Source: an uncultured Synergistales bacterium | GTDB taxonomy: Bacteria; Synergistota; Synergistia; Synergistales; Aminobacteriaceae | NCBI GenBank assembly: GCA_905234075.1 | Contig: CAJOGI010000006.1 | Span: 106,127 to 170,126 of the forward strand | Direction of reading: 5' to 3' | Length of the DNA: 64,000 nucleotides | In this document: one piece after another, positions 1 to 64,000 of the stretch | Layout: each line of letters opens with the position of its first letter | Position numbering within the stretch: position 1 is the stretch's first letter | Notes under the pieces: generated by a model | What the model saw: the letters and a program-made list of their open reading frames with translations, nothing else | Told to the model about the DNA's origin: nothing | Databases searched by the model: none | Program-made: the position numbers and the translations under genes

Positions 1-199
1 AAACCATGCGATGCTGAACATTAAGACGACGCGAATAAACATTTTCAAGCCCTCTAAGTTTTTCATATGGCGGCGGATATTGAAATGGATTAACCCGAAT
101 AATATCAAGCAATTCATTAAGTTTTGAATCAAGACCAGCCGCTCTACAAAGCGCAACATGTTTTTGAGCAGCTTTAGTAAACCTTATCTCATAATTCAT
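1..199 (-). CDS. yoeB: Txe/YoeB-family toxin (partial, runs off the window)
   Basis: This is the N-terminal part of a small RelE/YoeB-type endoribonuclease. Family members cleave mRNA, usually in the ribosomal A site. The visible 66 residues begin MNYEIRFTKAAQKHV. They contain NPFQYPPPYEKLRG and then SRRLNVQHRMV, the conserved YoeB block with the Arg and His of the active-site region (E. coli equivalent SRRI..EHRLVY). About 20 C-terminal residues lie beyond base 1. The start ATG overlaps the stop of the preceding antitoxin gene (ATGA), so the two are translationally coupled. Family assignment is confident; activity cannot be judged because the C-terminus is missing. Confidence 0.85.
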   Translation of the reverse strand, partial: MNYEIRFTKAAQKHVALCRAAGLDSKLNELLDIIRVNPFQYPPPYEKLRGLENVYSRRLNVQHRMV

Positions 200-354
200 T
201 TAAGAGCCTCTGCCTCTGGTACACAGTCTTCCCACGAAGTGACAAGGCCTTCAAGAATATCGCGTGCTACAGCAGGTTTTGAAAAAAGATATGCAGTATC
301 GTCAAGCGGCAAAGTCTGAATATTTTTATCGATATATGCGTCTGTGATTTCCAA
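196..354 (-). CDS. yefM: Short YefM-like antitoxin, 52 aa
   Basis: This small gene lies directly upstream of the YoeB-type toxin and overlaps it by ATGA. It starts at TTG, nine bases after a strong AAGGAGG. The stretch DTAYLFSKPAVARDILEGL resembles the toxin-binding segment of YefM (ETAYLLRSPANARRL in E. coli). Only 18 residues precede that block, where YefM has about 50. A TGA lies in frame seven codons upstream of the TTG, so no longer version exists. The protein therefore seems to lack the Phd-type N-terminal DNA-binding half. The antitoxin role is inferred from position and this motif. Confidence 0.7.
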   Translation of the reverse strand: MEITDAYIDKNIQTLPLDDTAYLFSKPAVARDILEGLVTSWEDCVPEAEALK

Positions 355-390
355 AATAATTAGCCTCCTTCATTTTTTGAAAATTATATA

Positions 391-436
391 ACAAAAGAGC
401 CGGGCATTTTTTCAAACACCCGGCTGATTTTTTTAT
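391..436. terminator. Hairpin terminator between nifJ and the toxin-antitoxin pair
   Basis: AGCCGGG and CCCGGCT form a 7-bp GC-rich stem, with a T-run on the plus-strand side and a weaker U-rich tail on the minus strand. It lies just downstream of the oxidoreductase gene. Confidence 0.7.
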
Positions 437-478
437 TCTAGCTGATAGAAATAAGAAATTAATTCCTAATTAATGAAA

Positions 479-3400
479 TTATTTCGCTTCTACAGGAATT
501 GCGGCCATCTCTGAAAGAGCCTTGTATGTTTCATAACGCTCTTTAGCTTCGGCGGCGTTCTTGTCAAATAATGCGTCAGCAATATCCGGGAACCCAAGTT
601 TGAGCGATGAGTAGCGGACTTCGCCGAGCAGGAACTCTTTGTAGTCGCTCTTCGGTGCTTTGCTGTCAAGAATGAACGGGTTTTTGCCCTCCGCGATTAA
701 ATCCGGGTTATAGCGGTATAAATGCCAGTAGCCGGCCTCAACTGCGAGCTTCGTTCTCTCCTGAGTCTTGCCCATGCCTGCTCTGATTCCGTGATTAATG
801 CAGGGCGCGTAAGCGATGATTAATGACGGGCCTTTGTGCGCTTCAGCTTCTTTGAGAGCCTTGAGTAACTGGTTCTTATCTGCTCCCATTCCGACCTGAG
901 CTACATAGACGGTGCCGTAAGTCATAGCCATGCGGCCTAAATCCTTTTTGCGCGTTCTCTTGCCGCTTGCCGCGAACTGTGCAATAGCCGCTGTCGGTGT
1001 TGACTTCGATGACTGTCCGCCGGTGTTTGAATAAACTTCCGTATCAAGAACGAGGACGTTTACGTCTTCGCCGCTTCCAAGAACGTGGTCAAGTCCGCCG
1101 TAGCCGATGTCATAGCCCCAGCCGTCTCCGCCGAATATCCAGACGGATTTTTTGACGAGGTAGTCATGATATGTTGCGATCGTGCAAAATTCTTTCATTG
1201 CCGCTTCGCTTAACGGTGCGTGTTCATGCTCTTCACAGCCGCAGCAGCAGAAAATCTTTTCGAGTAACTTTTCAACCTTCTCAGCCGCCGCCACTGAAGC
1301 CTCTCCGTCAAGATGTGCATCAAGCCAGCCCTGTAAGACTTCTTTGTCTTCAGCAGGTACATCGTCCATCTTGATTAAGTTTTCAGCCGCTGTCGTTAAG
1401 TAATTTACCATGACATTGAGCGATAACTTCATGCCCATTCCGTATTCTGCCGCGTCCTCGAATAAGGAGTTGCCCCAAGCCGGGCCGTGTCCGTTCGCGT
1501 CAGTCGTGTAAGGCATTGAAGGAGCGGAACCGCCCCAAATTGATGAACAGCCGGTGGCGTTCGCGACTATCATTCTTGAGCCGAAAAGCTGTGTGATTAA
1601 TTTCGCGTAAGGTGTTTCGCCGCAGCCTGCGCAAGCTCCGCTGAACTCAAATAACGGTCTCTGGAACTGCGAGCCCTGTACTGTGAACTTGTCGCCTGCG
1701 TCAGTCTTGTCTGCAACTTCTTCAACTGCGAATGTCCAGTTGTCAATCTGATCTGTCTGTGAAGCTGTCGGCTTCATCTCAAGAGCCTTGACCGGGCAGA
1801 TGTCGGCGCAGTTTCCGCAGCCTAAGCAGTCAAGCGTGTCAACCTGCATTTTATATTTATAGCCCTTCTCCTTGAGCTTCGGTGCTTTAACGTCAACTGC
1901 TCCGAATTTTTCAGGAGCGGCAGCCTGTTCAGCGGCATCAAGTAAGAACGGACGAATAGCGGCGTGCGGGCATACCATTGAGCACTGGTTGCACTGGATA
2001 CACTTTGCCGAGTTCCATTCAGGGACCATGACGGCAACTCCGCGCTTCTCAAATTTTGAAGTCCCTGCCGGGAAGTGTCCGTCCTCGTAACCGTCAACGA
2101 ATGCGCTCGAAGGCAACGTGTTGCCCTTCTGGGCGTTGATTGTCTCGACCTGATAGCTGATAAATTCAGGAACTTCTGAAGGCATACCGGGCTTGACTCT
2201 TGCTTTGTCCTCTGCTGTTGCCCATTCTGCCGGGACTGTAATTTCTTTAAGTCCTGCAAGTCCTGCGTCAACGGCGGCGTAGTTCATGTTGACAACCTTC
2301 TCGCCCTTGCGGCCGTATGAATGAACGATAGCTTCCTTCATGTATTTAACAGCGTCATCAATCGGAATAACGTTTGCAAGTTTGAAGAATGCCGACTGCA
2401 TGATCGTGTTCGTTCTGTTGCCGAGTCCGATCTTCTGCGCTTCGTCAACGGCGTTGATGATGTAGAATTTGCACTTTAAGTTAGCAAGTTTGCGCTTCAA
2501 GCTCGCCGGTAAATGCTCCTCAAGGGCTTCCATTGTTGTCCACTGGGTATTAAGCAGGAACGTTCCGCCCTCTTTCATTCCTTGAAGTAAATCATACTGA
2601 TTGACATATTCCTGTTTATGGCAGGCAATAAAATCTGCGTGGTCAATGAGGTATGTTGACTTAATCGGGGATTTTCCGAAACGTAAGTGGGACATCGTGA
2701 TACCGCCGGACTTCTTCGAGTCATAATCGAAATAGCCCTGAGCGTACATGTCTGTATGGTCGCCGATGATTTTGATTGAGTTCTTGTTCGCGCCGACTGT
2801 ACCGTCTGAGCCAAGTCCCCAGAATTTGCAGCAGACTGTTCCTTCTGCGGCGGCGTTAATATGCTCTTCGGGGATCAATGAGCTGTCGTTCACGTCGTCA
2901 ATAATTCCGAGTGTGAAGTTGTTGCGCGGTTCAAATAATTTCAGATTGTCGAACGTTGCTTTAATGTCGCTCGGCGTTGTGTCTTTTGAGCCAAGTCCGT
3001 AGCGTCCGCCGACGATCTTCGGGGCGCAGCAGTTGCCTGAGAACAATGCGCAGACATCTTCATATAACGGGCCGCCGAGTGCTCCGACTTCTTTAACTCT
3101 GTCAAGAACTGCGATAGCTTTTACAGTCGCCGGTAAAGCTCTGAAGAAATATTTAGGCGAGAACGGTCTGTAAAGGTGGACTTCAACAACTCCGACTTTC
3201 TCTCCGCGTGCGTTGAGGTAGTCAACCGTCTCTTCGATTGCCTGGCATACTGAACCCATAGCGATAATTACTCTGTCAGCGTCAGGTGCGCCGTAGTAAT
3301 TGAACGGGTGATACTCGCGTCCGCAGATGCCCTTAATATCTTTCATGTATTTTGCTACGATGTCGGGTACTGCGTCAATGAACGGCTGTGAGGCTTCTTT

Positions 3401-4090
3401 AGCCTGGAAGAAAATATCAGGGTTCTGCGCTGTTCCCTTTGTGTAGGGCTTTTCGGGTCTCATTGAACGGTCTCTGAATGCCGCGATCGCGTCATAGTCA
3501 ACGAGTTTCGCAAGGTCTGCATAGTCAAAAACGTCAACTTTCTGAATCTCGTGTGAAGTTCTGAAACCGTCAAAGAAATTTAATACAGGAACGCTTGATT
3601 TAATAGCCGTTAAGTGAGCTACTGCGGCCATGTCGTGAGCTTCCTGCACTGAACCGCCGGCAATCATCGTGAAGCCCGTCATTCTTGTTGACATAACGTC
3701 GCTGTGGTCGCCGAAAATTGAAAGCGCGTGCATCGCGATAGCTCTTGCCGTTACATGAAAGACACCGGGTAATAATTCGCCGGCGATCTTATACATGTTC
3801 GGGATCATTAATAAAAGTCCCTGCGAAGCTGTGTAAGTGCTTGCTAATGCTCCGGCTGACAATGCGCCGTGACAGGCTCCTGCTGCTCCTGCTTCGGACT
3901 GCATTTCAGTTACTTTTACGGTATGACCGAAAATATTTTTGCGTCCGTGCGCGGCCCATTCGTCAATATGCTCGGGCATAGGTGATGAAGGCGTAATAGG
4001 ATAAATTGTGGCCATCTCGGAAAAAGCGTATGCGACGTGAGCGACTGCCTCGTTACCGTCCATAGTTTTCCAATTTCTTTTGAATGCCAT
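479..4090 (-). CDS. nifJ: Pyruvate:ferredoxin (flavodoxin) oxidoreductase
   Basis: A 1203-residue homodimeric-type PFOR, which converts pyruvate and CoA to acetyl-CoA and CO2 and reduces ferredoxin. In order: N-terminal pyrimidine-binding domain (YPITPSSPMPE), middle domains, two 4Fe-4S ferredoxin motifs (CIQCNQCSMVCP near residue 697 and CLGCGNCADICP near 757), C-terminal cluster cysteines (GACAGCGETPY), and the TPP/Mg site GDGWGYDIGYGG near residue 987 followed by TEVYSNTGGQ. The start MAFKRNW is chosen because GGGAGG lies 11 bases upstream; an earlier in-frame start lacks a ribosome site. An extra Cys/His-rich stretch (FCCCGCEEHEHA, about residues 946-957) is unusual. Single gene with its own terminator. 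Confidence 0.97.
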   Translation of the reverse strand: MAFKRNWKTMDGNEAVAHVAYAFSEMATIYPITPSSPMPEHIDEWAAHGRKNIFGHTVKVTEMQSEAGAAGACHGALSAGALASTYTASQGLLLMIPNMYKIAGELLPGVFHVTARAIAMHALSIFGDHSDVMSTRMTGFTMIAGGSVQEAHDMAAVAHLTAIKSSVPVLNFFDGFRTSHEIQKVDVFDYADLAKLVDYDAIAAFRDRSMRPEKPYTKGTAQNPDIFFQAKEASQPFIDAVPDIVAKYMKDIKGICGREYHPFNYYGAPDADRVIIAMGSVCQAIEETVDYLNARGEKVGVVEVHLYRPFSPKYFFRALPATVKAIAVLDRVKEVGALGGPLYEDVCALFSGNCCAPKIVGGRYGLGSKDTTPSDIKATFDNLKLFEPRNNFTLGIIDDVNDSSLIPEEHINAAAEGTVCCKFWGLGSDGTVGANKNSIKIIGDHTDMYAQGYFDYDSKKSGGITMSHLRFGKSPIKSTYLIDHADFIACHKQEYVNQYDLLQGMKEGGTFLLNTQWTTMEALEEHLPASLKRKLANLKCKFYIINAVDEAQKIGLGNRTNTIMQSAFFKLANVIPIDDAVKYMKEAIVHSYGRKGEKVVNMNYAAVDAGLAGLKEITVPAEWATAEDKARVKPGMPSEVPEFISYQVETINAQKGNTLPSSAFVDGYEDGHFPAGTSKFEKRGVAVMVPEWNSAKCIQCNQCSMVCPHAAIRPFLLDAAEQAAAPEKFGAVDVKAPKLKEKGYKYKMQVDTLDCLGCGNCADICPVKALEMKPTASQTDQIDNWTFAVEEVADKTDAGDKFTVQGSQFQRPLFEFSGACAGCGETPYAKLITQLFGSRMIVANATGCSSIWGGSAPSMPYTTDANGHGPAWGNSLFEDAAEYGMGMKLSLNVMVNYLTTAAENLIKMDDVPAEDKEVLQGWLDAHLDGEASVAAAEKVEKLLEKIFCCCGCEEHEHAPLSEAAMKEFCTIATYHDYLVKKSVWIFGGDGWGYDIGYGGLDHVLGSGEDVNVLVLDTEVYSNTGGQSSKSTPTAAIAQFAASGKRTRKKDLGRMAMTYGTVYVAQVGMGADKNQLLKALKEAEAHKGPSLIIAYAPCINHGIRAGMGKTQERTKLAVEAGYWHLYRYNPDLIAEGKNPFILDSKAPKSDYKEFLLGEVRYSSLKLGFPDIADALFDKNAAEAKERYETYKALSEMAAIPVEAK

Positions 4091-4236
4091 GAAAGAAAAA
4101 ACCTCCCTCAATAAAATAAAAAATAAATCGAGAAAATCTATAAATATATGCTTTACGTATTCTACTACAAAAAAATTAAAGAATAAAATAAAATAAATAT
4201 AATGAATTTAATTCAACGAGGGAGGAAAAAAATTTT
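4091..4236. promoter_or_regulatory. Divergent AT-rich promoter region between nifJ and the first ligase
   Basis: This 146-bp region separates two divergent genes and must hold both promoters. It is very AT-rich, with several TATATT/TATAAA-like boxes. I cannot single out one -35/-10 pair with confidence. Strong ribosome sites (GAGGGAGG) sit at both ends. Confidence 0.4.
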
Positions 4237-5730
4237 ATGCTCGAAAAAAAAATTGAAGAGTATATTTCAAAATATCCCGAAAAAAATTGCTTATGGTTTA
4301 ATGGCGAGTGGTGGACTTCAAAAAAATTTGAAAAGCTCGCCCAAGAATGCACGGAAGTTTTAAGGGCTTCGGGATTTTCCGCAGGTCAGCGTCTTGCCGT
4401 TCTCGTACCTAACAGCCCGATGGCTTTAGCCTTGATGTACGCGGCGTGGAAGCTCGGCGGAGTTTTTTGTCCGCTCAACGAAAAGACCGGCGAAATTTCA
4501 TTAATAAAAACGCTGAAGTTATTACAGCCTTTTGCCGTCGCTCTTTCCGAAGGGGTTAAAAAAGAACTTGAGGACGCTTTGAAAAAAAATAATTTTCACT
4601 GCGCGAGATTTAACTTTGAAAAAATCACGGGCAATGAAAATTTCACGGGCGTTACGGCTCCTGCTGATGAGCTTGATAAAAAATTAGCCGTAATTTTTTC
4701 AACGTCAGGGACGACGGGCGACCCTAAGGCCGTGCCTTTAACCCACGAAAATATTTTAGACAACGTTAATGCCTGTCTTGAGACGCTTGTCGAATTAACG
4801 CCGGAAAATTCTTTGCTGAATGTCCTTCCGAATTTTCATGCGTTCGGCTTCACCGTCTGCTGTGTGCTGCCGTTTGTGCTTGGAGCTTCGCAGGTGCTTG
4901 TTACAAGTTTCATGCCTCCCTCTAACACTCTTAAAGCTATCGAAGAGGCCAAGCCCGATGTTTTATTGCTCGTGCCTACGATGTTTAGCTTTGCCGTGTC
5001 AATGCTCGAAAAGCAGGGCAAAAAATTATCGTTCGTAAAAATTTTAATAGCGGGCGGAGACAAATATAATATCAAAATGGACGACAGAATCACGGCAGCG
5101 TTCGGCGTGCAGTTAATCGAGGGCTACGGGATTACGGAATGTTCGCCGGTCTTGTCAGTCAATCCGACTCCGGCTGTGAGAAAACTCGGAACGGTCGGGC
5201 CTGCATTGCCGAGATTTGAACTTCAATTAAGAAGCGAGAGCGGAGAGTTATTAAAAATTCCCGGCGAGGGCGTTTTGTGGGTGAAGGGGCCTTCAGTAAC
5301 TCCGGGCTATTACCACGCGGACGAGTTGAATCACGAGAGATTTCAGGACGGCTGGTTTAACACGGGCGACTATGTCCAGATTGACGAGGACGGCTATATA
5401 AAAATTCTTGACCGCGTAACGGATATTATTATCGTCGGCGGCTTCAACGTCTATCCTCAGGAAGTCGAAGCAATTTTAGCCGAACACCCGGCAGTTAATA
5501 CTGCTGTCGTTGTCGGTATGCCGAACGACATCAGCGGCGAAGTCCCTAAGGCTTTTATAATGAAAAATAAAGACGCTGAAGTAACGGAGAGAGAATTAAT
5601 TAACTTCTGCAAGGCCAGACTGTCTCATTATAAAGTGCCGAGAGCCGTTGAATTTGTCGACTCGCTCCCGATTTCAGCGACAGGAAAAATTTTGAGGCGC
5701 GTACTGCGTCAGAAAGAACGGGAAAAATAG
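4237..5730 (+). CDS. AMP-forming acyl-CoA/acyl-ACP ligase, paralogue 1
   Basis: A 497-residue ANL-superfamily adenylate-forming enzyme, expected to activate a carboxylic (probably fatty) acid with ATP and pass it to CoA or ACP. It shows the P-loop IFSTSGTTGDPKAVPLTH near residue 155, the A5 motif EGYGITECSP, the hinge/A8 region GDYVQIDEDGYIKILDR, and the C-terminal catalytic lysine motif SATGKILRRVL. The ATG has GAGGGAGG upstream. It is shorter at the N-terminus than standard long-chain ligases. It is clearly paralogous to the gene at 6101, with a near-identical C-terminal stretch DIIIVGGFNVYPQEVE. Substrate unknown. Confidence 0.85.
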   Translation: MLEKKIEEYISKYPEKNCLWFNGEWWTSKKFEKLAQECTEVLRASGFSAGQRLAVLVPNSPMALALMYAAWKLGGVFCPLNEKTGEISLIKTLKLLQPFAVALSEGVKKELEDALKKNNFHCARFNFEKITGNENFTGVTAPADELDKKLAVIFSTSGTTGDPKAVPLTHENILDNVNACLETLVELTPENSLLNVLPNFHAFGFTVCCVLPFVLGASQVLVTSFMPPSNTLKAIEEAKPDVLLLVPTMFSFAVSMLEKQGKKLSFVKILIAGGDKYNIKMDDRITAAFGVQLIEGYGITECSPVLSVNPTPAVRKLGTVGPALPRFELQLRSESGELLKIPGEGVLWVKGPSVTPGYYHADELNHERFQDGWFNTGDYVQIDEDGYIKILDRVTDIIIVGGFNVYPQEVEAILAEHPAVNTAVVVGMPNDISGEVPKAFIMKNKDAEVTERELINFCKARLSHYKVPRAVEFVDSLPISATGKILRRVLRQKEREK

Positions 5731-5756
5731 TATTATAGTATTGTGATAAAATAATG

Positions 5757-5783
5757 GCGGTGGTGAGGGAGCTAACCGCCACT
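5757..5783. terminator. Hairpin between converging gene ends
   Basis: TGGCGGT and ACCGCCA form a 7-bp stem. On the minus strand it follows the 49-aa peptide gene and is trailed by ATTATTTTATC; on the plus strand it follows the first ligase. The T-run is weak in both directions, so this is only a probable terminator. Confidence 0.45.
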
Positions 5784-5806
5784 AACAAAATTTGAAAACC
5801 CCGGCC

Positions 5807-5956
5807 CTAGTGGCCACAAAATCTATCCCATAATAACAGGATAATCTTTAGCAACCAATAGATCGCAGCGGCAATGTGTCCGATCCAGGGGAGGATTGAA
5901 CGCCGCTGTCTTCTTCGGGCTTTCTTAAGACCTTTGCCTTTTTTAACAGAAGGCAT
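5807..5956 (-). CDS. Small cationic single-pass membrane peptide, 49 aa
   Basis: I do not recognise this gene. It encodes 49 residues starting MPSVKKGKGLKKARRRQRR, then a hydrophobic span (ILPWIGHIAAAIYWLLKIIL), ending DRFCGH. The start ATG is preceded by GAGGTG with an 8-base spacer, a convincing ribosome site. The layout (about 12 basic residues, then one membrane helix) resembles type I toxin peptides or membrane-active peptides, but no family match is claimed. It lies antisense between two paralogous ligase genes and has a structured leader of about 85 bases. Confidence 0.55.
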   Translation of the reverse strand: MPSVKKGKGLKKARRRQRRSILPWIGHIAAAIYWLLKIILLLWDRFCGH

Positions 5957-6050
5957 GATGTCTTCACCTCGATTCTACAGGGCGGCTCCCCGTTTGACCG
6001 ATGAGCCCTGCTTCTCACCCGGGGCTCCCTCGTAGAAAATATTATAGCAA
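5957..6050 (-). promoter_or_regulatory. Structured leader and -10 box of the 49-aa peptide gene
   Basis: On the minus strand a TATAAT box (near 6042-6047) is followed by a leader. TTCTAC-AGGG at its start can pair with CCCT-GTAGAA at its end, closing a multi-branched structure. Inside are two competing elements, GGGAGCCCC and GGGGAGCC, around GGGCTC. This looks like a cis-acting RNA or antisense-RNA target; it matches no riboswitch consensus that I know. Confidence 0.4.
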
Positions 6051-6100
6051 AATCATATAATAAAACATTATGAGTACAGACTTAGGAGTGAAAAATATAA

Positions 6101-7603
6101 TTGAACAACTTTGATAAAAAAAGGCTCGAAGAAATTATTATCCCTAATCTTCAAGCGCGTTATGACAAAAAAAGTTTCTGGTTTAACGGCGAATGGAAAA
6201 AGGGCAAAGATTTTTTAGAAATCATTGACAACTGCGAAAAAGTATTAAAGGCAGCAGGCTTTTCAAAAGGTCAAAGGCTCGTTGTAATGCTAAAAAATTC
6301 TCCGCTGATCCCTGCGCTTTCTTTAGCAGTTTGGAAGCTCGGCGGAATTTTCTGCCCACTCAACGAAAAAGCCGGATCAATTTCTCTAAAAGGCACGCTG
6401 GATTTAATAAAACCCTTTGCCGTCATAACAGAGCATGAAATCCCGGAGCTTGAAAATTTATGGCCGTGCATAACCTGCAATATTAACGACAGAACTTTGA
6501 AAGATTTTACGGGTAAAACCCAGCCCCCCGAACCGGAAGAATACGCCGTCATTTTTTCAACGTCAGGAACGTCAGGAAACCCTAAGGCCGTGCCCCTGAC
6601 CCATAATAATTTAATCAGCAACTGCAAAGCCACAAAAGAAACTGTCTATCCGTTAAACGAGCACGACACATTTTTAACAGTCCTTCCGAACTTTCATTCA
6701 TTCGGTTATACATGTGCGACCATGCTGCCGTTATCAATCGGTGCGAAAATTGCAATAGTTCCGTCATTCCTTCCGCCTCAGCAGACAGTCAAAGCAATAA
6801 TCGAAGCTCCGACCACTATCATGTATATAGTTCCGGCGATGCTTTCATTTTTGTTGATGTCTGTCGAAAAAGGGAAATTGAAGCCGGAATTTTTAGCAAG
6901 CCAGCGCGTTATCTGCACGGGCGGAGACAGATTAAGCCCTAACATTCATAAACAGGCGTTAAAACTTTTGGAGCGCGACGTTATGGAGGGCTACGGACTG
7001 ACGGAGACCTCGCCGGTGCTTTGCATGAACCACGACTGCGAGACACAGCACACGGGAACTTCAGGACCGATAATTACGGGCTACGAGTATAAACTGAAAT
7101 CACGAGACGGGGAAGAATTACCGCGAAGTGAGCGCGAGGGCGTTTTATGGGTAAAAGGGCCTTCAATAACTCCGGGATATTTACACGCACCGGAAATCAC
7201 TGCTGAAAGATTCGACTCTGAAGGATTTTTTAACACCGGCGATTATGTTCGCTTCGATGATGACGGCTACGTAAGTATTCTCGACCGCGTTACAGATATT
7301 ATTATCGTCGGAGGCTTCAACGTTTATCCGCAGGAAGTTGAAAAAGTTTTGTGCGAGCACCCTGCCGTTCATGCGGCTGTGGTCGTCGGCGTACATCACG
7401 ACATCAACGGCGAAATTCCGAAGGCTTACGTACAACTGGAAGAAGGCGTGGAAACGACGGACCGTGAAATAATTAAATTTGCCAAAACTAAAATGGCACA
7501 CTTCAAAGTTCCGAGAAGCGTAGAATTTGTTACGGAGTTCCCGGTTTCAGCAACAGGGAAAATTTTGCGCAGGGTTCTGCGTGAAAGAGCGAAAAATAAT
7601 TAA
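6101..7603 (+). CDS. AMP-forming acyl-CoA/acyl-ACP ligase, paralogue 2
   Basis: A 500-residue paralogue of the ligase at 4237, with the same motif set: IFSTSGTSGNPKAVPLTH (P-loop), EGYGLTETSPVL (A5), GDYVRFDDDGYVSILDR (A8) and SATGKILRRVLRE (catalytic Lys). The start is TTG, ten bases after AGGAGTG; a nearby ATG at 6070 is out of frame and stops at once. Tandem duplication with divergence suggests two related acid substrates. It is transcribed separately from the first copy, since 370 bases with an opposing small gene lie between them. A hairpin terminator follows. Confidence 0.85.
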   Translation: MNNFDKKRLEEIIIPNLQARYDKKSFWFNGEWKKGKDFLEIIDNCEKVLKAAGFSKGQRLVVMLKNSPLIPALSLAVWKLGGIFCPLNEKAGSISLKGTLDLIKPFAVITEHEIPELENLWPCITCNINDRTLKDFTGKTQPPEPEEYAVIFSTSGTSGNPKAVPLTHNNLISNCKATKETVYPLNEHDTFLTVLPNFHSFGYTCATMLPLSIGAKIAIVPSFLPPQQTVKAIIEAPTTIMYIVPAMLSFLLMSVEKGKLKPEFLASQRVICTGGDRLSPNIHKQALKLLERDVMEGYGLTETSPVLCMNHDCETQHTGTSGPIITGYEYKLKSRDGEELPRSEREGVLWVKGPSITPGYLHAPEITAERFDSEGFFNTGDYVRFDDDGYVSILDRVTDIIIVGGFNVYPQEVEKVLCEHPAVHAAVVVGVHHDINGEIPKAYVQLEEGVETTDREIIKFAKTKMAHFKVPRSVEFVTEFPVSATGKILRRVLRERAKNN

Positions 7604-7624
7604 ATTTTGAACGCGATAAAACTC

Positions 7625-7667
7625 TGACGGCGGTCAATGATTTTGATCCCGTCATTTAATTTTTTTA
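7625..7667 (+). terminator. Terminator after ligase 2
   Basis: TGACGG and CCGTCA pair around a second inner stem (GGTCAA/TTGATCC), followed by TTTAATTTTTTTATT. Confidence 0.65.
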
Positions 7668-7680
7668 TTTTTTAGATTGA

Positions 7681-7790
7681 GACTTCTCAAAAAAAATTTG
7701 AGATTCTATTTTTTTAATCAGCTCTGTAGAATTTCATGAGTTCTAAAAAAATAAAACTTTTTGTAGTCCCCATTGTAGTCCCCAAAAAAT
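7681..7790 (-). repeat. Dispersed ACTACA-box element, copy A
   Basis: Read on the minus strand it begins with two GGGGACTACA boxes 12 bp apart and then AAAAAGTTT. About 27 bases later it has TACAGAGCTGATTAAAAAAA. It aligns over about 100 bp with the segment at 53434 and more weakly with 29050. The family and its ends are my inference from reading the three copies together. Confidence 0.5.
7773..7788. repeat. 16-bp direct repeat, left copy
   Basis: TTGTAGTCCCCAAAAA occurs here and again at 9676-9691 in the same orientation. The two flank the subtilase gene and tRNA-Ala. A second TTGTAGTCCCC sits just upstream at 7761. This could be an attachment-site remnant. Confidence 0.5.
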
Positions 7791-7877
7791 TTTCTTTCTG
7801 AATTTTTTTCATAAACTCTGGATAAAGATATTTTAGCATAAAAATTTTTTCTTCAGATAATTTTCACATGAGTGTTA

Positions 7878-7883
7878 TATAAT
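7878..7883 (+). promoter_or_regulatory. Extended -10 promoter of the subtilase gene
   Basis: AGTGTTATATAAT contains a perfect TATAAT with a TG-type extension and lies about 35 bases before the chosen start. No good -35 is visible. Confidence 0.5.
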
Positions 7884-7917
7884 TTGCAGCAAGAATTTTA
7901 GAGAGGCTGTGAAAATT

Positions 7918-9468
7918 TTGAACAGAAAAATAATTTTCGCTCTTGCGATAGTGATATTTTTTGCTTTGCCTTTAACTTCGTTTTCTGCTGAAAATTATAA
8001 TGACGGCGATGTGATTGTTGTACTGAAGCCTTCTGACAACTCGCAGGGCGAAGTAGTTTCGTCTGCTTTTCGTGTTGCTTCTTTTGCTGCATCTTCAGGA
8101 GCATGGGTAAAAAAGACGTATCCTGACCAGTTCGGAGCAGACGGCGAGGTTTACGCGCTGCTTCACTCTGACACGAAGGACGCTAGAGAATTTGCTGAAG
8201 AATTAAAAAATAATTCCGATGTCCTTGCTGCTTCACCAAATTATAAAGTCTATTCAGCAACTCTCCCCGATGAAAGCTCTACAACGATGAATGAAGAAAA
8301 TTCTTGGGGAATGTTTGCTGTCGGTGCGCCGTATGCTTGGGACTTCAACACAGGGAGTAAAAATGTTTACGTCGCTGTAATAGACTCAGGGATCGATTAC
8401 ACAAACCCCGATTTGATAAATAATATAGACTGGACGTATTCAACGGGAACGGACACATTCGGGCATGGAACTCACGTAGCTGGAGTAATCGGTGCAGAAG
8501 GCAACAACGGAAAAGGAACGGCCGGAGTAAACTGGAACGTTAAATTAATTTCCGTAAGAGTCCTAGAGAACGGCTCTGGTACTGTTGAAAATGTAATAAA
8601 CGGCATTAATTACGTTAAAAATCTCATAAGCAATAACAATGTAAATATTAAAGCTGTTAATATGTCTTTTGAGACTTATCTCAATGTCGTACCTACTTAT
8701 GAAAATTTAGTTAAAGAGCCTCTCTGGAGAGCAATGAAAAGTTTGGATTCGCTGAATAAAGCCGTAATAGTTGTAGCCGCAGGAAATTATTCACAGACGG
8801 TAGGACAGCCAAGCTCAAAAGCTCAAGGAAGCATGATACCCGGTGCGGGCTATTATGTTTATCCGGCTTCATATAAGGGGCTTAATAACATGATAACAGT
8901 CGGGGCAATGAGCAAAGATCAAACGTTAGCGTCCTTCAGCAACAAGGGTGCTAATGTTATTGCGCCGGGTGTTAATATTTTGAGTACATATATTCAGACC
9001 TCAAAAAGCAATGTTAAAAGCGATGGCGTTGCTCTTTCTCTAATGTCAGGAACGTCAATGGCTACTCCGTTCGTTTCAGGAACTGCCGCTTTGCTCGCGT
9101 CAATAGCGTTAAATAATCATAACGTGGAACTAACGGCTTACCAGCTAAAAACAGCCATACTCGGCGGAAGCACGGCAACGGTCAGCGCAGTTAAAACCAG
9201 CGCGGGCGAGGGTATTTTCAGTATAGAGAAAGCCGTTGATTTTCAAGAACAAAATATAACAAATGCTTCAGTCATGCCTGCGTCGCCTCAAACAACAGAG
9301 TACGATAATTACGAAAGTACTGGAGTTTCGGATAAAACTAGCACCAGCAATAGTAATTCTTCTTCGGGAGGCGGCTGTAATTCTGGAATGACGGGAAGTT
9401 TAGGCGCAGTGATCTTATTATTAATTTCTTTTGTCAGCTTTGTTGACAGAAAAGAATTAAGGGAATAA
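7918..9468 (+). CDS. Subtilisin-like (S8) surface protease with Synerg-CTERM signal
   Basis: A 516-residue secreted serine protease. It has a signal peptide (FALAIVIFFALPLTSFSA), a propeptide-like region to about residue 110, and the catalytic triad: Asp in VAVIDSGIDYTNPDL, His in FGHGTHVAGVIG, Ser in SGTSMATPFVSG. The oxyanion Asn is in VVAAGN. The C-terminus carries SSSGGGCNSGMTGS, a hydrophobic helix and RKELRE, which is the Synerg-CTERM sorting layout, so the enzyme is probably processed and anchored at the cell surface. TTG at 7918 is preferred over GTG at 7909 because GAGAGG lies 11 bases before the TTG but only two before the GTG. Confidence 0.9.
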   Translation: MNRKIIFALAIVIFFALPLTSFSAENYNDGDVIVVLKPSDNSQGEVVSSAFRVASFAASSGAWVKKTYPDQFGADGEVYALLHSDTKDAREFAEELKNNSDVLAASPNYKVYSATLPDESSTTMNEENSWGMFAVGAPYAWDFNTGSKNVYVAVIDSGIDYTNPDLINNIDWTYSTGTDTFGHGTHVAGVIGAEGNNGKGTAGVNWNVKLISVRVLENGSGTVENVINGINYVKNLISNNNVNIKAVNMSFETYLNVVPTYENLVKEPLWRAMKSLDSLNKAVIVVAAGNYSQTVGQPSSKAQGSMIPGAGYYVYPASYKGLNNMITVGAMSKDQTLASFSNKGANVIAPGVNILSTYIQTSKSNVKSDGVALSLMSGTSMATPFVSGTAALLASIALNNHNVELTAYQLKTAILGGSTATVSAVKTSAGEGIFSIEKAVDFQEQNITNASVMPASPQTTEYDNYESTGVSDKTSTSNSNSSSGGGCNSGMTGSLGAVILLLISFVSFVDRKELRE

Positions 9469-9489
9469 AATAACACCCGTTTTATTACT

Positions 9490-9565
9490 GGGGCTGTAGC
9501 GCAGTTGGGAGCGCGCGACATTCGCATTGTCGAGGCCGGGAGTTCGAATCTCCTCAGCTCCACCA
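9490..9565 (+). tRNA. tRNA-Ala (anticodon CGC)
   Basis: A 76-nt cloverleaf with acceptor GGGGCTG/CAGCTCC, anticodon stem CGACA/TGTCG with loop TTCGCAT, T-arm GTTCGAATC, and an encoded CCA. It lies 21 bases after the protease stop and is followed by a hairpin terminator. Confidence 0.95.
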
Positions 9566-9599
9566 GACGATAATTCGGCAAGTCCGATTAAGATAGATA

Positions 9600-9624
9600 A
9601 ACTCGCTAAAGCAGCGAGTTTTTG
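9600..9624 (+). terminator. Terminator after tRNA-Ala
   Basis: ACTCGCT and AGCGAGT form a 7-bp stem with a 5-base loop, followed by TTTTT. Confidence 0.8.
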
Positions 9625-9675
9625 TATATTTAGAGTCTAGTCTGTTAAATGAAAAAAAATTGTTAATTAAAATTG

Positions 9676-9691
9676 TTGTAGTCCCCAAAAA
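9676..9691. repeat. 16-bp direct repeat, right copy
   Basis: This is an exact copy of TTGTAGTCCCCAAAAA at 7773-7788. The rest of the ACTACA-box element is barely recognisable here. The surrounding gap of 9566-9851 otherwise holds only the tRNA terminator and AT-rich sequence. Confidence 0.5.
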
Positions 9692-9851
9692 GCAGTTCGC
9701 TTTAATAATTTTGAGACTTGTTAAAAAATATTTCATCGTAAGTGAAAATTAATTATACTTCTTTGTTTTTAGAGACTTGTCTTTTATTTCAAAACTTTTA
9801 CAATATGGACGAAAAAATAATTTGATTGTTCGAGAGTGATAAACTTTAATC

Positions 9852-10790
9852 ATGAATATTATAAAGAAATTAAATATGCTTTTTATATTAGCGTTAAATT
9901 TATTTTCGGCTAAGTCCGGCGAAGATAAAAAAATTCCTGTCGGCGGTCAGGCTGTGATCGAAGGCGTTTTGATGAAGGGCAAAAATTTATGGGGCTTAGC
10001 GGTGCGTCGTCCGTCGGGCGAAATTTTTACTGACAAATGGACGAACAGCTCGCGCACAGAAAAAATGCCGTATAAACTTCCTTTTATTCGCGGTGTTGTT
10101 GTGATGTGCGAGATGATGGCGGTGGGCTTCAGAGCTCTTTCAAAATCGGCTGAGGTCGCGCTCGAAGAGGAAGAAGAAAAATTAACCTTCAAAGATATTT
10201 TGCTGGCCGTTGCTCTTGCTATTTTCGCGGTCGGCGGATTGTTTATTGCGCTGCCTTTGTGGATTGCCGGGCATATGGCAACCGAACAGCTTTATATAAA
10301 TGTCATTGAGGGAATTTTGCGCGCTGTGATTTTTATAGCTTACGTCGCAATAATAGGCTTATGGCCGGATATTCGCGAAGTTTTTCGTTATCACGGAGCG
10401 GAACACAAAACCATAAACGCCTTTGAAAAAGAAATGCAGATGACCCCCGAAAATATTATGAAGTGTTCGCGCATTCACCCGCGCTGCGGAACGTCGTTTT
10501 TATTAATTGCCGTAATCGTCAGCATAATAATTTTCTCGCCCGTAAAAGTTTTGATTGCAGGAGAAAGTTTTACATTGCAGGTCTTAGCGAGAATAATTTT
10601 AATTCCTTTAGTAATCGGAATTTCTTACGAGATTATAAAACTTGCGTCCAACTCCGGGAAAATTGGCTTATGCTTAATCAGTCCGTTTTTAACTCTTCAA
10701 TATTTAACGACACGCGAGCCGAATATAAATCAGGCCGAAGTCGCTTTAACTTCACTTGATGTTGCATTAGAAGGGAGCCTCTTGTCATGA
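9852..10790 (+). CDS. DUF1385 (YqhQ-like) membrane protein
   Basis: A 312-residue integral membrane protein of the DUF1385 family. The family hallmark PVGGQAVIEGVLMKG is near residue 31 and the conserved block YHGAEHKTINAFE near residue 180. CSRIHPRCGTSFL follows, and about four hydrophobic segments lie in the middle and C-terminal parts. Biochemical function is unknown. In many bacteria this family sits next to prfA and prmC, as here. Its stop overlaps the prfA start (ATGA), so it heads the operon. The ribosome site before its ATG is weak. Confidence 0.85.
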   Translation: MNIIKKLNMLFILALNLFSAKSGEDKKIPVGGQAVIEGVLMKGKNLWGLAVRRPSGEIFTDKWTNSSRTEKMPYKLPFIRGVVVMCEMMAVGFRALSKSAEVALEEEEEKLTFKDILLAVALAIFAVGGLFIALPLWIAGHMATEQLYINVIEGILRAVIFIAYVAIIGLWPDIREVFRYHGAEHKTINAFEKEMQMTPENIMKCSRIHPRCGTSFLLIAVIVSIIIFSPVKVLIAGESFTLQVLARIILIPLVIGISYEIIKLASNSGKIGLCLISPFLTLQYLTTREPNINQAEVALTSLDVALEGSLLS

Positions 10791-11866
10791 ACATAGAGCC
10801 GAAATTACAAGCAATAGAGCAGGAATATATCGAGACCGGCGAAAAACTTTCAGACCCTGCGATAGCCTCAAATCCAAAAGAGCTGCAAATTTTAGGCAAA
10901 AAACGCGCACAGCTTGAGCCGGTTGTTATTAAATACCGCGAGTATCAGGACGCTTTGAAATCAATCGCCGAAGCAAAAGAGTTAATTAAATCGGGCGACG
11001 CTGATTTAGAAGCCTTAGCACGTGAAGAACTTTCAACGCTTGAGCCGAAAATCGAAAATTTCACTCACGATTTAACGCTTTTATTATTGCCTAGAGACCC
11101 TAACGATGATAAGAGCGTCGTTGTTGAAATCCGGGCAGGCACGGGAGGAGACGAGGCAACTTTATTCGCGGCGGATTTATTTAGAATGTACGTGAGATTT
11201 TGCGAGCGTCAACGCTGGAAAATTGAAATCATCGACAGCTCCACGAACACTGCCGGAATTGGAGGCTATAAAGAAATAGTTTTCAGGATTGACAGCAACG
11301 GAGCATACAGCAAAATGAAATATGAAAGCGGCGTTCATAGAGTTCAAAGAGTTCCCGTTACTGAAGCGAGCGGAAGAATACACACGAGCGCGGCTACTGT
11401 TGCGGTTTTGCCCGAAGCTGATGACGTTGAAGTCGAAATCAGACAGGAAGATTTGAAGATTGATACTTACCGTTCGAGCGGTGCAGGCGGCCAGCACGTC
11501 AATATGACTGACTCTGCCGTGAGAATTACTCACCTGCCGACGGGAATTGTCGTAACGTGTCAGGACGAACGCTCACAAATTAAAAATAGAGCGCGTGCAA
11601 TGTCATATTTGAAAACAAAATTATTTGACTTAGAACAGCAAAAACAAAACTCTGAACAGGCCAGCGAACGTCGCGGAATGATAGGCTCAGGCGACAGGTC
11701 AGAGCGAGTCAGAACTTACAACTTCCCTCAAAATAGAATTACCGACCATAGAATTAATTTAACGCTGTATAAATTAGAAGCGTATCTTGACGGCGATTTA
11801 TACGAAATGATTGATGCTATGGTCTTGGCCGAACAGACGCAGAAATTACAAAATCTTGAAGGATAA
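10787..11866 (+). CDS. prfA: Peptide chain release factor 1
   Basis: A 359-residue RF1, which releases the finished peptide at UAA and UAG codons. The catalytic GGQ motif is in SSGAGGQHVNMTDSAVRI near residue 230. PxT codon recognition is represented by VPVTEASGRIHTSA. The N-terminal coiled domain matches normal RF1 length (about 355-360). It starts within the DUF1385 stop codon and its own stop overlaps the prmC start (TAATG), so release factor and its methyltransferase are co-translated. Confidence 0.97.
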   Translation: MNIEPKLQAIEQEYIETGEKLSDPAIASNPKELQILGKKRAQLEPVVIKYREYQDALKSIAEAKELIKSGDADLEALAREELSTLEPKIENFTHDLTLLLLPRDPNDDKSVVVEIRAGTGGDEATLFAADLFRMYVRFCERQRWKIEIIDSSTNTAGIGGYKEIVFRIDSNGAYSKMKYESGVHRVQRVPVTEASGRIHTSAATVAVLPEADDVEVEIRQEDLKIDTYRSSGAGGQHVNMTDSAVRITHLPTGIVVTCQDERSQIKNRARAMSYLKTKLFDLEQQKQNSEQASERRGMIGSGDRSERVRTYNFPQNRITDHRINLTLYKLEAYLDGDLYEMIDAMVLAEQTQKLQNLEG

Positions 11867-12672
11867 TGAATGAGGAACTAAAGAAACTCCTACCTCCTAC
11901 CTCCTACCTCCTACCTGAATTTTTATGGCTTGCGTCGTATGCTCTTGACCTTAGTTCTTCGCAGATAATGGCGCGAGAAAAATTTTCTGATGACGAAATC
12001 GAAAAAATAAATTCTCTAATCAAACGCCGCGAAAATCATGAGCCTTTGCAGTATATTATGGGCGTGGCTGATTTTTATGGGCGCGATTTTGAAGTCGGAG
12101 AGGGCGTTTTAATTCCGCGTCACGACACTGAAACTTTAATTGAAGCCGCGAAAAAATATTTTTTACCCGAAAAAAAATTTATATTTCTCGACTGGGGGAC
12201 CGGTTCAGGCTGTATAGCTGTAACTCTTTTGCTTGAGTTCAAAAATTCTTTTGCCTTTATGCTCGAAAAAAGTCATGACGCAATTTATTACGCTAAAAAA
12301 AATTTAGAGCGTTTTAATCTCAAAGACAGGGCCGAAATAATTTCAGAAATTCCCCAAAAAAATTTTGATTTAATTATCAGCAATCCCCCGTATATTCCTT
12401 CACATGAGATAAAAAATTTAATGCCCGAAGTAAAAAATTTTGAGCCTGAATTAGCTCTTGACGGCGGCATTGACGGAATGAATTTTTATAGATTAATTTT
12501 CTCTCAGGCCAAGCACGTATTAAAATCAGACGGGTATATAATTCTTGAGACGGGCAATTTAGAGCAAGTCAGCGCATTGAAAAATCTTGACGGAAATTTT
12601 ATTTTTGAAGATGAATTTTTAGATACGGGAAATTTTCCCCGATGTCTAGTGTTTAGGAGGAATGAGAAATGA
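11866..12672 (+). CDS. prmC: Release factor glutamine methyltransferase
   Basis: A 268-residue SAM-dependent methyltransferase that methylates the Gln of the GGQ motif in release factors. It has the SAM-binding region DWGTGSGCIAVTL near residue 107 and the signature SNPPYIP near 172. N-terminal helix-bundle residues EPLQYIMGVADFYG lead into the catalytic domain. The N-terminus is odd: residues 8-17 are encoded by four perfect tandem copies of CTCCTAC (11887-11914), the same heptamer repeat that fills intergenic regions in this window. Normal PrmC N-terminal helices are therefore partly replaced or extended by repeat sequence. The start overlaps the prfA stop. Confidence 0.93.
   Translation: MNEELKKLLPPTSYLLPEFLWLASYALDLSSSQIMAREKFSDDEIEKINSLIKRRENHEPLQYIMGVADFYGRDFEVGEGVLIPRHDTETLIEAAKKYFLPEKKFIFLDWGTGSGCIAVTLLLEFKNSFAFMLEKSHDAIYYAKKNLERFNLKDRAEIISEIPQKNFDLIISNPPYIPSHEIKNLMPEVKNFEPELALDGGIDGMNFYRLIFSQAKHVLKSDGYIILETGNLEQVSALKNLDGNFIFEDEFLDTGNFPRCLVFRRNEK
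11887..11914. repeat. Heptamer repeat inside prmC (4 x CTCCTAC)
   Basis: Four perfect tandem CTCCTAC units (28 bp; GTAGGAG on the minus strand) lie in frame within the first 17 codons of prmC. This is the only copy of the family found inside a gene rather than at a gene border. Confidence 0.9.
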
Positions 12673-13100
12673 AACGCAGAAAAGCTGAAACTCTCGCAGA
12701 AAGCATAATGTCTCTTGCCGCGTTCGGCGTTATCATGGCAGGAGTCTGCGACTTCATGAGCAATCAGACGAATTTTATAGCGCGTACGAGGCATAGAGAC
12801 GATGTTATGTTTAATCAAGAATGGTTACTTAGCAATGCTCAGTGGATACTTGCGAATAATATTAGTACCCGGCTTGACAAGCATACAGTTATAGCAGGCA
12901 ATGAGATTACTTATCCTAAATTAAGCGAAATGTGGTTTGACGTTTTTGACATTGAGGAAAAAAAATTGATTTCCGTTGACGTAGAATACGTTGAAAAGAA
13001 TATAGTGAGCTTTGACTGGGATCACGAAGACAAAAAATTAATCACAAAAAATGCTGTAACCTCAATCTCAATCTCAACAGATATTGACCCAGATCCCTAA
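12669..13100 (+). CDS. Pseudopilin-like protein, 143 aa
   Basis: A 143-residue protein with a class III-type prepilin N-terminus. A short basic leader MKRRKA is followed by ETLAESIMSLAAF, with Glu at position +5 after a possible Ala|Glu cleavage, then a hydrophobic helix. The rest (about 115 residues) is polar and has no family I recognise. It resembles a minor pseudopilin of a type IV pilus or type II secretion machine, but no other such gene is nearby. Its ATG overlaps the prmC stop (ATGA), so it is the last gene of the DUF1385-prfA-prmC operon. Confidence 0.6.
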   Translation: MKRRKAETLAESIMSLAAFGVIMAGVCDFMSNQTNFIARTRHRDDVMFNQEWLLSNAQWILANNISTRLDKHTVIAGNEITYPKLSEMWFDVFDIEEKKLISVDVEYVEKNIVSFDWDHEDKKLITKNAVTSISISTDIDPDP

Positions 13101-13220
13101 ATGAGGAATTAATAAATCATTTTTCACGAAAATTTCTTATTGCAGGCAAAAATATTTATAGCGTATAATTTTGCCACCGAATTTGAATTTTATTTTATAA
13201 TCAGGAGGCAAAGTATACTC

Positions 13221-14210
13221 ATGAAGAAACTTGCAGTACTTGTTGTTTTTACGCTGCTTGCGTCATGCGCGGCAGTCTTCGCGGCAGAGCACACGATTAC
13301 AGTAACTCACATTGTTGACGAAAATCACTCGTGGCACAAAGCCTGCGAATTTTTTAAGCAGGAAGTTGAGAAACGTTCAGGCGGAAAAATTGAAGTAAAA
13401 ATTTACCCGAACAGCCAGCTCGGAAATGAAATCGACACAATTCAGTCAGCTTTAACAGGCGGCGGCGTTGATGTCGTAATCACGGGCGAGTCAATGATGA
13501 CTTATGTTCCTGAGCTTGGAATTTTAGGAGTTCCGTACTTAATGACGAGCGACGCTCACGTCGAAGCGGTTGCAGGCGGAGAAATAGGCAAAGAGATTGA
13601 AAACTTAATGCTCATGGACGGCGCAGGCTTCAGGTGCCTTGCTTATTTCGTCAGAGGTCCGCGTGATGTTACGGCCAACAAAGCGATAAGAACTCCTGAT
13701 GACATCAAAGGAATGATTATCCGCACTCCTGCTTCAACGATTACGGTCTCAACGTTTGAAGCGTTCGGAGCGAAGCCCACGCCTATGGCATTCTCGGAAG
13801 TTTTTACGAGCCTTCAGAGCGGAACTATTCAGGGACAGGAAAACCCCCTTGCAATGATTAAGTCAGGAAATTTCTATGAAGTTCAAAAATTCCTCTGCAA
13901 GACCGAGCATTTAAGAACTTGGCTTTATTTCGCAATGGCCGAGCAGAGCTATCAGGCACTTCCGGCAGACCTTCAGAAAATCGTCAGCGAAGTCGGAAAA
14001 GAAATGCAGGCTTACGAGCATGAATTATTCCTAAAGGACGAGGCCGAGCTTGAAGGCTTCTTAGCTTCAAAAGGAATGACGATCGTTAATGACGTTGATC
14101 AGGCAGCCTTCGCAAAACTTGCCGACGCTGCAATGCAAAAATTAATGGCGGGCGAATATAAATACCTCAAGCCCCTTTACGACAAAATCAAAGCCGTAGA
14201 GCCGAAGTAA
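13221..14210 (+). CDS. dctP: TRAP transporter substrate-binding protein (DctP family), system 1
   Basis: A 329-residue periplasmic solute receptor that hands carboxylate substrates to the DctQM permease. Its signal peptide is MKKLAVLVVFTLLASCAAVFA; LASC also fits a lipobox, so it may be a lipoprotein. DctP features are visible: an Arg in GMIIRTPAS (the carboxylate-binding position), then PTPMAFSEVFTSLQSGTIQGQENP. ATG 13221 follows AGGAGG by 12 bases; an upstream in-frame TTG would destroy the signal peptide. It is the first gene of dctP-dctQ-dctM-adh. The receptor type fits C4-dicarboxylates or sugar acids. Confidence 0.92.
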   Translation: MKKLAVLVVFTLLASCAAVFAAEHTITVTHIVDENHSWHKACEFFKQEVEKRSGGKIEVKIYPNSQLGNEIDTIQSALTGGGVDVVITGESMMTYVPELGILGVPYLMTSDAHVEAVAGGEIGKEIENLMLMDGAGFRCLAYFVRGPRDVTANKAIRTPDDIKGMIIRTPASTITVSTFEAFGAKPTPMAFSEVFTSLQSGTIQGQENPLAMIKSGNFYEVQKFLCKTEHLRTWLYFAMAEQSYQALPADLQKIVSEVGKEMQAYEHELFLKDEAELEGFLASKGMTIVNDVDQAAFAKLADAAMQKLMAGEYKYLKPLYDKIKAVEPK

Positions 14211-14272
14211 GTTAGGAGTTAGGAGGTAGGAGGTATATTTTTTGCTTCCTGCTTCCTAATTTTTTTATTTTT
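14211..14272 (+). terminator. Heptamer-repeat hairpin between dctP and dctQ (attenuator-like)
   Basis: Three TAGGAG-type heptamers (14211-14235) face the inverted CTTCCTGCTTCCTAA (14245-14259), followed by a long T-run. The arrangement can fold as a leaky terminator that would lower dctQM expression relative to dctP. The same arrangement recurs in the second TRAP operon. Confidence 0.6.
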
Positions 14273-14291
14273 TTAAGGAGAATTTTATATT

Positions 14292-14834
14292 ATGAAATTT
14301 CTGACAAAAATTTATTACTGGCTGCTGTCGTTCTTGGCTGTCATAGGCATGATCGGCTACATTGGCGCGGTTGTAATTCAGGTATTCAGCAGAACATTTT
14401 TGCCCTTTGTCCCTTCGTGGACTGAAGAGGCAGCGCGTTATTTATTTATTTATTCTGTCGCTGTCGGCGCAGGCGTTGTCTCAATGAAAGACGAATACGC
14501 AAGAGTTGATATTTTCACTTCAAAATTTCCTGCCGGCTTCAAAAAAATTTACGAGATTTTAGTCTGCTTAATTCTTATAATTTTTGATGTCTATCTTGCT
14601 TATTACTCGATGCCTAAATTTGTTTTCCTGCGCTTCAGAATGGTATCAACGGCAATGCAGATCCCCATGCAGTTTATTAATTTCTCCGTTTTATTGTTCG
14701 TGGTACTTCAGGCTGTTTCATACGCTGTAAAAATAATTTCGCTCCTGTTCGGAACTGACACGAAAGATTTATTGAAGTCGCCCGAAGAAGAGACAATCGG
14801 CAATTATGACATTGAGGAGGTAGTTACGGAATGA
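14292..14834 (+). CDS. dctQ: TRAP transporter small permease (DctQ), system 1
   Basis: A 180-residue four-helix membrane protein of the DctQ family, the small subunit that pairs with DctM. The typical motif VPSWTEEAARYLFIYSVAVG is near residue 40, followed by VGAGVVSMKDEYARVDIF. It is preceded by AAGGAG and overlaps dctM (ATGA). The C-terminal tail is acidic. Confidence 0.92.
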   Translation: MKFLTKIYYWLLSFLAVIGMIGYIGAVVIQVFSRTFLPFVPSWTEEAARYLFIYSVAVGAGVVSMKDEYARVDIFTSKFPAGFKKIYEILVCLILIIFDVYLAYYSMPKFVFLRFRMVSTAMQIPMQFINFSVLLFVVLQAVSYAVKIISLLFGTDTKDLLKSPEEETIGNYDIEEVVTE

Positions 14835-16114
14835 GCGTAGCCGTATTATTTTTAAGTTTTTTAATTTTCCTGTTCGTTGGCTTCCCCGTAGCGTACTGCT
14901 TGGGAATTTCGAGCCTCTTATATTTCATTCTTGAGAACATGCCTCTTGTAACGTTCGCGCAAAGATTTTTTTCAGGGCTTGACAGCTTCACGCTTCTTTG
15001 TATTCCCGGCTTCATGCTTGCAGGAAATTTAATGAACACCGGCGGAATTACATATCAAATCGTAAAATTCTGTGATAAAGTCATCGGACATATAAGGGGC
15101 GGTCTTGGCCTTGCAAATATCGGAGCGTCAATGATTTTCGCGGGAGTTTCAGGAACAGCCGCCGCCGACGCAGCTTCACTCGGTGGAATTTTAATTCCTG
15201 CAATGGTCAAAGACGGTTACGACGCTGATTATTCAGTCGCAGTTACAGCCGCAAGCTCGTGCATAGGGCCGATAATCCCTCCTTCAGTGCCTATGATTAT
15301 GGCAGGAACTTTGACGGGCATTTCAGTTTCAAAAATGTTTGTAGCCGGAGTTATTCCGGGAATTTTAATGGGACTTGGAATGATGGCCGTAGCGTGGGTT
15401 ATTTCAGTCAAACGCAACTATCCCAAGAATGAAAAACGCGCTTCTTTCCGTGAAATTATGTCGAGCGGCCGTGAGGCTTTCTGGGCGTTGTTAATGATGG
15501 TTATAATTCTCGCAGGAATTTTGACGGGTATCGTTACTCCGACAGAGGCTTCAATTATTGCTGTGTTATATGCTTTGTTCGTGGGATTTTTTATTTATAA
15601 GGAGCTTAGCATAACAAGCGCACTTGCCGTCATTCGCGATTCAATGGTCGGAGCGGCAGGAATAATGGTGCTTGTAGGCTTTGCGAATGTTTTTGCTTAC
15701 GTCCTGACAAAAGAGCAGATCCCGACAATGATTGCAAACTGGATTTTATCAATAACTCAAGATAAATTTGTAATTCTTCTCATTATAAATATTTTCCTGC
15801 TTTTTGTCGGCTGCTTCATGGAAACTATAGCGGCGTTGACGATTTTGTTCCCTGTTCTGCTTCCCGTTGTAACTTCAATCGGAGTCAGCCCGATTCAGTT
15901 TGGCGTTATGTGCGTTTTGAATTTAGTCATCGGATTGACGACACCGCCCGTCGGAGTTTGCCTTTTCATAACGACTTCAATCGGAAAAATATCAATCGCT
16001 GAAGGCACTAAAGCTATAATACCGTTCTTAATTTGCAATTTTGTGGTGCTGCTGCTGGTAACTTATTTCCCGCCTGTTACATTGTGGCTCGTGGGACTTT
16101 TATACGGAATTTAA
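14831..16114 (+). CDS. dctM: TRAP transporter large permease (DctM), system 1
   Basis: A 427-residue ion-coupled transport subunit with about 11-12 membrane helices. Family motifs include AGVSGTAAADAASLGGILIP near residue 100, SSCIGPIIPPSVPMI near 145, and GLTTPPVGVCLFI near 370. TRAP systems drive uptake with Na+ or H+ gradients. It overlaps dctQ by four bases. A heptamer repeat separates it from the dehydrogenase gene. Confidence 0.95.
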   Translation: MSVAVLFLSFLIFLFVGFPVAYCLGISSLLYFILENMPLVTFAQRFFSGLDSFTLLCIPGFMLAGNLMNTGGITYQIVKFCDKVIGHIRGGLGLANIGASMIFAGVSGTAAADAASLGGILIPAMVKDGYDADYSVAVTAASSCIGPIIPPSVPMIMAGTLTGISVSKMFVAGVIPGILMGLGMMAVAWVISVKRNYPKNEKRASFREIMSSGREAFWALLMMVIILAGILTGIVTPTEASIIAVLYALFVGFFIYKELSITSALAVIRDSMVGAAGIMVLVGFANVFAYVLTKEQIPTMIANWILSITQDKFVILLIINIFLLFVGCFMETIAALTILFPVLLPVVTSIGVSPIQFGVMCVLNLVIGLTTPPVGVCLFITTSIGKISIAEGTKAIIPFLICNFVVLLLVTYFPPVTLWLVGLLYGI

Positions 16115-16119
16115 TTTCA

Positions 16120-16150
16120 GGTAGGAATTAGGAGTTAGGAGGTAGGAATT
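16120..16150 (+). repeat. Heptamer repeat before the dehydrogenase gene
   Basis: GTAGGAATTAGGAGTTAGGAGGTAGGAA-type units fill the gap between dctM and the dehydrogenase. The AGGAGG in the last full unit probably serves as its ribosome-binding site. Confidence 0.8.
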
Positions 16151-16154
16151 AAAA

Positions 16155-17177
16155 ATGAAGGCTGTACAGGTTGTAAAACCGAATGAATTAAAAATTATCG
16201 ACATGCCCAAGCCCGTAATCGATGAAGAAAATAACGTGCTCGTAAAAATTAAGGCTTCAGGTATCTGCGGCTCTGATGTCGGAATTTATCACGGCACTAA
16301 CGCAGCGGCGACTTATCCGAGAGTAATCGGTCATGAAATTGTCGGTGAAATCGTCGAAACAGGCTCGAACGTCAAGACACGCAAAGTCGGCGAGCGCGTA
16401 ATAATCGATCAGGTTGTGGCCTGCGGTCATTGCTACGCCTGTAAAAAATCCCGTCCAAACGTCTGCCATAATTTGAAAGTCAGAGGCGTTCACATTGACG
16501 GCGGTTATCGTGAGTTTATGGCTGTCCCTGAAAAAGACTGCTACGTCATTCCTGATTTTCTTGAGTATAAAGATGCCGTTATGATTGAGCCTACTACGAT
16601 AGCAGTGCAGGCATGTTCACGCGCTCAGCTTGAAAGTGAAGACGATGTTATGATAATCGGAGCAGGAGCTTTGGGAAGCAGTTTATTACGCATTGTGAAA
16701 CTCTTTAACCCTCACAGCATAATCGTGGCTGATATTGACGACGCGAAACTTGATGAGGCACTCTCTAACGGAGCGACGGCAAAAATAAATTCGCGCAATG
16801 AAGATTTAGTTACACGTGCAAAAGAATTAACAGGCGGTTACGGCCCAACGGTAACGATTGACGCGGCCTGCGTGAAGGGAAGTTTATTGAACGCCTGCAA
16901 AGCCGCAGGAAACGCCACGAGAGTTATAACAATGGGCTTCAGCGTTGCGCCCGACGAAATTAATCAGTTCGTCATAACTTCAAAGGAACTTGATATACGC
17001 GGCTCAAGACTTCAAAACAGAAAATTCGGCGAAGTTATTAAACTCGTCAATGAAAGAAAAGTAAATTTGAACGGCGCAGTCTCTCACACGTTCCCATTCA
17101 TGGAAGCTCAAAAGGCATTTGATTTTGTCGATAGCCGCGACCCGTCAATCAGAAAAATCTCGCTGATTTTCGATTAA
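16155..17177 (+). CDS. Zinc-binding alcohol/polyol dehydrogenase (MDR family)
   Basis: A 340-residue medium-chain dehydrogenase that oxidises a secondary alcohol with NAD(P). Catalytic zinc ligands are the Cys in SGICGSDVGIYHG and His-Glu in VIGHEIVGEI. The structural zinc loop is CGHCYACKKSRPNVC near residue 96. The Rossmann motif is IGAGALGSSLLRI. The type is close to sorbitol, threonine, galactitol-phosphate or gulonate dehydrogenases. Its place behind a TRAP transporter suggests it acts on the imported sugar acid or polyol, for example in hexuronate metabolism (glucuronate isomerase is at 36.8 kb). The exact substrate is not determined. Confidence 0.85.
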   Translation: MKAVQVVKPNELKIIDMPKPVIDEENNVLVKIKASGICGSDVGIYHGTNAAATYPRVIGHEIVGEIVETGSNVKTRKVGERVIIDQVVACGHCYACKKSRPNVCHNLKVRGVHIDGGYREFMAVPEKDCYVIPDFLEYKDAVMIEPTTIAVQACSRAQLESEDDVMIIGAGALGSSLLRIVKLFNPHSIIVADIDDAKLDEALSNGATAKINSRNEDLVTRAKELTGGYGPTVTIDAACVKGSLLNACKAAGNATRVITMGFSVAPDEINQFVITSKELDIRGSRLQNRKFGEVIKLVNERKVNLNGAVSHTFPFMEAQKAFDFVDSRDPSIRKISLIFD

Positions 17178-17186
17178 CGTAAAATT

Positions 17187-17214
17187 TCTATTCCTAACTC
17201 CCTATTCTTAACCC
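17187..17214. repeat. Degenerate heptamer repeat between converging genes
   Basis: ATTCCTAACTCCCTATTCTTAAC is a decayed inverted-orientation copy at the convergent ends of the dehydrogenase gene and cheV. Confidence 0.6.
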
Positions 17215-17216
17215 AA

Positions 17217-18119
17217 TTATTTTTTCTTGCTGTCTCTGTAAATCTTCATAACAGCCTCTACTAGTTTATAAACATCGGGTTTTAGAACGTGAACGATTTT
17301 CAGCGACTCCGCTCTGTCTAATAAATCCTTGACCATGATAGAAGAAAATAATATAACGGGCATGTTTTCTGTCCTCGAATCTTGGCGCAGGGTCTCAACA
17401 AGGCTCAAGCCGTCAAGCAGCGGCATCTCAATATCAGAAACGAGCAGATCAAAATTTTCGCCCTGATCTAGTAATAATTTCCGCGCCTCTACACCGTCTT
17501 TCACGGGGTACGTGCTTGCAAAGCCTGATTGTTTTAGAACGTCGCAGGTCTGCTGGCGTAGTAAAGGCGAGTCGTCCGCAACAAGAATATGAAAATCCTC
17601 GACGTGTCCTAACTGCTGCTGATAGCTGCTGAGCTTCGTCTGGTCGAACATGTGTTCAGCAACGGCCGGAGCGGTCTCTTGAATTATTGCTTCGTAGTCG
17701 AGCAGTAAAATATTTCTCTCATCGCGTTTGATAATATACAAGACCCATTTTAACGAAACGCCGCGCATCTTCGACGAGTCTAAATCCTCCGCGTTTACCT
17801 GTCTTATTCTTTCTACGCCGTCAACTAAAAATCCAAGTTTTATATCATTAAATTCAACTACCATAACTTTAGTCAGGTGCATGGGGACATCTGAATGAAT
17901 ACCTAAAAATATACGCAGGTCTATCAAAGGCAACAGAGCGTCTCTTAGAGTTGTTATTCCTATGAAGGCAGGAGTTTTTGTTGGAATAGGCCGACAGCCC
18001 GTCCAGCGTAAAATCTCCCGTGTTTTATTTACGTTTATTGCGAAAGCGTCTTTCCCAAGCGTAAAGACCACGACTTCCCATTTTCGGCTCGCCGCCTCGA
18101 CATTCTTTTTTTCTTCCAT
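17217..18119 (-). CDS. cheV: Chemotaxis coupling protein with receiver domain (CheV)
   Basis: A 300-residue fusion of an N-terminal CheW domain (residues 12-160, WEVVVFTLGKDAFAINV...) with a C-terminal response-regulator receiver domain (about 172-296). The receiver has acidic residues VADDSP, phosphorylation Asp in LLVSDIEMPLLDG and the Lys in VLKPDV. It couples chemoreceptors to CheA and is tuned by phosphorylation. The ATG has GGGAGG upstream. It stands alone here; no receptor or cheA is nearby. The flagellar genes at 56-58 kb show that motility genes are present. Confidence 0.95.
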   Translation of the reverse strand: MEEKKNVEAASRKWEVVVFTLGKDAFAINVNKTREILRWTGCRPIPTKTPAFIGITTLRDALLPLIDLRIFLGIHSDVPMHLTKVMVVEFNDIKLGFLVDGVERIRQVNAEDLDSSKMRGVSLKWVLYIIKRDERNILLLDYEAIIQETAPAVAEHMFDQTKLSSYQQQLGHVEDFHILVADDSPLLRQQTCDVLKQSGFASTYPVKDGVEARKLLLDQGENFDLLVSDIEMPLLDGLSLVETLRQDSRTENMPVILFSSIMVKDLLDRAESLKIVHVLKPDVYKLVEAVMKIYRDSKKK

Positions 18120-18145
18120 TTTTGAAAATTGCCTCCCTTATTTTT

Positions 18146-18193
18146 AGTTAGGAGTTAGGAGTTTTTTCACGTCCTGCTTCCTACTTCCTACCT
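18146..18193. repeat. Heptamer repeat with inverted arm, between cheV and the macroglobulin gene
   Basis: TAGTTAGGAGTTAGGAG, a short T-rich spacer, then TCCTGCTTCCTACTTCCTAC can fold into a hairpin in the cheV leader. Confidence 0.75.
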
Positions 18194-18203
18194 GATAAAA
18201 TAG

Positions 18204-18228
18204 ATTATAGCAAAATACACGCTATAAT
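18204..18228. promoter_or_regulatory. Divergent -10 boxes of cheV and the macroglobulin gene
   Basis: ATTATAGC-N9-GCTATAAT is a perfect 8-bp inverted repeat. Each arm is a TATAAT-type -10, one for each divergent gene. Overlapping promoters or an operator would both explain it. Confidence 0.5.
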
Positions 18229-18261
18229 TTAGCAAAATAAAAACAGAAAGGACTGTACACT

Positions 18262-21200
18262 TTGTTAAAATCCCGAAGAGTTTTATTAACGGCTCTGGCC
18301 TTTGTGCTTATTGCTTCGGCGGCTTGGGGAGCTTCGGCTCGTTCAAACATGCCGGCAGGGGTTCAGAGCTTCGCGCCTACGGGAACAGTGCCTGATAATG
18401 TTTCATTCAGGGCTGTTTTCCGCAATCCCGTTGTGAATAAGAATCAGACCGGCAAAGTTATCACGCCTGAAAATTCTTTATTCCCGTTTGAAGTTAATCC
18501 GCCTTTACAGCTTGAAGGACGCTGGCAGAACGAACGGACGTTCACGGCAAAATTATTATCGCCTCTCCGCAGTGCCACGACCTACACGGCAACACTGCGC
18601 GATGATTTGAAGGACAGACGCGGAAATAAAATCGGTCCGGGCACTTTCAGATTTCAGACTGAAGGACTTTCCCCGACTGATGTCAAAGCCTCAATGGGAA
18701 GGGACGGAAACGCTTACTTCACATTAAGTTTTAATATGCGTATCGATCCGGCAAGGTTAAAAGGCTTCATGCGTATCATTAACGAGGAAGGCCGCGAAAT
18801 GCCTTATAACATTAACGGCGGTCTGCCTTCACGAGTTATAAGAGTTGCCGTGCCGGTGGACAGAACTTCATCGCGTCAGAGATTTACCGTAAAAATTGCG
18901 GCAGGTCTTAAATCAGGCGAGGGCGATTTAGGCTTCGACAAAGATTTTTCTGAAAGCGTCGTACTTGACCCCGTCCTAATGGTTCAAAATATTTATAAAG
19001 ACGAGAACGAAATCAGAGCGACTTTCAATTTCGGAATTGACCCTAACACGGCCAAGAGCTTTATTAATATTGAGCCGTCTGTCAGCGACGTAAGATTTGA
19101 ATCAAGCTGGAGCGACGAGACAATCATAATGCGCTCGTCAGAATTTAAGCCGCGTTCAAGATTTGTAATAACTTTCAGAAAAGGCTTCCCGTCAAAGGGC
19201 GGCTTAGTCCTCAAAGAAGATTACAAACAGGCCGTCATTATGCCCGACCTTGACTCGCAGATAAGCCTCCCCGCTTCAGGCTCGTATCTCACCGCGCTCG
19301 ACAAAGGCTTAATACCCGTTGAGTTATTGAACGTCAAGAAATTGCAGGTTGATTTATGGCGCATGTATGAAAATAATATTCCGTACGTGCTTCACGGGGA
19401 TTATGACAGCTTCCAGAAGGACATAGCCAAGCGCGTATTCACTAACGAAATTCCTTTAAGCCTTCCGTTAAATGAGCGCGTCCGCCGAAGTATTCCCATT
19501 GAGGACATGGCGAAGGGCGAGAGGGGATTATTCCTGCTGACCGTCAGGGACACGGAAAAATCTTGGTGGGACGAAGAAACTCAAATAATTAACTTGAGCG
19601 ATATGGGAGCGACTGCGCGTCTTTGGGACAACGCGATTTTAATCTGGGTCAACACCCTCACGACCGCACGCGGAATTAATGAAGCCACCGTGAAAATTTA
19701 TTCGGACAGAAAGCAATTATTAGCTGAAGGAAAGACTAACAACGGCGGAGTTTTTTATTACGAGCTTCCCGAAGGCCAAACATGGTCAGAAGAAAATCAG
19801 CCCGATGTAGCGATAATTTCAAAGAAGAGCGGCGAGCATACTGACTTAACATACGTTCAATTAACGAGAAATTTATTAAACCGTGAAATTTTTGAAACGT
19901 CAGGGCGCGAATGGCTAAGAAGCGGCTACGATGCAGTGATATTTTCACCGCGTGACATTTACAGGACGGGCGAGAGCGCAACTTTCAAGGCACTTGTAAG
20001 AAATTTCGACATGACAACGCCTGAAGCCTTCCCCGTTTTATTTATCGTCAAAGATACTTTAGGCCGCAAGGTAAAGCAGGAGGCTATCACACTCAACGCT
20101 CGCGGAAGTGCCGTAGCTGAACTTAATCTTCCGTCAAACGCTTTAACGGGACTGTGGACGGCCTCTTTAGCAATTCCCGGAAATGAGAATAAGCCGATAG
20201 CTTTATATAATTTCCACGTCGAAGATTTTGCTCCTCCGCGCATTGAAGTTAAATTAAATTCTTACAAACAGTATTTAATTCACGGCGACACTTTCAACGC
20301 TGATATTTATGCACGCTGGCTCTTCGGTGCTGACGGAGCAGGACTGAATTACAAAACTTCATGGACAGCACGCGAAGGAAATTTTGCCCCTGCTCAGGAC
20401 AGGTGGAAAGAATACAGCTTCGGAGACCCTTCGAGGCACTTCACATTTACTGACGGAGTTATTGACGACGGAAAACAGCTCGACAACTTCGGAGCGGCCA
20501 AGACAGAGTTCAAACTTGAGGAAGACTGGCGTGCACCGACGGTAATTAACGTAACTTTGAAGGCCGAAGTAATGGAGGACGGCGGACGCTGGGTATCAAC
20601 CTCAATCACACGTCCTTATTTCTCCGTGCCGTTCCTGCTTGGAATTGCGCCGCTTGACGAAAATATAACGGTGAGAAATAAAGCAAAGTTCAAAGTCGCC
20701 GGAATTACTCCTGATGAAGAACCTGCAAACCCGGGCGAACTTGATGCACAGCTCTTCAAAATCACATGGAACTATAACATGGTCGAGATTGACGGGCGTA
20801 AACGGTGGCAGAGTTCAGAAGAATTGACAGAAGTCGAGAGAAAATCATTAACCCTTAAAAACGGTCTCGGCGAAGTTGATTTCACTCCCGAAGAGTACGG
20901 CTCTTACATGGTTTTAATTTCAGACCCCGACGACAACACGAGAGCAGTCTACAGATTTTACGCGACTGACCCTAAATACGCAGGAGGCGGAGCGCAGTTA
21001 ATAGACAGGCTCGAAATGACGACGGAGAAAGAATTTTACAGGCTCGGCGAAAAAGCGAAGATTAAAATCAAAGCTCCGTTTGAAGGCTTAATGTTAATCA
21101 CTGTCGAGAACGCGAATTTAGTTACACGCAACGTTCAAATAGTCGACAAGTCCGAAGTAGAATTTGAAGTTCCCGTCGTGCAGGCATTGCGCCCTAACTT

Positions 21201-23637
21201 CTGGGTTTCGGCTTGGCTCGTCCGTCCGGTAACTGAAAACGACGCAAAGGGCTGGGCTTCTCACAGAGCTATAGGCTTAATGAGAGTTAAGACTGATATT
21301 TCAGACTTTAACATTGATGTTGCAATAGACGCACCGAAAAAAATTGAGCCTGCCTCAAAACTTCCTGTAACGATTAAATTAAAAGGAGCTTCGGACGCTA
21401 TAACTCAAAACTCCGACGTTGCTATAGCATTCGTTGACGACGGTGTATTAGGTCTCACGAGATATAAAACGCCCGACCTGTTAAATCATTTCTGGGGCTT
21501 GAAGAGATTAAATTCAGAGGGCTTTGACATTTACGACCAGTTAATCCCGGTTGAGGACAGAGCGACTGAACAATTACACCCAGCAGGCGACGAAGCTATG
21601 GGAGCATTAGCGAATGACGGAAGCGTTCAGAGATTCAAAATTCTTTCGCTCTTTGAAGGTGTTTTATATCCCGACAAGAACGGCGAAATTAAAACAGAGC
21701 TTGATATTCCTGAATTTAGCGGTCGCGGAAGATTATTTGTAGTTGCCGCGTCAGGCCGCAGTTTCGGAAAAGCTGAACAGAAAATTGAAATTGCCCGCGA
21801 CATAGTAACAGAGACGGGGCTTCCGAGATTTGCCGCACCCGGTGATGTTTTTGCGGTGCCTGTTTCAATCTTCAACACTTCGAGCGCAAATAAAAACGTC
21901 AAAATCAATCTCACGCCCGAAGGCTTAATGTTAAAAGAGTCGTTCAAGGAATTTGACATTGCCGCAGGCTCGAAGGCTAACTTTAATACTCAGGCACGCG
22001 CACTCGGCGGAAATAACAAAGCCGTACTGAAAATCACTACTTCATGGGAAGAAAACGGCGTGGAGAAAGCATTTACTCAGGAAATTGAAATGCCCGTCCG
22101 TTCGGCTTGGCCTAATATCACGCTCGGAGGCTCAGGAATTTTCAGCAACGGCAAGACAGAACTTGAAATCCCGCTTAATAATTTCGTCGGAAATGTCGAG
22201 GGAACATTGACGCTTGCTGACACTCCTGCCGTAAACGTAACTAAGGCTGCAGACTTCTTGAATAAATACCCGTATGCCTGCCTTGAGCAGACAATTTCAA
22301 CGGCTTGGCCTTTCTTAATTCTGCCGGACGCTGTCGCGGAGCTTGACCCGTTATTGACGAACGATACGGCACTTCACGAACGCACTGACAGCGCAATAAC
22401 CCGTATTCAGTCAATGCAGTTATATGACGGCTCGTTCTCAATGTGGCCGGGCAGCAATACGACGTTCGAGTGGGGAAGCGTTTACGCTGTTCACTTCTTA
22501 TTAAGTGCAAAGAACGCCGGAATTAATTACCCCGAAGAAATGTTCACGGGCGCGTTAAATTGGCTGCGTCAGTTCCTTGCTTCAATGCCTGCGTTTAATT
22601 CAGTTGACGATGAGCGCGACGACCTGACTATAAAAGCCTACGCCGTTTACGTCTTAGCTTTGAACGGTGAAAAACCGCTCGGCTGGATTGAATATATCCG
22701 AGAAAATCAAAATAATCTGAGACCTTCGGGACATATTTATTTAGCAGGAGCGCAGAGCCTCATCGACGGCAACGCGGACGCTTTGAGAAATCTTGAGCTT
22801 GGCAGAAATTCAGGCTACTCCGGCAGAACTCTTGAGAGCGAGACACGCAACACGGCTGTATTGCTTCAGATGTGGCTTGACGTTGAACCGCAGGCCCCCG
22901 AAGTTACGGAACTTGCGAGCCGTTTAATTGATTTAGGAAGTAAAGGCAGCTGGTTCAGCACGCAGGATAATTCAGCGTCATTGATAGCACTTGCGCGTTA
23001 CAACGTTGAGGCAGCCGGAGCAAAGAGCAGCATTAAAGCACGTCTCACGACCGACACGAGCGACAGTTCGTTATTAACGTTCTCAAGCAACGCTAAACCG
23101 TCCTCAATAAAAGTTAATGACCTTCCGAAAAAGTCAGGGCTTTTAATCGAAGCTGAGGGCGACGGTCAGGGCTTTTATGCTTGGAGCATTAACGGATTTC
23201 CGAAGAGTCAGCCTAAGGCGGAGCGCAGAAATTTGAACGTTGAGTGCGTTTATTTCGATGAGAGCGGAAATGTTTTGAACTTGGCACAGCCCATTGAGCA
23301 CGGCAAAATAGTTCAGGTTGTTTTGACGTTGAAGCCCTCAATGACGATTAACAATCTTGCGTTGAATTATTTACTGCCGGCCGGTTTTGAGCTTGAAAAT
23401 CCGAGACTTGATGACGGGGCAGAATATACGCCCGGCTCTTACGGGGTTGTTAATGATGTCAGGGACGACAGATTGATATTATTCTTTGACAGATTGAGCG
23501 GCGAACGTTCATACGGTTTCAAGATGAGGGCTGTAACGCGCGGAACGTTCAAAGTTCCTCAGATTAGTGCTTACGGCATGTACGATGCTTCGATAAGATT
23601 TACGGGCAGTGCACAGCCGGACATCGTGATTAAGTAA
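18262..23637 (+). CDS. Bacterial alpha-2-macroglobulin family protein
   Basis: A 1791-residue secreted protein with an N-terminal signal sequence (VLLTALAFVLIASAAWGASA). It contains several macroglobulin-type beta domains, then the A2M central region (FDIYDQLIPVEDRATEQLHP). The thioester motif ACLEQTI lies near residue 1339 (Cys and Gln as in active A2Ms), followed by an alpha/alpha barrel of terpenoid-cyclase type. Family members trap proteases in the periplasm or at the surface. Start TTG follows AAAGGA by ten bases. No pbpC partner gene is adjacent, unlike in many proteobacteria. Confidence 0.9.
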   Translation: MLKSRRVLLTALAFVLIASAAWGASARSNMPAGVQSFAPTGTVPDNVSFRAVFRNPVVNKNQTGKVITPENSLFPFEVNPPLQLEGRWQNERTFTAKLLSPLRSATTYTATLRDDLKDRRGNKIGPGTFRFQTEGLSPTDVKASMGRDGNAYFTLSFNMRIDPARLKGFMRIINEEGREMPYNINGGLPSRVIRVAVPVDRTSSRQRFTVKIAAGLKSGEGDLGFDKDFSESVVLDPVLMVQNIYKDENEIRATFNFGIDPNTAKSFINIEPSVSDVRFESSWSDETIIMRSSEFKPRSRFVITFRKGFPSKGGLVLKEDYKQAVIMPDLDSQISLPASGSYLTALDKGLIPVELLNVKKLQVDLWRMYENNIPYVLHGDYDSFQKDIAKRVFTNEIPLSLPLNERVRRSIPIEDMAKGERGLFLLTVRDTEKSWWDEETQIINLSDMGATARLWDNAILIWVNTLTTARGINEATVKIYSDRKQLLAEGKTNNGGVFYYELPEGQTWSEENQPDVAIISKKSGEHTDLTYVQLTRNLLNREIFETSGREWLRSGYDAVIFSPRDIYRTGESATFKALVRNFDMTTPEAFPVLFIVKDTLGRKVKQEAITLNARGSAVAELNLPSNALTGLWTASLAIPGNENKPIALYNFHVEDFAPPRIEVKLNSYKQYLIHGDTFNADIYARWLFGADGAGLNYKTSWTAREGNFAPAQDRWKEYSFGDPSRHFTFTDGVIDDGKQLDNFGAAKTEFKLEEDWRAPTVINVTLKAEVMEDGGRWVSTSITRPYFSVPFLLGIAPLDENITVRNKAKFKVAGITPDEEPANPGELDAQLFKITWNYNMVEIDGRKRWQSSEELTEVERKSLTLKNGLGEVDFTPEEYGSYMVLISDPDDNTRAVYRFYATDPKYAGGGAQLIDRLEMTTEKEFYRLGEKAKIKIKAPFEGLMLITVENANLVTRNVQIVDKSEVEFEVPVVQALRPNFWVSAWLVRPVTENDAKGWASHRAIGLMRVKTDISDFNIDVAIDAPKKIEPASKLPVTIKLKGASDAITQNSDVAIAFVDDGVLGLTRYKTPDLLNHFWGLKRLNSEGFDIYDQLIPVEDRATEQLHPAGDEAMGALANDGSVQRFKILSLFEGVLYPDKNGEIKTELDIPEFSGRGRLFVVAASGRSFGKAEQKIEIARDIVTETGLPRFAAPGDVFAVPVSIFNTSSANKNVKINLTPEGLMLKESFKEFDIAAGSKANFNTQARALGGNNKAVLKITTSWEENGVEKAFTQEIEMPVRSAWPNITLGGSGIFSNGKTELEIPLNNFVGNVEGTLTLADTPAVNVTKAADFLNKYPYACLEQTISTAWPFLILPDAVAELDPLLTNDTALHERTDSAITRIQSMQLYDGSFSMWPGSNTTFEWGSVYAVHFLLSAKNAGINYPEEMFTGALNWLRQFLASMPAFNSVDDERDDLTIKAYAVYVLALNGEKPLGWIEYIRENQNNLRPSGHIYLAGAQSLIDGNADALRNLELGRNSGYSGRTLESETRNTAVLLQMWLDVEPQAPEVTELASRLIDLGSKGSWFSTQDNSASLIALARYNVEAAGAKSSIKARLTTDTSDSSLLTFSSNAKPSSIKVNDLPKKSGLLIEAEGDGQGFYAWSINGFPKSQPKAERRNLNVECVYFDESGNVLNLAQPIEHGKIVQVVLTLKPSMTINNLALNYLLPAGFELENPRLDDGAEYTPGSYGVVNDVRDDRLILFFDRLSGERSYGFKMRAVTRGTFKVPQISAYGMYDASIRFTGSAQPDIVIK

Positions 23638-23647
23638 TTTATTGAAT

Positions 23648-23680
23648 AGGGGGTGGGTTCCGCCCCCTAATTTTTTCTGA
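23648..23680 (+). terminator. Terminator after the macroglobulin gene
   Basis: AGGGGGTGGG and CGCCCCCT form a strong GC stem with loop TTC, followed by AATTTTTT. Confidence 0.85.
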
Positions 23681-23718
23681 CAAAATCTATGGAATTATAG
23701 TTAATAAACTTATTTCAT

Positions 23719-23826
23719 GATAAAACCCCTCCGTCTCCCTTCGTGAACCACCGCGTTGCACATGACACATTCAGTGTCATTGCCCCCTGACAAGGGGGAG
23801 GGGGCCGCTTGCGGCGAGGGTGTTAT
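23719..23826. mobile_element. MITE/REP-like palindromic element upstream of the MATE gene
   Basis: A segment of about 108 bp with imperfect terminal inverted repeats (ATAAAACCCCTCCG at the left, complement of ATAACACCCTCGCCG at the right). It contains three internal palindromes: ATGACAC-ATTCA-GTGTCAT, CCCCCT-GACA-AGGGGG and GCCGC-TT-GCGGC. It is GC-rich against AT-rich surroundings. No coding content. It sits just before the MATE ribosome-binding site. Confidence 0.55.
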
Positions 23827-23853
23827 AGTATTTACTATAGGAGTAAAAAATTT

Positions 23854-25638
23854 ATGAAGGATCTTTACGGAGAAAAAGCCAAGAACAAAATTCTTAGCAG
23901 ATTATTCACTAAAGCAGAAATATCATGGGGGCTTTCAGATATTTCTAAGTCAATCGGGCCGATGATTGATTTAATTTTTATAAGTCAATTTATCGGTATA
24001 AGCGGCGTAACGGTTATGGGCTATGTTGCTCCATTGATAATATTACTAAATTTTATAGGGAGCAGCGTATCTGATGGAGCGCGAGTCAATACTGCTCCGT
24101 TTTTTGGATCTGGAGATCTTGCCGAAGCCAATAGCATTTTTTCAAACGCCGTTATTTTGGGGGGAGGTATATCGTTTTCAACGGCTCTTTTTATTGCGGT
24201 ATTCTCCGGCGGTGTCTGCTTTGTGCTGGGAATAAGAGACCCTAATATTCTTATAATGACCCGCCAATATATTTACGGCTATATTATCGGCCTGCCGTTT
24301 TTTACGCTGGCAAGAATCCTTGCGCCTTATCTGGAACTCGAAGGACAGTACAAGCGAAGCGTTATAAGTTCTTTCATGATGACATTCATAGATATTGCCG
24401 CTGATGCTTTTGTAATTTTTGTTCTTCACGGCGGAATGTTTGAGCTTGGGCTGGCGACTTCGTTGGGGTATATAGTTTCTTTCTTGATTGAGGCTTCATT
24501 TTTCTTTAATAAAAAAAGTTCCTCAAGCTTCCGTCTTTCAGTAAAGAAAGTCGACTCTAAAATTTGTCTTAACATACTGAAACTTGGCTCACCTTCCGGA
24601 ATTGTCAAGGGGAGTGGTGCTGCAGGCGGTATGATAATAAATAACTTGCTTACATCTTATAACATGCCCTATCTTGTCGCGGCATATGGAGTCTTTGCAC
24701 AGATTACAGTTTATATTCGTGCGGCGTGGTTTTCTTCATCTACAAATCTTATTGTGTTTTCTGGAATTTTTATCGGTGAAGAGGACAAAAATTCGCTCAA
24801 AGAAGTACAGAAAATTGCCTTAGTTCATGCGTTAATTTCTTCAAATTCTATAGCAGTTTTGCTTTTCGTTTTTGCGGAGCCGATTGCAAAAATTTTCATG
24901 AAGTCCGGTGATTCTGCCGCATTAATAATGGCGGTTGAATGTATCCGGGTTTCGTGTTTTTCACTTCCGTTTCATGCGATTGTCTTTAACTTTGATAATT
25001 ACTTAATGCCTGTTAGGAGGATCCGCTTTGCTAATGTCTATTCATTTCTGACTCAATGCGGCAGCATTGTCCCAATTACCTTTTTGCTTTTGAATGTTAT
25101 TGGCTATCACGGTGCTTGGGTTTCAAAAGTTATTAACATGTTAATTCTGAGTCTTATCGCAATAATTTATATTTACAAGAACAAAGAGGCCGAAAATTTT
25201 CGAGATAAAATGCTTTTGCTTCCAAGAAGTTTCGGAATACTGCCTGAGAATGAAATTTCAGTTATAGCTCATTCAGAAAAAGAAATCGAAGATCTTTCAC
25301 GAGTAGCAATATCTTTCGCAATGGAACAGGGAGCCGATAAAAAACGCGCCCGGACTTTTGGTTTAATTACCGAAGAGCTCGGGATTTTTTTAGCTGAACA
25401 CGGCTTCAGGGACGGCAAGCCGCACACTATTAACGCCCGTCTCGTGGCAAAGAACGAAGATTTAATAATTCGTATGCGTGATGACTGCAAACCGTTAAAT
25501 CTTACGGAATATTATAAATTCATGAACACTCCCGAAGAAAAAGAAAAAGAGGCCGGACTTGCGATTATTATGAGCATGGCTAAAGAAGTTATTTACACGC
25601 CTACTTTCGGAGCGAATAATTTAATAATAAAAATTTAG
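23854..25638 (+). CDS. MATE-family exporter with C-terminal GHKL-ATPase-like domain
   Basis: A 594-residue protein. Residues 1 to about 460 form a 12-helix MATE drug/metabolite exporter (SIGPMIDLIFISQFIG near the start, internal duplication). The last 125 residues resemble an anti-sigma/RsbW-type HATPase: a degenerate N-box TEELGIFLAEHG (the Mg-binding Asn position is Ile), a D-box RMRDDCKPLN, and a final EAGLAIIMSMAKEVIY...GANNLIIKI block. ATG 23854 follows AGGAG by ten bases. Codon use is less GC-rich than the neighbours. The fused domain might bind nucleotide or a partner regulator; substrate unknown. Confidence 0.8.
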   Translation: MKDLYGEKAKNKILSRLFTKAEISWGLSDISKSIGPMIDLIFISQFIGISGVTVMGYVAPLIILLNFIGSSVSDGARVNTAPFFGSGDLAEANSIFSNAVILGGGISFSTALFIAVFSGGVCFVLGIRDPNILIMTRQYIYGYIIGLPFFTLARILAPYLELEGQYKRSVISSFMMTFIDIAADAFVIFVLHGGMFELGLATSLGYIVSFLIEASFFFNKKSSSSFRLSVKKVDSKICLNILKLGSPSGIVKGSGAAGGMIINNLLTSYNMPYLVAAYGVFAQITVYIRAAWFSSSTNLIVFSGIFIGEEDKNSLKEVQKIALVHALISSNSIAVLLFVFAEPIAKIFMKSGDSAALIMAVECIRVSCFSLPFHAIVFNFDNYLMPVRRIRFANVYSFLTQCGSIVPITFLLLNVIGYHGAWVSKVINMLILSLIAIIYIYKNKEAENFRDKMLLLPRSFGILPENEISVIAHSEKEIEDLSRVAISFAMEQGADKKRARTFGLITEELGIFLAEHGFRDGKPHTINARLVAKNEDLIIRMRDDCKPLNLTEYYKFMNTPEEKEKEAGLAIIMSMAKEVIYTPTFGANNLIIKI

Positions 25639-25640
25639 AA

Positions 25641-25674
25641 AGCCGGGTAAATTTCTCCGGCCCAAATTTTTTTA
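25641..25674. terminator. Bidirectional terminator between MATE and phospho-beta-glucosidase genes
   Basis: GCCGG and CCGGC pair around a 10-base loop with A/T runs on both sides, between converging genes. Confidence 0.75.
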
Positions 25675-27090
25675 GTTCTGCAAAATTTGTCCGCTGCCAC
25701 CCTGAATGACTTTCTTGTACCAGCGAAAACTGTCCTTAGGAATACGCGCAAGGTTCATAATATCCCCATCACTGCGATTAACATAAATAAGCCCGTAACG
25801 CTTCTTAAAACCTTCATGCGAACTCAATAAGTCCATCACCGACCATAAACAATAACCAAGCACTTGAACACCGTCTTCAATCGCTGCTCCAATCGCTTCA
25901 ATATGCCGCCTGATATAGTCAATACGGTAATCATCATGAATTTTTTCGCCCTCCGCAAGTTCATCAGCCGCCCCTAATCCGTTTTCAGTGATAATCAACG
26001 GCAGACGATAACGCGACCAGTAATCATTCAAGACAATTCTCAGCCCCGTCGGGTCAATCTGCGCTCCGTACTCGCTTGCTTGAAGATTTGTGTTCCTTTC
26101 AATCTTCCAATAGCCGTACATGTCGTAATCGACTTCGTTCATGCCCTCAATTCTTAATCCCTTAGGGTGCACCTCATCAGCAGGGAACGCCCTCGCAGTT
26201 AATGTGCGGTAATAATTCAGGGCAATGAAATCCATTTTTGCACCGCATAATATTTCCTTGTCTTCAGGTTTCGTTGCAGGAACTATATTTTGCTCTTTTA
26301 AGTATGTCATGTAGTAACCCGGATACTCTCCGTATGAATACATGTCGAGGCTGTAATCAGTCTTGAACAGATTATTCAGACGAGCCGCCCAGACATCTTC
26401 AGGGTTATTGGTCATCGGATATGTAACCGTTGAACTTACTGCGCAGGCTATTTTGCCGTCTTTTACTGTTTCATGGCAGGCCCTGACCGCTAAAGCGTGA
26501 GCGATGAACATATGATAATCCATTTGAGCGCGGATTTTTTCTTTGTTGCTGACATCAGCAGCGATATTCATACGCTCATCAACGCGCATCATTAAATTCT
26601 GTTCGTTGTGGACCAGCCAAAATTTAACTCTGTCGCCGAAATTTTCAAAGCATACTTTTGCGTAACGTTCAAAGGCATATGCACATTCACGGGCTTCCCA
26701 GCCGTTATATTTTTTCACAAGAGCATAAGGCAGGTCAAAATGATAAAGCGTTACAATCGGAACAATTCCGCACGAAAGTAATTTATTAATTACTTTGTTA
26801 TAAAATTCAATGCCTTTGGGATTAATTTCGCCGTCGCCGTCAGGAATAATTCTCGCCCACGATATGGAAAAACGATAAGCCTTTAAGCCAAGTTCTTTCA
26901 TTAGTTCTATATCTTCTTCCCAATGGTGATAAAAATCGCTTGCGACTTTTGTATCTGCCTGCTTATCTGAACGCTTGAAAGAATTGTAGTCGGCAACCGT
27001 CATTCCCTTGCCGTCTTCGTCCCAGCCTCCCTCAATCTGAAAAGCAGAGGAGGCCGCTCCCCATAAAAAATCTTTTGGAAATTTATACAT
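25672..27090 (-). CDS. bglA: 6-phospho-beta-glucosidase (GH1)
   Basis: A 472-residue glycoside hydrolase family 1 enzyme that splits phosphorylated beta-glucosides from the PTS into glucose 6-phosphate and glucose or aglycone. It starts FPKDFLWGAASSAFQIEGGW. The acid/base Glu is in WLVHNEQN, the nucleophile Glu in LIITENGLG near residue 365, and the C-terminal SHEGFKKRYGLIYV fits phosphate-binding members. It lies seven bases behind the PTS permease gene and is co-transcribed with it. Confidence 0.93.
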   Translation of the reverse strand: MYKFPKDFLWGAASSAFQIEGGWDEDGKGMTVADYNSFKRSDKQADTKVASDFYHHWEEDIELMKELGLKAYRFSISWARIIPDGDGEINPKGIEFYNKVINKLLSCGIVPIVTLYHFDLPYALVKKYNGWEARECAYAFERYAKVCFENFGDRVKFWLVHNEQNLMMRVDERMNIAADVSNKEKIRAQMDYHMFIAHALAVRACHETVKDGKIACAVSSTVTYPMTNNPEDVWAARLNNLFKTDYSLDMYSYGEYPGYYMTYLKEQNIVPATKPEDKEILCGAKMDFIALNYYRTLTARAFPADEVHPKGLRIEGMNEVDYDMYGYWKIERNTNLQASEYGAQIDPTGLRIVLNDYWSRYRLPLIITENGLGAADELAEGEKIHDDYRIDYIRRHIEAIGAAIEDGVQVLGYCLWSVMDLLSSHEGFKKRYGLIYVNRSDGDIMNLARIPKDSFRWYKKVIQGGSGQILQN

Positions 27091-27096
27091 TTTTTC

Positions 27097-28530
27097 TTAC
27101 TTTAACATTTCTTCTGTGTCATCTTCAAAGCCAACAAGATAAGTTAAAATAGCAGCTCCAAAGAATGAAACGGCTATGCCGATTAAATACGACATGAACA
27201 TTGCAAGCGTATTATCTGAACAGTAATATGTTGCAATAGTTAAAACTCCGTTGTTAGCAAAACCGTGATTGCTAGCTCCGCCAAATCCCATCATTGCACC
27301 GCCCAAAGCACCTGCAATTACAGCACAAATCATCGGTCTCTTTAACCGCAGATTACAGCCGTAAATAGCCGGTTCCGTTATACCGACTAGGAAAGCTGAA
27401 ATTGTTGCTGCTCCTGCAACCTGCTTTAATTCCCTGCTCTTTGTCTTTAGCAGCACACCAAGCGCGGCACCTGCCTGAGAAAAATTCGCGGCTCCTGCAT
27501 AGCACATTAAAGTATTATGACCAGCTCCGCATTTATGAATAGCAGACGTTACAGCAACATCGTTCAGACCGACGGGCAAAAGTGCTCTGTGAGCTCCGAA
27601 GATTACGAAAACTCCCCATAAGCTGCCGACAACAGCTCCCCCAAACATCGGACTAATCCCCATAACTTCACTGTATACCCATTGCATTCCGTAACCCACA
27701 TAAGCACCTACAGGACCAACGGCACTTAACATTACAGGAAGCATTATTATTAAAGACAGACCGGGAACTAATATAATCTGGAATATGTCAGGAATGACTT
27801 TTTTGAGAAATTTCTCAAGATAGCATAGCACAAGCACTGACAAAATAATCGGAATGACTGACTCGGTATAACTGAAAACTCTTGTCGATTCGCCGATAGT
27901 GAATGCTGTTTTAATGACAGGAAAGCCAAAAATCGTAGAAACTTTTGCAACATCTTGAACGAGCGCATCAATTTGAGGATAACACAAAAACGCGCCGAGA
28001 ACCATCGAAATAATTTCAGAGCATTTGAATGTCTTTGCCGCCGTGTACGCCAAGAAAATAGGCATGAAATAGAAAATTATATTTGACGCAGCAAATAATA
28101 TAACGTACGTGCTGCTTGAACTGTCTACCCAGCCAAGACGTGAAGCCGCAGAGAGCAGACCCTTTATAAGACCTGCCGCCGCAATCGCAGGGACAACGGG
28201 CGTAAAGATTTTCGAGATATTTTGAAGAATTGTGTTCACGATTGAGCCCTTATCGCCCGCAATCGGAGCTTCTTCGCCGCCTGCAACGTTCACGAGCGGC
28301 AGAAATTCATCATAAACCTTGTTGACTTTTCCGCCTAAAACAACCTGAAACTGTCCGCCCGATTCGACAACCTGAAGGACGCCTTCGAGCTTTTCAACTG
28401 CGGCCTTGTTTGTCAGAGCCGGGTCTTTAACTACAATGCGAAGACGTGTGAAACAATGAGTAGCGTCTTTAACGTTGCCCGCACCGCCGACATTGTCCAG
28501 AATACTTTGCGCTATGCTTTTGTAATCCAT
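27097..28530 (-). CDS. Beta-glucoside PTS permease, EIIBC
   Basis: A 477-residue PTS permease that imports and phosphorylates beta-glucosides. The N-terminal EIIB domain has the phosphocysteine in DATHCFTRLR (Cys 26). Residues of about 105-470 form the EIIC membrane domain with the family segment GITEPAIYGCNLRLKRP. Unlike BglF it has no EIIA domain, so EIIA must come from elsewhere. No antiterminator gene (LicT/BglG) is adjacent and I see no clear RAT site in the leader. A TATAAT lies about 50 bases upstream of the start. Confidence 0.92.
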   Translation of the reverse strand: MDYKSIAQSILDNVGGAGNVKDATHCFTRLRIVVKDPALTNKAAVEKLEGVLQVVESGGQFQVVLGGKVNKVYDEFLPLVNVAGGEEAPIAGDKGSIVNTILQNISKIFTPVVPAIAAAGLIKGLLSAASRLGWVDSSSSTYVILFAASNIIFYFMPIFLAYTAAKTFKCSEIISMVLGAFLCYPQIDALVQDVAKVSTIFGFPVIKTAFTIGESTRVFSYTESVIPIILSVLVLCYLEKFLKKVIPDIFQIILVPGLSLIIMLPVMLSAVGPVGAYVGYGMQWVYSEVMGISPMFGGAVVGSLWGVFVIFGAHRALLPVGLNDVAVTSAIHKCGAGHNTLMCYAGAANFSQAGAALGVLLKTKSRELKQVAGAATISAFLVGITEPAIYGCNLRLKRPMICAVIAGALGGAMMGFGGASNHGFANNGVLTIATYYCSDNTLAMFMSYLIGIAVSFFGAAILTYLVGFEDDTEEMLK

Positions 28531-28577
28531 AAATATTCCTCCCTTGAAACCGTGAAAATTTAGAAAAGATAGAAAAT

Positions 28578-28583
28578 ATTATA
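28578..28583 (-). promoter_or_regulatory. -10 box of the PTS operon
   Basis: A perfect TATAAT on the minus strand lies about 50 bases before the PTS start codon. The -35 region is not obvious. Confidence 0.4.
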
Positions 28584-28652
28584 AATTAACAGTTACGGAT
28601 ATGACGTGAGGAAAAATACTTAACATGCTTGTTTCAGGTGTGATAAAAAAAA

Positions 28653-28729
28653 TGGTGGCGGCACCTGGATTCGAACCGGGGACAACGCGGGTATGAACCG
28701 CGTGCTCTAGCCAACTGAGCTATACCGCC
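28653..28729 (-). tRNA. tRNA-Met, elongator (anticodon CAT)
   Basis: A 77-nt cloverleaf with encoded CCA; acceptor GGCGGTA/TGCCGCC fully paired including a wobble; anticodon stem GCGGT/ACCCGC-type with CAT. A paired 1-72 position marks an elongator. A tRNA-Ile2 (lysidine-modified CAT) cannot be fully excluded. Confidence 0.85.
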
Positions 28730-28743
28730 ATTTTAATAATGAA

Positions 28744-28820
28744 TGGTGGCGGGGAAAGGATTTGAACCTTTGACCTTCGGGTTATGAGCCCGACGAGCTT
28801 CCAAACTGCTCCACCCCGCG
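28744..28820 (-). tRNA. Initiator tRNA-fMet (anticodon CAT)
   Basis: A 77-nt cloverleaf with encoded CCA. It has C1 unpaired with C72 and three G:C pairs next to the anticodon loop (CGGGCTCATAACCCG), the two marks of a bacterial initiator. Confidence 0.95.
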
Positions 28821-28834
28821 ATAACGTTGCTGCG

Positions 28835-28921
28835 TGGTGCCGGACGAGGGATTTGAACCCTCACGGACTTTACGCCCTCGGGATTTTAAGTCCCGTGTGT
28901 CTACCATTCCACCAGCCCGGC
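28835..28921 (-). tRNA. tRNA-Leu (anticodon TAA)
   Basis: An 87-nt class II tRNA with a long variable arm, acceptor GCCGGGC/GTCCGGC, anticodon loop ACTTAAAAT, and encoded CCA. It is the first of three clustered tRNAs on the minus strand. Confidence 0.95.
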
Positions 28922-29049
28922 TTTAACATTAGCACCAAGAGCACGAACATATTTTATATCGCATGTAATTTTTCGTCAAGGATTTAATTTAATTTTTTAT
29001 GTTAGAATATTTTAGTTCAAATTTATTTAACCCAGAAAAAAATTTTTTA

Positions 29050-29160
29050 TCAACTACATTCCCAACTACAAAAAACTTCAAATTTTTTAAAGCTCATGAA
29101 AATTTAATGATTCAACTTTTCATTAAAATCTCAGAAAAATTTTTAAATTTTTCCTGCTGA
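29050..29160 (+). repeat. Dispersed ACTACA-box element, copy C (most diverged)
   Basis: AACTACATTCCCAACTACAAAAAACTTCAAATTT with GCTCATGAAA further on resembles copies at 7681 and 53434. It lies upstream of the tRNA cluster, in a non-coding gap. Confidence 0.4.
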
Positions 29161-29293
29161 ATTAAAAACTTTCCTAATACTTAAGAAAGCCCGTTGATGA
29201 AGATATAGCGATGGAACATACAAGGAGGCAGTTTGTATTACTAGTAAAAATTCAAGAAGCGGCCTAAAAAATTAAAATGAAAAATTTTCACGC

Positions 29294-29324
29294 TTGACAA
29301 AATTTATAATTTTAGTGTTATAAT
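29294..29324 (+). promoter_or_regulatory. Strong plus-strand promoter in the 29 kb non-coding gap
   Basis: TTGACA, 19 bases, then TATAAT with the extension AGTGT. A transcript from here would run to the terminator at 29554-29612 (about 280 nt). Confidence 0.65.
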
Positions 29325-29358
29325 TTCATGTATCGAAAAATATTTTTTTAAGGGGATT

Positions 29359-29475
29359 TTAAAAAATTATGAAAGGAAAGGTTGAAATGATTGCAAAAGT
29401 GCAAGAATTGTTGTACAATTCGTCCAGCGTCCAGCGAGGATCATGCGCTTTTATTTTTCCAGTCATTACAATCAT
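29359..29475 (-). CDS. Minus-strand mini-ORF, 38 aa, leaderless
   Basis: Not recognised. MIVMTGKIKAHDPRWTLDEL, then a hydrophobic tail ending in FIIF. A promoter TTGACT-N17-TAGAAT (29489-29517) would start transcription about seven bases before its ATG, so it would be leaderless. It may be the broken 5' end of a lost gene, since the first 23 residues look like ordinary protein. It overlaps the plus-strand mini-ORF almost exactly. Confidence 0.3.
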   Translation of the reverse strand: MIVMTGKIKAHDPRWTLDELYNNSCTFAIISTFPFIIF

Positions 29476-29482
29476 TCTATAA
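29369..29482 (+). CDS. Plus-strand mini-ORF, 37 aa
   Basis: Not recognised. MKGKVEMIAKVQELLYNSSS with a hydrophobic C-terminus ending in VITIIL. It is downstream of a strong promoter. AAGGGG lies 13 bases before the ATG, and a second ATG seven codons in follows AAAGGAAAGG. Either this or an untranslated RNA of about 280 nt is encoded here. Confidence 0.3.
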   Translation: MKGKVEMIAKVQELLYNSSSVQRGSCAFIFPVITIIL

Positions 29483-29488
29483 ACTTTA

Positions 29489-29517
29489 ATTCTAATATAA
29501 GGACGAATAGAAGTCAA
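29489..29517 (-). promoter_or_regulatory. Opposing minus-strand promoter in the 29 kb gap
   Basis: On the minus strand TTGACT, exactly 17 bases, then TAGAAT. It faces the plus-strand promoter at 29294, so the two transcripts would be antisense to each other. Confidence 0.55.
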
Positions 29518-29553
29518 TACGATTCTGATCTGAAAAAATTTTTGATATAAATA

Positions 29554-29612
29554 AATCCTTCTGTAATTTCGAGGGGAATCCGCGCCCCTTGAGTTCAGAA
29601 GGATTTTTTATA
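29554..29612 (+). terminator. Strong terminator in the 29 kb gap
   Basis: AATCCTTCTG and CAGAAGGATT form a 10-bp outer stem with an inner AGGGG/CCCCT hairpin, followed by TTTTTTA. It ends the transcript from the 29294 promoter. Confidence 0.8.
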
Positions 29613-29619
29613 TATAGAG

Positions 29620-29815
29620 CAGATATAGCGTTTTAGTTGATTCGCAGAGAACTTTTCGTTGTTGATGAAATTTTCTCTTAGCTTATTGGGGGAGTGAGCT
29701 TTCCCGTTTCACTTGCTCCTCCGTCGGCTGGGAGATTGTTGAGTAAGCAACTGACGGAAGGTTTCTGTTCTCATAGACGCTATACGGCTCAAAAATTTTA
29801 TCACAAAATTTTTGA
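29620..29815 (+). promoter_or_regulatory. Structured leader upstream of the giant surface protein gene
   Basis: Several stems can be drawn: AGAGAA-TTTTC/TGAAA-TTTCTCT, GGGAGTGAG against CTTGCTCC, and TCCGTC/GACGGA enclosing GTTG/CAAC. This is about 200 nt of folded 5' leader with no ORF that I trust. It matches no riboswitch consensus that I recognise. Confidence 0.35.
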
Positions 29816-29832
29816 AAGGAGAATCTTTTTTC

Positions 29833-32800
29833 ATGCAACGATTTAAATGGTTAGTTTTGTTGTGCGCGTTTGTTGTGTTGTGGAGTTCGCCGGGCTGGGC
29901 AGGAACCACTCATAACGTTACGGTTTCGGAAAACAAAATAAAAATCGGCGAAACAGAAGTAACAAGCTGGAGTGAGTTATTAAACGGCAATACTATTGCA
30001 GATGGCGATACAATTCAGTTTGGCGAAGGTGAGTTTACAATCCAAAACGCAATAAAGCTCACCACAAGCAAGTCAATAACCATCAAAGGCTCAGGCAAAA
30101 ACACGAAACTGACGACAAATGTTACCGATGTAATAGAGGTATCAAAAGGTACGTTGATACTTGGTGAAAATTTTAACCTTGAAGGCTCATCATCGCTAAT
30201 TTGGACACATGGTGATGATAATGCAAAAATTGTAATTGCCGGAGCAAATTTAACGTGCAAGTCTGGTAACTATAGTGCTGCATTTGCTGAAGGTACATCT
30301 GCGATTGACATGACTTCAGGCTCTTTTATGCATACTGGTTCTGCTAACCATGTAACGCTTTCTATTAGTGGTGCAAAGGCAACTTCCACAATAAGCGGCG
30401 GTATAATCAGTAACGATCAGTCCTCTACACTTGTTGCTACTCAAGGAACTATAATCATTAACGGAGGCGAAATTTATACTTCATCTACGTCATCTGTTAT
30501 AGCTCAGAATGTAGGTTACTGTGCGGCTTATTCTAAAAGCGGTGGAAAAATAATTATGAACGGCGGCACAGTAGGTAGTCAGCCGAAAATGGGTGCGGCA
30601 GCTAATGGAGTTCTTATTGCAACAGGTAACAGTTCTGTTGAAGTTAACGGTGGAACAATCGTAGCTCCAAACGGTTGGCACGCTGTTCTTGCCCATGAAA
30701 GCAACTCGAAAGCAATCATTACCGGCGGAACGCTGACAGGCTATGTAGGTGCTGGAGATGGCGCAACTAGCGGCAGCGGCGATTCTATGAACACGCTTAC
30801 AATAAGCGGCGGCGAAATAACAGGAAGTGTCCTTGTCGGTTGGACTAATAAAAAAACTTTTAATAATACAGTTATAATTTCCGGCAATGCAAAAATCACC
30901 GGCAGTATTTATGCAGGTTATGTTAGCAGTGATCAAACCACGATTATGTCAGCAAGTAACGATGTTCAAATTACGGGCGGTACTATAGAAGGTTCTGTTA
31001 TAGCGCGTAAGAACAGCACGGCAAAAATTTCAGGCGGAACGTTCAAAACTAAACCAAATGATGATTACCTTATAGAGGGCTTTGTCGCTGTTCTGAAAGA
31101 TAGCGTATACAACGTTCTCAAAGCTGTAAAACTCACTTCACCGACTTTAGGTGCCATAACATACGGCAATGCATTATCGACAATAGCCTTAACTACTGGC
31201 GGAACAGCTAAAGCGATAAAAAGTTCAGCGGATACAGCCTCAGTAGACGTAGCAGGTACTTTCGCATGGCAAGACGGGGCAATAACGCCAGCCGTTTCTG
31301 ACAGTAAAAATACAAAATATAAAATTGTCTTTACACCAACCGATACGAATACTTATGAGACAACAAGCATTGACGTAACAGTTACGGTGAACAAAGCAGC
31401 CTCCAGTGTTACAACTGCTCCGGCACAGGCAGCCGCAAGTTTGACGTATAACGGCCAAGCACAAAACCTTGTAACAGCAGGAGTAGCAAGCGGCGGAACG
31501 ATGTACTATGCAACTGACGGGACAACCTTTAGCTCGTCAATTCCGACAGGAACAGATGCTCAAAGCTACACGGTCTCTTACAAAGTTTCAGGCGATGCCA
31601 ACCACAACGACACAGAAGCAGGAACAGTCGCTGTAACAATCAGCCCCGCTAAAGCTGATGCAACAGTAACAGCAAATAGCTTGACTTATAACGGCTCAGA
31701 GCAAGAGCTTGTAACAGCCGGAACTGTAACGGGCGGAACGTTGCAGTATGCAGTAGGTGAAACGGCAGGAGAGTATAGCACAAATATTCCAAAAGGTACG
31801 AACGCTGGAAGCTATACGGTTTGGTATAAAGTCAATGCCGACAGTAATTACAGTAATTTAGACCCTAAATCACTTATTGTTACAATCGCTAGTGTTGACA
31901 TCTCAAGCGCAACTGTAAGTCTTGATAAGACAACGGCTGAATATACCGGCTCTCAACAATCTGTAACAATCAGCAGCGTTAAAGTTGGCGATTTAACGCT
32001 TACAGCAAGCGATTATGATGTTACAGGAGGCTTGACAGGAACTAACGCAGGAGAGTATACGGTAACTGTTACAGCAAAGGGCAATTTCACCGGCACAAAA
32101 ACAGCAGTGTGGACAATCTCTAAGGCTGATATTTCATCGTCGCTCAAAACCGAACCGGGAACACCGGCCACGACATCATCCGCAACAGGCACAAAAACTT
32201 CAAAAACAACGACATTCACGCTGGGCAGCGGAACTAGTGCAAGTGCCATGTCTGTTGATGTTGCAATCACAACGCCAGAGAAATTTGAAGCTCAAGTTGA
32301 CGGTAACTTCTCGGCAGTTATTTCGGTCGATACAATTTTGAACAGCAATAAAGAGTTCAAAAATTATGCCTACTCAATGGATATTTCGGGTCTTCCGGCT
32401 TGGGTAACCAAGACAGGAACGCTCACGAGTTCTGATGCAAACGCGGACAGCAAAGGAACATATCATCATGAATTTACGTTATCAGGAACACCAACGGAAA
32501 TTTTAGAAAACGGGAGCATAACTTTCACGGCATGGATAACGCTTTCAAGCGACAACTACAGCGGCATTCTCACGGCTTCAGTTGATAAGAAAGTTTCATT
32601 TGATGTCAAAGAAGGCACTGTTGTCAATCCGACAGTACTTGAGGCTAAATTAGCATGGAGCGCAACATCATTCACCTATACTGGCGAAGCTCAAGCTCCA
32701 ACTGCTACAGTGTCTAACTTGCTTGAAGGCGATGTTTGCGCGGTAACAGTAACCGTAAGCGGCGATAAAGCAACCGACGGCAAAGCTGTCAATGCAGGTT

Positions 32801-34509
32801 CATACACTGCAACGGCTACAGCACTTGGTAACGCGAACTATAAGCTGCCGGAAAACGCATCGACTGCATTTACAATCGCAAAAGCCGATATTAAGCCTTC
32901 AGTAACGATTGCGGATTGGGCACATGGCGCAACTGCTTCAACTCCTGTAATCAGCGGCAATACCGGCAACGGAACAGTAACTTATCTCTACAAGTCGCAG
33001 AGCGGAACTACGGCTTATGAGAGCGCGACTGCTCCAACCAGTGCAGGAAGCTACACGCTGACGATTACAATCGCTGAAACAGATAATTACAACAGCGGAA
33101 CTGCTGAAGCATCTTTCAAGATTACCGGCGGTACAGGCGAAACTGAAAAGACTCCTGAAGAGTTAGTCGAAGAGGCAGTAAATGAAGACGGTACAATCAA
33201 TGATGATGTCATGACGCAGCTCATCGAGAATGTTGCAACGGAAACAGAAGGCGAGCTTACTCCTGACGATATCGCTAAGAATACAGCAGTTGTTAATGTT
33301 TTAGCAAATTCTGTGTCGAATACCAATAACACAACCAACGAGCTGAATCTTTCGTCTATTGCTCTTACATCAACGAAGGGTATTGCTGCTTTATTAACAG
33401 CCGTTCAAACGGGAAGCGGTGTTAATACGTCTGAGATGACACTTATTTTAAGCAAAAACTCTGACCTTAGCCAAGTCAGCGACCTCAGTGGTGTAGAAGT
33501 GAAGAGCCTTAATCTTGAGGGCAATACAAGTGTCAAAACGGTTGACCTCAAAGGCGCGACCATCACCGGCACTCTCAATATGAAAGGCATGGGCGGAACA
33601 AAAGGCGCAACTGAAACAAAAGCCACAGTTGACCTCAAGAACGCAAAAGTTGATACAGTTGACATGTCAGACAGTGCGGTTGGTACATTGACACTTGACC
33701 CAAGCAGCGATGTTAAGACGATTCAGGCTTCAGGCTCAGATCTCGCGGATATAAACTTAGCCGGAAACGAAAATATTGAATCGCTTGACATCAGTGAAAC
33801 GGAAGTAACAAAACTCGATGCGGCAGGTTGTGCTGGTCTTACAAATCTCACAGCGGCAGGCAGCAGCAATGGAACGGGAAAACTCAAGAAAATTGATATA
33901 AGCGGCTGCTCAAGCTTGACAGAACTGACAGTATCACGCAACCAGCTCTTCGGAATTAAGGGACACGGTTTGACAAGCGTTAGAACCTTCAAAGCACGCG
34001 GACAGAAGGTAAGCAACCCGTCAGCTAGTACGGTATTCAGAAGAAGCATGAACTTCTGGGAGTTCTTATGGAACTTATGGAGAGCAATCGTCATTGATGA
34101 TATTGCAAATGGGAACACTGACGAAACCGATCCCGGCGAGTATGTTGAAGGAACAAGCAGCAAGGATATTGCTCCGTTTGATGTTGAAGATATAGCGTCT
34201 GTCTATGATCCTAATAACACTTCAAACGATGCAACTCCTGACGCGGACGGAATGATAAACTTCACAACCACGCCGAACGGAATCAAGTACGATTACGTGC
34301 CTGATTTCCCGAACGCCGGACTTGCAGGCTTCATTACCGCTGCAGACGAAGACAGCGAAAACGGAATGGACGTTGAAGTATCAGACGGAACAACCGAAGA
34401 AGAGGCTACACTCGGCAATTCAAGCGGCGGCGGCTGCGATGCTGGATTTGGATTAGGGGCGTTATCTGCACTAATGCTAGTGTTTGCGACACTTAAAAAG
34501 AGACGTTAA
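29833..34509 (+). CDS. Giant repeat-rich surface protein with Synerg-CTERM signal
   Basis: A 1558-residue secreted protein. Signal peptide MQRFKWLVLLCAFVVLWSSPGWAG; residues of about 30-420 have recurring ISGG/INGG turns typical of a right-handed beta-helix. About 430-1090 hold Ig-like MBG modules (repeated LTYNG..Q.LVTAG and NAGSYT.. motifs). About 1090-1390 form irregular leucine-rich-like repeats (LNLEGNTSVKTVDL, IESLDISETEVTKL, LKKIDISGCSSL). The end SSGGGCDAGFGLGAL, a helix and KKRR is a Synerg-CTERM signal. It is probably an adhesin or surface-layer component. ATG 29833 is set by AAGGAG upstream; a TTG at 29812 precedes this site. Confidence 0.85.
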   Translation: MQRFKWLVLLCAFVVLWSSPGWAGTTHNVTVSENKIKIGETEVTSWSELLNGNTIADGDTIQFGEGEFTIQNAIKLTTSKSITIKGSGKNTKLTTNVTDVIEVSKGTLILGENFNLEGSSSLIWTHGDDNAKIVIAGANLTCKSGNYSAAFAEGTSAIDMTSGSFMHTGSANHVTLSISGAKATSTISGGIISNDQSSTLVATQGTIIINGGEIYTSSTSSVIAQNVGYCAAYSKSGGKIIMNGGTVGSQPKMGAAANGVLIATGNSSVEVNGGTIVAPNGWHAVLAHESNSKAIITGGTLTGYVGAGDGATSGSGDSMNTLTISGGEITGSVLVGWTNKKTFNNTVIISGNAKITGSIYAGYVSSDQTTIMSASNDVQITGGTIEGSVIARKNSTAKISGGTFKTKPNDDYLIEGFVAVLKDSVYNVLKAVKLTSPTLGAITYGNALSTIALTTGGTAKAIKSSADTASVDVAGTFAWQDGAITPAVSDSKNTKYKIVFTPTDTNTYETTSIDVTVTVNKAASSVTTAPAQAAASLTYNGQAQNLVTAGVASGGTMYYATDGTTFSSSIPTGTDAQSYTVSYKVSGDANHNDTEAGTVAVTISPAKADATVTANSLTYNGSEQELVTAGTVTGGTLQYAVGETAGEYSTNIPKGTNAGSYTVWYKVNADSNYSNLDPKSLIVTIASVDISSATVSLDKTTAEYTGSQQSVTISSVKVGDLTLTASDYDVTGGLTGTNAGEYTVTVTAKGNFTGTKTAVWTISKADISSSLKTEPGTPATTSSATGTKTSKTTTFTLGSGTSASAMSVDVAITTPEKFEAQVDGNFSAVISVDTILNSNKEFKNYAYSMDISGLPAWVTKTGTLTSSDANADSKGTYHHEFTLSGTPTEILENGSITFTAWITLSSDNYSGILTASVDKKVSFDVKEGTVVNPTVLEAKLAWSATSFTYTGEAQAPTATVSNLLEGDVCAVTVTVSGDKATDGKAVNAGSYTATATALGNANYKLPENASTAFTIAKADIKPSVTIADWAHGATASTPVISGNTGNGTVTYLYKSQSGTTAYESATAPTSAGSYTLTITIAETDNYNSGTAEASFKITGGTGETEKTPEELVEEAVNEDGTINDDVMTQLIENVATETEGELTPDDIAKNTAVVNVLANSVSNTNNTTNELNLSSIALTSTKGIAALLTAVQTGSGVNTSEMTLILSKNSDLSQVSDLSGVEVKSLNLEGNTSVKTVDLKGATITGTLNMKGMGGTKGATETKATVDLKNAKVDTVDMSDSAVGTLTLDPSSDVKTIQASGSDLADINLAGNENIESLDISETEVTKLDAAGCAGLTNLTAAGSSNGTGKLKKIDISGCSSLTELTVSRNQLFGIKGHGLTSVRTFKARGQKVSNPSASTVFRRSMNFWEFLWNLWRAIVIDDIANGNTDETDPGEYVEGTSSKDIAPFDVEDIASVYDPNNTSNDATPDADGMINFTTTPNGIKYDYVPDFPNAGLAGFITAADEDSENGMDVEVSDGTTEEEATLGNSSGGGCDAGFGLGALSALMLVFATLKKRR

Positions 34510-34527
34510 ATCAAAAACGCCTCAACC

Positions 34528-34563
34528 TTCCTCCCTGAACCTAAGGTCAGGGAGGAATTTTTA
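34528..34563 (+). terminator. Terminator after the giant surface protein gene
   Basis: TTCCTCCCTGA and TCAGGGAGGAA form an 11-bp stem followed by TTTTTATA. Confidence 0.9.
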
Positions 34564-34640
34564 TATTTATGAAATTTGAACAAAAATAACTTTTCTGATA
34601 ATCTTTCATAAAAATATATAAGGAGGAAAAATTTTTTATC

Positions 34641-35387
34641 ATGTATGAAATCGTATTAATTCGACACGGTGAAAGCGCATGGAACAAAGAGAACAGATTT
34701 ACGGGCTGGACTGATGTTCCGCTTTCAGAAAAAGGAATTGAAGAAGCCCGTTCGGCCGGTAAATTATTAAAAGCTGAAGGCTATTCGTTTGATTTTGCGT
34801 TTACTTCAGTTTTGAAGAGAGCAATAAAAACTCTTTGGCTCGTTCTCGAAGAGATGGACAGAATGTGGATACCGATTGAACATTCATGGAAATTAAACGA
34901 GAGACATTATGGCGCGTTACAGGGCCTCAACAAGGCCGACACAGCCGCAAAATACGGAGATGCTCAAGTAAAAATCTGGCGGAGAAGCTACGATATTCAG
35001 CCGCCGTTACTTGAAAAATCAGACGAGCGTTATCCCGGACATGACCCCAGATACGCAGGGCTTGATGACGCAGAGTTACCGCTGACAGAGTGCTTGAAAG
35101 ATACAGTAGCGCGTGTTGTGCCTTACTGGAAAGAGAGCATTATTCCCCAGATTAAGTCCGGAAAGAAAATTATCATTGCGGCGCACGGAAATTCATTGCG
35201 TGCTCTCGTGAAATATCTTGACAACATTTCGGAGAAAGACATTCTCGAACTTAATATTCCGACCGGTGTACCGCTGCTCTATGAACTTAACGAGGACTTC
35301 ACGCCGAAATCGCACCGTTATCTCGGAGACGCTGAAGCAATAGCAAAAGCTCAGGCAGCTGTTGCAAATCAGGGAAAAGCGAAATAA
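34641..35387 (+). CDS. gpmA: 2,3-bisphosphoglycerate-dependent phosphoglycerate mutase
   Basis: A 248-residue cofactor-dependent mutase that interconverts 3- and 2-phosphoglycerate. The catalytic histidine is in [18 protein letters not shown], the second in [28 protein letters not shown] is the substrate loop. Full family length. AAGGAGG precedes the ATG. It shares its direction with the aminotransferase gene, separated by a heptamer-repeat hairpin. Confidence 0.97.
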
Positions 35388-35388
35388 A

Positions 35389-35441
35389 GCAGGTAGTAAT
35401 TAGGAATTAGGAGGTAGGAAGTTAGTAAGGCTTCCTGCCTT
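35389..35441 (+). repeat. Heptamer repeat hairpin after gpmA
   Basis: CAGGTAGTAATTAGGAATTAGGAGGTAGGAAG, then an inverted CTTCCTGCCT. It forms a hairpin between gpmA and the aminotransferase gene. Confidence 0.75.
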
Positions 35442-35470
35442 ATATAAAATTATTTAAGGAGGCAAGAATT

Positions 35471-36685
35471 ATGCATTATTCAGAAAGAATACAGGCTCTG
35501 AAAATTTCGCCGATACGTCGTCTTATTCCGTTTGCTGACGAAGCAAAGGCGAAGGGCAAAAAAGTTTATCACCTCAACATCGGCCAGCCTGATATAAAAA
35601 CTCCTGAAGAATATTTTGACGCGATAAAAACTTTTCACCCGACGACCGTAGCCTATCAAGTTTCGCAGGGTATCCCGGAACTTCGCGACGCAATCAGCAA
35701 TTATTACAAAGCTATGGGAGTTCCCTACGAGCGCGAGGATATTTATATAACCTGCGGCGGAAGTGAAGCGTTGCAGTTTATATTAATGATACTTTGCGAT
35801 CCCGGCGATGAAATTTTAGTCCCTGAACCCTTCTACGCGAACTATAATACTTTTGCGCGTCTTGCCCTTGCAAATTTAAGGGGAATACCGACGACGGCCG
35901 AGACAGGTTTTCATCTTCCGTCAGAAAAAGTAATTGAGGGCCTTATAACTCCGAGAACACGCGCAATCTGGGTCTCTCACCCTTGCAACCCGACAGGAAC
36001 AATGTACACGCCTGACGAAATCGAAATGCTTTGCAGGCTTGCAAAAAAGCACGACATTTTCATAATCGCCGATGAAGTTTACAGAGAGTTCACGTATGAC
36101 AGAGGCTCCGAAAGATTTATGAGCTTCGGCGAGGTTAAAAGCGCAAGAGACCGCGTTATCATGGTTGACAGCGTCTCAAAACGTTTTAGCGCGTGCGGTA
36201 TTCGTATCGGCTGCCTTGCCATTAAGAACAAAGAATTTTTAGCGCAGGCCATGAAATTATGTCAGGGCCGTTTGAGCGTCTCCGCAGTCGAGCAGGTCGG
36301 AGCAGCGGCACTCTATAAAACCCCTAAGAGCTATCTCGAAGAAGTCAACAAGGAATATAAAATGCGCCGCGATGTCCTTTATAAGGGCTTACAGGCTATT
36401 GACGGTGCTGTGTGCCATGAACCTAAAGGCGCGTTCTATACGATGGTCAAAATGCCGATAGACAGCTCCGAAAAATTCATAACTTGGATGCTGCAAAATT
36501 TTGACATTAACGGCGAAACGACAATGGCTGCTCCGGGCAACGGGTTTTACTCTGACCCCAGCAGGGGGCTTGACGAGATGAGAATTGCTTACGTCCTCAA
36601 GAAAGAAGATTTAGAGAAGGCTCTGAATATTCTAAAACAGGCCGTTGAGGCTTATCCCGGACGCATGGAAGCTATCAAAGCATAA
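35471..36685 (+). CDS. Class I/II PLP-dependent aminotransferase
   Basis: A 404-residue fold-type I aminotransferase (aspartate/aromatic type). It shows NIGQPDIKTPEEY near the N-terminus, the PLP-phosphate region CGGSEALQFIL, PCNPTGTMYTPDEIE, the cofactor Asp in IIADEVYREFTYD, and the Schiff-base Lys in DSVSKRFSACGIRIG near residue 236. The Arg that binds the substrate carboxylate lies in the C-terminal DEMRIAYVLKKEDL. The exact amino donor is not clear. GGAGG precedes the ATG. Confidence 0.88.
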   Translation: MHYSERIQALKISPIRRLIPFADEAKAKGKKVYHLNIGQPDIKTPEEYFDAIKTFHPTTVAYQVSQGIPELRDAISNYYKAMGVPYEREDIYITCGGSEALQFILMILCDPGDEILVPEPFYANYNTFARLALANLRGIPTTAETGFHLPSEKVIEGLITPRTRAIWVSHPCNPTGTMYTPDEIEMLCRLAKKHDIFIIADEVYREFTYDRGSERFMSFGEVKSARDRVIMVDSVSKRFSACGIRIGCLAIKNKEFLAQAMKLCQGRLSVSAVEQVGAAALYKTPKSYLEEVNKEYKMRRDVLYKGLQAIDGAVCHEPKGAFYTMVKMPIDSSEKFITWMLQNFDINGETTMAAPGNGFYSDPSRGLDEMRIAYVLKKEDLEKALNILKQAVEAYPGRMEAIKA

Positions 36686-36755
36686 GAAAAAATTTTCCCC
36701 GTTTTAATTCTTTAGGCTGGGATTTTTTAATTTACGAAAGGAATTAATTAAAAAC

Positions 36756-38168
36756 ATGAAACCTTTTATGGACAAAGATTTTTTGCTGAACACGGAAACG
36801 GCCAAGAAGCTCTTTCACGAGGCCGCAGAGAACTGCCCGATAATTGACTATCACTGCCACATCAACCCTAAAGAAATCTGGGAAGACAGACACTACGACA
36901 GCATTACTCAAGTATGGCTCGGCGGAGACCATTACAAGTGGCGTTTAATGCGCTGCGCCGGAGTACCTGAAAAGTTCATTACAGGCGATGCAAGCGAACA
37001 CGATAAATTTTTAGCGTGGGCAAAGGTCATCGGCAAGGGCATCGGCAACCCCTTATATCACTGGAGCCATTTAGAGCTTCGCAGATTTTTCGGTTATGAG
37101 GGCGTTTTGAACGAGAATACAGCCGAAGAAGTCTGGAAGCTCTGCAACGAAAAATTACATCAAAAAGATTTCGGTGTTCGTGATTTAATTAAGAAGAGCA
37201 ACGTTGAATTAATCTGCACGACTGACGACCCCGTAGACACTCTCGAATGGCACGAAAAATTAGCGGGCGATAAAACCTTCAAAACTACCGTTCTTCCTGC
37301 GTGGAGACCCGACAAGGCCATGAACATCGAAAAAACAACTTGGCTTGAATACATCGCAAAACTCGAAGAAGTTTCCGGCGTAAAAATCAACTCGTTCGCG
37401 TCCCTCAAAGAGGCTCTGAAAAACCGCATGGATTATTTTGCAAAGCACGGCTGCTCTTTGAGCGACCACGCTCTTGATTTCGTAATGTATGCCCCTGCGG
37501 CTGAAAGCGAGATTGAAGCAATAGTTAAAACACGTTTAGAGGGCAATATACCGGGCAAAGAAGCGCAGTTAAAATTCAAAATGGCTTTCATGCTTTTCGT
37601 AGCGAAAGAGTATAAAGCCCGTAACTGGGTCATGCAGTTGCACTACGGCTGCAGACGCGATAATAATCTTCCGATGTTCGAGAAATTAGGCCCCGACACC
37701 GGCTACGACTGCGTAGACAACAGTGCGCCTTCAGCACAGACGGCGGCGTTCTTGGGAGAACTTCAGAAGACCGGCAACCTTCCCAAGACAATTCTTTACA
37801 GCTTGAACGGCAACGATAACAGCGCGATTGATACAATTTGCGGCTGCTTCCAGAGCGATGAGGCAGTATGCAAAATTCAACACGGCTCGGCTTGGTGGTT
37901 TGAGGACCATTTAGACGGTATGACGGCTCAGATGAAAACTCTTGCAAGTCTCGGCTATCTTGCAGGCTTTGTAGGAATGTTGACGGACAGCAGAAGTTTC
38001 TTGAGCTATCCGCGCCACGAACTTTTTAGGCGTATTCTTTGCAGGATTTTGGGCGAATGGGTCGAAGAAGGATTATATCCTGACGACATGGAAACGTTAA
38101 AAGAAATTGTGAAGGGCATCAGCCACGACAACGCGAAGAAATATTTTAATTTCGCAGAAAAAAATTAG
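36756..38168 (+). CDS. uxaC: Glucuronate (uronate) isomerase
   Basis: A 470-residue uronate isomerase of the amidohydrolase-like fold, converting D-glucuronate to fructuronate and galacturonate to tagaturonate. PIIDYHCHINPKEIWED carries the metal-site His-x-His; STDD-type TTDDPVDTLEWH and HYGCRRDNN are conserved blocks, with LTDSRSFLSYPRHELFRR near the end. It converges with the second TRAP operon, which probably imports its substrate. Its stop codon TAG lies inside a heptamer repeat. Confidence 0.96.
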   Translation: MKPFMDKDFLLNTETAKKLFHEAAENCPIIDYHCHINPKEIWEDRHYDSITQVWLGGDHYKWRLMRCAGVPEKFITGDASEHDKFLAWAKVIGKGIGNPLYHWSHLELRRFFGYEGVLNENTAEEVWKLCNEKLHQKDFGVRDLIKKSNVELICTTDDPVDTLEWHEKLAGDKTFKTTVLPAWRPDKAMNIEKTTWLEYIAKLEEVSGVKINSFASLKEALKNRMDYFAKHGCSLSDHALDFVMYAPAAESEIEAIVKTRLEGNIPGKEAQLKFKMAFMLFVAKEYKARNWVMQLHYGCRRDNNLPMFEKLGPDTGYDCVDNSAPSAQTAAFLGELQKTGNLPKTILYSLNGNDNSAIDTICGCFQSDEAVCKIQHGSAWWFEDHLDGMTAQMKTLASLGYLAGFVGMLTDSRSFLSYPRHELFRRILCRILGEWVEEGLYPDDMETLKEIVKGISHDNAKKYFNFAEKN

Positions 38169-38211
38169 GAGCAGGAATTTTTTTACCTCCTAACTCCTAA
38201 CTCCTACCTGA
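38166..38211. repeat. Heptamer repeat hairpin between uxaC and dctM
   Basis: TAGGAGCAGGAA, T-run, then CCTCCTAACTCCTAACTCCTACC. The hairpin sits at the convergent ends of uxaC and dctM and may terminate both. Confidence 0.8.
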
Positions 38212-38214
38212 AAA

Positions 38215-39525
38215 CTAAACTCCGTAACCGAAGAACGCAGGAAGCCATAAACTAATTTGCGGAATGAACGTGATTAATAATAACGTTATTAACATGCAGA
38301 GATAGAACGGCAGCGTTGCTTTAACAACTTTCTCCATCGGTAACTTAGCGACAGCCGAGCCGATGAATAAGACTGCTCCGACCGGAGGCGTTAATAATCC
38401 GATGCCGCAGTTCAAAATTACCATAATTCCAAACTGAACGGTGCTAATTCCGATTGACTGTGCAACGGGCAATAAAATCGGCGTTGCGATTAAGATAATC
38501 GGTGCCATGTCCATGATACAGCCGAGAACTAATAAAATAGCGTTGAGCATTAACGCTATAGCTATCGGGTTGCTTGAAATGCTCGTGATTAAGTTCGCCG
38601 CCTTCGCAGGAACGTGGAGAACTGTCAAGCAGTAACCGAACGCCGCCGACGTTGCGATTAATATTAAAACGATTGCTAACGTCTCTACGCAGGTGTCAAG
38701 CGATTTCCAAACGCCCTTCCAAGTAAGTCCTCTGTAAATAAAGACTGAAACGAAAAGCGAATAAACAACCGCGATAGCCGCCGACTCAGTAGCAGTGAAC
38801 ACACCGCCGACAACTCCGACAACGACGATTAAAATCGCTGCTAATGCCCAGAACGATGTTAATAACTGCTTGAAGAATACTGACAGCTTGAAAGGCTCGC
38901 CCTTAGGATAATTTCTCTTGACTGAAATAATATACGAACCGACCATTAAGGAAATTGCTAAAATAGCTCCGGGAATGTAGCCTGCCATGAACAAAGCTCC
39001 GACTGAAACACCACCCGCCGTTGTCGCGTAAATGACCATGTTATGGCTCGGAGGGACTAACAAGCCTTCGCATGATGAAGTTATCGTTACAGCGGTTGAG
39101 AAGTCAGCGTCATAGCCCTGATCTACCATCATGGGAATTAAAATTGAGCCGAGCGAGGCCGTGTCAGCAGACGCAGAACCGGAAATTCCGCCGAAGAAAT
39201 ACGAAGCGACAATATTAACCGCTGAAAGTCCTCCGCGCATCCAGCCGACCAGCGAATTTGCAAGGGCAATTAACTTTTCTGAAATTCCTCCTGACCCCAT
39301 TAAAACGCCCATTGTGATAAAGAACGGTACTGCCATTAAGCTGAATGACCAAACGCCTTTAATCATCTGCTGAGGAAGAGTAACGAGTGCCTGACCCTGC
39401 GAGAGTAAGCAAAAGACCGTCGAAAGTCCGACAGCGTAGGCAATAGGGAAGCGAAGTAAAATCATAGCAAGAAAACTTCCCAATAAAATTAATGTTGAAA
39501 TATCTTCTGCACTCAAGTTATACAT
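38215..39525 (-). CDS. dctM: TRAP transporter large permease (DctM), system 2
   Basis: A 436-residue DctM permease with the same family motifs as system 1: GGISGSASADTASLGSILIP, SSCEGLLVPPSHNMVIYATTAG, and GIGLLTPPVGAVLFI. About 12 helices. The Glu in place of Ile in SSCEG and PPSHNMV instead of PPSVPM place it in a different subfamily from system 1, so the substrate probably differs. Its ATG directly follows the dctQ stop (TAAATG), with GGAGGAGG upstream. Confidence 0.95.
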   Translation of the reverse strand: MYNLSAEDISTLILLGSFLAMILLRFPIAYAVGLSTVFCLLSQGQALVTLPQQMIKGVWSFSLMAVPFFITMGVLMGSGGISEKLIALANSLVGWMRGGLSAVNIVASYFFGGISGSASADTASLGSILIPMMVDQGYDADFSTAVTITSSCEGLLVPPSHNMVIYATTAGGVSVGALFMAGYIPGAILAISLMVGSYIISVKRNYPKGEPFKLSVFFKQLLTSFWALAAILIVVVGVVGGVFTATESAAIAVVYSLFVSVFIYRGLTWKGVWKSLDTCVETLAIVLILIATSAAFGYCLTVLHVPAKAANLITSISSNPIAIALMLNAILLVLGCIMDMAPIILIATPILLPVAQSIGISTVQFGIMVILNCGIGLLTPPVGAVLFIGSAVAKLPMEKVVKATLPFYLCMLITLLLITFIPQISLWLPAFFGYGV

Positions 39526-40047
39526 TTATGCGTCCTCCTCCTTAATTCCGAATAAGTCTTCAAGCCTCAATAAAATTTGCTCTAATTCAAAAATTACCAT
39601 GCCTGCACCGGCAATAGGGATAGGAAGATACATCCATACGCGGCTTAACTGCGGAAGCGATTCATATTTTCCAAAACGCGCTAAAGGCGAATTGCAGACC
39701 TTAATTCCGTAATAAAGCATGACACAGCCAAGCGCAAAGACCGCTACGTCAGCAACTAAATCTGAAAATTTTACAAGACCGTCAGGTAAATACTGGTCAA
39801 ACGAAGTCATGCGGATATGAGCGCGTTTTCTGATTGCCAGCGTTGCTGAGAGCATTGCCATGTAACACATGAAAGTTAAGACCATTTGTTCGCTCCATGC
39901 AGGGTCGGGAATGAATGAAATATAACGCCCGGCAACCGCCATTGAAGTAATGATAACGTCGGCAATTAAAAGAATTTTGCATATAAACATAATAAACTTG
40001 TCCGTAAAATTATAAAGAGGGCGAAGTTTATGAAGCAATTTGAACAA
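39526..40047 (-). CDS. dctQ: TRAP transporter small permease (DctQ), system 2
   Basis: A 173-residue four-helix DctQ subunit with PDPAWSEQMVLTFMCYMAMLS and the RKRAHIRMTSFD block. The start is TTG, preceded by AAAGGAAC at a rather long distance. It lies between dctP and dctM, with a repeat hairpin upstream. Confidence 0.9.
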   Translation of the reverse strand: MFKLLHKLRPLYNFTDKFIMFICKILLIADVIITSMAVAGRYISFIPDPAWSEQMVLTFMCYMAMLSATLAIRKRAHIRMTSFDQYLPDGLVKFSDLVADVAVFALGCVMLYYGIKVCNSPLARFGKYESLPQLSRVWMYLPIPIAGAGMVIFELEQILLRLEDLFGIKEEDA

Positions 40048-40096
40048 AATTTAACACGTTCCTTTCACTGAAATAAAAAATAAAAAATAAAAAAAA

Positions 40097-40142
40097 TAGG
40101 AGCAAGGAAGCATTTTAACCTCCTAACTCCTAACTCCTACCT
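40097..40142. repeat. Heptamer repeat hairpin between dctP and dctQ, system 2
   Basis: On the minus strand, GGTAGGAGTTAGGAGTTAGG-type units are followed by the inverted CTTCCTTGCTCCTA and a T-run. It matches the position and form of the hairpin in TRAP system 1. Confidence 0.8.
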
Positions 40143-40144
40143 CG

Positions 40145-41128
40145 TTACTGAAGGTCTACGATCTTTTTGTAAAGGTCTGCCTGGCTTGCCGTGTTGGCTT
40201 TGATTGTGTTTTGGCAGGCTTCGACCCACTCGGCTTTGTTCTCGACTTCGATAACGTGAGTGCCGCCGGCTTTAAGTTCGGCAAGAACTTTGTCCTCAGC
40301 CGCCTGTGAATTTTTCGCGTTCTCCTGTGAAGCGTATTTTCCGGCTTCCATGACCCAAGCTCTCTGCTTGTCGTTTAACTTTGCCCATCCTGAATCAGTG
40401 ATGATAATCTGAACAGCTCCGAGCGTGTGTCCGTCAAGTAATAAATACGGTGCAACTTCCTGGAAAGCGTTTGAACGATAGTTGGCGATAGGCTGCTCGG
40501 CCGCGTCAGTAACGCCGGTCTGTAACGCGCTGTAAAGCTCAGTGAAGTTTACGACTGTCGGGTTTGCTCCTAAGTCTCTGACCATGCCCGTCATAACGGG
40601 GTCTTCAGAAACGCGGATTTTTTTGCCTTTGAGGTCCTTAAGTCCTGCAACTGCATCTTTGAAGAAGAAATGACGGAAACCCTCTTCGCCGTAGCAAATA
40701 CCTCTTAACGGAAGACCGATGTCGTGGGGCTCTGCTAAGAACTGCGCGGCAAGCTCGCTGTTTGCGAATTTCCAGAAGTGCTCGCGGCTTACAAACGTGT
40801 AAGGAATTGAGAGCAGCATGGCTTTCTGACAACCGTAGCTTGAAAGTGCAAACGCTGAAATTCTCATGATGTCAACGGTATCGCCGCCACCCAACATTCC
40901 GTCAAGAATCTGAGCTTCAGTTCCAAGAACTCCGCCGGCCTGAACGTCAACGATAACTTCTCCGCCCGAAAGCTCTTCGAGTTTCGCTTTGAATGCTGTA
41001 GCAATCTGTCCGACGATAGTATCGAGCGGGTTGACTTCAGCATAAACAAGAGTAATGGGAGCAGCAACAGCCGCTGATGCGCTTAACATAACTGTAAGAA
41101 CAAGTGAAACAGCTAAAAACTTTTTCAT
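40145..41128 (-). CDS. dctP: TRAP transporter substrate-binding protein (DctP family), system 2
   Basis: A 327-residue periplasmic receptor with signal peptide MKKFLAVSLVLTVMLSASAA. The carboxylate-binding Arg is in GKKIRVSEDPVMTGM. NPTVVNFTELYSALQTGVTDAAEQP is the family hallmark. It is the first gene of the minus-strand TRAP operon, and its direction converges on uxaC, so hexuronate is a reasonable substrate guess. AGGAGG precedes the ATG. Confidence 0.93.
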   Translation of the reverse strand: MKKFLAVSLVLTVMLSASAAVAAPITLVYAEVNPLDTIVGQIATAFKAKLEELSGGEVIVDVQAGGVLGTEAQILDGMLGGGDTVDIMRISAFALSSYGCQKAMLLSIPYTFVSREHFWKFANSELAAQFLAEPHDIGLPLRGICYGEEGFRHFFFKDAVAGLKDLKGKKIRVSEDPVMTGMVRDLGANPTVVNFTELYSALQTGVTDAAEQPIANYRSNAFQEVAPYLLLDGHTLGAVQIIITDSGWAKLNDKQRAWVMEAGKYASQENAKNSQAAEDKVLAELKAGGTHVIEVENKAEWVEACQNTIKANTASQADLYKKIVDLQ

Positions 41129-41219
41129 AAAAAATAGCCTCCTAATGATATTTGGGAAATTAAATTTATTTTATCACAATTCGCAAGGAGCCTCTCGCTT
41201 CTATAAGCCGGAGATTAAT

Positions 41220-43727
41220 TTACTTGCACGGCGAATAGCCGCAGCTGAAACAATATTCGCAGCCTGAAATCATTTCTAAAGGTGCACCGCAGTCCGGGCA
41301 TATTAGAGATTTATCGCGCAGTCTCGCGTCTGTTGTCTGACGGTCAATTAATTTTTCAAGCAATAAGGCTATAGCGTCAGGTATTGAACGCGCAACGTGA
41401 ACATCATCGCAATTCAGCATCCAGTATTCTTTACCCGAAAGCCCCTTCAGAGTGTCGATAAAATCTTCAAGACTGCACCCCGACCGAAGACCGATTGAAA
41501 TAACGCGAGACAATGCCTCCGTCATTGCTTTTAATTCAGAACCGCTCTTGCCGACGTTTATAAAAATTTCAAAAGGTTCTTTACCGTCAAGATTGAGAGT
41601 TACGTAAATACTTCCCCAAGGCGTTGTGTCTTTTATTGTCTTGCCGAAAACGACGAGGCCCGGACGAGCTTTGACTTTTTTATATTTATTTTCCTGTTCT
41701 TCAGGCTCTTTTTCTTTGACTTCCTCCTTCTTGACTTCAATCGGCTGGAACGAGCGCGAGCCGTCTCTGTAAATCGTTATGCCTTTGCAGCCCATGTCAT
41801 AGCATTCCTGATATACGCGACGAACGTCATCAACAGTCGCAGAGTTCGGCAAATTAACGGTCTTGCTTATGCCGCTGTCGATAATCTTCGCAAAAATCCC
41901 CGTAACGTTCACATGCTGCTGCGTAGAAATATCATAGGCCGTAACGTATGCAGGATTTGAGAGATGACCGCCCAAAGCTCTATATTCTGCCCTTTGTTCG
42001 GGAGTTAATAATTTATGCCAGAAATCACGGTCTTCAAAACCGGAACCGTCAGTCTTCATTATGCGCCTGTTCCATGACCAAGCGAAATTAGGCTCAATCC
42101 CGGAACTTGTATCAAGCAGCATTGAAATTGATCCGGTCGGAGCTATTGAAAGCCTCCTGCTGTTTCTCATGTTGCCCTCAAATAAATTCTCAAGGACAAA
42201 AACAGCATCGTCAAATTCAAATTCTTCGAGAGTGTTAATTAAAGTTACGGGGATTTCTCCATCGCGTCTCATGTGCGCTAACATCTCGTGAAATTCGTCT
42301 TCGCTTGCCGGAAGTTTTGCGCTCTCAAATAATTTTTTAACGAGTTCATGTTTAGGGAACGGATTTTTCTTTGCGTCAGTGATAATTTTTATCGTTGACA
42401 TCAAAGCCGAACGGGCAAAAACTCCTCCGAGCTTTTTACAGAAAGCGTTAAATTCATCAGAGCCGTAAATAATATCCTGCATAATCGAAGCGTCCGCAAG
42501 TCCCATAATTCCAAGACCAACCGGGCGGATTGCTTTTGTCCTCTCGCCGATTTTTTCAAGCGGATACGAACACGCATCAATGACTAAATCAAGATAATAA
42601 ATTGACCTGAACGTCTGAGCCGAAAATTTTTCCCAGTCAAATTTTTTATTCTCGTCAACAAACATTTCGACGTTAATTGAACCCAAGTTACAGCTCGTAA
42701 AATTAGGCAAGGGCTGCTCGCCGCACGGGTTAGTCGATTCTATGTCCCATTCTTCGCCGCCGGCTTTTAATATATTATCCTGACGCGCCCTGTCGATGAA
42801 AAATACGCCGGGATCTCCGCGTTTCCATGCAGACTCGCAGATATGGTTCATTAAATCTTTTGCTTTGACTGTTCTGACAGTGCTTCCATCAACACGTGAA
42901 TGTAATTCAAATTCGCTGTCGTCATTCGCGGCGTTCATTAATTTATCTGAAATTGCTACGGAAATATTAAAGTAAGATAATTTTCCGTCTTCAGTCTTGC
43001 AGTCGATAAAGTCATAAATATCGGGGTGGTCGTCAAACAACATTCCCATTAAGGCAGCGCGTCTCTTGCCCCCTTGAACGACGACCGCGCCCATAGTGTT
43101 CCATGTTTCCATGAAAGACACAGGGCCTGAGGCTTTACCGCCCGTTCCGCCCGCAATTTCGGAGCTGTGTTCGCGCAAATGGCCGAAATTTCCTCCGACA
43201 CCGCCGCCGAATTTGCTGATGATGCTGGCATTCTTAACGCTCTCGAAAATTCCTTCTATGCTGTCGGGAACGGTTATAACGAAGCAAGCGAATAACTGTT
43301 GGTTTTTTGTCTTAGAGTTGTAAAGTTTTTTATAGTCGTCAAAAGTCATTAACTCGACGCTTTTATAAATTATCTCGCTGAACTCAGGAATAATTGTAAG
43401 CCCTGCGCCTGCACTGAAAAGACATGGGGAATTAAATAAAAATCTTCTGTTGAGAATGTCATCGGCGATATTTTTTTCTAGAGTTTTAATCCATTCCACA
43501 GAGTTGCTGTAATTTACTTCGGCACTTGCGACAGTTCTTGAGACTCTGCGGACAAATTCCGAAAAATTCTGCTCTTTTCTCACAGATTTTATTTCAGCGT
43601 CGTATCTGTTGACGAAGTAACGCTGCTCAAGAAGCCACAGCGCATTTTCTGAAAGCATTGCCCCGTTTTTTTCGTGATTAATCTCTAAATTGAAAAACTC
43701 TTTTATATTTTTTTCTTTTAGTGTCAT
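41220..43727 (-). CDS. nrdJ: Adenosylcobalamin-dependent ribonucleoside reductase (class II)
   Basis: An 835-residue B12-dependent ribonucleotide reductase that makes deoxyribonucleotides without oxygen or an activase. The catalytic block NPCGEQPLPNFTSCNLGSIN holds the radical Cys; FGGGVGGNFGHLR and NSRRLSIAPTGSISM are conserved. The C-terminus carries a CPDCGAPL...CEYCFSCGYSPCK zinc-type segment with redox-like cysteines. Start ATG 43727 is the first conserved one; GGAGG is 15 bases away, longer than ideal, so the true start could be slightly upstream. I see no cobalamin riboswitch before it. Confidence 0.95.
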   Translation of the reverse strand: MTLKEKNIKEFFNLEINHEKNGAMLSENALWLLEQRYFVNRYDAEIKSVRKEQNFSEFVRRVSRTVASAEVNYSNSVEWIKTLEKNIADDILNRRFLFNSPCLFSAGAGLTIIPEFSEIIYKSVELMTFDDYKKLYNSKTKNQQLFACFVITVPDSIEGIFESVKNASIISKFGGGVGGNFGHLREHSSEIAGGTGGKASGPVSFMETWNTMGAVVVQGGKRRAALMGMLFDDHPDIYDFIDCKTEDGKLSYFNISVAISDKLMNAANDDSEFELHSRVDGSTVRTVKAKDLMNHICESAWKRGDPGVFFIDRARQDNILKAGGEEWDIESTNPCGEQPLPNFTSCNLGSINVEMFVDENKKFDWEKFSAQTFRSIYYLDLVIDACSYPLEKIGERTKAIRPVGLGIMGLADASIMQDIIYGSDEFNAFCKKLGGVFARSALMSTIKIITDAKKNPFPKHELVKKLFESAKLPASEDEFHEMLAHMRRDGEIPVTLINTLEEFEFDDAVFVLENLFEGNMRNSRRLSIAPTGSISMLLDTSSGIEPNFAWSWNRRIMKTDGSGFEDRDFWHKLLTPEQRAEYRALGGHLSNPAYVTAYDISTQQHVNVTGIFAKIIDSGISKTVNLPNSATVDDVRRVYQECYDMGCKGITIYRDGSRSFQPIEVKKEEVKEKEPEEQENKYKKVKARPGLVVFGKTIKDTTPWGSIYVTLNLDGKEPFEIFINVGKSGSELKAMTEALSRVISIGLRSGCSLEDFIDTLKGLSGKEYWMLNCDDVHVARSIPDAIALLLEKLIDRQTTDARLRDKSLICPDCGAPLEMISGCEYCFSCGYSPCK

Positions 43728-43763
43728 ATTCTGAATTTTTATCCTCCAAAGAAAAAAAGTGTA

Positions 43764-43808
43764 CAAAAAAGACCTCGCGACCTCCTTGAGACTGAAGTCA
43801 CGAGGTTC
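43764..43808 (-). terminator. Terminator upstream of nrdJ, downstream of the unknown secreted protein
   Basis: Read on the minus strand, AACCTCGTGAC pairs with GTCGCGAGGTC, followed by TTTTTT. Confidence 0.85.
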
Positions 43809-43852
43809 GTTAAAAACTAACTTTACAAAATTTTTACGCTAAACTTGCTTTA

Positions 43853-45553
43853 CTACTTTGTTTCCTCCGTTTTTTCAGGATTTTCCTGTTTGTCATCGGC
43901 TTTTTCTTCGGGCATAAATTTTCTTGCAAGTTTTACGAGCCTAGTCAGCAAACCTTCTTCAGGTTTCACGCTTTCATCAATCTGAAATTCTATGTGTGAA
44001 ACTTCAAAAGAATCCGAATGTATGGCCATTGACGGGATTGAAAACTTAGCCTCAAGGATTTCTTTGCAGGCATCAAAAATTTCGCCCTGCCCTGAAAATC
44101 TTGCGAGGGGTTCAGCCAAAGCTAAAACGCCGTTTTCAGGAGCAACGATCCATGACTGAATCCCTGCGAAGTCAAGCCATATTGACGAAGTCGAATCGGT
44201 GTCCATAAGTTCCTGCAAAACCGGCTTTAATTGCGGCTTTGCTGAAACATTAGCGATGTCGGCCATACTTACTCCGAGCGTGTCGCCGTTTTTTGTAATA
44301 ATGCACGAGACCGGGCTCAAAGAAGAATCGACCTGCAAAACTCCGTCCTGAACTTTTGATAAATGCTGCGATTTCTCAAGAGCTGCAAAAATTTTTTCAG
44401 CGACTCCGGCTTTTCCGGTCTGGGAGATATAAATAGCAGGAAGTTTTATCCCCTCTGCACTGACGCTGTCGTTTATTACGAACGATAAAGCACCTGTTAA
44501 AAGTCCCGTAAGGTCTTCTTCAGAAATATTAAATCTGTTCTTGACCTGCTTGACTACTTCTTTCCAAGCCTCTTCGACTTCCGGCCTGACTATCACTCCC
44601 TCTATGTTAAACATATTTCCTAAGGCAAGCAGAGGAGCATTTGCGCCGGAATTTTCAAGATTTATATGACCGCCCTTTACGGGTTTTGTTTCTCTGGCAA
44701 GTTTCAGCTTTTCGAGATATTCTTCCGACATAGCCTCGCTGAGATTTGTAGCAACCGACATTAAAAATTTATTCGGCACTCTCATAAAGCCGTACTCAAT
44801 ATTAAGAGGAGCCTTGACGTATTTCGCGACTTCTTTCGGGTCTATAGCGTCTTCCTCATCGAGATCATCAACGGCTTTCGGATCGAGATGTATCCAAGCA
44901 AAATCTTTGGGCGCGAATTTTCTTTGAAGTTTTGAGAAAAGTCTTGCGTCTTCATTTTCAAGAGCGTTCAAAGATGCTTTAATGTCATCAGCCGACATGC
45001 CCACTAAAATCATATTGTCCTGAGCCTTCATGAATAATTCATTGTCAACACGGAGTATGTTGTCTTCGGTTTTTTCAACTTTGACCATAGACTCGGCAAA
45101 GGAGGCCAGCGGATTATCTTTGCCGATGAGTAATTTTGCGATGTCGATAGCTTCCGCGCTCCCGTCAGCAACTTTTTTATAGATTGCTTCGTAACCGGGC
45201 TTCACAGTAAAGGCAGCCTTAAAGAAAGGTGCAGGCGTTTTATTTACCTCCGCTCCGACGGTAAAGGCGACTGACTGCAGAGGCGTATTTTCAGCGAACG
45301 CGCTGATCATTTCGATTGCACCTATAATCTCGTTAGATTCTTTTGAGGCGAGAATTAACGGCATGAAAGTGTCAATATTTTCTTTTGAGAAAATCCACTT
45401 CAATAAATTCTGAGTGTCGTTTAACTTTAACACTACATAGACGGACTGCTCCGCACATGGAGTTAAGGCGTCCTCGACTTCAACAGAAAATGCCGCAGAG
45501 GTGAAAACTACGATGCATAAAAGAGCCGATAATAAAATTTTTCTTGCCTTCAT
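43853..45553 (-). CDS. Secreted protein of unknown function, 566 aa
   Basis: I do not recognise a named family. A signal peptide (ILLSALLCIVVFTSAAFSVEV) starts the protein. The body has repeating segments of about 100 residues of the type 'SVYVVLKLNDTQNLLKWI' and 'DFAWIHLDPKAV', resembling DUF3352-like periplasmic proteins. The last 40 residues are charged and Lys/Glu-rich (EEKADDKQENPEKTEE), so it is probably soluble. ATG 45553 follows AAGGAGG by eight bases. It lies downstream of tpiA in the same direction. Confidence 0.6.
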   Translation of the reverse strand: MKARKILLSALLCIVVFTSAAFSVEVEDALTPCAEQSVYVVLKLNDTQNLLKWIFSKENIDTFMPLILASKESNEIIGAIEMISAFAENTPLQSVAFTVGAEVNKTPAPFFKAAFTVKPGYEAIYKKVADGSAEAIDIAKLLIGKDNPLASFAESMVKVEKTEDNILRVDNELFMKAQDNMILVGMSADDIKASLNALENEDARLFSKLQRKFAPKDFAWIHLDPKAVDDLDEEDAIDPKEVAKYVKAPLNIEYGFMRVPNKFLMSVATNLSEAMSEEYLEKLKLARETKPVKGGHINLENSGANAPLLALGNMFNIEGVIVRPEVEEAWKEVVKQVKNRFNISEEDLTGLLTGALSFVINDSVSAEGIKLPAIYISQTGKAGVAEKIFAALEKSQHLSKVQDGVLQVDSSLSPVSCIITKNGDTLGVSMADIANVSAKPQLKPVLQELMDTDSTSSIWLDFAGIQSWIVAPENGVLALAEPLARFSGQGEIFDACKEILEAKFSIPSMAIHSDSFEVSHIEFQIDESVKPEEGLLTRLVKLARKFMPEEKADDKQENPEKTEETK

Positions 45554-45608
45554 CAAAACTTCCTCCTTTATTTTATTTTCTAATGGGAATTAGGAATGAA
45601 TTTCACTC

Positions 45609-46349
45609 TTAATTTTTATAAGCCGTATAAATTTCAAGGAACGAGGCCGGCTTTAACGAAGCACCGCCGACTAATGCGCCGTCAATGTCCTTCATTGAGA
45701 GCAATTCTTTAGCGTTTGAGCCTTTGACGCTTCCGCCGTATAGAATTACGACTTTCGGGTCGGCGATTAATTTTCTGCTCCACTCGCAGACTTCCTGAGC
45801 CTGTGCGCTTGTTGCTGATTTTCCTGTTCCGATTGCCCAGACGGGTTCGTAAGCATAAATAATCTTTGCAACTTCTTCGGGGTTAAGGCCGTTTAACGCG
45901 CTCTTTAACTGACGCTCCATAACTTTGAAAGTGTTTCCGGCTTCTCTTTCTTCAAGCGTCTCGCCGTAGCAAAGTACGGGGATCATTCCTGCGTCGAGGA
46001 CGGCTTTAGTTTTTTTCGCGATCATCTCGTCGCTCTCGCCGAAAATGTGTCTGCGCTCGCTGTGTCCTAAAATCACGTGATTAACACCGATTTCAGCAAG
46101 CATAGGAATCGACACTTCGCCCGTGAAAGCTCCCTTAGGCTCAAAATAAACATTCTGCGCACCAAAGACAACACCGTTTTTCTTTGCTCCGTCAGCTAGT
46201 GCCCATAATGACGTGAACGGCGAGAATACTCCAACTTCTAAATCTGAAGCAGGCTTGTAAATTCCTGCGAACTCGTCAAAAAATTTTTTCGTCTCGGCAA
46301 CGGTCATATTCATTTTCCAGTTGCCGTATAAATAAATTTTCTTGCTCAT
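45609..46349 (-). CDS. tpiA: Triosephosphate isomerase
   Basis: A 246-residue TIM barrel that interconverts glyceraldehyde 3-phosphate and dihydroxyacetone phosphate. Active-site Lys in GNWKMNMT, His in ILGHSERRHIF, Glu in YAYEPVWAIGTGK, and phosphate loop LYGGSVKGSN. It follows pgk, separated by a heptamer-repeat hairpin. Confidence 0.98.
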   Translation of the reverse strand: MSKKIYLYGNWKMNMTVAETKKFFDEFAGIYKPASDLEVGVFSPFTSLWALADGAKKNGVVFGAQNVYFEPKGAFTGEVSIPMLAEIGVNHVILGHSERRHIFGESDEMIAKKTKAVLDAGMIPVLCYGETLEEREAGNTFKVMERQLKSALNGLNPEEVAKIIYAYEPVWAIGTGKSATSAQAQEVCEWSRKLIADPKVVILYGGSVKGSNAKELLSMKDIDGALVGGASLKPASFLEIYTAYKN

Positions 46350-46383
46350 AATTTTTTCTCCTAGTTTTATATTTTTTGCGTCA

Positions 46384-46428
46384 TTTAGGAAGCAGTTTTT
46401 TTACCTCCTACTTCCTAACTCCTAACTG
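46384..46428. repeat. Heptamer repeat hairpin between pgk and tpiA
   Basis: TTAGGAAGCAG, T-run, then CCTCCTACTTCCTAACTCCTAAC. On the minus strand it can fold as a hairpin between the two glycolytic genes. Confidence 0.8.
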
Positions 46429-46430
46429 AC

Positions 46431-47621
46431 TTAAACTCTAAACGGCTCCATGCCCGGAAGTTTCTTGCCCTCGCAGTACTCAAGGCTTGCACCGCCGCCT
46501 GTTGAAACGTGAGAAACTTTATCAGCGACTTTGAACTGACGGACCGCGCTTGCCGTATCTCCTCCGCCGATTACCGAAACAGTTTCGTGCTCCTGCGTCA
46601 TTTTTGCAACGGCTTCGGCAAGAGCCTTTGTGCCTTCAGCAAATTTCGGATCCTCAAAAACTCCCATAGGGCCGTTCCATAAAATTGATTTTGCGCCGTC
46701 AAGAGCAGCCGAGAATTTTTTGACCGTCTCCGGCCCGATGTCCAAGCCCATTTTATCAGCCGGCATTGCATCGCTTGAAACTGTCTCAAGGTCTGAAGCG
46801 TCTATAGCTGAAGCCACAATGCTGTCAACCGGCAATAAAATCTTTACGCCTTTATCAGCGGCTTTCTTGAGAGTCTCTTTTGCGAAATCGAGGTGGTCAG
46901 CATCGCACAAAGATTTTCCGATTTCTTTGCCCTGAGCTTTTAAGAACGTGTAAGCCATTCCGCCGCCGATTAAAATTGTGTCGGCCTTGTCGAGTAAATT
47001 TCCGACTATTGCGATTTTGTCAGAGACTTTCGCGCCGCCGAGAATTAACACATACGGCTTCGCAGGATTTTCACTGACAGCTCCGAGCATTTCTCCTTCA
47101 CGCTCAAGCAAATCTCCGGCGAAGGCTTCTTTAACGAAAGGAATAACGCCGCAGGTCGAGCAGTCCGCACGGTGTGAAGCACTGAAAGCGTCCATCACGA
47201 AAACATCAAAAGGAGCAGCCATAGCCTTTGAAAAATCCGGGTCGTTTTTCTGCTCTTCAGGGTGATAGCGCGAATTTTCAAGCACAACGATTTCGCCGGG
47301 CTTGAGTGCGTTTACAGCCGCCGCTACTTTTTCGCCCACGCAATCGTCAACAAAGACGACTTTCAAACCGTAAGCCTTTTCAATGTCAGGAACGATCTGC
47401 GAAATTGAATACGCCGGGTCTACTTTTCCCTTAGGTCTTCCGAAATGCGAGACCAGCGCAACTTTTGCCTTTGCGTCTATTAATTTTTTCAGCGTGCTCC
47501 AGTGAGCGCGGATACGCGAGTCGTCAGTTACCTTTCCGTTTTTGAAGGGGACATTGAAATCAACCCTCATTAAGACTTTTTTGCCGCTTACTTCTGCCGG
47601 CGTGAATGTTTTTAATTTCAT
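46431..47621 (-). CDS. pgk: Phosphoglycerate kinase
   Basis: A 396-residue kinase that makes ATP from 1,3-bisphosphoglycerate. MRVDFNVPFKNGKVTDD, SHFGRPKGK, VLENSRYHPEE, LGGAKVSDKI and the hinge/nucleotide region GGGDTASAVRQF are all present at normal positions. It starts the pgk-tpiA unit. GGAGG precedes the ATG. gapA is not in the window. Confidence 0.98.
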   Translation of the reverse strand: MKLKTFTPAEVSGKKVLMRVDFNVPFKNGKVTDDSRIRAHWSTLKKLIDAKAKVALVSHFGRPKGKVDPAYSISQIVPDIEKAYGLKVVFVDDCVGEKVAAAVNALKPGEIVVLENSRYHPEEQKNDPDFSKAMAAPFDVFVMDAFSASHRADCSTCGVIPFVKEAFAGDLLEREGEMLGAVSENPAKPYVLILGGAKVSDKIAIVGNLLDKADTILIGGGMAYTFLKAQGKEIGKSLCDADHLDFAKETLKKAADKGVKILLPVDSIVASAIDASDLETVSSDAMPADKMGLDIGPETVKKFSAALDGAKSILWNGPMGVFEDPKFAEGTKALAEAVAKMTQEHETVSVIGGGDTASAVRQFKVADKVSHVSTGGGASLEYCEGKKLPGMEPFRV

Positions 47622-47784
47622 TTTTTTATTTTGCCTCCGTGTGAAAAATTATAAAAATTTTATCATGAACTTGTTTTGAAAAAAGTATACTCCTCTAATC
47701 TGCCCTGCCTAAAAAATTTTTTCAAGTAAAATAAGATATAATCTACAAAATAACATTTCTATCGAAAATAGGAGGTAATTTTTA

Positions 47785-49875
47785 ATGTGGCTTTTCTTAG
47801 TGTTTATTACTCTGGTTTTCGGAGTACTTGCCGGGCTGTATGCTTGGACGGTTTTCCAGAAGCTCGAAGAAAATCAGATAGGCCACGCCAGAGTGGCTGA
47901 ACTTTCAACAATTATTCACGGCGGTGCAATGGCATTCCTAAAGAAAGAATATACGTGGCTTGCTCCGTTCGTCGGAGTTGTTGCGCTGCTGCTTGTGGCG
48001 TTGCTCGGACTTGGGGCGGCGTTCGCATTTATTCTCGGTGCGCTTTGCAGTGCTACGGCCGGTTATATCGGAATGTACGTCGCTACTAACTCGAACGGAC
48101 GCACGACTTACGCGGCACTTGAGGGAATGGAAAAGGACGACGGTTCAGCAGCCGGCAACGCTCTCGAAGTTGCTTTCTCAGGCGGAAGCATTGTCGGAAT
48201 GGTCGTCGTAGGGCTTGGCCTTATCGGCTTGTCAGTCGCTTATTTATTCCTTAATGACGTAACGGCCCTCACGGCTTTCGGAATGGGCGCGAGCAGCATC
48301 GCTTTATTTGCCCGTGTAGGCGGAGGAATTTACACAAAGGCCGCTGATGTCGGCGCGGACTTAGTCGGAAAAGTTGAAGCCGGTATTCCTGAAGACGATC
48401 CCAGAAACCCTGCCGTCATTGCTGATAACGTGGGCGACAACGTGGGCGACATTGCAGGAATGGGCGCGGATCTTTTCGAGAGCTACGTCAACTCGATACT
48501 CGCGGCTATGGCTATCGGAGCTGTCTACACGTTCACGCCGGGCGTAGCTGACTCACAGCTTGGGCTCTGGGGAATCGGCTTCCCGATGTTCTTAGCAGCT
48601 TGGGGAGTTTTCGCCTCAATAATCGGCTGCATGATGATCTCACAGAAGGCACCGTTTGCCGACAAAGTACGCGCCTACGCTGCAAAACTTCCGGGCATGT
48701 CCAACGTTATTAAGCGCATTGAGGACGGAGACGCGGCTTTTGCTCTCAGAACGGGAACATTCGTAGCAGGCGGCCTTATGATTGCGGGCACGTTCATTTT
48801 GAGCATTCTTTTCTTCTTCTCAAATTCAATTAGCGTTTTCTTGTCAGTTACATCGGGCGTACTTGCCGGAATTGCGATCGGAGTCGTTACGGAAATTTAC
48901 ACGTCAGGTGATTATAAGTTCGTCCAGAAGGTAGCCGAGTCATCGGACACAGGCACAGCGACCGTAATTCTTTCAGGACTCTCGCTCGGAATGATGTCAA
49001 CGGGTATTCCTGTTTTATTAATCTGCCTTTCAACCTTAATCAGCTATTACTTAGCAGGAATGTTCGGCGTTGCAGTCGCGGCTGTCGGTATGCTTTCAAT
49101 CACGGGAATTTCTTTGAGCGTTGACGCTTACGGCCCGATCGCTGACAATGCCGGCGGAATTGCGGAGATGAGCGAACTTCCCGAAGGCGTTAGAAAAATC
49201 ACGGATCACCTTGACGCAATCGGAAACACTACGGCAGCAATGGGCAAAGGACTTGCTATAGGCTCAGCGGCTTTGACGGCTCTTGCGCTTTTCGTGGCTT
49301 ACTCTCAGGCGGCCAAGATTGATAAGATCGACATCATGAACCCTTACGTAATCATCGGCTTATTAATCGGCGGTATGCTTCCGTTTATTTTCTGCGCCCT
49401 CTCGATTGACGCGGTGAGTAAAGCGGCAGGCTCAATGATTGAAGAAGTCCGCAATCAGTTCCGTACAATTACAGGCATTATGGAAGGAACGGGCAAGCCG
49501 GATTATGAACGCTGCGTTTCAATTTCGACACACGCGGCCTTAACTCAAATGATTATTCCGGGCGTTATGGCGATAGTTGTTCCCGTTCTCGTAGGATTTT
49601 TGCTCGGCAAAGAGGCACTCGGCGGACTGCTCGGCGGCGCAATCGTTACGGGCGTTATGATGGCTCTGTTCATGGCTAACTCCGGCGGAGCTTGGGACAA
49701 CGCTAAAAAATATATCGAAGAGGGACATTTTGGCGGCAAGGGTTCGACTAATCACGCGGCTGCAGTCGTGGGAGACACAGTTGGAGATCCTTTCAAAGAC
49801 ACCGCAGGCCCTGCTCTTAATATTTTAATTAAGTTGATGACTGTCGTTGCCTTAGTGCTCGCTCCGTTGTTCTAA
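47785..49875 (+). CDS. hppA: Membrane-bound ion-pumping pyrophosphatase
   Basis: A 696-residue protein with about 16 membrane helices that pumps H+ or Na+ using pyrophosphate. Substrate site [23 protein letters not shown] then [21 protein letters not shown]-terminal [14 protein letters not shown] and [15 protein letters not shown]. The segment [11 protein letters not shown] carries Ala where K+-independent enzymes have Lys, so this is the K+-dependent type. H+ versus Na+ cannot be decided by eye. Single gene, AGGAGG upstream, strong terminator downstream. Confidence 0.97.
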
Positions 49876-49911
49876 TTCGTTCAAAAAAACTAAGCTTAAT
49901 TTTTTTAGAAA

Positions 49912-49964
49912 AGCCGCCGTATTCTCGCAAATAAAATCGTGAGTAGGGCGGCCTTAATTTTTTT
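49912..49964 (+). terminator. Terminator after hppA
   Basis: GCCGCC and GGCGGC pair around an inner CTCGC/GTGAG-type stem, followed by TTAATTTTTTTT. Confidence 0.8.
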
Positions 49965-49985
49965 TAGAAATATGGAGGGCAAGCT

Positions 49986-50528
49986 ATGAAAAAATTATTT
50001 TTATTGATTTTCATTTTATGTTTTGCGGCTTCGGCATTTGCAGACACTAAAAACGATTCCGAAATAACTTTCATCGGAAATTTAACGATAATTCAAAACG
50101 GCAAAAAAATAAAAGTCCGCGACAATCACAGCATTTCAATTCCTAAGCTCGAAGAATTTGGAACGCAGGACGATCAACCGGTCGTAATGGCTGACATGTT
50201 CAAAGAAAGCGGATTTACGAAAGCAGAACCGGCTCTCACGATAAAGACATCAAAGCCTTTTACGATTTCAGGAAAAAGAATTGACAGAGTTTTTTACATG
50301 GGCAAAATGGAAAACGGCGATGAGTCAGTACCTATGTTGATAAAGATCGGCGGAGAAAAAGAGCCCTTCAAAATTCCGGCCCGACCTCGTGATTATTACG
50401 TTGAAATTGCAATGACTGAACAGGAACTTCAACAACTTCTTAAAGATGAAGGTATTGAAGACGAAAACGGCGAACTATGGCTTGATTATGCTTTGCTTCG
50501 TTACTTCAAAATGCGCGTAACGAAATAA
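49986..50528 (+). CDS. Small secreted protein of unknown function, 180 aa
   Basis: Not recognised. Signal peptide MKKLFLLIFILCFAASAFAD, then a polar mixed alpha/beta body with a possible linker around residues 50-65. No cysteines remain after cleavage, no CTERM signal and no repeats, so a soluble periplasmic protein is likely. GGAGG precedes the ATG. It is transcribed with its own strong terminator before the next gene. Confidence 0.6.
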   Translation: MKKLFLLIFILCFAASAFADTKNDSEITFIGNLTIIQNGKKIKVRDNHSISIPKLEEFGTQDDQPVVMADMFKESGFTKAEPALTIKTSKPFTISGKRIDRVFYMGKMENGDESVPMLIKIGGEKEPFKIPARPRDYYVEIAMTEQELQQLLKDEGIEDENGELWLDYALLRYFKMRVTK

Positions 50529-50561
50529 TGAAAATATTTTCAAAATGCTATACTAATTCAC

Positions 50562-50598
50562 TGTTGATTGAAATTATTGACAATCAACATTTTTTTTA
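50562..50598 (+). terminator. Terminator before the acyl-CoA synthetase gene
   Basis: A perfect 9-bp stem TGTTGATTG/CAATCAACA followed by TTTTTTTT, just before the next ribosome site. Confidence 0.9.
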
Positions 50599-50617
50599 GA
50601 AAGGAATTTTTTATTTA

Positions 50618-52249
50618 ATGCCCATTACAGATTTACTCGAGCGCAACGCGAAATTATACGGCGATGAAGTCGCGCTCGTTGAAATTAATCCTGAAGTTCA
50701 AGAACCCCTGCGCGTAACATGGAAAGAATATGATTTAATTCAGCCGACCTCATCAAAGCCATATAGGCGCGAAATTACATGGGGAGTTTTTGAAGAGAAA
50801 GCTAACAGAGTGGCGAATATGCTTTTATCAAGAGGCATAAAGCCCGGCCAGAAAGTTGCAATTTTATTAATGAACTGTCTTGAATGGCTGCCGATTTATT
50901 TCGGAATATTAAAGACCGGAGCTATAGCGGTGCCTCTGAATTTCCGTTACTCTTCAGAAGAAATTGAATACTGTGTCAATCTTGCTGATGTTGATGTTTT
51001 ATTCTTCGGGCCTGAATTTACAGGGCGCGTCGAAAATACCGTGCTTGCGCTTGGTGAAAAGTGTTTATTATTTTTCGTGGGCACTAACTGTCCGACGTTC
51101 GCGGAAAGTTATAACGAAGCCGTCAATAACTGCCCGTCAACAGCTCCAAAAATTTTAATTGAAGATATTGACGAAGCCGCGATTTATTTTTCGTCAGGCA
51201 CGACAGGATTTCCTAAAGCAATTTTACATAATCATACGGCTTTAATGCAGTCCGCAAGAATGGAAGCCGTCCATCATGGAACGACACACGACGATGTTTT
51301 TCTCTGCATACCGCCCCTCTATCACACGGGCGCAAAAATGCACTGGTTCGGCTCTCTTTACACAGGAAGCAGGGCAGTTATCTTAAAAGGAACTTCGCCG
51401 AAAGCAATTTTAGATGTCGTTTCATGGGAACATTGCACGATCGTTTGGCTCTTAGTCCCGTGGTGTCAGGATATTTTAACTGCACTCGACAGGGGCGAAT
51501 TAAAACTCGAAGGAAGAAAATTATCGCAGTGGCGTTTAATGCACATAGGAGCGCAGCCCGTTCCGCCGTCATTAATAAAACACTGGCTCGATTACTTCCC
51601 GACTCATCAATACGACACGAATTACGGCCTTTCAGAATCAACTGGGCCGGGCTGTGTTCACTTAGGCGTGAAAAATATTCACAAAGTCGGCGCGATCGGA
51701 ATACCGGGTTACGGCTGGAAATTAAAAATTGTTGACGAGAACGGCGAGAAAGTTCAACAGGGCGAGACCGGCGAATTATGCGTCAAGGGGCCGGGCGTTA
51801 TGCTATGCTACTACAAAAATCCTGAAGCCACTCAAGAGACTATTAAAGACGGCTGGCTTTTCACCGGCGATATGGCAATGCAGGACGAAGACGGCTTTGT
51901 TTATCTTGTTGACCGCAAAAAAGATGTCGTCATTATGGGCGGAGAAAATATTTATCCCGTTCAAATTGAAAATTTCTTGAGTTCTTATCCGAAAATTCAT
52001 GACGTTGCAGTTATCGGACTTCCAGAGCCGAGACTCGGCGAAATTCCTGCGGCAATCATTCAAGTTAAAAAAGGCATGGAGTGCACTGCCGAAGAGATCG
52101 ACAGATTTTGTTTAGCGTTACCGAGATATAAGAGGCCGAAGAAAATTATTTTTGCTGACGTTCCAAGAAATCCGACGGGCAAAATTGAGAAGCCGAAGTT
52201 AAGAGAAATGTACGCAAAAGGAAAAAGTTTTTTCGGCAGTAAGGAGTGA
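50618..52249 (+). CDS. Acyl-CoA synthetase (AMP-forming)
   Basis: A 543-residue ANL-superfamily ligase. P-loop IYFSSGTTGFPKAILHNH near residue 195, A5 motif NYGLSESTGPGCVH, A8 LVDRKKDVVIMGGENIYP, and catalytic Lys in NPTGKIEKPKLREM. It belongs to a different subgroup from the two ligases at 4-7.6 kb, closer to medium/long-chain acyl-CoA synthetases, and is about normal length. Start ATG follows AAAGGAATT. It ends four bases before dxr, so the two are co-transcribed. Confidence 0.88.
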   Translation: MPITDLLERNAKLYGDEVALVEINPEVQEPLRVTWKEYDLIQPTSSKPYRREITWGVFEEKANRVANMLLSRGIKPGQKVAILLMNCLEWLPIYFGILKTGAIAVPLNFRYSSEEIEYCVNLADVDVLFFGPEFTGRVENTVLALGEKCLLFFVGTNCPTFAESYNEAVNNCPSTAPKILIEDIDEAAIYFSSGTTGFPKAILHNHTALMQSARMEAVHHGTTHDDVFLCIPPLYHTGAKMHWFGSLYTGSRAVILKGTSPKAILDVVSWEHCTIVWLLVPWCQDILTALDRGELKLEGRKLSQWRLMHIGAQPVPPSLIKHWLDYFPTHQYDTNYGLSESTGPGCVHLGVKNIHKVGAIGIPGYGWKLKIVDENGEKVQQGETGELCVKGPGVMLCYYKNPEATQETIKDGWLFTGDMAMQDEDGFVYLVDRKKDVVIMGGENIYPVQIENFLSSYPKIHDVAVIGLPEPRLGEIPAAIIQVKKGMECTAEEIDRFCLALPRYKRPKKIIFADVPRNPTGKIEKPKLREMYAKGKSFFGSKE

Positions 52250-52253
52250 ATAA

Positions 52254-53360
52254 ATGATTAATTTAGGCGTGATAGGAGCGACGGGAAGCGTCGGAAGTTC
52301 TGTAATGTCAGTCTGCGCGGCTTGGCCCGATAAAATTCACGTCGAGGCTTTAGCAGCTAATAAACGTTCTGAAAAATTATTGAGCCTCGCAAAAAAATTT
52401 AACGTAAAAAAAATTTACCCTTATGAAGAATACGGCGGTGAAGGTCTCGAAAAAATTGCAGCAGATGAGAATATTAATCATGTTGTTTTCACGTCATCAG
52501 GCACAAGTGCAATAAAATCTCTGTGTTCAGCTTTGAAGGCAGGCAAAAATGTTTCGCTCGCAAATAAAGAAAGCATAGTAGTCGCCGGTCAATGGGTCAT
52601 GCCGTTAATAAAAAATTCTGAACAGTTAAGGCCCTTAGACAGCGAACACAATGCTATATGGCAATGCCTTCACGGCGAAAATAAATCTTTCGTGAAAAAA
52701 ATTTTTTTAACCGCTTCGGGCGGACCCTTTAGAAATTTCTCATACGATGAATTAAAAAACGTTACTCCCGAAATGGCATTAAAGCACCCGGTTTGGAACA
52801 TGGGCGCAAAAATTACAATAGACAGCGCAACTCTAATGAATAAAGGCATAGAATTAATCGAGGCTATGGTCTTATTCGGGCTCAATGAAAATCAGGTTGA
52901 TGCTTTAATCTCTCCGGGCTCGTTTGTTCACGGGCTTATAGAGTTTGACGACGGAAGCGTCAAAATGTTAGCCGCTGAACCCGATATGAAACTTCCGGCT
53001 GCGTCGTGTTTATTCTGGCCGGAAAGATTTTTCCCCTGCGATGAATTTAAGAAGCCCGATTATAAATCGCATGAAATAAAATTTTACGAGCCTGACGATA
53101 AAAAATTTCCTGCGATTAAAATTGCACGCGATGTCATGAAAAAGAAGGGTGCGTATCCTGCTGTCCTTGTCGGGGCTGATGAAATTGCAGTAGATTTATT
53201 TTTGAAGGGCAGTATAAAATTTACTGACATAGCCTCGTTAATCGAAGAGACTTTAAGCGCGTGGGACATGAGCGAGCCTGCAAATCTTGACGAAATGATT
53301 AATTATGTTGCTGAAGCAAGAAATAAAGCTAAAGAACTTTCAAAGAAATTTTCCGCATAA
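52254..53360 (+). CDS. dxr: 1-deoxy-D-xylulose 5-phosphate reductoisomerase
   Basis: A 368-residue enzyme of the MEP isoprenoid pathway. NADPH-binding GATGSVGSSVMSV at the start, ANKESIVVAGQWV, the metal-site region DSEHNAIWQCL, and TASGGPFRNF; the catalytic loop follows with HPVWNMGAKITIDSATLMNKG. Normal family length is 380-400, so it is slightly short. It overlaps its operon partner closely (GGAGTGA ribosome site inside the end of the synthetase gene). Confidence 0.97.
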   Translation: MINLGVIGATGSVGSSVMSVCAAWPDKIHVEALAANKRSEKLLSLAKKFNVKKIYPYEEYGGEGLEKIAADENINHVVFTSSGTSAIKSLCSALKAGKNVSLANKESIVVAGQWVMPLIKNSEQLRPLDSEHNAIWQCLHGENKSFVKKIFLTASGGPFRNFSYDELKNVTPEMALKHPVWNMGAKITIDSATLMNKGIELIEAMVLFGLNENQVDALISPGSFVHGLIEFDDGSVKMLAAEPDMKLPAASCLFWPERFFPCDEFKKPDYKSHEIKFYEPDDKKFPAIKIARDVMKKKGAYPAVLVGADEIAVDLFLKGSIKFTDIASLIEETLSAWDMSEPANLDEMINYVAEARNKAKELSKKFSA

Positions 53361-53391
53361 AAGCTAAAAATTTTTGTGATAAAATAATTTT

Positions 53392-53430
53392 CAACAGTTC
53401 CTAAAAATTTTTGGGGAGCTGTTTTTTTTT
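53392..53430 (+). terminator. Terminator after dxr
   Basis: AACAG-TTCC and GGGGAGCTGTT pair around an A/T loop, followed by TTTTTTTTT. Confidence 0.75.
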
Positions 53431-53433
53431 ACC

Positions 53434-53536
53434 ACTACATTTACACCTACAAAAAGTTTCAAAATTTTTAACGCCCGCAAAATTTTACAGAGCCGATCAA
53501 AAAAATAAGATTCAAAATTTTTTCAGACGCTTCAAA
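53434..53536 (+). repeat. Dispersed ACTACA-box element, copy B
   Basis: Two boxes ACTACA/ACCTACA 12 bp apart, then AAAAAGTTTCAAAA, and later TTACAGAGCCGATCAAAAAA. It aligns with copy A (7681-7790, opposite strand) with one small gap. It occupies the whole gap between the dxr terminator and the larB promoter. Confidence 0.5.
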
Positions 53537-53545
53537 AAAAGTTAG

Positions 53546-53556
53546 TGTGATATTAT
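53546..53556 (+). promoter_or_regulatory. Extended -10 promoter of larB
   Basis: TGTGATATTAT is an extended -10; the predicted start of transcription lies just before the ribosome site AGAGGTG, giving a very short leader. Confidence 0.5.
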
Positions 53557-53578
53557 TTTGTCGAGAGGTGAAAAATTT

Positions 53579-54328
53579 TTGAATGACATAAAAAAAATTC
53601 TTCATGAACTCCGCGAAAAAAAAATTACAGTTGATGAAGCGTATTTGAAATTAAAAGAAAAGCCCTTTGAAGATATCGGCTATGCAAAAGTAGACCTGCA
53701 TAGAAAATTACGGCAGGGGGCTTCTGAAGTTATATACGGCGCAGGAAAAACTCCTGAGCAGATCGCAGGAATAATTGACGTTATGAAAAATCACAATCAA
53801 AGCACGATTTTAATCACGAGGCTTTCACAAGAGTCCGCAGAGAAATTAAAATCGCTGGGCTGTGAAATAGATTATCATGCGGACGCGCACGCAGGAGTTT
53901 ACGGAAAAATCCCGGAGCCTGCGTCAAAAAATTTTATCGTCGTTGCAACCGGAGGGACGAGCGACATTCCCGTAGCTGAAGAGGCTGCATTGACGGCTGA
54001 AGTTTTGGGCAACAGGGTCGAAAGATTATACGATGTCGGAGTCGCCGGGCTTCACAGAGTTTTATCCCACATTGACGAAATCATGAGCGCGACTGTTATT
54101 ATTGCGGTCGCAGGAATGGAAGGAGCATTAGCGAGCGTCTTGGGAGGCTTGGCTGACTGTCCTGTTATCGCTGTGCCGACCAGTGTAGGCTACGGCGCAT
54201 CGTTCGGAGGCGTGTCGGCTCTGCTTGCTATGTTAAATTCATGTGCAAGCGGCGTGAGCGTCGTAAATATTGATAACGGCTTCGGGGCCGGCTATCTCGC
54301 AGGAATGATTAATTCAGGTAGGAGTTAG
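53579..54328 (+). CDS. larB: Nickel pincer cofactor biosynthesis protein LarB
   Basis: A 249-residue protein with a C-terminal PurE-like (AIR carboxylase) domain. LarB carboxylates and hydrolyses nicotinic acid adenine dinucleotide to start synthesis of the nickel-pincer nucleotide of lactate racemase. GTSDIPVAEEAALTAEVLG and AGMEGALASVLGGL are the PurE-like sugar-phosphate regions. TTG 53579 with AGAGGTG eight bases upstream is preferred over TTG 53558. larC and larE are not adjacent. The last three residues and the stop codon come from a heptamer repeat. Confidence 0.93.
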   Translation: MNDIKKILHELREKKITVDEAYLKLKEKPFEDIGYAKVDLHRKLRQGASEVIYGAGKTPEQIAGIIDVMKNHNQSTILITRLSQESAEKLKSLGCEIDYHADAHAGVYGKIPEPASKNFIVVATGGTSDIPVAEEAALTAEVLGNRVERLYDVGVAGLHRVLSHIDEIMSATVIIAVAGMEGALASVLGGLADCPVIAVPTSVGYGASFGGVSALLAMLNSCASGVSVVNIDNGFGAGYLAGMINSGRS

Positions 54329-54347
54329 GAGGTAGGAGGTAGGAGTT
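54315..54347 (+). repeat. Heptamer repeat at the end of larB
   Basis: Four to five GTAGGAG/TTAGGAG units overlap the larB stop codon and supply the AGGAG ribosome site of the next gene. Confidence 0.85.
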
Positions 54348-54351
54348 GAAA

Positions 54352-55050
54352 ATGAAAAAAATTTTTTTTGCTTTGTTAATTCTTTTTATTGCCTCAATGT
54401 TAAATGCTTCTGAATATAATGATACTATACTGCCGGGAAAATGGAATATAGAGGGAACAAGTTTTGTTGAAAAAGGCTTTGTCCGTATCTCGGTAAAAAT
54501 TGAGGGCGAAGTTTATCAGACTACGGAATTTCTAAAAAATCTCAATGCCAGCGTTGATAAAGTAATTGAAAATAATCAGGAAAAGGCGCGTAATGTAATT
54601 AATGAAGAAAGAAAAGTTTTGAACGGCTGCGAAATTAATTTAAGGCTTTATATTTTTGATAAGACGGGCTTTGACATAAAAGTATGGGATCACTATATCC
54701 CTAACGCCGTACAAATTCCCGTGCTGCTCCCGGAAATGAAGCCGACAATAAACGAGCCGTTTGTACTTCCTTCGATAACGAAAGATAATATTACATATAT
54801 AATAACTTTTACTTCAGAGACATCAGGAAAATTGAGAGCTAAGGGCTACGTTGATGTTGACGCGGTTGGAACGTGCGAAATTAACGCGGACTGCGCATTA
54901 TGGAGAGACGGAACAACAAAGCCTGAAACTGAAAAAGAAACAAAGAGCGGCTGTAATTCTGGCTTAGGGATTTTTTCCGCGTTTATTATTTTGTTAATAG
55001 TGATAGTGATGAATGGAAGGGGAACAAAATTTTGTTCGGAACGGATATAG
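54352..55050 (+). CDS. Secreted protein with Synerg-CTERM signal, 232 aa
   Basis: Function unknown. Signal peptide KKIFFALLILFIASMLNASE, a polar body of about 180 residues, then KSGCNSGLGIFSAF, a hydrophobic helix and basic residues: the Synerg-CTERM layout, so it is probably anchored at the surface. The tail is about 12 residues longer than usual because the gene runs 19 bases into mreB. ATG 54352 follows AGGAG by six bases. Confidence 0.7.
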   Translation: MKKIFFALLILFIASMLNASEYNDTILPGKWNIEGTSFVEKGFVRISVKIEGEVYQTTEFLKNLNASVDKVIENNQEKARNVINEERKVLNGCEINLRLYIFDKTGFDIKVWDHYIPNAVQIPVLLPEMKPTINEPFVLPSITKDNITYIITFTSETSGKLRAKGYVDVDAVGTCEINADCALWRDGTTKPETEKETKSGCNSGLGIFSAFIILLIVIVMNGRGTKFCSERI

Positions 55051-56078
55051 GCATAGACTTGGGAACAGCTACGGTTTTAATTTATGAGAAACATAACGGT
55101 GTTGTCCTGCGCGAGCCGTCCGTAGTCGCTGTGGATCAGGAGACAGGAGAAATTTTAGCGGTCGGCTATGACGCTAAGAGCATGGTCGGAAGGACTCCGG
55201 GCAGCATAACTTCTGTGAGACCGTTACGCGACGGAGTGATAGCAAATTATGAAATGACGGAAGCAATGCTTCAGCACTTCATGAGGCGCGTTACAAAAGG
55301 CTCGCAGCGTTTTTTCAAAAACAGGGCGATGATCTGCGTACCGTCGGGGGCTACTGACGTTGAGCGCAGAGCGGTCCTTGAGGCTGCGTTAGAAGTCGGA
55401 GCGCGTGAGGCGTATTTAATCGAAGAGCCTATGGCGGCGGCTATCGGCGCAAATTTGAAGGTCGAAGAGGCACGAGGAAAAATGATCGTCGATATCGGCG
55501 GAGGCACGACGGACATCGCAGTTATTTCACTGGGCGGTGTTGTTGTCTCTAAATCATTAAGGATCGGCGGAGATAAATTTGACGAGGGCATCATGAGATA
55601 TTTACGCCGTCAATATAATTTAGCGATAGGCGACCAGACCGCAGAAAATTTGAAAATCATGATAGGCACGTGTCTGCCTATGGAAGAAGATCAAAAAATG
55701 ATCGTGAAGGGCCGCGATTTAGTTCAGGGCCTTCCGCGTCAGATTGAAGTTACTAGCTCGGCAGTTAATATGGCAATCGGCGAGATGGTTCAGAATTTAG
55801 TTGACGGTATCAGAAATGTTTTAGAGCTAACTCCGCCGGAATTATCTGCCGACATAATTGACAGAGGAATAGTATTAACGGGCGGAGGAGCTTTGCTGCG
55901 CGGACTTCCCGAATTAATTGCACAACAGACGGGAATAAACTGCTTCACTGCCGAAAATCCTATGGAGAGCGTCGCACTTGGAACGGGCAAAGCACTCGCC
56001 GAGATAGACAGCTTAAAAGGCTCTGGCCGCAGCAATATGTTAATAAATTTGAAACGCTCAAGCCGGAAAAGATATTAA
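55032..56078 (+). CDS. mreB: MreB/Mbl-type actin-like cell-shape protein
   Basis: A 348-residue bacterial actin that guides lateral wall synthesis. GIDLGTATVLIYEK (phosphate 1), VDIGGGTTDIAVISLGG (phosphate 2) and ILTGGGALLRGLPELI (adenosine) are all present. The gene order mreB-flgF-flgG equals mbl-flhO-flhP of Bacillus, so this is the Mbl-like copy. Start TTG, with GGAAGGGG upstream, inside the end of the preceding gene. Confidence 0.95.
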   Translation: MFGTDIGIDLGTATVLIYEKHNGVVLREPSVVAVDQETGEILAVGYDAKSMVGRTPGSITSVRPLRDGVIANYEMTEAMLQHFMRRVTKGSQRFFKNRAMICVPSGATDVERRAVLEAALEVGAREAYLIEEPMAAAIGANLKVEEARGKMIVDIGGGTTDIAVISLGGVVVSKSLRIGGDKFDEGIMRYLRRQYNLAIGDQTAENLKIMIGTCLPMEEDQKMIVKGRDLVQGLPRQIEVTSSAVNMAIGEMVQNLVDGIRNVLELTPPELSADIIDRGIVLTGGGALLRGLPELIAQQTGINCFTAENPMESVALGTGKALAEIDSLKGSGRSNMLINLKRSSRKRY

Positions 56079-56081
56079 AGA

Positions 56082-56115
56082 CAGTTAGGAGTTAGGAAGT
56101 AGGAGGTAGGAGTTA
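56082..56115 (+). repeat. Heptamer repeat before flgF
   Basis: AGTTAGGAGTTAGGAAGTAGG, then AGGTAGGAG, just before the flgF ATG; the last unit supplies the ribosome-binding site. Confidence 0.85.
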
Positions 56116-56118
56116 AAA

Positions 56119-56925
56119 ATGCACAGGGGATTATATCAGGCAGCGGCCGGAATGATTGTGCAGGAGACAAATTTAGATGTCGTTGCGAATAACCTTGCCA
56201 ACGTTGACACAACCGGCTATAAACGCCGCGTGAGCGCAAATTCTGATTTTTCGGCTTTGATGGACAGAATAGAAAAAGTTTCAGAGGACGGCGAGACAAA
56301 AATTACGACAGTCCTCCCTGCGGATATGCCTTTCAAGGGCCGTCAGGTTATAGGCTCGTTTGCGCTTGCTACGGTTTTTTCTGAAGATGTCATGGACACG
56401 AGTCCCGGCGTTGTAAAAACGACTGAAAGCCCCTTCGACATGGCGATAGACGGGCCGGGATTTTTTTCGGTTGCCGACACTGAAGGAAATATTTTTTACA
56501 CCCGTGAGGGAAATTTTCAGCCGGATAACAACGGAAATTTAGTAACGCCCAACGGAATGACTTTACAAGGCGAGGGCGGAGCAATTTCAATCGGCAACGC
56601 CACAAGAGTTACTGTCAACAGAACGGGGCAGGTCATTGCTAACAATGAAGTCGTAGGGCGAGTGGCCGTGTTTAATTTTGAAAATCCGACTTATTTGCGG
56701 CATGAGGCGCGAAATCTTTTAACGCCTACTCAAGAATCAGGAGAAGCAGAAGCCGTCGAGAATGTAAGAATTTGGTCGGGCGCACTGGAAATGTCAAACG
56801 TCAGCGTCGTTGAAGAAATGGTCAGAATGATTGAAGCCCAGAGAGTTTATGAGGGAGCCTCAAAGGCATTGATGACGCATGACGAACAGACAAGCAGATT
56901 AATAACTTCATACAGCAGGGGGTAA
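56119..56925 (+). CDS. flgF: Flagellar basal-body rod protein FlgF
   Basis: A 268-residue rod protein of the FlgF/FlgG type: N-terminal NLDVVANNLANVDTTGYKRR, central FlgFG beta domain with AIDGPGFFSVADTEG, C-terminal LEMSNVSVVEEMVRMIEAQRVYE. It builds the flagellar rod together with FlgG. It is placed as FlgF because it lies directly upstream of a clear FlgG. Confidence 0.88.
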   Translation: MHRGLYQAAAGMIVQETNLDVVANNLANVDTTGYKRRVSANSDFSALMDRIEKVSEDGETKITTVLPADMPFKGRQVIGSFALATVFSEDVMDTSPGVVKTTESPFDMAIDGPGFFSVADTEGNIFYTREGNFQPDNNGNLVTPNGMTLQGEGGAISIGNATRVTVNRTGQVIANNEVVGRVAVFNFENPTYLRHEARNLLTPTQESGEAEAVENVRIWSGALEMSNVSVVEEMVRMIEAQRVYEGASKALMTHDEQTSRLITSYSRG

Positions 56926-56930
56926 TATTC

Positions 56931-56962
56931 AGGTAGGAGTTAGGAGATAGGAGTTAGGAATT
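56931..56962 (+). repeat. Heptamer repeat between flgF and flgG
   Basis: AGGTAGGAGTTAGGAGATAGG, then AGTTAGGAATTA. A separate AAAGGAG serves flgG. Confidence 0.8.
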
Positions 56963-57009
56963 AAAAAAACTTCTCTAAAAATATTTAAGAAAGGAGAAAA
57001 AAATAAAAA

Positions 57010-57801
57010 ATGTTGCGTTCATTATGGACAAGCGCATCGGGAATGATAGCACAGCAGACGCATTTAGACGTTGTAACTCACAACCTTGCGAACGTAAACA
57101 CACAGGGCTATAAAAAACGCAGAGCAGACTTTGAAGATTTAATGTATCAGATTTACAGAGAGCCTGGCGCACCTATTGAGCCTGCTTCACGTGTTCCTAC
57201 GGGTATTCAGGTCGGATTGGGAACAAAAGTTGTAGCCACTCCGAGTTTTATGGTGCAGGGCAATTATCAGATAACTGATGGAAGTCTTGACTGGGCAATT
57301 AACGGCGAGGGAGCTTTCTTTCAGGTTGACATGGGCAACGGACGAATAGGCTATACACGCGGAGGTTCATGGCAGATTGACGATCAAGGTCAGATAGTTG
57401 ACGAGAACGGATTATTGATTGAGCCTGCTATAACAGTTCCTGAAAATGCGCGGTCAATTACTTTATCGCCGACAGGAGTTGTAAGCGTTGCAGTCGCAGA
57501 TGAAGTTGAATTGCAGGAACTTGGACAAATTCAGCTTGCCCGTTTTGTGAACCCTACAGGACTTCGCGCAGTCGGCGACAGATTATTTGTTCAAACTCCT
57601 GCGAGCGGCGACCCTATTGTAGGAAATCCCGGTGAAGACGGTATGCCTACGGTAGTTCAAAACGTTGTCGAGATGTCTAACGTTCAAGTCGTTGAAGAAA
57701 TGGTCGAAATGATTGTCGCTCAGCGTGCATACGAGGCAAACTCAAAAGGCATTCAGACCGCCGACGACTTATTGAGAATTGCAAACGGATTGAAGCGTTA
57801 A
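57010..57801 (+). CDS. flgG: Flagellar distal rod protein FlgG
   Basis: A 263-residue distal rod protein: LWTSASGMIAQQTHLDVVTHNLANVNTQGYKK at the N-terminus (conserved in FlgG), GIQVGLGTKV, DWAINGEGAFFQV, and C-terminal MSNVQVVEEMVEMIVAQRAYEANSKGIQ. AAAGGAG precedes the ATG. Confidence 0.96.
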   Translation: MLRSLWTSASGMIAQQTHLDVVTHNLANVNTQGYKKRRADFEDLMYQIYREPGAPIEPASRVPTGIQVGLGTKVVATPSFMVQGNYQITDGSLDWAINGEGAFFQVDMGNGRIGYTRGGSWQIDDQGQIVDENGLLIEPAITVPENARSITLSPTGVVSVAVADEVELQELGQIQLARFVNPTGLRAVGDRLFVQTPASGDPIVGNPGEDGMPTVVQNVVEMSNVQVVEEMVEMIVAQRAYEANSKGIQTADDLLRIANGLKR

Positions 57802-57809
57802 AAAATATC

Positions 57810-58778
57810 ATGAATAAAAAAATCTTTAGGGGGCAAAAAATATTGCTCCTTTTTTTTGCTTTTATTATTATTTTCTTTGCAGGCTCTGCAAATGCTGCTC
57901 AAAATATAAAAATTGAAGTCCCTGAAGTAATTTACAACACCTCAAGCACTTTCAAGCTGGGCCAAGTTGCAAAAATTTCAGGCGGCAATCAAGGGACGCG
58001 GAGAATTTTATCGGCTCTCACTCTTTACCCTGACGGCGATAAACTTTCACGCAGGGAAGTTTTACGCGCCATTGAGGACAGCGATGCGGCTGACGCAAGA
58101 ATAGAATTATATATGCCGATGTATTCGCGTATTGAAGCTCCGGGCTATGAAGGAAATTTCACGGAAACTTCAGAGCCTCCGCAAAAAAAATCCCGTTCGC
58201 TCTCTGATTTAATTCCGGCAATAAAAAATTTAGCGGCGTGGAACGGAGGTTTAGAAATTTCTGCAAATTCTCCCGTGCCTGACGGAAAAATTATTGACCC
58301 TGCGAGCATAGTTCCGGGCTCCGGCAGTGTAACTTTAAGATTTCAAGATGAGGACGGAAAAATAAAATCTCTTCCTGTTCGTCTCAACTGGACTCAAAAC
58401 GCAATGATAGCCGCTCATAATATCAAGAGGGGCGATAAAATTGGAGCTCATGATTTATATTCGCGTCCTATAAAAATTACAAGGCCGGGAATGTACGCTT
58501 CAAGCCCGGACGAAATTGAAGGCTATACGGCAAACCGAAATATTCAACAGGGCGAGCCTGTGTTATTAAGCGTCGTAACGAGTTCAAATTTATTAAAGCG
58601 CGGCCGGCAGGTAAAAATTATTGCGCGTTTCGGTGCGGCTACAGCGACGGTTGACGGAATTTTAATGGAGGACGGACGGCCCGGCGAATGGGTGAAAGTA
58701 CGGCGCGTCGATGACAGAAAAGTTACGTTAAGGGCGCGGATAATAAATGAAAATATGGTCGAGGTTAATGTTGAGTAA
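57810..58778 (+). CDS. flgA: Flagellar P-ring assembly chaperone FlgA
   Basis: A 322-residue periplasmic protein with signal peptide ILLLFFAFIIIFFAGSANA and a C-terminal SAF domain (AHNIKRGDKIGAHDL, GRQVKIIARFGAATATVDGILMEDG). Longer than typical FlgA (about 220), with an N-terminal extension. FlgA helps P-ring (FlgI) assembly; flgH and flgI, which usually follow, are not here. It starts eight bases after flgG. Confidence 0.85.
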   Translation: MNKKIFRGQKILLLFFAFIIIFFAGSANAAQNIKIEVPEVIYNTSSTFKLGQVAKISGGNQGTRRILSALTLYPDGDKLSRREVLRAIEDSDAADARIELYMPMYSRIEAPGYEGNFTETSEPPQKKSRSLSDLIPAIKNLAAWNGGLEISANSPVPDGKIIDPASIVPGSGSVTLRFQDEDGKIKSLPVRLNWTQNAMIAAHNIKRGDKIGAHDLYSRPIKITRPGMYASSPDEIEGYTANRNIQQGEPVLLSVVTSSNLLKRGRQVKIIARFGAATATVDGILMEDGRPGEWVKVRRVDDRKVTLRARIINENMVEVNVE

Positions 58779-58856
58779 AAAAACTTCTTGCAATTTCGTG
58801 AAAATCCTCTAAAATTTGCGCGATTTTTAATTTTATTTGAGAGGAAGAATGTTGCA

Positions 58857-60455
58857 TTGTGCAAGAGACCCGGTCTTTTACTTTCGATTTCTGTGCTTTG
58901 TATTAGCGCGTTAATAGTTACGTTTGGAGTTGTTGATGTTGAATTATCATCAGGCTCGCATTTCGGCTTAGGACTGCCGGCTCAGGTGCCTTTGCTTTTC
59001 GCTACGATATTCGCTGCTCTTGTCGGAGTATTTTATCTTAAACAGAGCTGGGGCGATTTAGAAAAGGGCATGGCCGGAGCTATTCAAGTTTCTATTCAGG
59101 CAATAATAATTTTAGTTCTTGTCGGCTGTCTCGTAGGCTCATGGATTCAAAGCGGCGTTGTCGCCACGATGATTTATTACGGCCTTGAGGTCATGACGCC
59201 GCGATATTTTTATCTAGCTTCATTAATAATCAGCGTCGTTGTCGCGCTTGCAACCGGCTGCTGTTGGACAACAAGCTCAACCGTCGGAGTTGCTTTAATC
59301 GGAATAAGCGCAGGGCTCGGACTTCCGCTGCCTATCACTGCGGGCTTCGTAATTTCGGGCGCATATTTCGGCGACAAAGTTTCTCCGTTATCAGACACGA
59401 CAAACTTAGCTCCTGCTGTATCAGGCAGCGAATTATTTGAACACGTCAGGGCGATGATGACAAGTACGCTCCCGACGCTTTTAATAACAGCCGTAATAGC
59501 TTTCATGATGGGAAGCTCGGCGCAGGGCTCGGACGGCGGAAGAATTGATTTAATTCAGAGCATGATGCGTGCTGAGTTTAATATCTCGCTGTGGGCTTTT
59601 ATTCCGCCGATGATAATTTTAGTCATGGCCTCGATGAAAATTCCGGCAATTCCCGGAATAGTCGCAGGCATAATGGGAAGCATTGTTCTTTCACTCGTTC
59701 GAGGCTCAACGCCTTTTGAGACGCTCGAAGTTTTATTTTCCGGCTACGTTCCCGAACATTTAAGCAAGTTTGCTGAAATCGCCACGCCCGAAGCAATGAC
59801 GGAAATTACAGGAACGTTTGCGCAGGCTTTCACAACCGGGTCTCCGGCACTTGGCGTTACGTCAGAAGTCTTTTCGCAGGTCGGTGGGCTTTTAACGCAG
59901 CTCTTCACGCGCGGCGGAATGACATCAATGTTAGAAACAATTTGCTTAATCGTCGTAGCGTTATCGCTTGGCGGCATTATGGAAGTCTGCGGCTTTCTTG
60001 ATGTAATTCTTGAGGCTTTAATGCGCCACGTAAAATCCGTAACGGGAATGATAGCTTCGGTTCTTGCGTCAGCTTTTTTAGCGAATGTATTTTTAAGCGA
60101 GCAGTATCTTTCGATCATAGTGCCCGGCAGAATGTTCAAACGAGCCTTTGATGAAAGAACATGGCAGAACGGAAAAAAACTTGCGCCTGTAATGCTCTCT
60201 CGTTCTCTTGAGGACAGCGGCACAATGACTTCAGTTTTAGTTCCTTGGAACACCTGCGGAGTTTATGTCAGTTCTGTTTTGGGAGTTGCGACGCTCGACT
60301 ATCTGCCTTATTGCTTCACTAACTGGCTGAATCCTTTTGTCGCGCTTGCTTTCACTGCGCTTGGACTTGGAATAGTCTGGAAGGACGACAAAGCCAGCGA
60401 AAAAGTTTCTGAAAACGAAGAAGTTTTCATTTCCGAAGCTGTAGCAGTTGAGTAA
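58857..60455 (+). CDS. nhaC: Na+/H+ antiporter of the NhaC family
   Basis: A 532-residue membrane antiporter with about 12 helices. NhaC features: CWTTSSTVGVALIGIS, GAYFGDKVSPLSDTTNLAP, and MLSRSLEDSGTMTSVLVPWNTCG. TTG 58857 follows GAGGAAG by nine bases; the frame opens at 58788 but has no ribosome site there. It probably exports Na+, in keeping with ion-gradient coupling by TRAP and PPase systems. Confidence 0.93.
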   Translation: MCKRPGLLLSISVLCISALIVTFGVVDVELSSGSHFGLGLPAQVPLLFATIFAALVGVFYLKQSWGDLEKGMAGAIQVSIQAIIILVLVGCLVGSWIQSGVVATMIYYGLEVMTPRYFYLASLIISVVVALATGCCWTTSSTVGVALIGISAGLGLPLPITAGFVISGAYFGDKVSPLSDTTNLAPAVSGSELFEHVRAMMTSTLPTLLITAVIAFMMGSSAQGSDGGRIDLIQSMMRAEFNISLWAFIPPMIILVMASMKIPAIPGIVAGIMGSIVLSLVRGSTPFETLEVLFSGYVPEHLSKFAEIATPEAMTEITGTFAQAFTTGSPALGVTSEVFSQVGGLLTQLFTRGGMTSMLETICLIVVALSLGGIMEVCGFLDVILEALMRHVKSVTGMIASVLASAFLANVFLSEQYLSIIVPGRMFKRAFDERTWQNGKKLAPVMLSRSLEDSGTMTSVLVPWNTCGVYVSSVLGVATLDYLPYCFTNWLNPFVALAFTALGLGIVWKDDKASEKVSENEEVFISEAVAVE

Positions 60456-60463
60456 AAGTTTCT

Positions 60464-60499
60464 AAGCCCCTTCAAAATTTCGGAGGGGTGTTTTTTTAT
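60464..60499 (+). terminator. Terminator after nhaC
   Basis: CCCCTTC and CGGAGGGG pair around an A/T loop, followed by a T-run. Confidence 0.75.
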
Positions 60500-60504
60500 T
60501 TTTT

Positions 60505-60515
60505 TGTGATATAAT
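60505..60515 (+). promoter_or_regulatory. Extended -10 promoter of tRNA-Ser
   Basis: TGTGATATAAT with perfect TATAAT, 22 bases before the tRNA; the same TGTGATAWAAT form appears at several other promoters in the window. Confidence 0.6.
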
Positions 60516-60537
60516 ATGCTAGTTAATTTTTTATGAC

Positions 60538-60625
60538 GGAAACGTGGCCGAGCGGTCGAAGGCGTGCGCTTGGAGAGCGTAAGAGCAGAAATGCTCCCAG
60601 AGTTCGAATCTCTGCGTTTCCGCCA
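60538..60625 (+). tRNA. tRNA-Ser (anticodon GGA)
   Basis: An 88-nt class II tRNA with acceptor GGAAACG/CGTTTCC, anticodon loop TTGGAGA, long variable arm and encoded CCA. Confidence 0.95.
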
Positions 60626-60675
60626 GAATTTTCTTTTCATAAGTATTCGCAGCGTATTTTGTCCCTTTATAAGAG

Positions 60676-61767
60676 TTAGGAATTTTTATGTTCACGTATG
60701 AATATTTTTACGGTGCTTTCTGATTCTTTGCTCTCGTATAAAATCTCTGAGACCGACGATTTTAGCAATGAATACGACAATTTATTTTCACTTTCTGAAG
60801 GATTTATATTTCCATTATAATTTATTGTAACGCATATCTCGCCGTTGTCGTCCGAATATTCAACAGCTACATGTATGTGAGGCAGTTCAAGTTCCGGTAG
60901 CAGTATCTGCTGAATAATTTCTTCGAGTGCAAGATGAAGTGTGTTGCGTGAATGTTTTGCGATTATGTTTTGCTGGCAGTAAGTATCTATCATTGAAACC
61001 ACGCCGGGAAAATCAAAATTTCTTCCTTCAATCGTAAATTCCATAACTTTTAAGTGCTTAATAAATCTTCTCGTGTTATCCCGCTTGGGATTCAAAAATA
61101 TATCGTCAGGACTCCCTTCTTCGTATATTCCTCCTTCGTCCATATAAAAAACTCTGTTGCAGATTGAACGTGCAAAATTCATCTCGTGCGTAACTATCAT
61201 CATAGTACGGCCTGTCCCAGAAAGTCCCCGTATTACCGATTGAACTTCGCCTATCATTGTTGGATCTAATGCGCTTGTAGGTTCATCGAGAAGAATTACA
61301 TCAGGGTTCATAGCCAAAGTACGCGCAATAGCAATTCTTTGTTTTTGACCGCCCGATAATTGATCCGGATAGTTCAAATATTTATCGCTTAACCCTACAA
61401 GACGCAAAAGGTTCATGCCCTCATTGTATGCTGATTGACGGCTTAAACCTTTTAGCTTAACAGGAGAAAGCATAATATTTTCTATGACTGTCAGATGTCC
61501 GAATAAATTAAATGATTGAAAAACCATTCCCATTTTTTGGCGCACTTTAGGGACATTACATTTCGGGCTTGTTATCTCTTCATCATTGAAGAAAATTTTT
61601 CCGCTGTTAGGTCTCTCAAGAAGATTTATACACCTCAACAAAGTACTCTTTCCAGTTCCTGAAGGCCCTATGACTGAAATAATATCTCCGTCATTGACAA
61701 CTGCGTTCACGTCCTTCAGCGGCGTTGCGTTTGGATAAATTTTTTTTACGTGTTCAAGCCTAATCAT
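60676..61767 (-). CDS. Amino-acid ABC transporter ATPase with C-terminal GHKL-like domain
   Basis: A 363-residue protein. Residues 1-240 form a polar amino-acid ABC ATPase (GlnQ/HisP type): Walker A GPSGTGKSTLLRC, Q-loop FQSFNLFG, signature LSGGQKQRIAIARTLA, Walker B VILLDEPTSALDP, switch His VTHEM. Residues of about 245-360 resemble an HATPase/anti-sigma domain: N-box-like LHLALEEIIQQIL without the Asn, D-box-like VTINYNGNINP with Asn for Asp, and a C-terminal LSYSLLKSSVSEILYE...STVKIFIRE strand. The nucleotide site of this domain is therefore probably dead and it may act as a regulatory module. It overlaps the permease gene by eight bases. Confidence 0.88.
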   Translation of the reverse strand: MIRLEHVKKIYPNATPLKDVNAVVNDGDIISVIGPSGTGKSTLLRCINLLERPNSGKIFFNDEEITSPKCNVPKVRQKMGMVFQSFNLFGHLTVIENIMLSPVKLKGLSRQSAYNEGMNLLRLVGLSDKYLNYPDQLSGGQKQRIAIARTLAMNPDVILLDEPTSALDPTMIGEVQSVIRGLSGTGRTMMIVTHEMNFARSICNRVFYMDEGGIYEEGSPDDIFLNPKRDNTRRFIKHLKVMEFTIEGRNFDFPGVVSMIDTYCQQNIIAKHSRNTLHLALEEIIQQILLPELELPHIHVAVEYSDDNGEICVTINYNGNINPSESENKLSYSLLKSSVSEILYESKESESTVKIFIREHKNS

Positions 61768-64000
61768 AATTGTTATCCCCCTTCAGATTTATTCCCTTTA
61801 ATATATCTTCAGGCTTTCTCTTTGACGGAGTTATTTTCCAGTGAATCCTCAACACAATAACATTAAGCAATCCTGCAAGAATAAAATATATCACTGCCAC
61901 AGCTATCAAAGGGAAGAATGCTTCATAAGTTCTGCTTCTCACTATGTCGCCCATTTTCGTTAAATCCTGAACGGCTATATATCCTACAACAGCCGTAGAT
62001 TTTATAAGCACTGTAACTTCTTCACGGAATGAGGGCATAAAATGCAGAGCTGCCTGCGGAAGTATGATCGTGAAGAACGTTTGTAAATCCGTGTAGCCTA
62101 AAGCATAAGCCGCTTCAGTCTGTCCCTTGTCAAGCGCACCTGTTCCGAATGTCAGCATTCTGTAGACCGATGTTGCGAACGTCAATGTAAAAGCTATTAC
62201 CGCTACCCAAATCCCATTGATGTCAACGCTTCCGAAAATAATATAGTAAAAAATCATTAATAAAACTACAATAGGAGTGCCTTTAATTAACCAGACTGAA
62301 AATTTTGTCATTATGTTTGCAAAAATATTTCCTGTACGGCATAACATGAAAACTGTAAAACCTAAAATTATTCCCCAAAATATAGAAAGAACAGTTATTG
62401 TCATTGTGTTTATAATTCCTTCGATAAATAATTTATATCTGTCTTCACGGATAAAAGTTCTTTCAAAGCTGGCTTTAAGTTCGTCAAAGAATGACGGCTC
62501 TGTTTTTGTATCATCATTTTGAACGTTTATTACTTTCTTAACTGAAAATACATTGCCGGTTCTTACATTAGGATATGAGAATAAAACGCTTTCTTTTCTC
62601 TCGTCAGTTATAGTTATCGCGCCGATGCCTAAATCACATTTACCGCTTGTTACGGCAGGAATTATCCCGGCAAAACGCATAGGCATAATCTCAAGACCGT
62701 AACCGTAAGCCTCGCAAAATCTGTATATAAACTCTATGTCATATCCGACAATTCTATTATCTTTGAAGTAGACGAACGGCTGAGAAACTTCATTTACAGC
62801 CGCTTTCAAAACACCGTTAGGCGCAGGAAGTTTTGAATAGTCCTTCATAATGCACTTGTTTTCTTCCTGATCGAACCAAAAAGACTCTAACTCTTTAATA
62901 GTTCCGTTATCCCAGCAGGCTTTTGCGAACTCGCTAAATTGGGCGCATAATTTTTCTCCTTTTTCATTTTTTTGAAAGATTGGTGCGCCTTCTGTAAATG
63001 TCAGTTGTTCACCGTAAGACGTTATGCTGTCATCTTCAGCCATTATGCGTCTTAAAAGCGGTATGCCTGTACAAGCTGCGTCAATTTTTTCTGATTTTAA
63101 GGCAGTCAATTCATCTACAGCATTGTCAAAATATACAATTTCAGCCGTCGGGACATATTTAGCAACAATTTGAGGATGCGTGCTTCCTGTAACAACTCCT
63201 ATACGTTTTCCGGCAAGAGCTGAAAATTCCTGGCTTGCCGCATTATTATTATTTTTCATTACTAGCAATACATTTCCCGACTTCATGCTCGGCGATTCTG
63301 CAAAGAGGGTATTTTCTCCGCGTTCTTTTGATTTTGTCATAGCTTGAGTGAAATCACATTTGCCTGTTTTTACTGAAGCTATCACAGCTGATAATGACAT
63401 ATCCGAAATTTCCAGCGCATAGCCTTTAGCCTTGCAAAATCTCACCGCTAAATCAACAGCATGACCGACAATTTTATTGTCTTTGACATAAGCAAACGGA
63501 ACAATCGAAGTATCTACAGCCATTTTTACAGTGCCGTTAATTGCAGGAAGTTTTGAATAATCATCGACCGTTTTTTTACTTTCATCAGCTCCGAGCCATT
63601 TATTTGCAAGTTCGTCAATAGTTCCGTTATCCCATAATGTTTTTAGAAAATCTGAATATTCTCCGCAGAGTCTTTTTCCTCTGTCTGAATTTACAAATAT
63701 TGAGTAAAGATATGTCTCTTTAAGATAAGGTTCAAGTATTTCGAGATTTGTATCTTCATTCACAGCATAAACGGCAGACGGCAAAGCGCAGCACATTGCA
63801 TTAATTTTCCCCGTTTTTAACGCCGTTAAAGCGTCCGTGAGAGAATTAAAATACGATACTTCCGATGATGTAAAATTTTTCGGCACAAGTTCAGCACATG
63901 TTGTACCAATCTGAACACCGATTTTTTCCCCGTTAAAGTCCGGAAGATATTTTTTTGTCGTAACCGGCTGCTCTGACGATTTCAAACAGACTAGAACGGA
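61760..64000 (-). CDS. Amino-acid ABC transporter permease fused to tandem receptor domains (partial)
   Basis: At least 746 residues; the frame is open to the window edge, so the N-terminus is missing. Tandem extracytoplasmic receptor domains (SBP_bac_3 type) come first: the second half of one (LPDFNGEKIGVQIGTTCAEL), one complete (KLPAINGTVKMAVDTSIVPF to DQEENK), and only the first half of a third (KLPAPNGVLKAAVNEVSQPF to GNVFSVKKV). About 210 residues of HisM/GlnP-type permease follow (FIEGIINTMTITVLSIFWGI, RMLTFGTGALDKGQTEAA, EAA motif near LGYTDLQTFFTIILPQA). Fused receptor-permeases of this kind are known for glutamine (GlnP). Partner of the ATPase at 60676. Confidence 0.88.
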   Translation of the reverse strand, partial: SVLVCLKSSEQPVTTKKYLPDFNGEKIGVQIGTTCAELVPKNFTSSEVSYFNSLTDALTALKTGKINAMCCALPSAVYAVNEDTNLEILEPYLKETYLYSIFVNSDRGKRLCGEYSDFLKTLWDNGTIDELANKWLGADESKKTVDDYSKLPAINGTVKMAVDTSIVPFAYVKDNKIVGHAVDLAVRFCKAKGYALEISDMSLSAVIASVKTGKCDFTQAMTKSKERGENTLFAESPSMKSGNVLLVMKNNNNAASQEFSALAGKRIGVVTGSTHPQIVAKYVPTAEIVYFDNAVDELTALKSEKIDAACTGIPLLRRIMAEDDSITSYGEQLTFTEGAPIFQKNEKGEKLCAQFSEFAKACWDNGTIKELESFWFDQEENKCIMKDYSKLPAPNGVLKAAVNEVSQPFVYFKDNRIVGYDIEFIYRFCEAYGYGLEIMPMRFAGIIPAVTSGKCDLGIGAITITDERKESVLFSYPNVRTGNVFSVKKVINVQNDDTKTEPSFFDELKASFERTFIREDRYKLFIEGIINTMTITVLSIFWGIILGFTVFMLCRTGNIFANIMTKFSVWLIKGTPIVVLLMIFYYIIFGSVDINGIWVAVIAFTLTFATSVYRMLTFGTGALDKGQTEAAYALGYTDLQTFFTIILPQAALHFMPSFREEVTVLIKSTAVVGYIAVQDLTKMGDIVRSRTYEAFFPLIAVAVIYFILAGLLNVIVLRIHWKITPSKRKPEDILKGINLKGDNNYD

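Follow-up and report, generated by a model that had tools for sequence, protein, structure and literature searches.

A candidate family of type I toxin-antitoxin-like modules in Synergistaceae, with a predicted antisense gene opposing the mRNA of a basic one-helix membrane peptide

Results

A peptide gene and its signals in a gap between two ligase genes

In the window (the whole stretch of DNA analyzed, 64,000 nucleotides), two plus-strand ORFs for ligases (4237-5730 and 6101-7603), 50% identical and thus the paralogues that the preliminary description took them for, are separated by a gap of 370 nt. Within this gap, on the minus strand, lies the 49-aa ORF that was reported there together with its ribosome site; its ATG is preceded, 7 nt upstream, by GAGGTGA. 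The encoded product is very basic (net charge +11) and contains one hydrophobic segment (19 residues from residue 25, mean hydropathy 1.91), in agreement with the single membrane helix assigned to it before. The hairpin noted downstream of the gene is likewise present and is the probable terminator of the peptide transcript. The features of the locus, and the evidence on which each rests, are as follows.

6041-6049, minus: extended −10 promoter TGCTATAAT of the peptide mRNA, predicted start ~6034 (sequence and alignment)
5963-6040, minus: structured leader, covariance-model match (R1 model, 96.4 bits; covariation in 41 + 24 relatives)
6037-6034/5976-5973, minus: leader helix P1
6024-6020/5992-5988, minus: leader helix P2
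6019-6014/6005-6000, minus: leader helix P3
6011-6006/5982-5977, minus: leader pseudoknot P4
6024-6031, minus: GAGGGAGC at the mRNA 5′ end, complementary to the terminator loop, 5772-5765 (covariation, permutation)
5964-5970, minus: ribosome binding site GAGGTGA (sequence; conserved across the aligned units)
5807-5956, minus: 49-aa peptide ORF from ATG through the stop (ORF reading, copies, peptide properties)
5866-5908, minus: in-ORF hairpin, stem 5908-5901 with 5873-5866 (covariation); read on the plus strand, the predicted antisense terminator
~5909-5918, plus: U-rich tract of the predicted antisense terminator
5799-5804, minus: CCGGGG immediately downstream of the stop, able to pair with the P2 5′ strand, 6024-6019 (window fold, permutation)
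5752-5784, minus: probable mRNA terminator hairpin with loop GCTCCCTC at 5772-5765
5742-5752, plus: antisense extended −10 promoter TGTGATAAAAT (TRTGnTAnAAT in 92 of 98 units)
5759-5918, plus: predicted antisense RNA of ~160 nt, the antitoxin candidate (from promoter and terminator)

The unit is repeated within its genus

Searching the 1.84-Mb genome of origin, from a Synergistaceae gut bacterium, with the peptide returned seven places, and a model of the leader, applied independently of the peptide, found seven copies. When relatives are included, the genus holds ~100 units; multiple genomic copies with a conserved leader, named beforehand as support for a toxin or a mobile small-gene family, are therefore present. 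Among 61 genomes (own plus 60 relatives), 42 contained peptide matches at E ≤ 1, and the strong ones lay almost all within the genus; among named records, the nearest are Synergistaceae MAGs obtained from rumen and reticulum of goats, together with one uncultured Fretibacterium. Iterated profile searches of the fetched loci yielded 109 distinct cores, 102 of which had sufficient upstream sequence and score to be aligned. A clear leader was recognized in 100 of these; an in-frame start opening a short ORF lies downstream of it in 97 and is absent in the remaining three. The recurring unit is thus a module of ~300 nt made up of promoter, leader, peptide ORF, terminator, and a predicted gene for an antisense RNA on the opposite strand. 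Its copies are located between chromosomal genes, and tandem arrangements occur (e.g., G034:C147).

The ORF spans 38-51 aa in 94 of the 97 units, and the products resemble that of the window (n = 94; mean net charge +9.6, best 19-residue hydropathy on average 1.90). The dN/dS ratio of the peptide had a median of 0.23 in 16 close, mutually non-independent pairs, which indicates that purifying selection acts on it. Some copies (L003, L004, L026; G027:C10, G007:C25) have seemingly decayed, with the leader kept and the start lost or the frame broken.

The claim that the peptide matches no known family stood up to comparison with Rfam, Pfam, NCBIfam, PHROGs, and PADLOC. Searches of 42 members against the protein and defense-system collections gave scattered weak matches only (best E 0.0017, in a single member), and nothing credible for the peptide was found among PDB sequences. 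A holin identity suggested by PHROGs (E 0.1-0.46, in three members only) was not accepted, and a prophage or plasmid origin was dismissed after no match emerged in phages, plasmids, or viral contigs. Rfam, run over the window, gave no match at gathering score other than tRNAs elsewhere, and none that was plausible up to E 10.

Probable gain of the window copy

The ligase is present in all 43 genomes of the genus. Thirty of these loci were read, and in 29 the second ligase lay on the same contig; the two genes were 0-3 nt apart in 25 of the 29, and two further pairs had 80 and 104 nt between the genes, again without a unit. Only the genome of origin and its sister G007 carried a unit between the ligases (gaps of 370 and 361 nt). 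As the pair is uninterrupted in most relatives, the window unit would most simply have been gained as one block, that is, as a discrete module. In six genomes (G013:C143, G005:C25, G017:C54, G009:C29, G016:C4, G093:C43), units were observed at most a few hundred bases past the second ligase, in convergent orientation. Ligase 3′ ends thus look like a favored site for units, and recombination between paralogous ligase ends could have moved the unit.

A pseudoknotted leader upheld by covariation

In most of the 102 aligned units, TATAAT occupies the same column, usually as TGnTATAAT, and a leader of ~75-80 nt follows this promoter. The preliminary description had proposed that the leader closes into a multi-stem RNA. 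The window sequence by itself lent this no support, because its leader did not stand out from shuffled sequences in folding (z −0.48; 53 of 200 equally good); covariation among relatives, in contrast, upheld a structured leader. In 41 leaders of class A, the P1-P4 fold paired 89.8% of the cells, compared with 37-56% for slid versions, and 11 of 21 pairs were double-changed; in 24 leaders of class B, the respective values were 82.3% and 15 of 20. The pseudoknot helix P4 was the strongest (95.5% in class A and 96.5% in class B) and P1 the weakest (70-76%). The letters of P2, P3, and P4 vary freely while pairing persists. These covariation tests are pairwise counts that ignore the relatedness of the sequences, and row L006 of the A5 alignment is incomplete. 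A nested fold computed with RNAalifold paired 94.4% of the cells and was set aside, as only 2 of its 11 pairs showed covariation. Three leaders (L026:1649-1750, L028:1632-1730, L032:1380-1481) carry an extra hairpin of ~25 nt near P3, the fold being otherwise intact.

The covarying fold lends no support to the proposal that translation is masked within the leader, since it keeps the ribosome site outside its helices. Better candidates for masking are the covarying pairings between the two ends of the mRNA.

The 5′ end of the mRNA matches its own 3′ region

The full-length window mRNA, when folded, surpassed its shuffles (z −2.72; one shuffle equally good). When 101 units were examined for the longest stretch by which the 5′ end can pair with the unit's own 3′ UTR, its length averaged 6.60 nt, whereas permuted partners gave 5.68 nt (sd 0.10; maximum 6.04 in 20,000 reassignments); the match was weak (<6 nt) in 12 of the 101. 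In a fixed alignment of 36 units, the pairing of 5′ end and terminator loop comprised 93.4% of the cells, slid versions reaching 52-60%. Three of its pairs were double-changed, a number equalled by 20 of 500 shuffles, and its covariation score was reached by one of 500.

A second pairing joins the 5′ strand of P2 with the bases directly after the stop codon. It is short (~4 nt), and again a unit's own partner fitted better than permuted ones (96 units; 3.95 versus 3.54; 0 of 20,000), whereas for a control stretch 7,905 of 20,000 permutations scored as high. The predicted fold of the full-length window mRNA closes via this very pairing. As the P2 strand is engaged in it, the pairing is incompatible with the pseudoknot, and the mRNA might thus switch between two states.

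A predicted antisense RNA gene that ends inside the ORF

A plus-strand promoter giving antisense RNA had been named as something to look for. Immediately past the mRNA terminator, on the opposite strand, lies the extended −10 element TGTGATAAAAT, conserved in the family and matched by a predicted terminator within the ORF. On the antisense strand, 92 of 98 units contain TRTGnTAnAAT in the 137 nt that follow the stop, and no unit has this pattern on the sense strand; Markov shuffles contained it in 0.29 of 98 on average and in three at most. Plain pattern counts are given here because percentages from a best-match search are biased upward. The profile showed no −35 signal. Some units keep the motif although no U run follows their terminator hairpin, which argues that the antisense −10 is not a by-product of the terminator. 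A generic scan for promoters and terminators, which calls a promoter only with a −35 box and a hairpin only with a loop of 3-8 nt, missed all decisive signals.

The other end of the predicted antisense gene is a hairpin inside the ORF, in whose commonest form the QRR codons pair with the AAA codons. A finder restricted to hairpins of ≤40 nt had located antisense terminator candidates in 45 of 89 units, a result that led to this longer hairpin. The inverted-repeat score of the ORFs averaged 22.9, compared with 16.7 after synonymous recoding. In 36 units, 87.5% of the cells were paired, and double changes were seen in 6 of 10 pairs (0 of 500 shuffles). In class B, the hairpin is built of other letters and pairs 92 of 106 cells and 63 of 63, whereas slid versions counted 24 to 66. 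An arm-swap test was not used as proof, being biased by arms that had been chosen to match. The 10 nt 5′ of the stem consist of A to 64%, compared with 28% over the whole ORF, and at least six A adjoin the stem in 77 of 97 units. On the opposite strand, the arrangement thus reads as a stem with a U-rich tract behind it; the adjoining codons are those for lysine. In the window copy, AGAAGA takes the place of a pure A run, so that its antisense terminator may be weaker; the A run of the sister copy in G007 is unbroken.

The predicted antisense RNA has a median length of 164 nt (5-95% range 152-188; 89 units), spans the 3′ part of the peptide gene, and bears GAGGGAG in its own 5′ hairpin.

The scaffold outside the genus

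Of 185 Synergistota genomes, the first leader model matched 43. A wider model, for which 84 matches were used, reached 55 of the 185 and 12 of 62 genera. Its matches comprise 40 of the 43 genomes in the own genus, further genera from the same family, and six genomes from f4, a second family within the order. The wider model includes these outlying matches, which makes their E-values partly circular; the independent features of the units are the evidence. Of 19 units outside the genus, 8 have the antisense −10 by the strict and 16 by the loose pattern (one loose match being doubtful). The letters of their 5′ ends differ (GAGAGGG, GAAGGGG, GAGAGG, GAAGAGG, GAACAGG), each with its own complement in the 3′ region, and the observed mean of this match was reached by 3 of 20,000 reassignments. 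The outlying units also carry ORF hairpins that adjoin A runs.

In f4, the same RNA scaffold accompanies peptides without detectable similarity to the main family: the four read are alike among themselves and score below 0 bits against the main-family profile. A fifth unit, L170, had no clear peptide, and in L138 the best inverted repeat differs from the expected one. It is conceivable, although we would put it somewhat below even odds, that the RNA chassis is older than its cargo. Leader pseudoknot, 5′-3′ lock, and antisense promoter and terminator would then have been kept in two Synergistota families, with one peptide exchanged for another; QRR...AAA and the lysine run, the residues conserved best, would be set by the antisense terminator, not by protein function; and the whole would spread as a discrete module.

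Discussion

Relation to known type I systems

According to PMC12390103, type I systems had previously been found only in Proteobacteria, Firmicutes, and Tenericutes, to which a cyanobacterial one was added. That system, msoT1/msoA1 of Microcystis, likewise lies beyond the classical phyla and differs from the Synergistaceae unit in peptide, phylum, and RNA anatomy. For Synergistetes/Synergistota, no report was found in a literature search to which subscription journals and preprints were external.

The Bacillus subtilis systems txpA/ratA and bsrG/SR4 have antisense RNAs overlapping the 3′ end (PMC4147584), and there, too, the antisense runs convergently over the 3′ end of a short membrane-peptide mRNA. 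RatA, however, stops short of the coding region, whereas the antisense RNA predicted here ends inside the ORF; the Synergistaceae unit further differs by a covarying pseudoknot leader and a 5′ end matching the terminator loop, and shares no sequence match. The aapA mRNAs of Helicobacter pylori form a long-distance 5′-3′ interaction, and aapA3 is under antisense control (PMC6733600). Like the units described here, aapA/IsoA has several chromosomal copies and an antisense RNA, encoded in cis, that overlaps the ORF of the toxin; the long-distance interaction of aapA3 directly occludes the ribosome site, whereas in the Synergistaceae unit the 5′ end and the P2 strand are engaged. No sequence match connects the two. 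In the enterobacteria, a leader pseudoknot is required for translation of timP and tisB (PMC11228461), and this pseudoknot is likewise supported by covariation and situated upstream of a structured start region in a toxin mRNA. The predicted Synergistaceae antisense RNA is directed at the 3′ end, in contrast to one acting against the leader, and again no sequence match was seen.

Interpretation and rival explanations

We propose, with a probability of about 0.77, that the units form a family of Synergistaceae modules, undescribed so far and type I toxin-antitoxin-like, in which a basic one-helix membrane peptide is under antisense control. A short peptide with a membrane-spanning segment, as type I toxins have it, is encoded in nearly all units; the mRNA may have an inert form, for which two covarying 5′-3′ pairings are candidates; and an antisense gene overlapping the peptide mRNA is predicted from promoter and terminator signals. 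The assignment places the units by sequence anatomy, as type I-like and not as proven members of the class. The observed anatomy, conservation, and covariation support the type I reading of the preliminary description; transcription, switch, silencing, and toxicity are predicted parts of the model.

In the mechanism that we envisage, the minus strand would yield the mRNA for the peptide, and the plus strand an antisense RNA of ~160 nt, from a promoter just past the mRNA terminator. The antisense RNA would extend, convergent with the mRNA, across the 3′ UTR and the region coding for the helix, and would end at the in-ORF terminator, with the stem in the QRR...AAA codons and the U-tract opposite the lysine codons. 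When made, the mRNA would have its two ends joined, in an inert, circle-like form in which the 5′ end is bound to the terminator loop and the 5′ strand of P2 to the post-stop sequence. If this state changed, or if the 3′ end were trimmed, the leader pseudoknot could form; this translation-competent mRNA, with the P1-P4 pseudoknot adjoining the ribosome site, would allow the peptide to be made. Because the antisense RNA carries the same GAGGGAG as the mRNA 5′ end, it should compete for the 3′ loop and pair there first, and then along the 3′ half of the mRNA, which would form a duplex and lead to degradation or silencing. The peptide itself is probably a membrane-acting toxin.

The most serious rival keeps the antisense-controlled module and regards the peptide as a non-toxic small membrane protein (in stress, envelope, or signalling functions) under tight RNA control. 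All anatomical evidence fits it equally, as do the position of the copies between chromosomal genes and the purifying selection that the peptide is under. The large number of tandem, rapidly changing copies in a genome, copies with lost starts or stops, and the exchange of the peptide on the same scaffold in f4 are more typical of toxin modules, and we consider a non-toxic role unlikely, at perhaps one chance in six.

Two other readings are far less probable. A ligand-sensing, riboswitch-like leader with merely incidental antisense features would account for a compact, pseudoknotted RNA upstream of a ribosome site; the freedom of P2, P3, and P4 to change their letters leaves no conserved binding core evident, though, the antisense promoter and terminator are conserved independently, and Rfam offers no match, which makes this reading very improbable. 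We give equally little credence to a small mobile RNA element with the ORF as its passenger. Multiple and tandem copies and a site that is empty in most relatives would suit it, whereas an in-frame start and short ORF after 97 of 100 leaders, a dN/dS of ~0.23, the lack of a mobility gene inside the unit, and the lack of matches in phages, plasmids, and viral contigs speak against it.

If the type I-like reading is correct, such modules exist in a phylum for which the literature search found no report, and they feature a dual-coding design in which the terminator of the antitoxin is written into the toxin ORF. The ~100 divergent natural variants render every pairing testable by compensatory swaps, and the exchange of peptides on a fixed RNA scaffold bears on the origin of such toxins.

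Other features of the window

Elsewhere in the window, three large or secreted ORFs end in a similar GGGC...hydrophobic...basic tail (9436-9468, 34400-34509, and 54960-55050), a putative Synergist-type C-terminal sorting signal. A cluster of three tRNA genes is located on the minus strand (28656-28921), and single tRNAs are encoded on the plus strand at 9490-9562 and 60538-60622.

Follow-up and report, generated by a model that had tools for sequence, protein, structure and literature searches.

A MATE exporter with an anti-sigma-factor-like C-terminal domain in Synergistota and its possible place in a partner switch

Partner switches are best known for the control of sigma factors. Can such a switch act on a transporter instead? 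The question is raised by a gene in a 64,000-nucleotide stretch of DNA from an uncultured Synergistales bacterium (the window). Its contig, C6, belongs to a genome of 1.84 Mb, and the closest named relatives of that genome are rumen Synergistaceae/Synergistales MAGs. A preliminary description, made from the letters of the sequence, had proposed that this gene encodes a MATE exporter fused to a cytoplasmic GHKL/anti-sigma-like module. We examined the fusion, its relatives and their gene neighbourhoods, and the features located are collected in Table 1.

The fusion gene and its two domains

The protein is a real fusion of a MATE exporter and a HATPase_c_2 tail, as borne out by profile matches, predicted fold and conservation. 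MatE (PF01554) matched the full protein in two stretches with 66.5 bits against a cut-off of 24.9 (Pfam). The acidic residue of TM1, Asp39, was invariant in all 30 fusions and aligned with the Asp of Bacillus halodurans BH2163 that is the equivalent of DinF-BH Asp40. Indeed, the whole transporter domain aligned with this DinF-branch MATE (PDB 5c6o/4lz6; profile E 5e-65), although the solved BH2163 chains have no C-terminal domain of the fusion type. The MATE part (window positions 23929-25200) also matched phrog_6241 (E 8.9e-38), a protein family from phage records that carries no functional assignment.

For the tail, we ran the HATPase_c_2 profile search that the preliminary description had proposed. 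The match spans residues 477-588 and is marginal: it reached 28.0 bits when the 152-residue tail was scanned alone, above the 27.4 cut-off, and 23.9 bits, below it, within the whole protein. Since 30 of the 30 family fusions matched MatE and 26 of them HATPase_c_2 at E<=0.001, the tail match in the window gene is not due to chance. The domain had been placed at 25240-25638; it is indeed C-terminal, but it begins about 20 bases earlier.

Table 1. Features of the fusion gene and of its own-genome paralogue. Positions are those of the window unless a contig is given.
Feature	Position	Strand	Basis
MATE-HATPase_c_2 fusion gene (594 aa), apparently a transcription unit by itself (start ATG at 23854, stop codon 25636-25638)	23854..25638	+	ORF and profile matches
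Ribosome-binding-site-like GGAG, 10 bases 5' of the ATG	23840..23843	+	sequence
MATE transporter domain, residues about 30-450	23941..25203	+	
C-terminal Bergerat/HATPase_c_2 domain, 139 residues (456-594)	25219..25635	+	
N-box equivalent TEELGIFLAEHG, residues 506-517	25369..25404	+	family alignment
Glu508, putative general base, kept in the N-box equivalent	25375-25377	+	invariant, 30 fusions
Phe512 at the Mg-binding Asn position	25387-25389	+	family alignment
G1 (D-box) equivalent RDDCKP; adenine-site Asp543 invariant, Gly position is Cys545	25477..25494	+	
G2 equivalent AGLA, Gly568-Leu-Ala570; GxG reduced to GxA	25552..25563	+	
Terminator-like hairpin in the gap between the upstream A2M gene and the fusion gene	23647..23669	+	consensus match only
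Terminator-like hairpin immediately 3' of the stop codon	25642..25661	+	consensus match only
Own-genome paralogue, MATE-HATPase	C4:173383-175149	-	operon STAS, PP2C, MATE-HATPase, NRPS, STAS-AMP-binding

The intergenic segment just 5' of the gene (23718-23832) is repeated in its own genome, with one near-complete copy at 83% identity and four partial ones.

Searching the PDB with the tail as a single sequence gave no match, so that its homology is visible only by profile or fold. Structure prediction of the full-length protein gave a pLDDT of 34. An AlphaFold2 model of the tail, built from three sequences (the tail and two relatives), reached a pLDDT of 65.6 and a pTM of 0.64 and has the topology beta-alpha-alpha-beta-beta-(alpha)-alpha-beta-beta. 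Its best PDB matches by Foldseek were all anti-sigma factors, namely SpoIIAB (1tid, E 4e-5), RsbW (6m37) and UsfX (8ih8), with VIA Z values of 10.6, 10.3 and 11.0, respectively, against about 6 for ordinary histidine kinases; SiaB was also among the fold matches. On this model, the tail has the Bergerat fold of the SpoIIAB/RsbW/UsfX anti-sigma type. A predicted structure lacking that fold had been named beforehand as grounds for abandoning the fusion reading, which therefore survives.

Partner-switch genes beside relatives of the fusion

No STAS, PP2C or RsbW gene was found in the window or on its contig. The neighbours of the fusion gene are a CheW-receiver (CheV-like) gene, alpha-2-macroglobulin, GH1 and PTS EIIBC. 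Hence the link between signalling and export put forward in the preliminary description has nothing of a switch behind it at the window locus itself, but is backed by the neighbourhoods of the own-genome paralogue and of relatives.

The paralogue lies in an operon with STAS, PP2C and NRPS genes (Table 1; G000:C4 164.9-177.1 kb, loci L087 and L011). The order STAS, PP2C, MATE-HATPase recurs in G138:C77 and G021:C8, and STAS, RsbW, MATE-HATPase is found in G078 and G133. Two further layouts involve enzymes: PP2C, STAS-condensation, part of an NRPS and MATE-HATPase in G140, and STAS followed, with other genes intervening, by MATE-HATPase, AMP-binding-HATPase and PP2C in G082:C5. Closer to the window gene, its relatives in G110, G152 and G155 stand directly 5' of operons encoding STAS, an LPG synthase-like protein, EamA, a HATPase-tailed membrane protein and PP2C. 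The G152 relative is intact and 55% identical over 587 residues, the G110 relative is 53-62% identical and is spread over two contigs that overlap exactly for 141 bases, and the G155 relative is partial, at a contig end. The same five-gene operon occurs with no MATE gene in G002, G021 and G056.

The proposed survey of tailed MATEs and nearby PP2C or STAS genes thus yielded about 40 fusions, some of them linked to such genes, with none near the window gene. A same-strand STAS or PP2C gene stands no more than 3 kb away from 7 of 40 fusions and from none of the 29 other MATEs listed (p=0.019); one of these 29 turned out to be a fusion too, and the p value is only a guide because the MATE lists are incomplete and relatedness deprives some loci of independence. 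Roughly four in five fusions have no STAS, PP2C or RsbW gene within 6 kb. The STAS proteins beside fusions retain a Ser (in SSAGL or ASAGL) aligned with the Ser of SpoIIAA/RsbV that is phosphorylated, the PP2Cs of the linked operons carry Cache and/or HAMP modules, and the genes of the own genome include one for a canonical RsbW (76.8 bits).

We give about an even chance to a reading in which the tail has impaired catalysis and docks a STAS protein, giving a partner switch the means to gate export. The gene product is predicted to be a MATE-type (DinF-like) cation-coupled exporter, and its cytoplasmic C-terminus, RsbW/SpoIIAB-like with key Mg/ATP residues lost, would serve mainly for docking and gating. 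A membrane-sensor PP2C phosphatase of the SpoIIE type would remove the phosphate from a STAS protein, and a separate kinase, a canonical RsbW, would add it. The STAS protein would bind or release the tail to turn export on or off, so that a transporter would take the place of a sigma factor as the output of the switch. As the genes of relatives adjoin other switch parts, the cell probably controls the pump directly by the switch. The window copy would draw on switch proteins encoded elsewhere in its own genome, for example at C4:60-65 kb.

Control could also run from the pump to gene expression, as the preliminary description had suggested among other readings: the transport state of the pump would decide whether a STAS protein or a sigma factor is sequestered by the tail. 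The anatomy and the operon linkage are compatible with either direction and the tail has the fold of an anti-sigma factor. However, the PP2Cs of the operons carry Cache or HAMP modules, meaning that a sensor is already present, and tails are borne by an enzyme and an ABC ATPase as well, both of which resemble outputs; we regard this direction as unlikely.

Similarly unlikely, in our view, is a docking scaffold in which HATPase-tailed transporters pair with STAS-tagged enzymes (AMP-binding, condensation and APH), keeping biosynthetic enzymes at the exporter, with phosphorylation setting the assembly. STAS-tagged enzymes of all three kinds do share operons with MATE-HATPase or other HATPase-tailed transporters, but no such enzyme adjoins the window gene, the AMP-binding enzyme of G082:C5 itself bears a HATPase tail, and many of the operons contain free STAS proteins.

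Other proteins carry tails of the same type too: in the genus an EamA transporter, an adenylation enzyme and an SBP_bac_3-type ABC ATPase, and also PP2Cs. For the EamA and AMP-binding proteins, the tail was assigned with profiles built here, with weak or no Pfam support. The spread of HATPase tails and STAS tags over transporters and enzymes suggests a general plug-in use. Tentatively, and with somewhat less than an even chance, the STAS/HATPase pair may be a general plug-in control in this bacterial group, placed under PP2C sensor phosphatases and switching transport and biosynthesis at the protein level rather than via sigma factors. Its scope would comprise HATPase tails on MATE, EamA-type and ABC transporters and an adenylation enzyme, and STAS tags on adenylation, condensation and APH-type kinase enzymes.

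Two loci with such proteins deserve separate description. An operon of the own genome at C4 60.1-70.8 kb (L089 6173-16787) encodes two STAS proteins, an EamA protein with a HATPase-like tail, a Cache-sensor PP2C, a canonical RsbW, a STAS-APH-type kinase, SBP_bac_3 proteins, an ABC permease and an ABC ATPase with a HATPase_c_2-like tail. At L101 4986-7001 (G082:C5), the AMP-binding enzyme that ends in a HATPase_c_2-like domain, for which the Pfam match is weak, adjoins the HATPase-tailed MATE.

ATP-site residues and selection on the tail

The motif strings named in the preliminary description, TEELGIFLAEHG, RMRDDCKPLN and EAGLAIIMSMAKEVIY, are all present in the order expected of a HATPase. Glu507, Glu508, Asp543 and Asn588 are invariant across the 30 fusions. 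At the Mg-binding Asn position, where an Ile had been reported, the residue is in fact Phe512; this column holds Asn in 23 of 30 fusions and Phe or Leu in the window clade, and the relatives in G110, G152 and G155 also have Phe. Judging by the alignment, it is the loss of Asn that sets the window clade apart, together with a few other fusions. The Gly-to-Cys change in the D-box had been read correctly, though Cys is shared by 22 of the 30 fusions and is thus a family trait and not a sign of decay. The second G2 Gly, a position absent from the preliminary description, is Arg or Lys in 23 of 30 fusions and Ala in the window gene. By its residues, the window tail belongs with HATPase_c_2 but is better not classed among active kinases of the RsbW type, as it keeps the N-box Glu but has neither the Asn nor the full set of G1 and G2 glycines of RsbW/SpoIIAB-type kinases.

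These residues also bear on a further reading, in which the tail is an active Ser/Thr kinase for the STAS protein, anchored to the membrane by the pump. The invariance of Glu508 and Asp543 and the Asn kept by most of the family speak for it, and the alignment makes an active tail kinase likely in some paralogues. For the window gene we see only a slim chance, given the Phe or Leu of its clade, the Cys at G1, the GxA at G2 and the existence of separate canonical RsbW genes.

Selection on the tail was assessed by dN/dS. Comparison of the window gene with six orthologues gave values of 0.07-0.24 for the tail and 0.28-0.40 for the pump core; a seventh orthologue was saturated. In pairs without the window gene, the tail was lower than or about equal to the pump core except between G120 and the broken G002 copy, a pair of very low divergence (0.76). 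Towards several orthologues, the tail is 88-94% identical where the pump core is only about 77% identical. The tail is therefore constrained, and its decay is rejected on these dN/dS values; the term "degenerate" in the preliminary description fits the Mg/ATP motifs but misleads for the domain as a whole. The reading frame of the gene is broken in relatives G043, G106, G134 and G002, so that, assembly errors aside, the gene is dispensable in some lineages. That the tail is a functionless evolutionary remnant, as its lost ATP-site residues and these broken frames could suggest, is very improbable in the face of its low dN/dS and high identity.

Distribution and relation to known systems

The approximately 40 fusions found here are within Synergistota, and the arrangement may well exist outside this phylum. 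Within the genus, 22 of 43 genomes contain a tail match at E<=1e-10. In a quick tree of the MATE part, 15 tailless MATEs fall on one side of a branch with an SH-aLRT of 95, and the window gene lies within a fully supported fusion group, with some long branches that leave the details unsure. Single-protein searches of viral collections returned no relatives. The sole plasmid match spanning the tail region (H1, Vescimonas) was rejected, since its annotation shows a MATE gene of usual length that stops short of the tail.

The fusion places known parts in a new arrangement. The tail shares fold and motif order with the anti-sigma Ser kinases SpoIIAB, RsbW and UsfX (HATPase_c_2, GHKL superfamily), keeps their general-base Glu and adenine Asp, and has STAS and PP2C partners in the operons of relatives. 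Unlike them, it is fused to an exporter, its window clade is without the Mg-binding Asn and the G1/G2 glycines, and no sigma factor was noted beside the window fusion gene. Another related system is SiaA-SiaB-SiaC-SiaD of Pseudomonas aeruginosa, a switch of PP2C, HATPase kinase and antagonist whose output is an enzyme, a diguanylate cyclase, and not a sigma factor (PMC7647112, PMC8457831); there the kinase is a separate protein, whereas here the tail is fused. Leahy et al. (2010) described mru0066-0071 of Methanobrevibacter ruminantium, with NRPS, MatE, serine phosphatases and an anti-sigma factor antagonist, as a cluster that senses the environment, regulates the expression of the NRPS and provides for export (PMC2812497). 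The operon of the own-genome paralogue has a comparable gene set; the passages on the cluster in that paper do not mention a MatE-HATPase fusion, and our literature search found no description of one.

If the HATPase half on a MATE exporter works in this way, the transporter would be a direct phospho-switch target, offering a testable route for the post-translational gating of drug or natural-product export by bacteria. Operons with NRPS, STAS, PP2C and a tailed MATE mark where an exported product could be sought. The NRPS of the paralogue operon (2429 aa) has two condensation, two adenylation and two carrier domains and terminates in a reductase-type NAD_binding_4 domain, which may mean that an aldehyde or alcohol is released as its product.

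Other tail arrangements were seen among the fusions. A broken remnant of a third own-genome MATE-HATPase tail, split between frames, lies at L112 4960-5524 (G000:C14), and three tandem tail copies, the last two partial (residues 37-139), lie 3' of a MATE fusion at L111 11001-12034 (G155:C120). In one fusion clade, a downstream operon (L058 2905-5811) encodes an APH-type kinase, a TIM-barrel protein and a PAS-adenylate/guanylate cyclase; the Pfam identification of these products is for L058 alone, and the layout is similar in L060, L062 and L074-L076.
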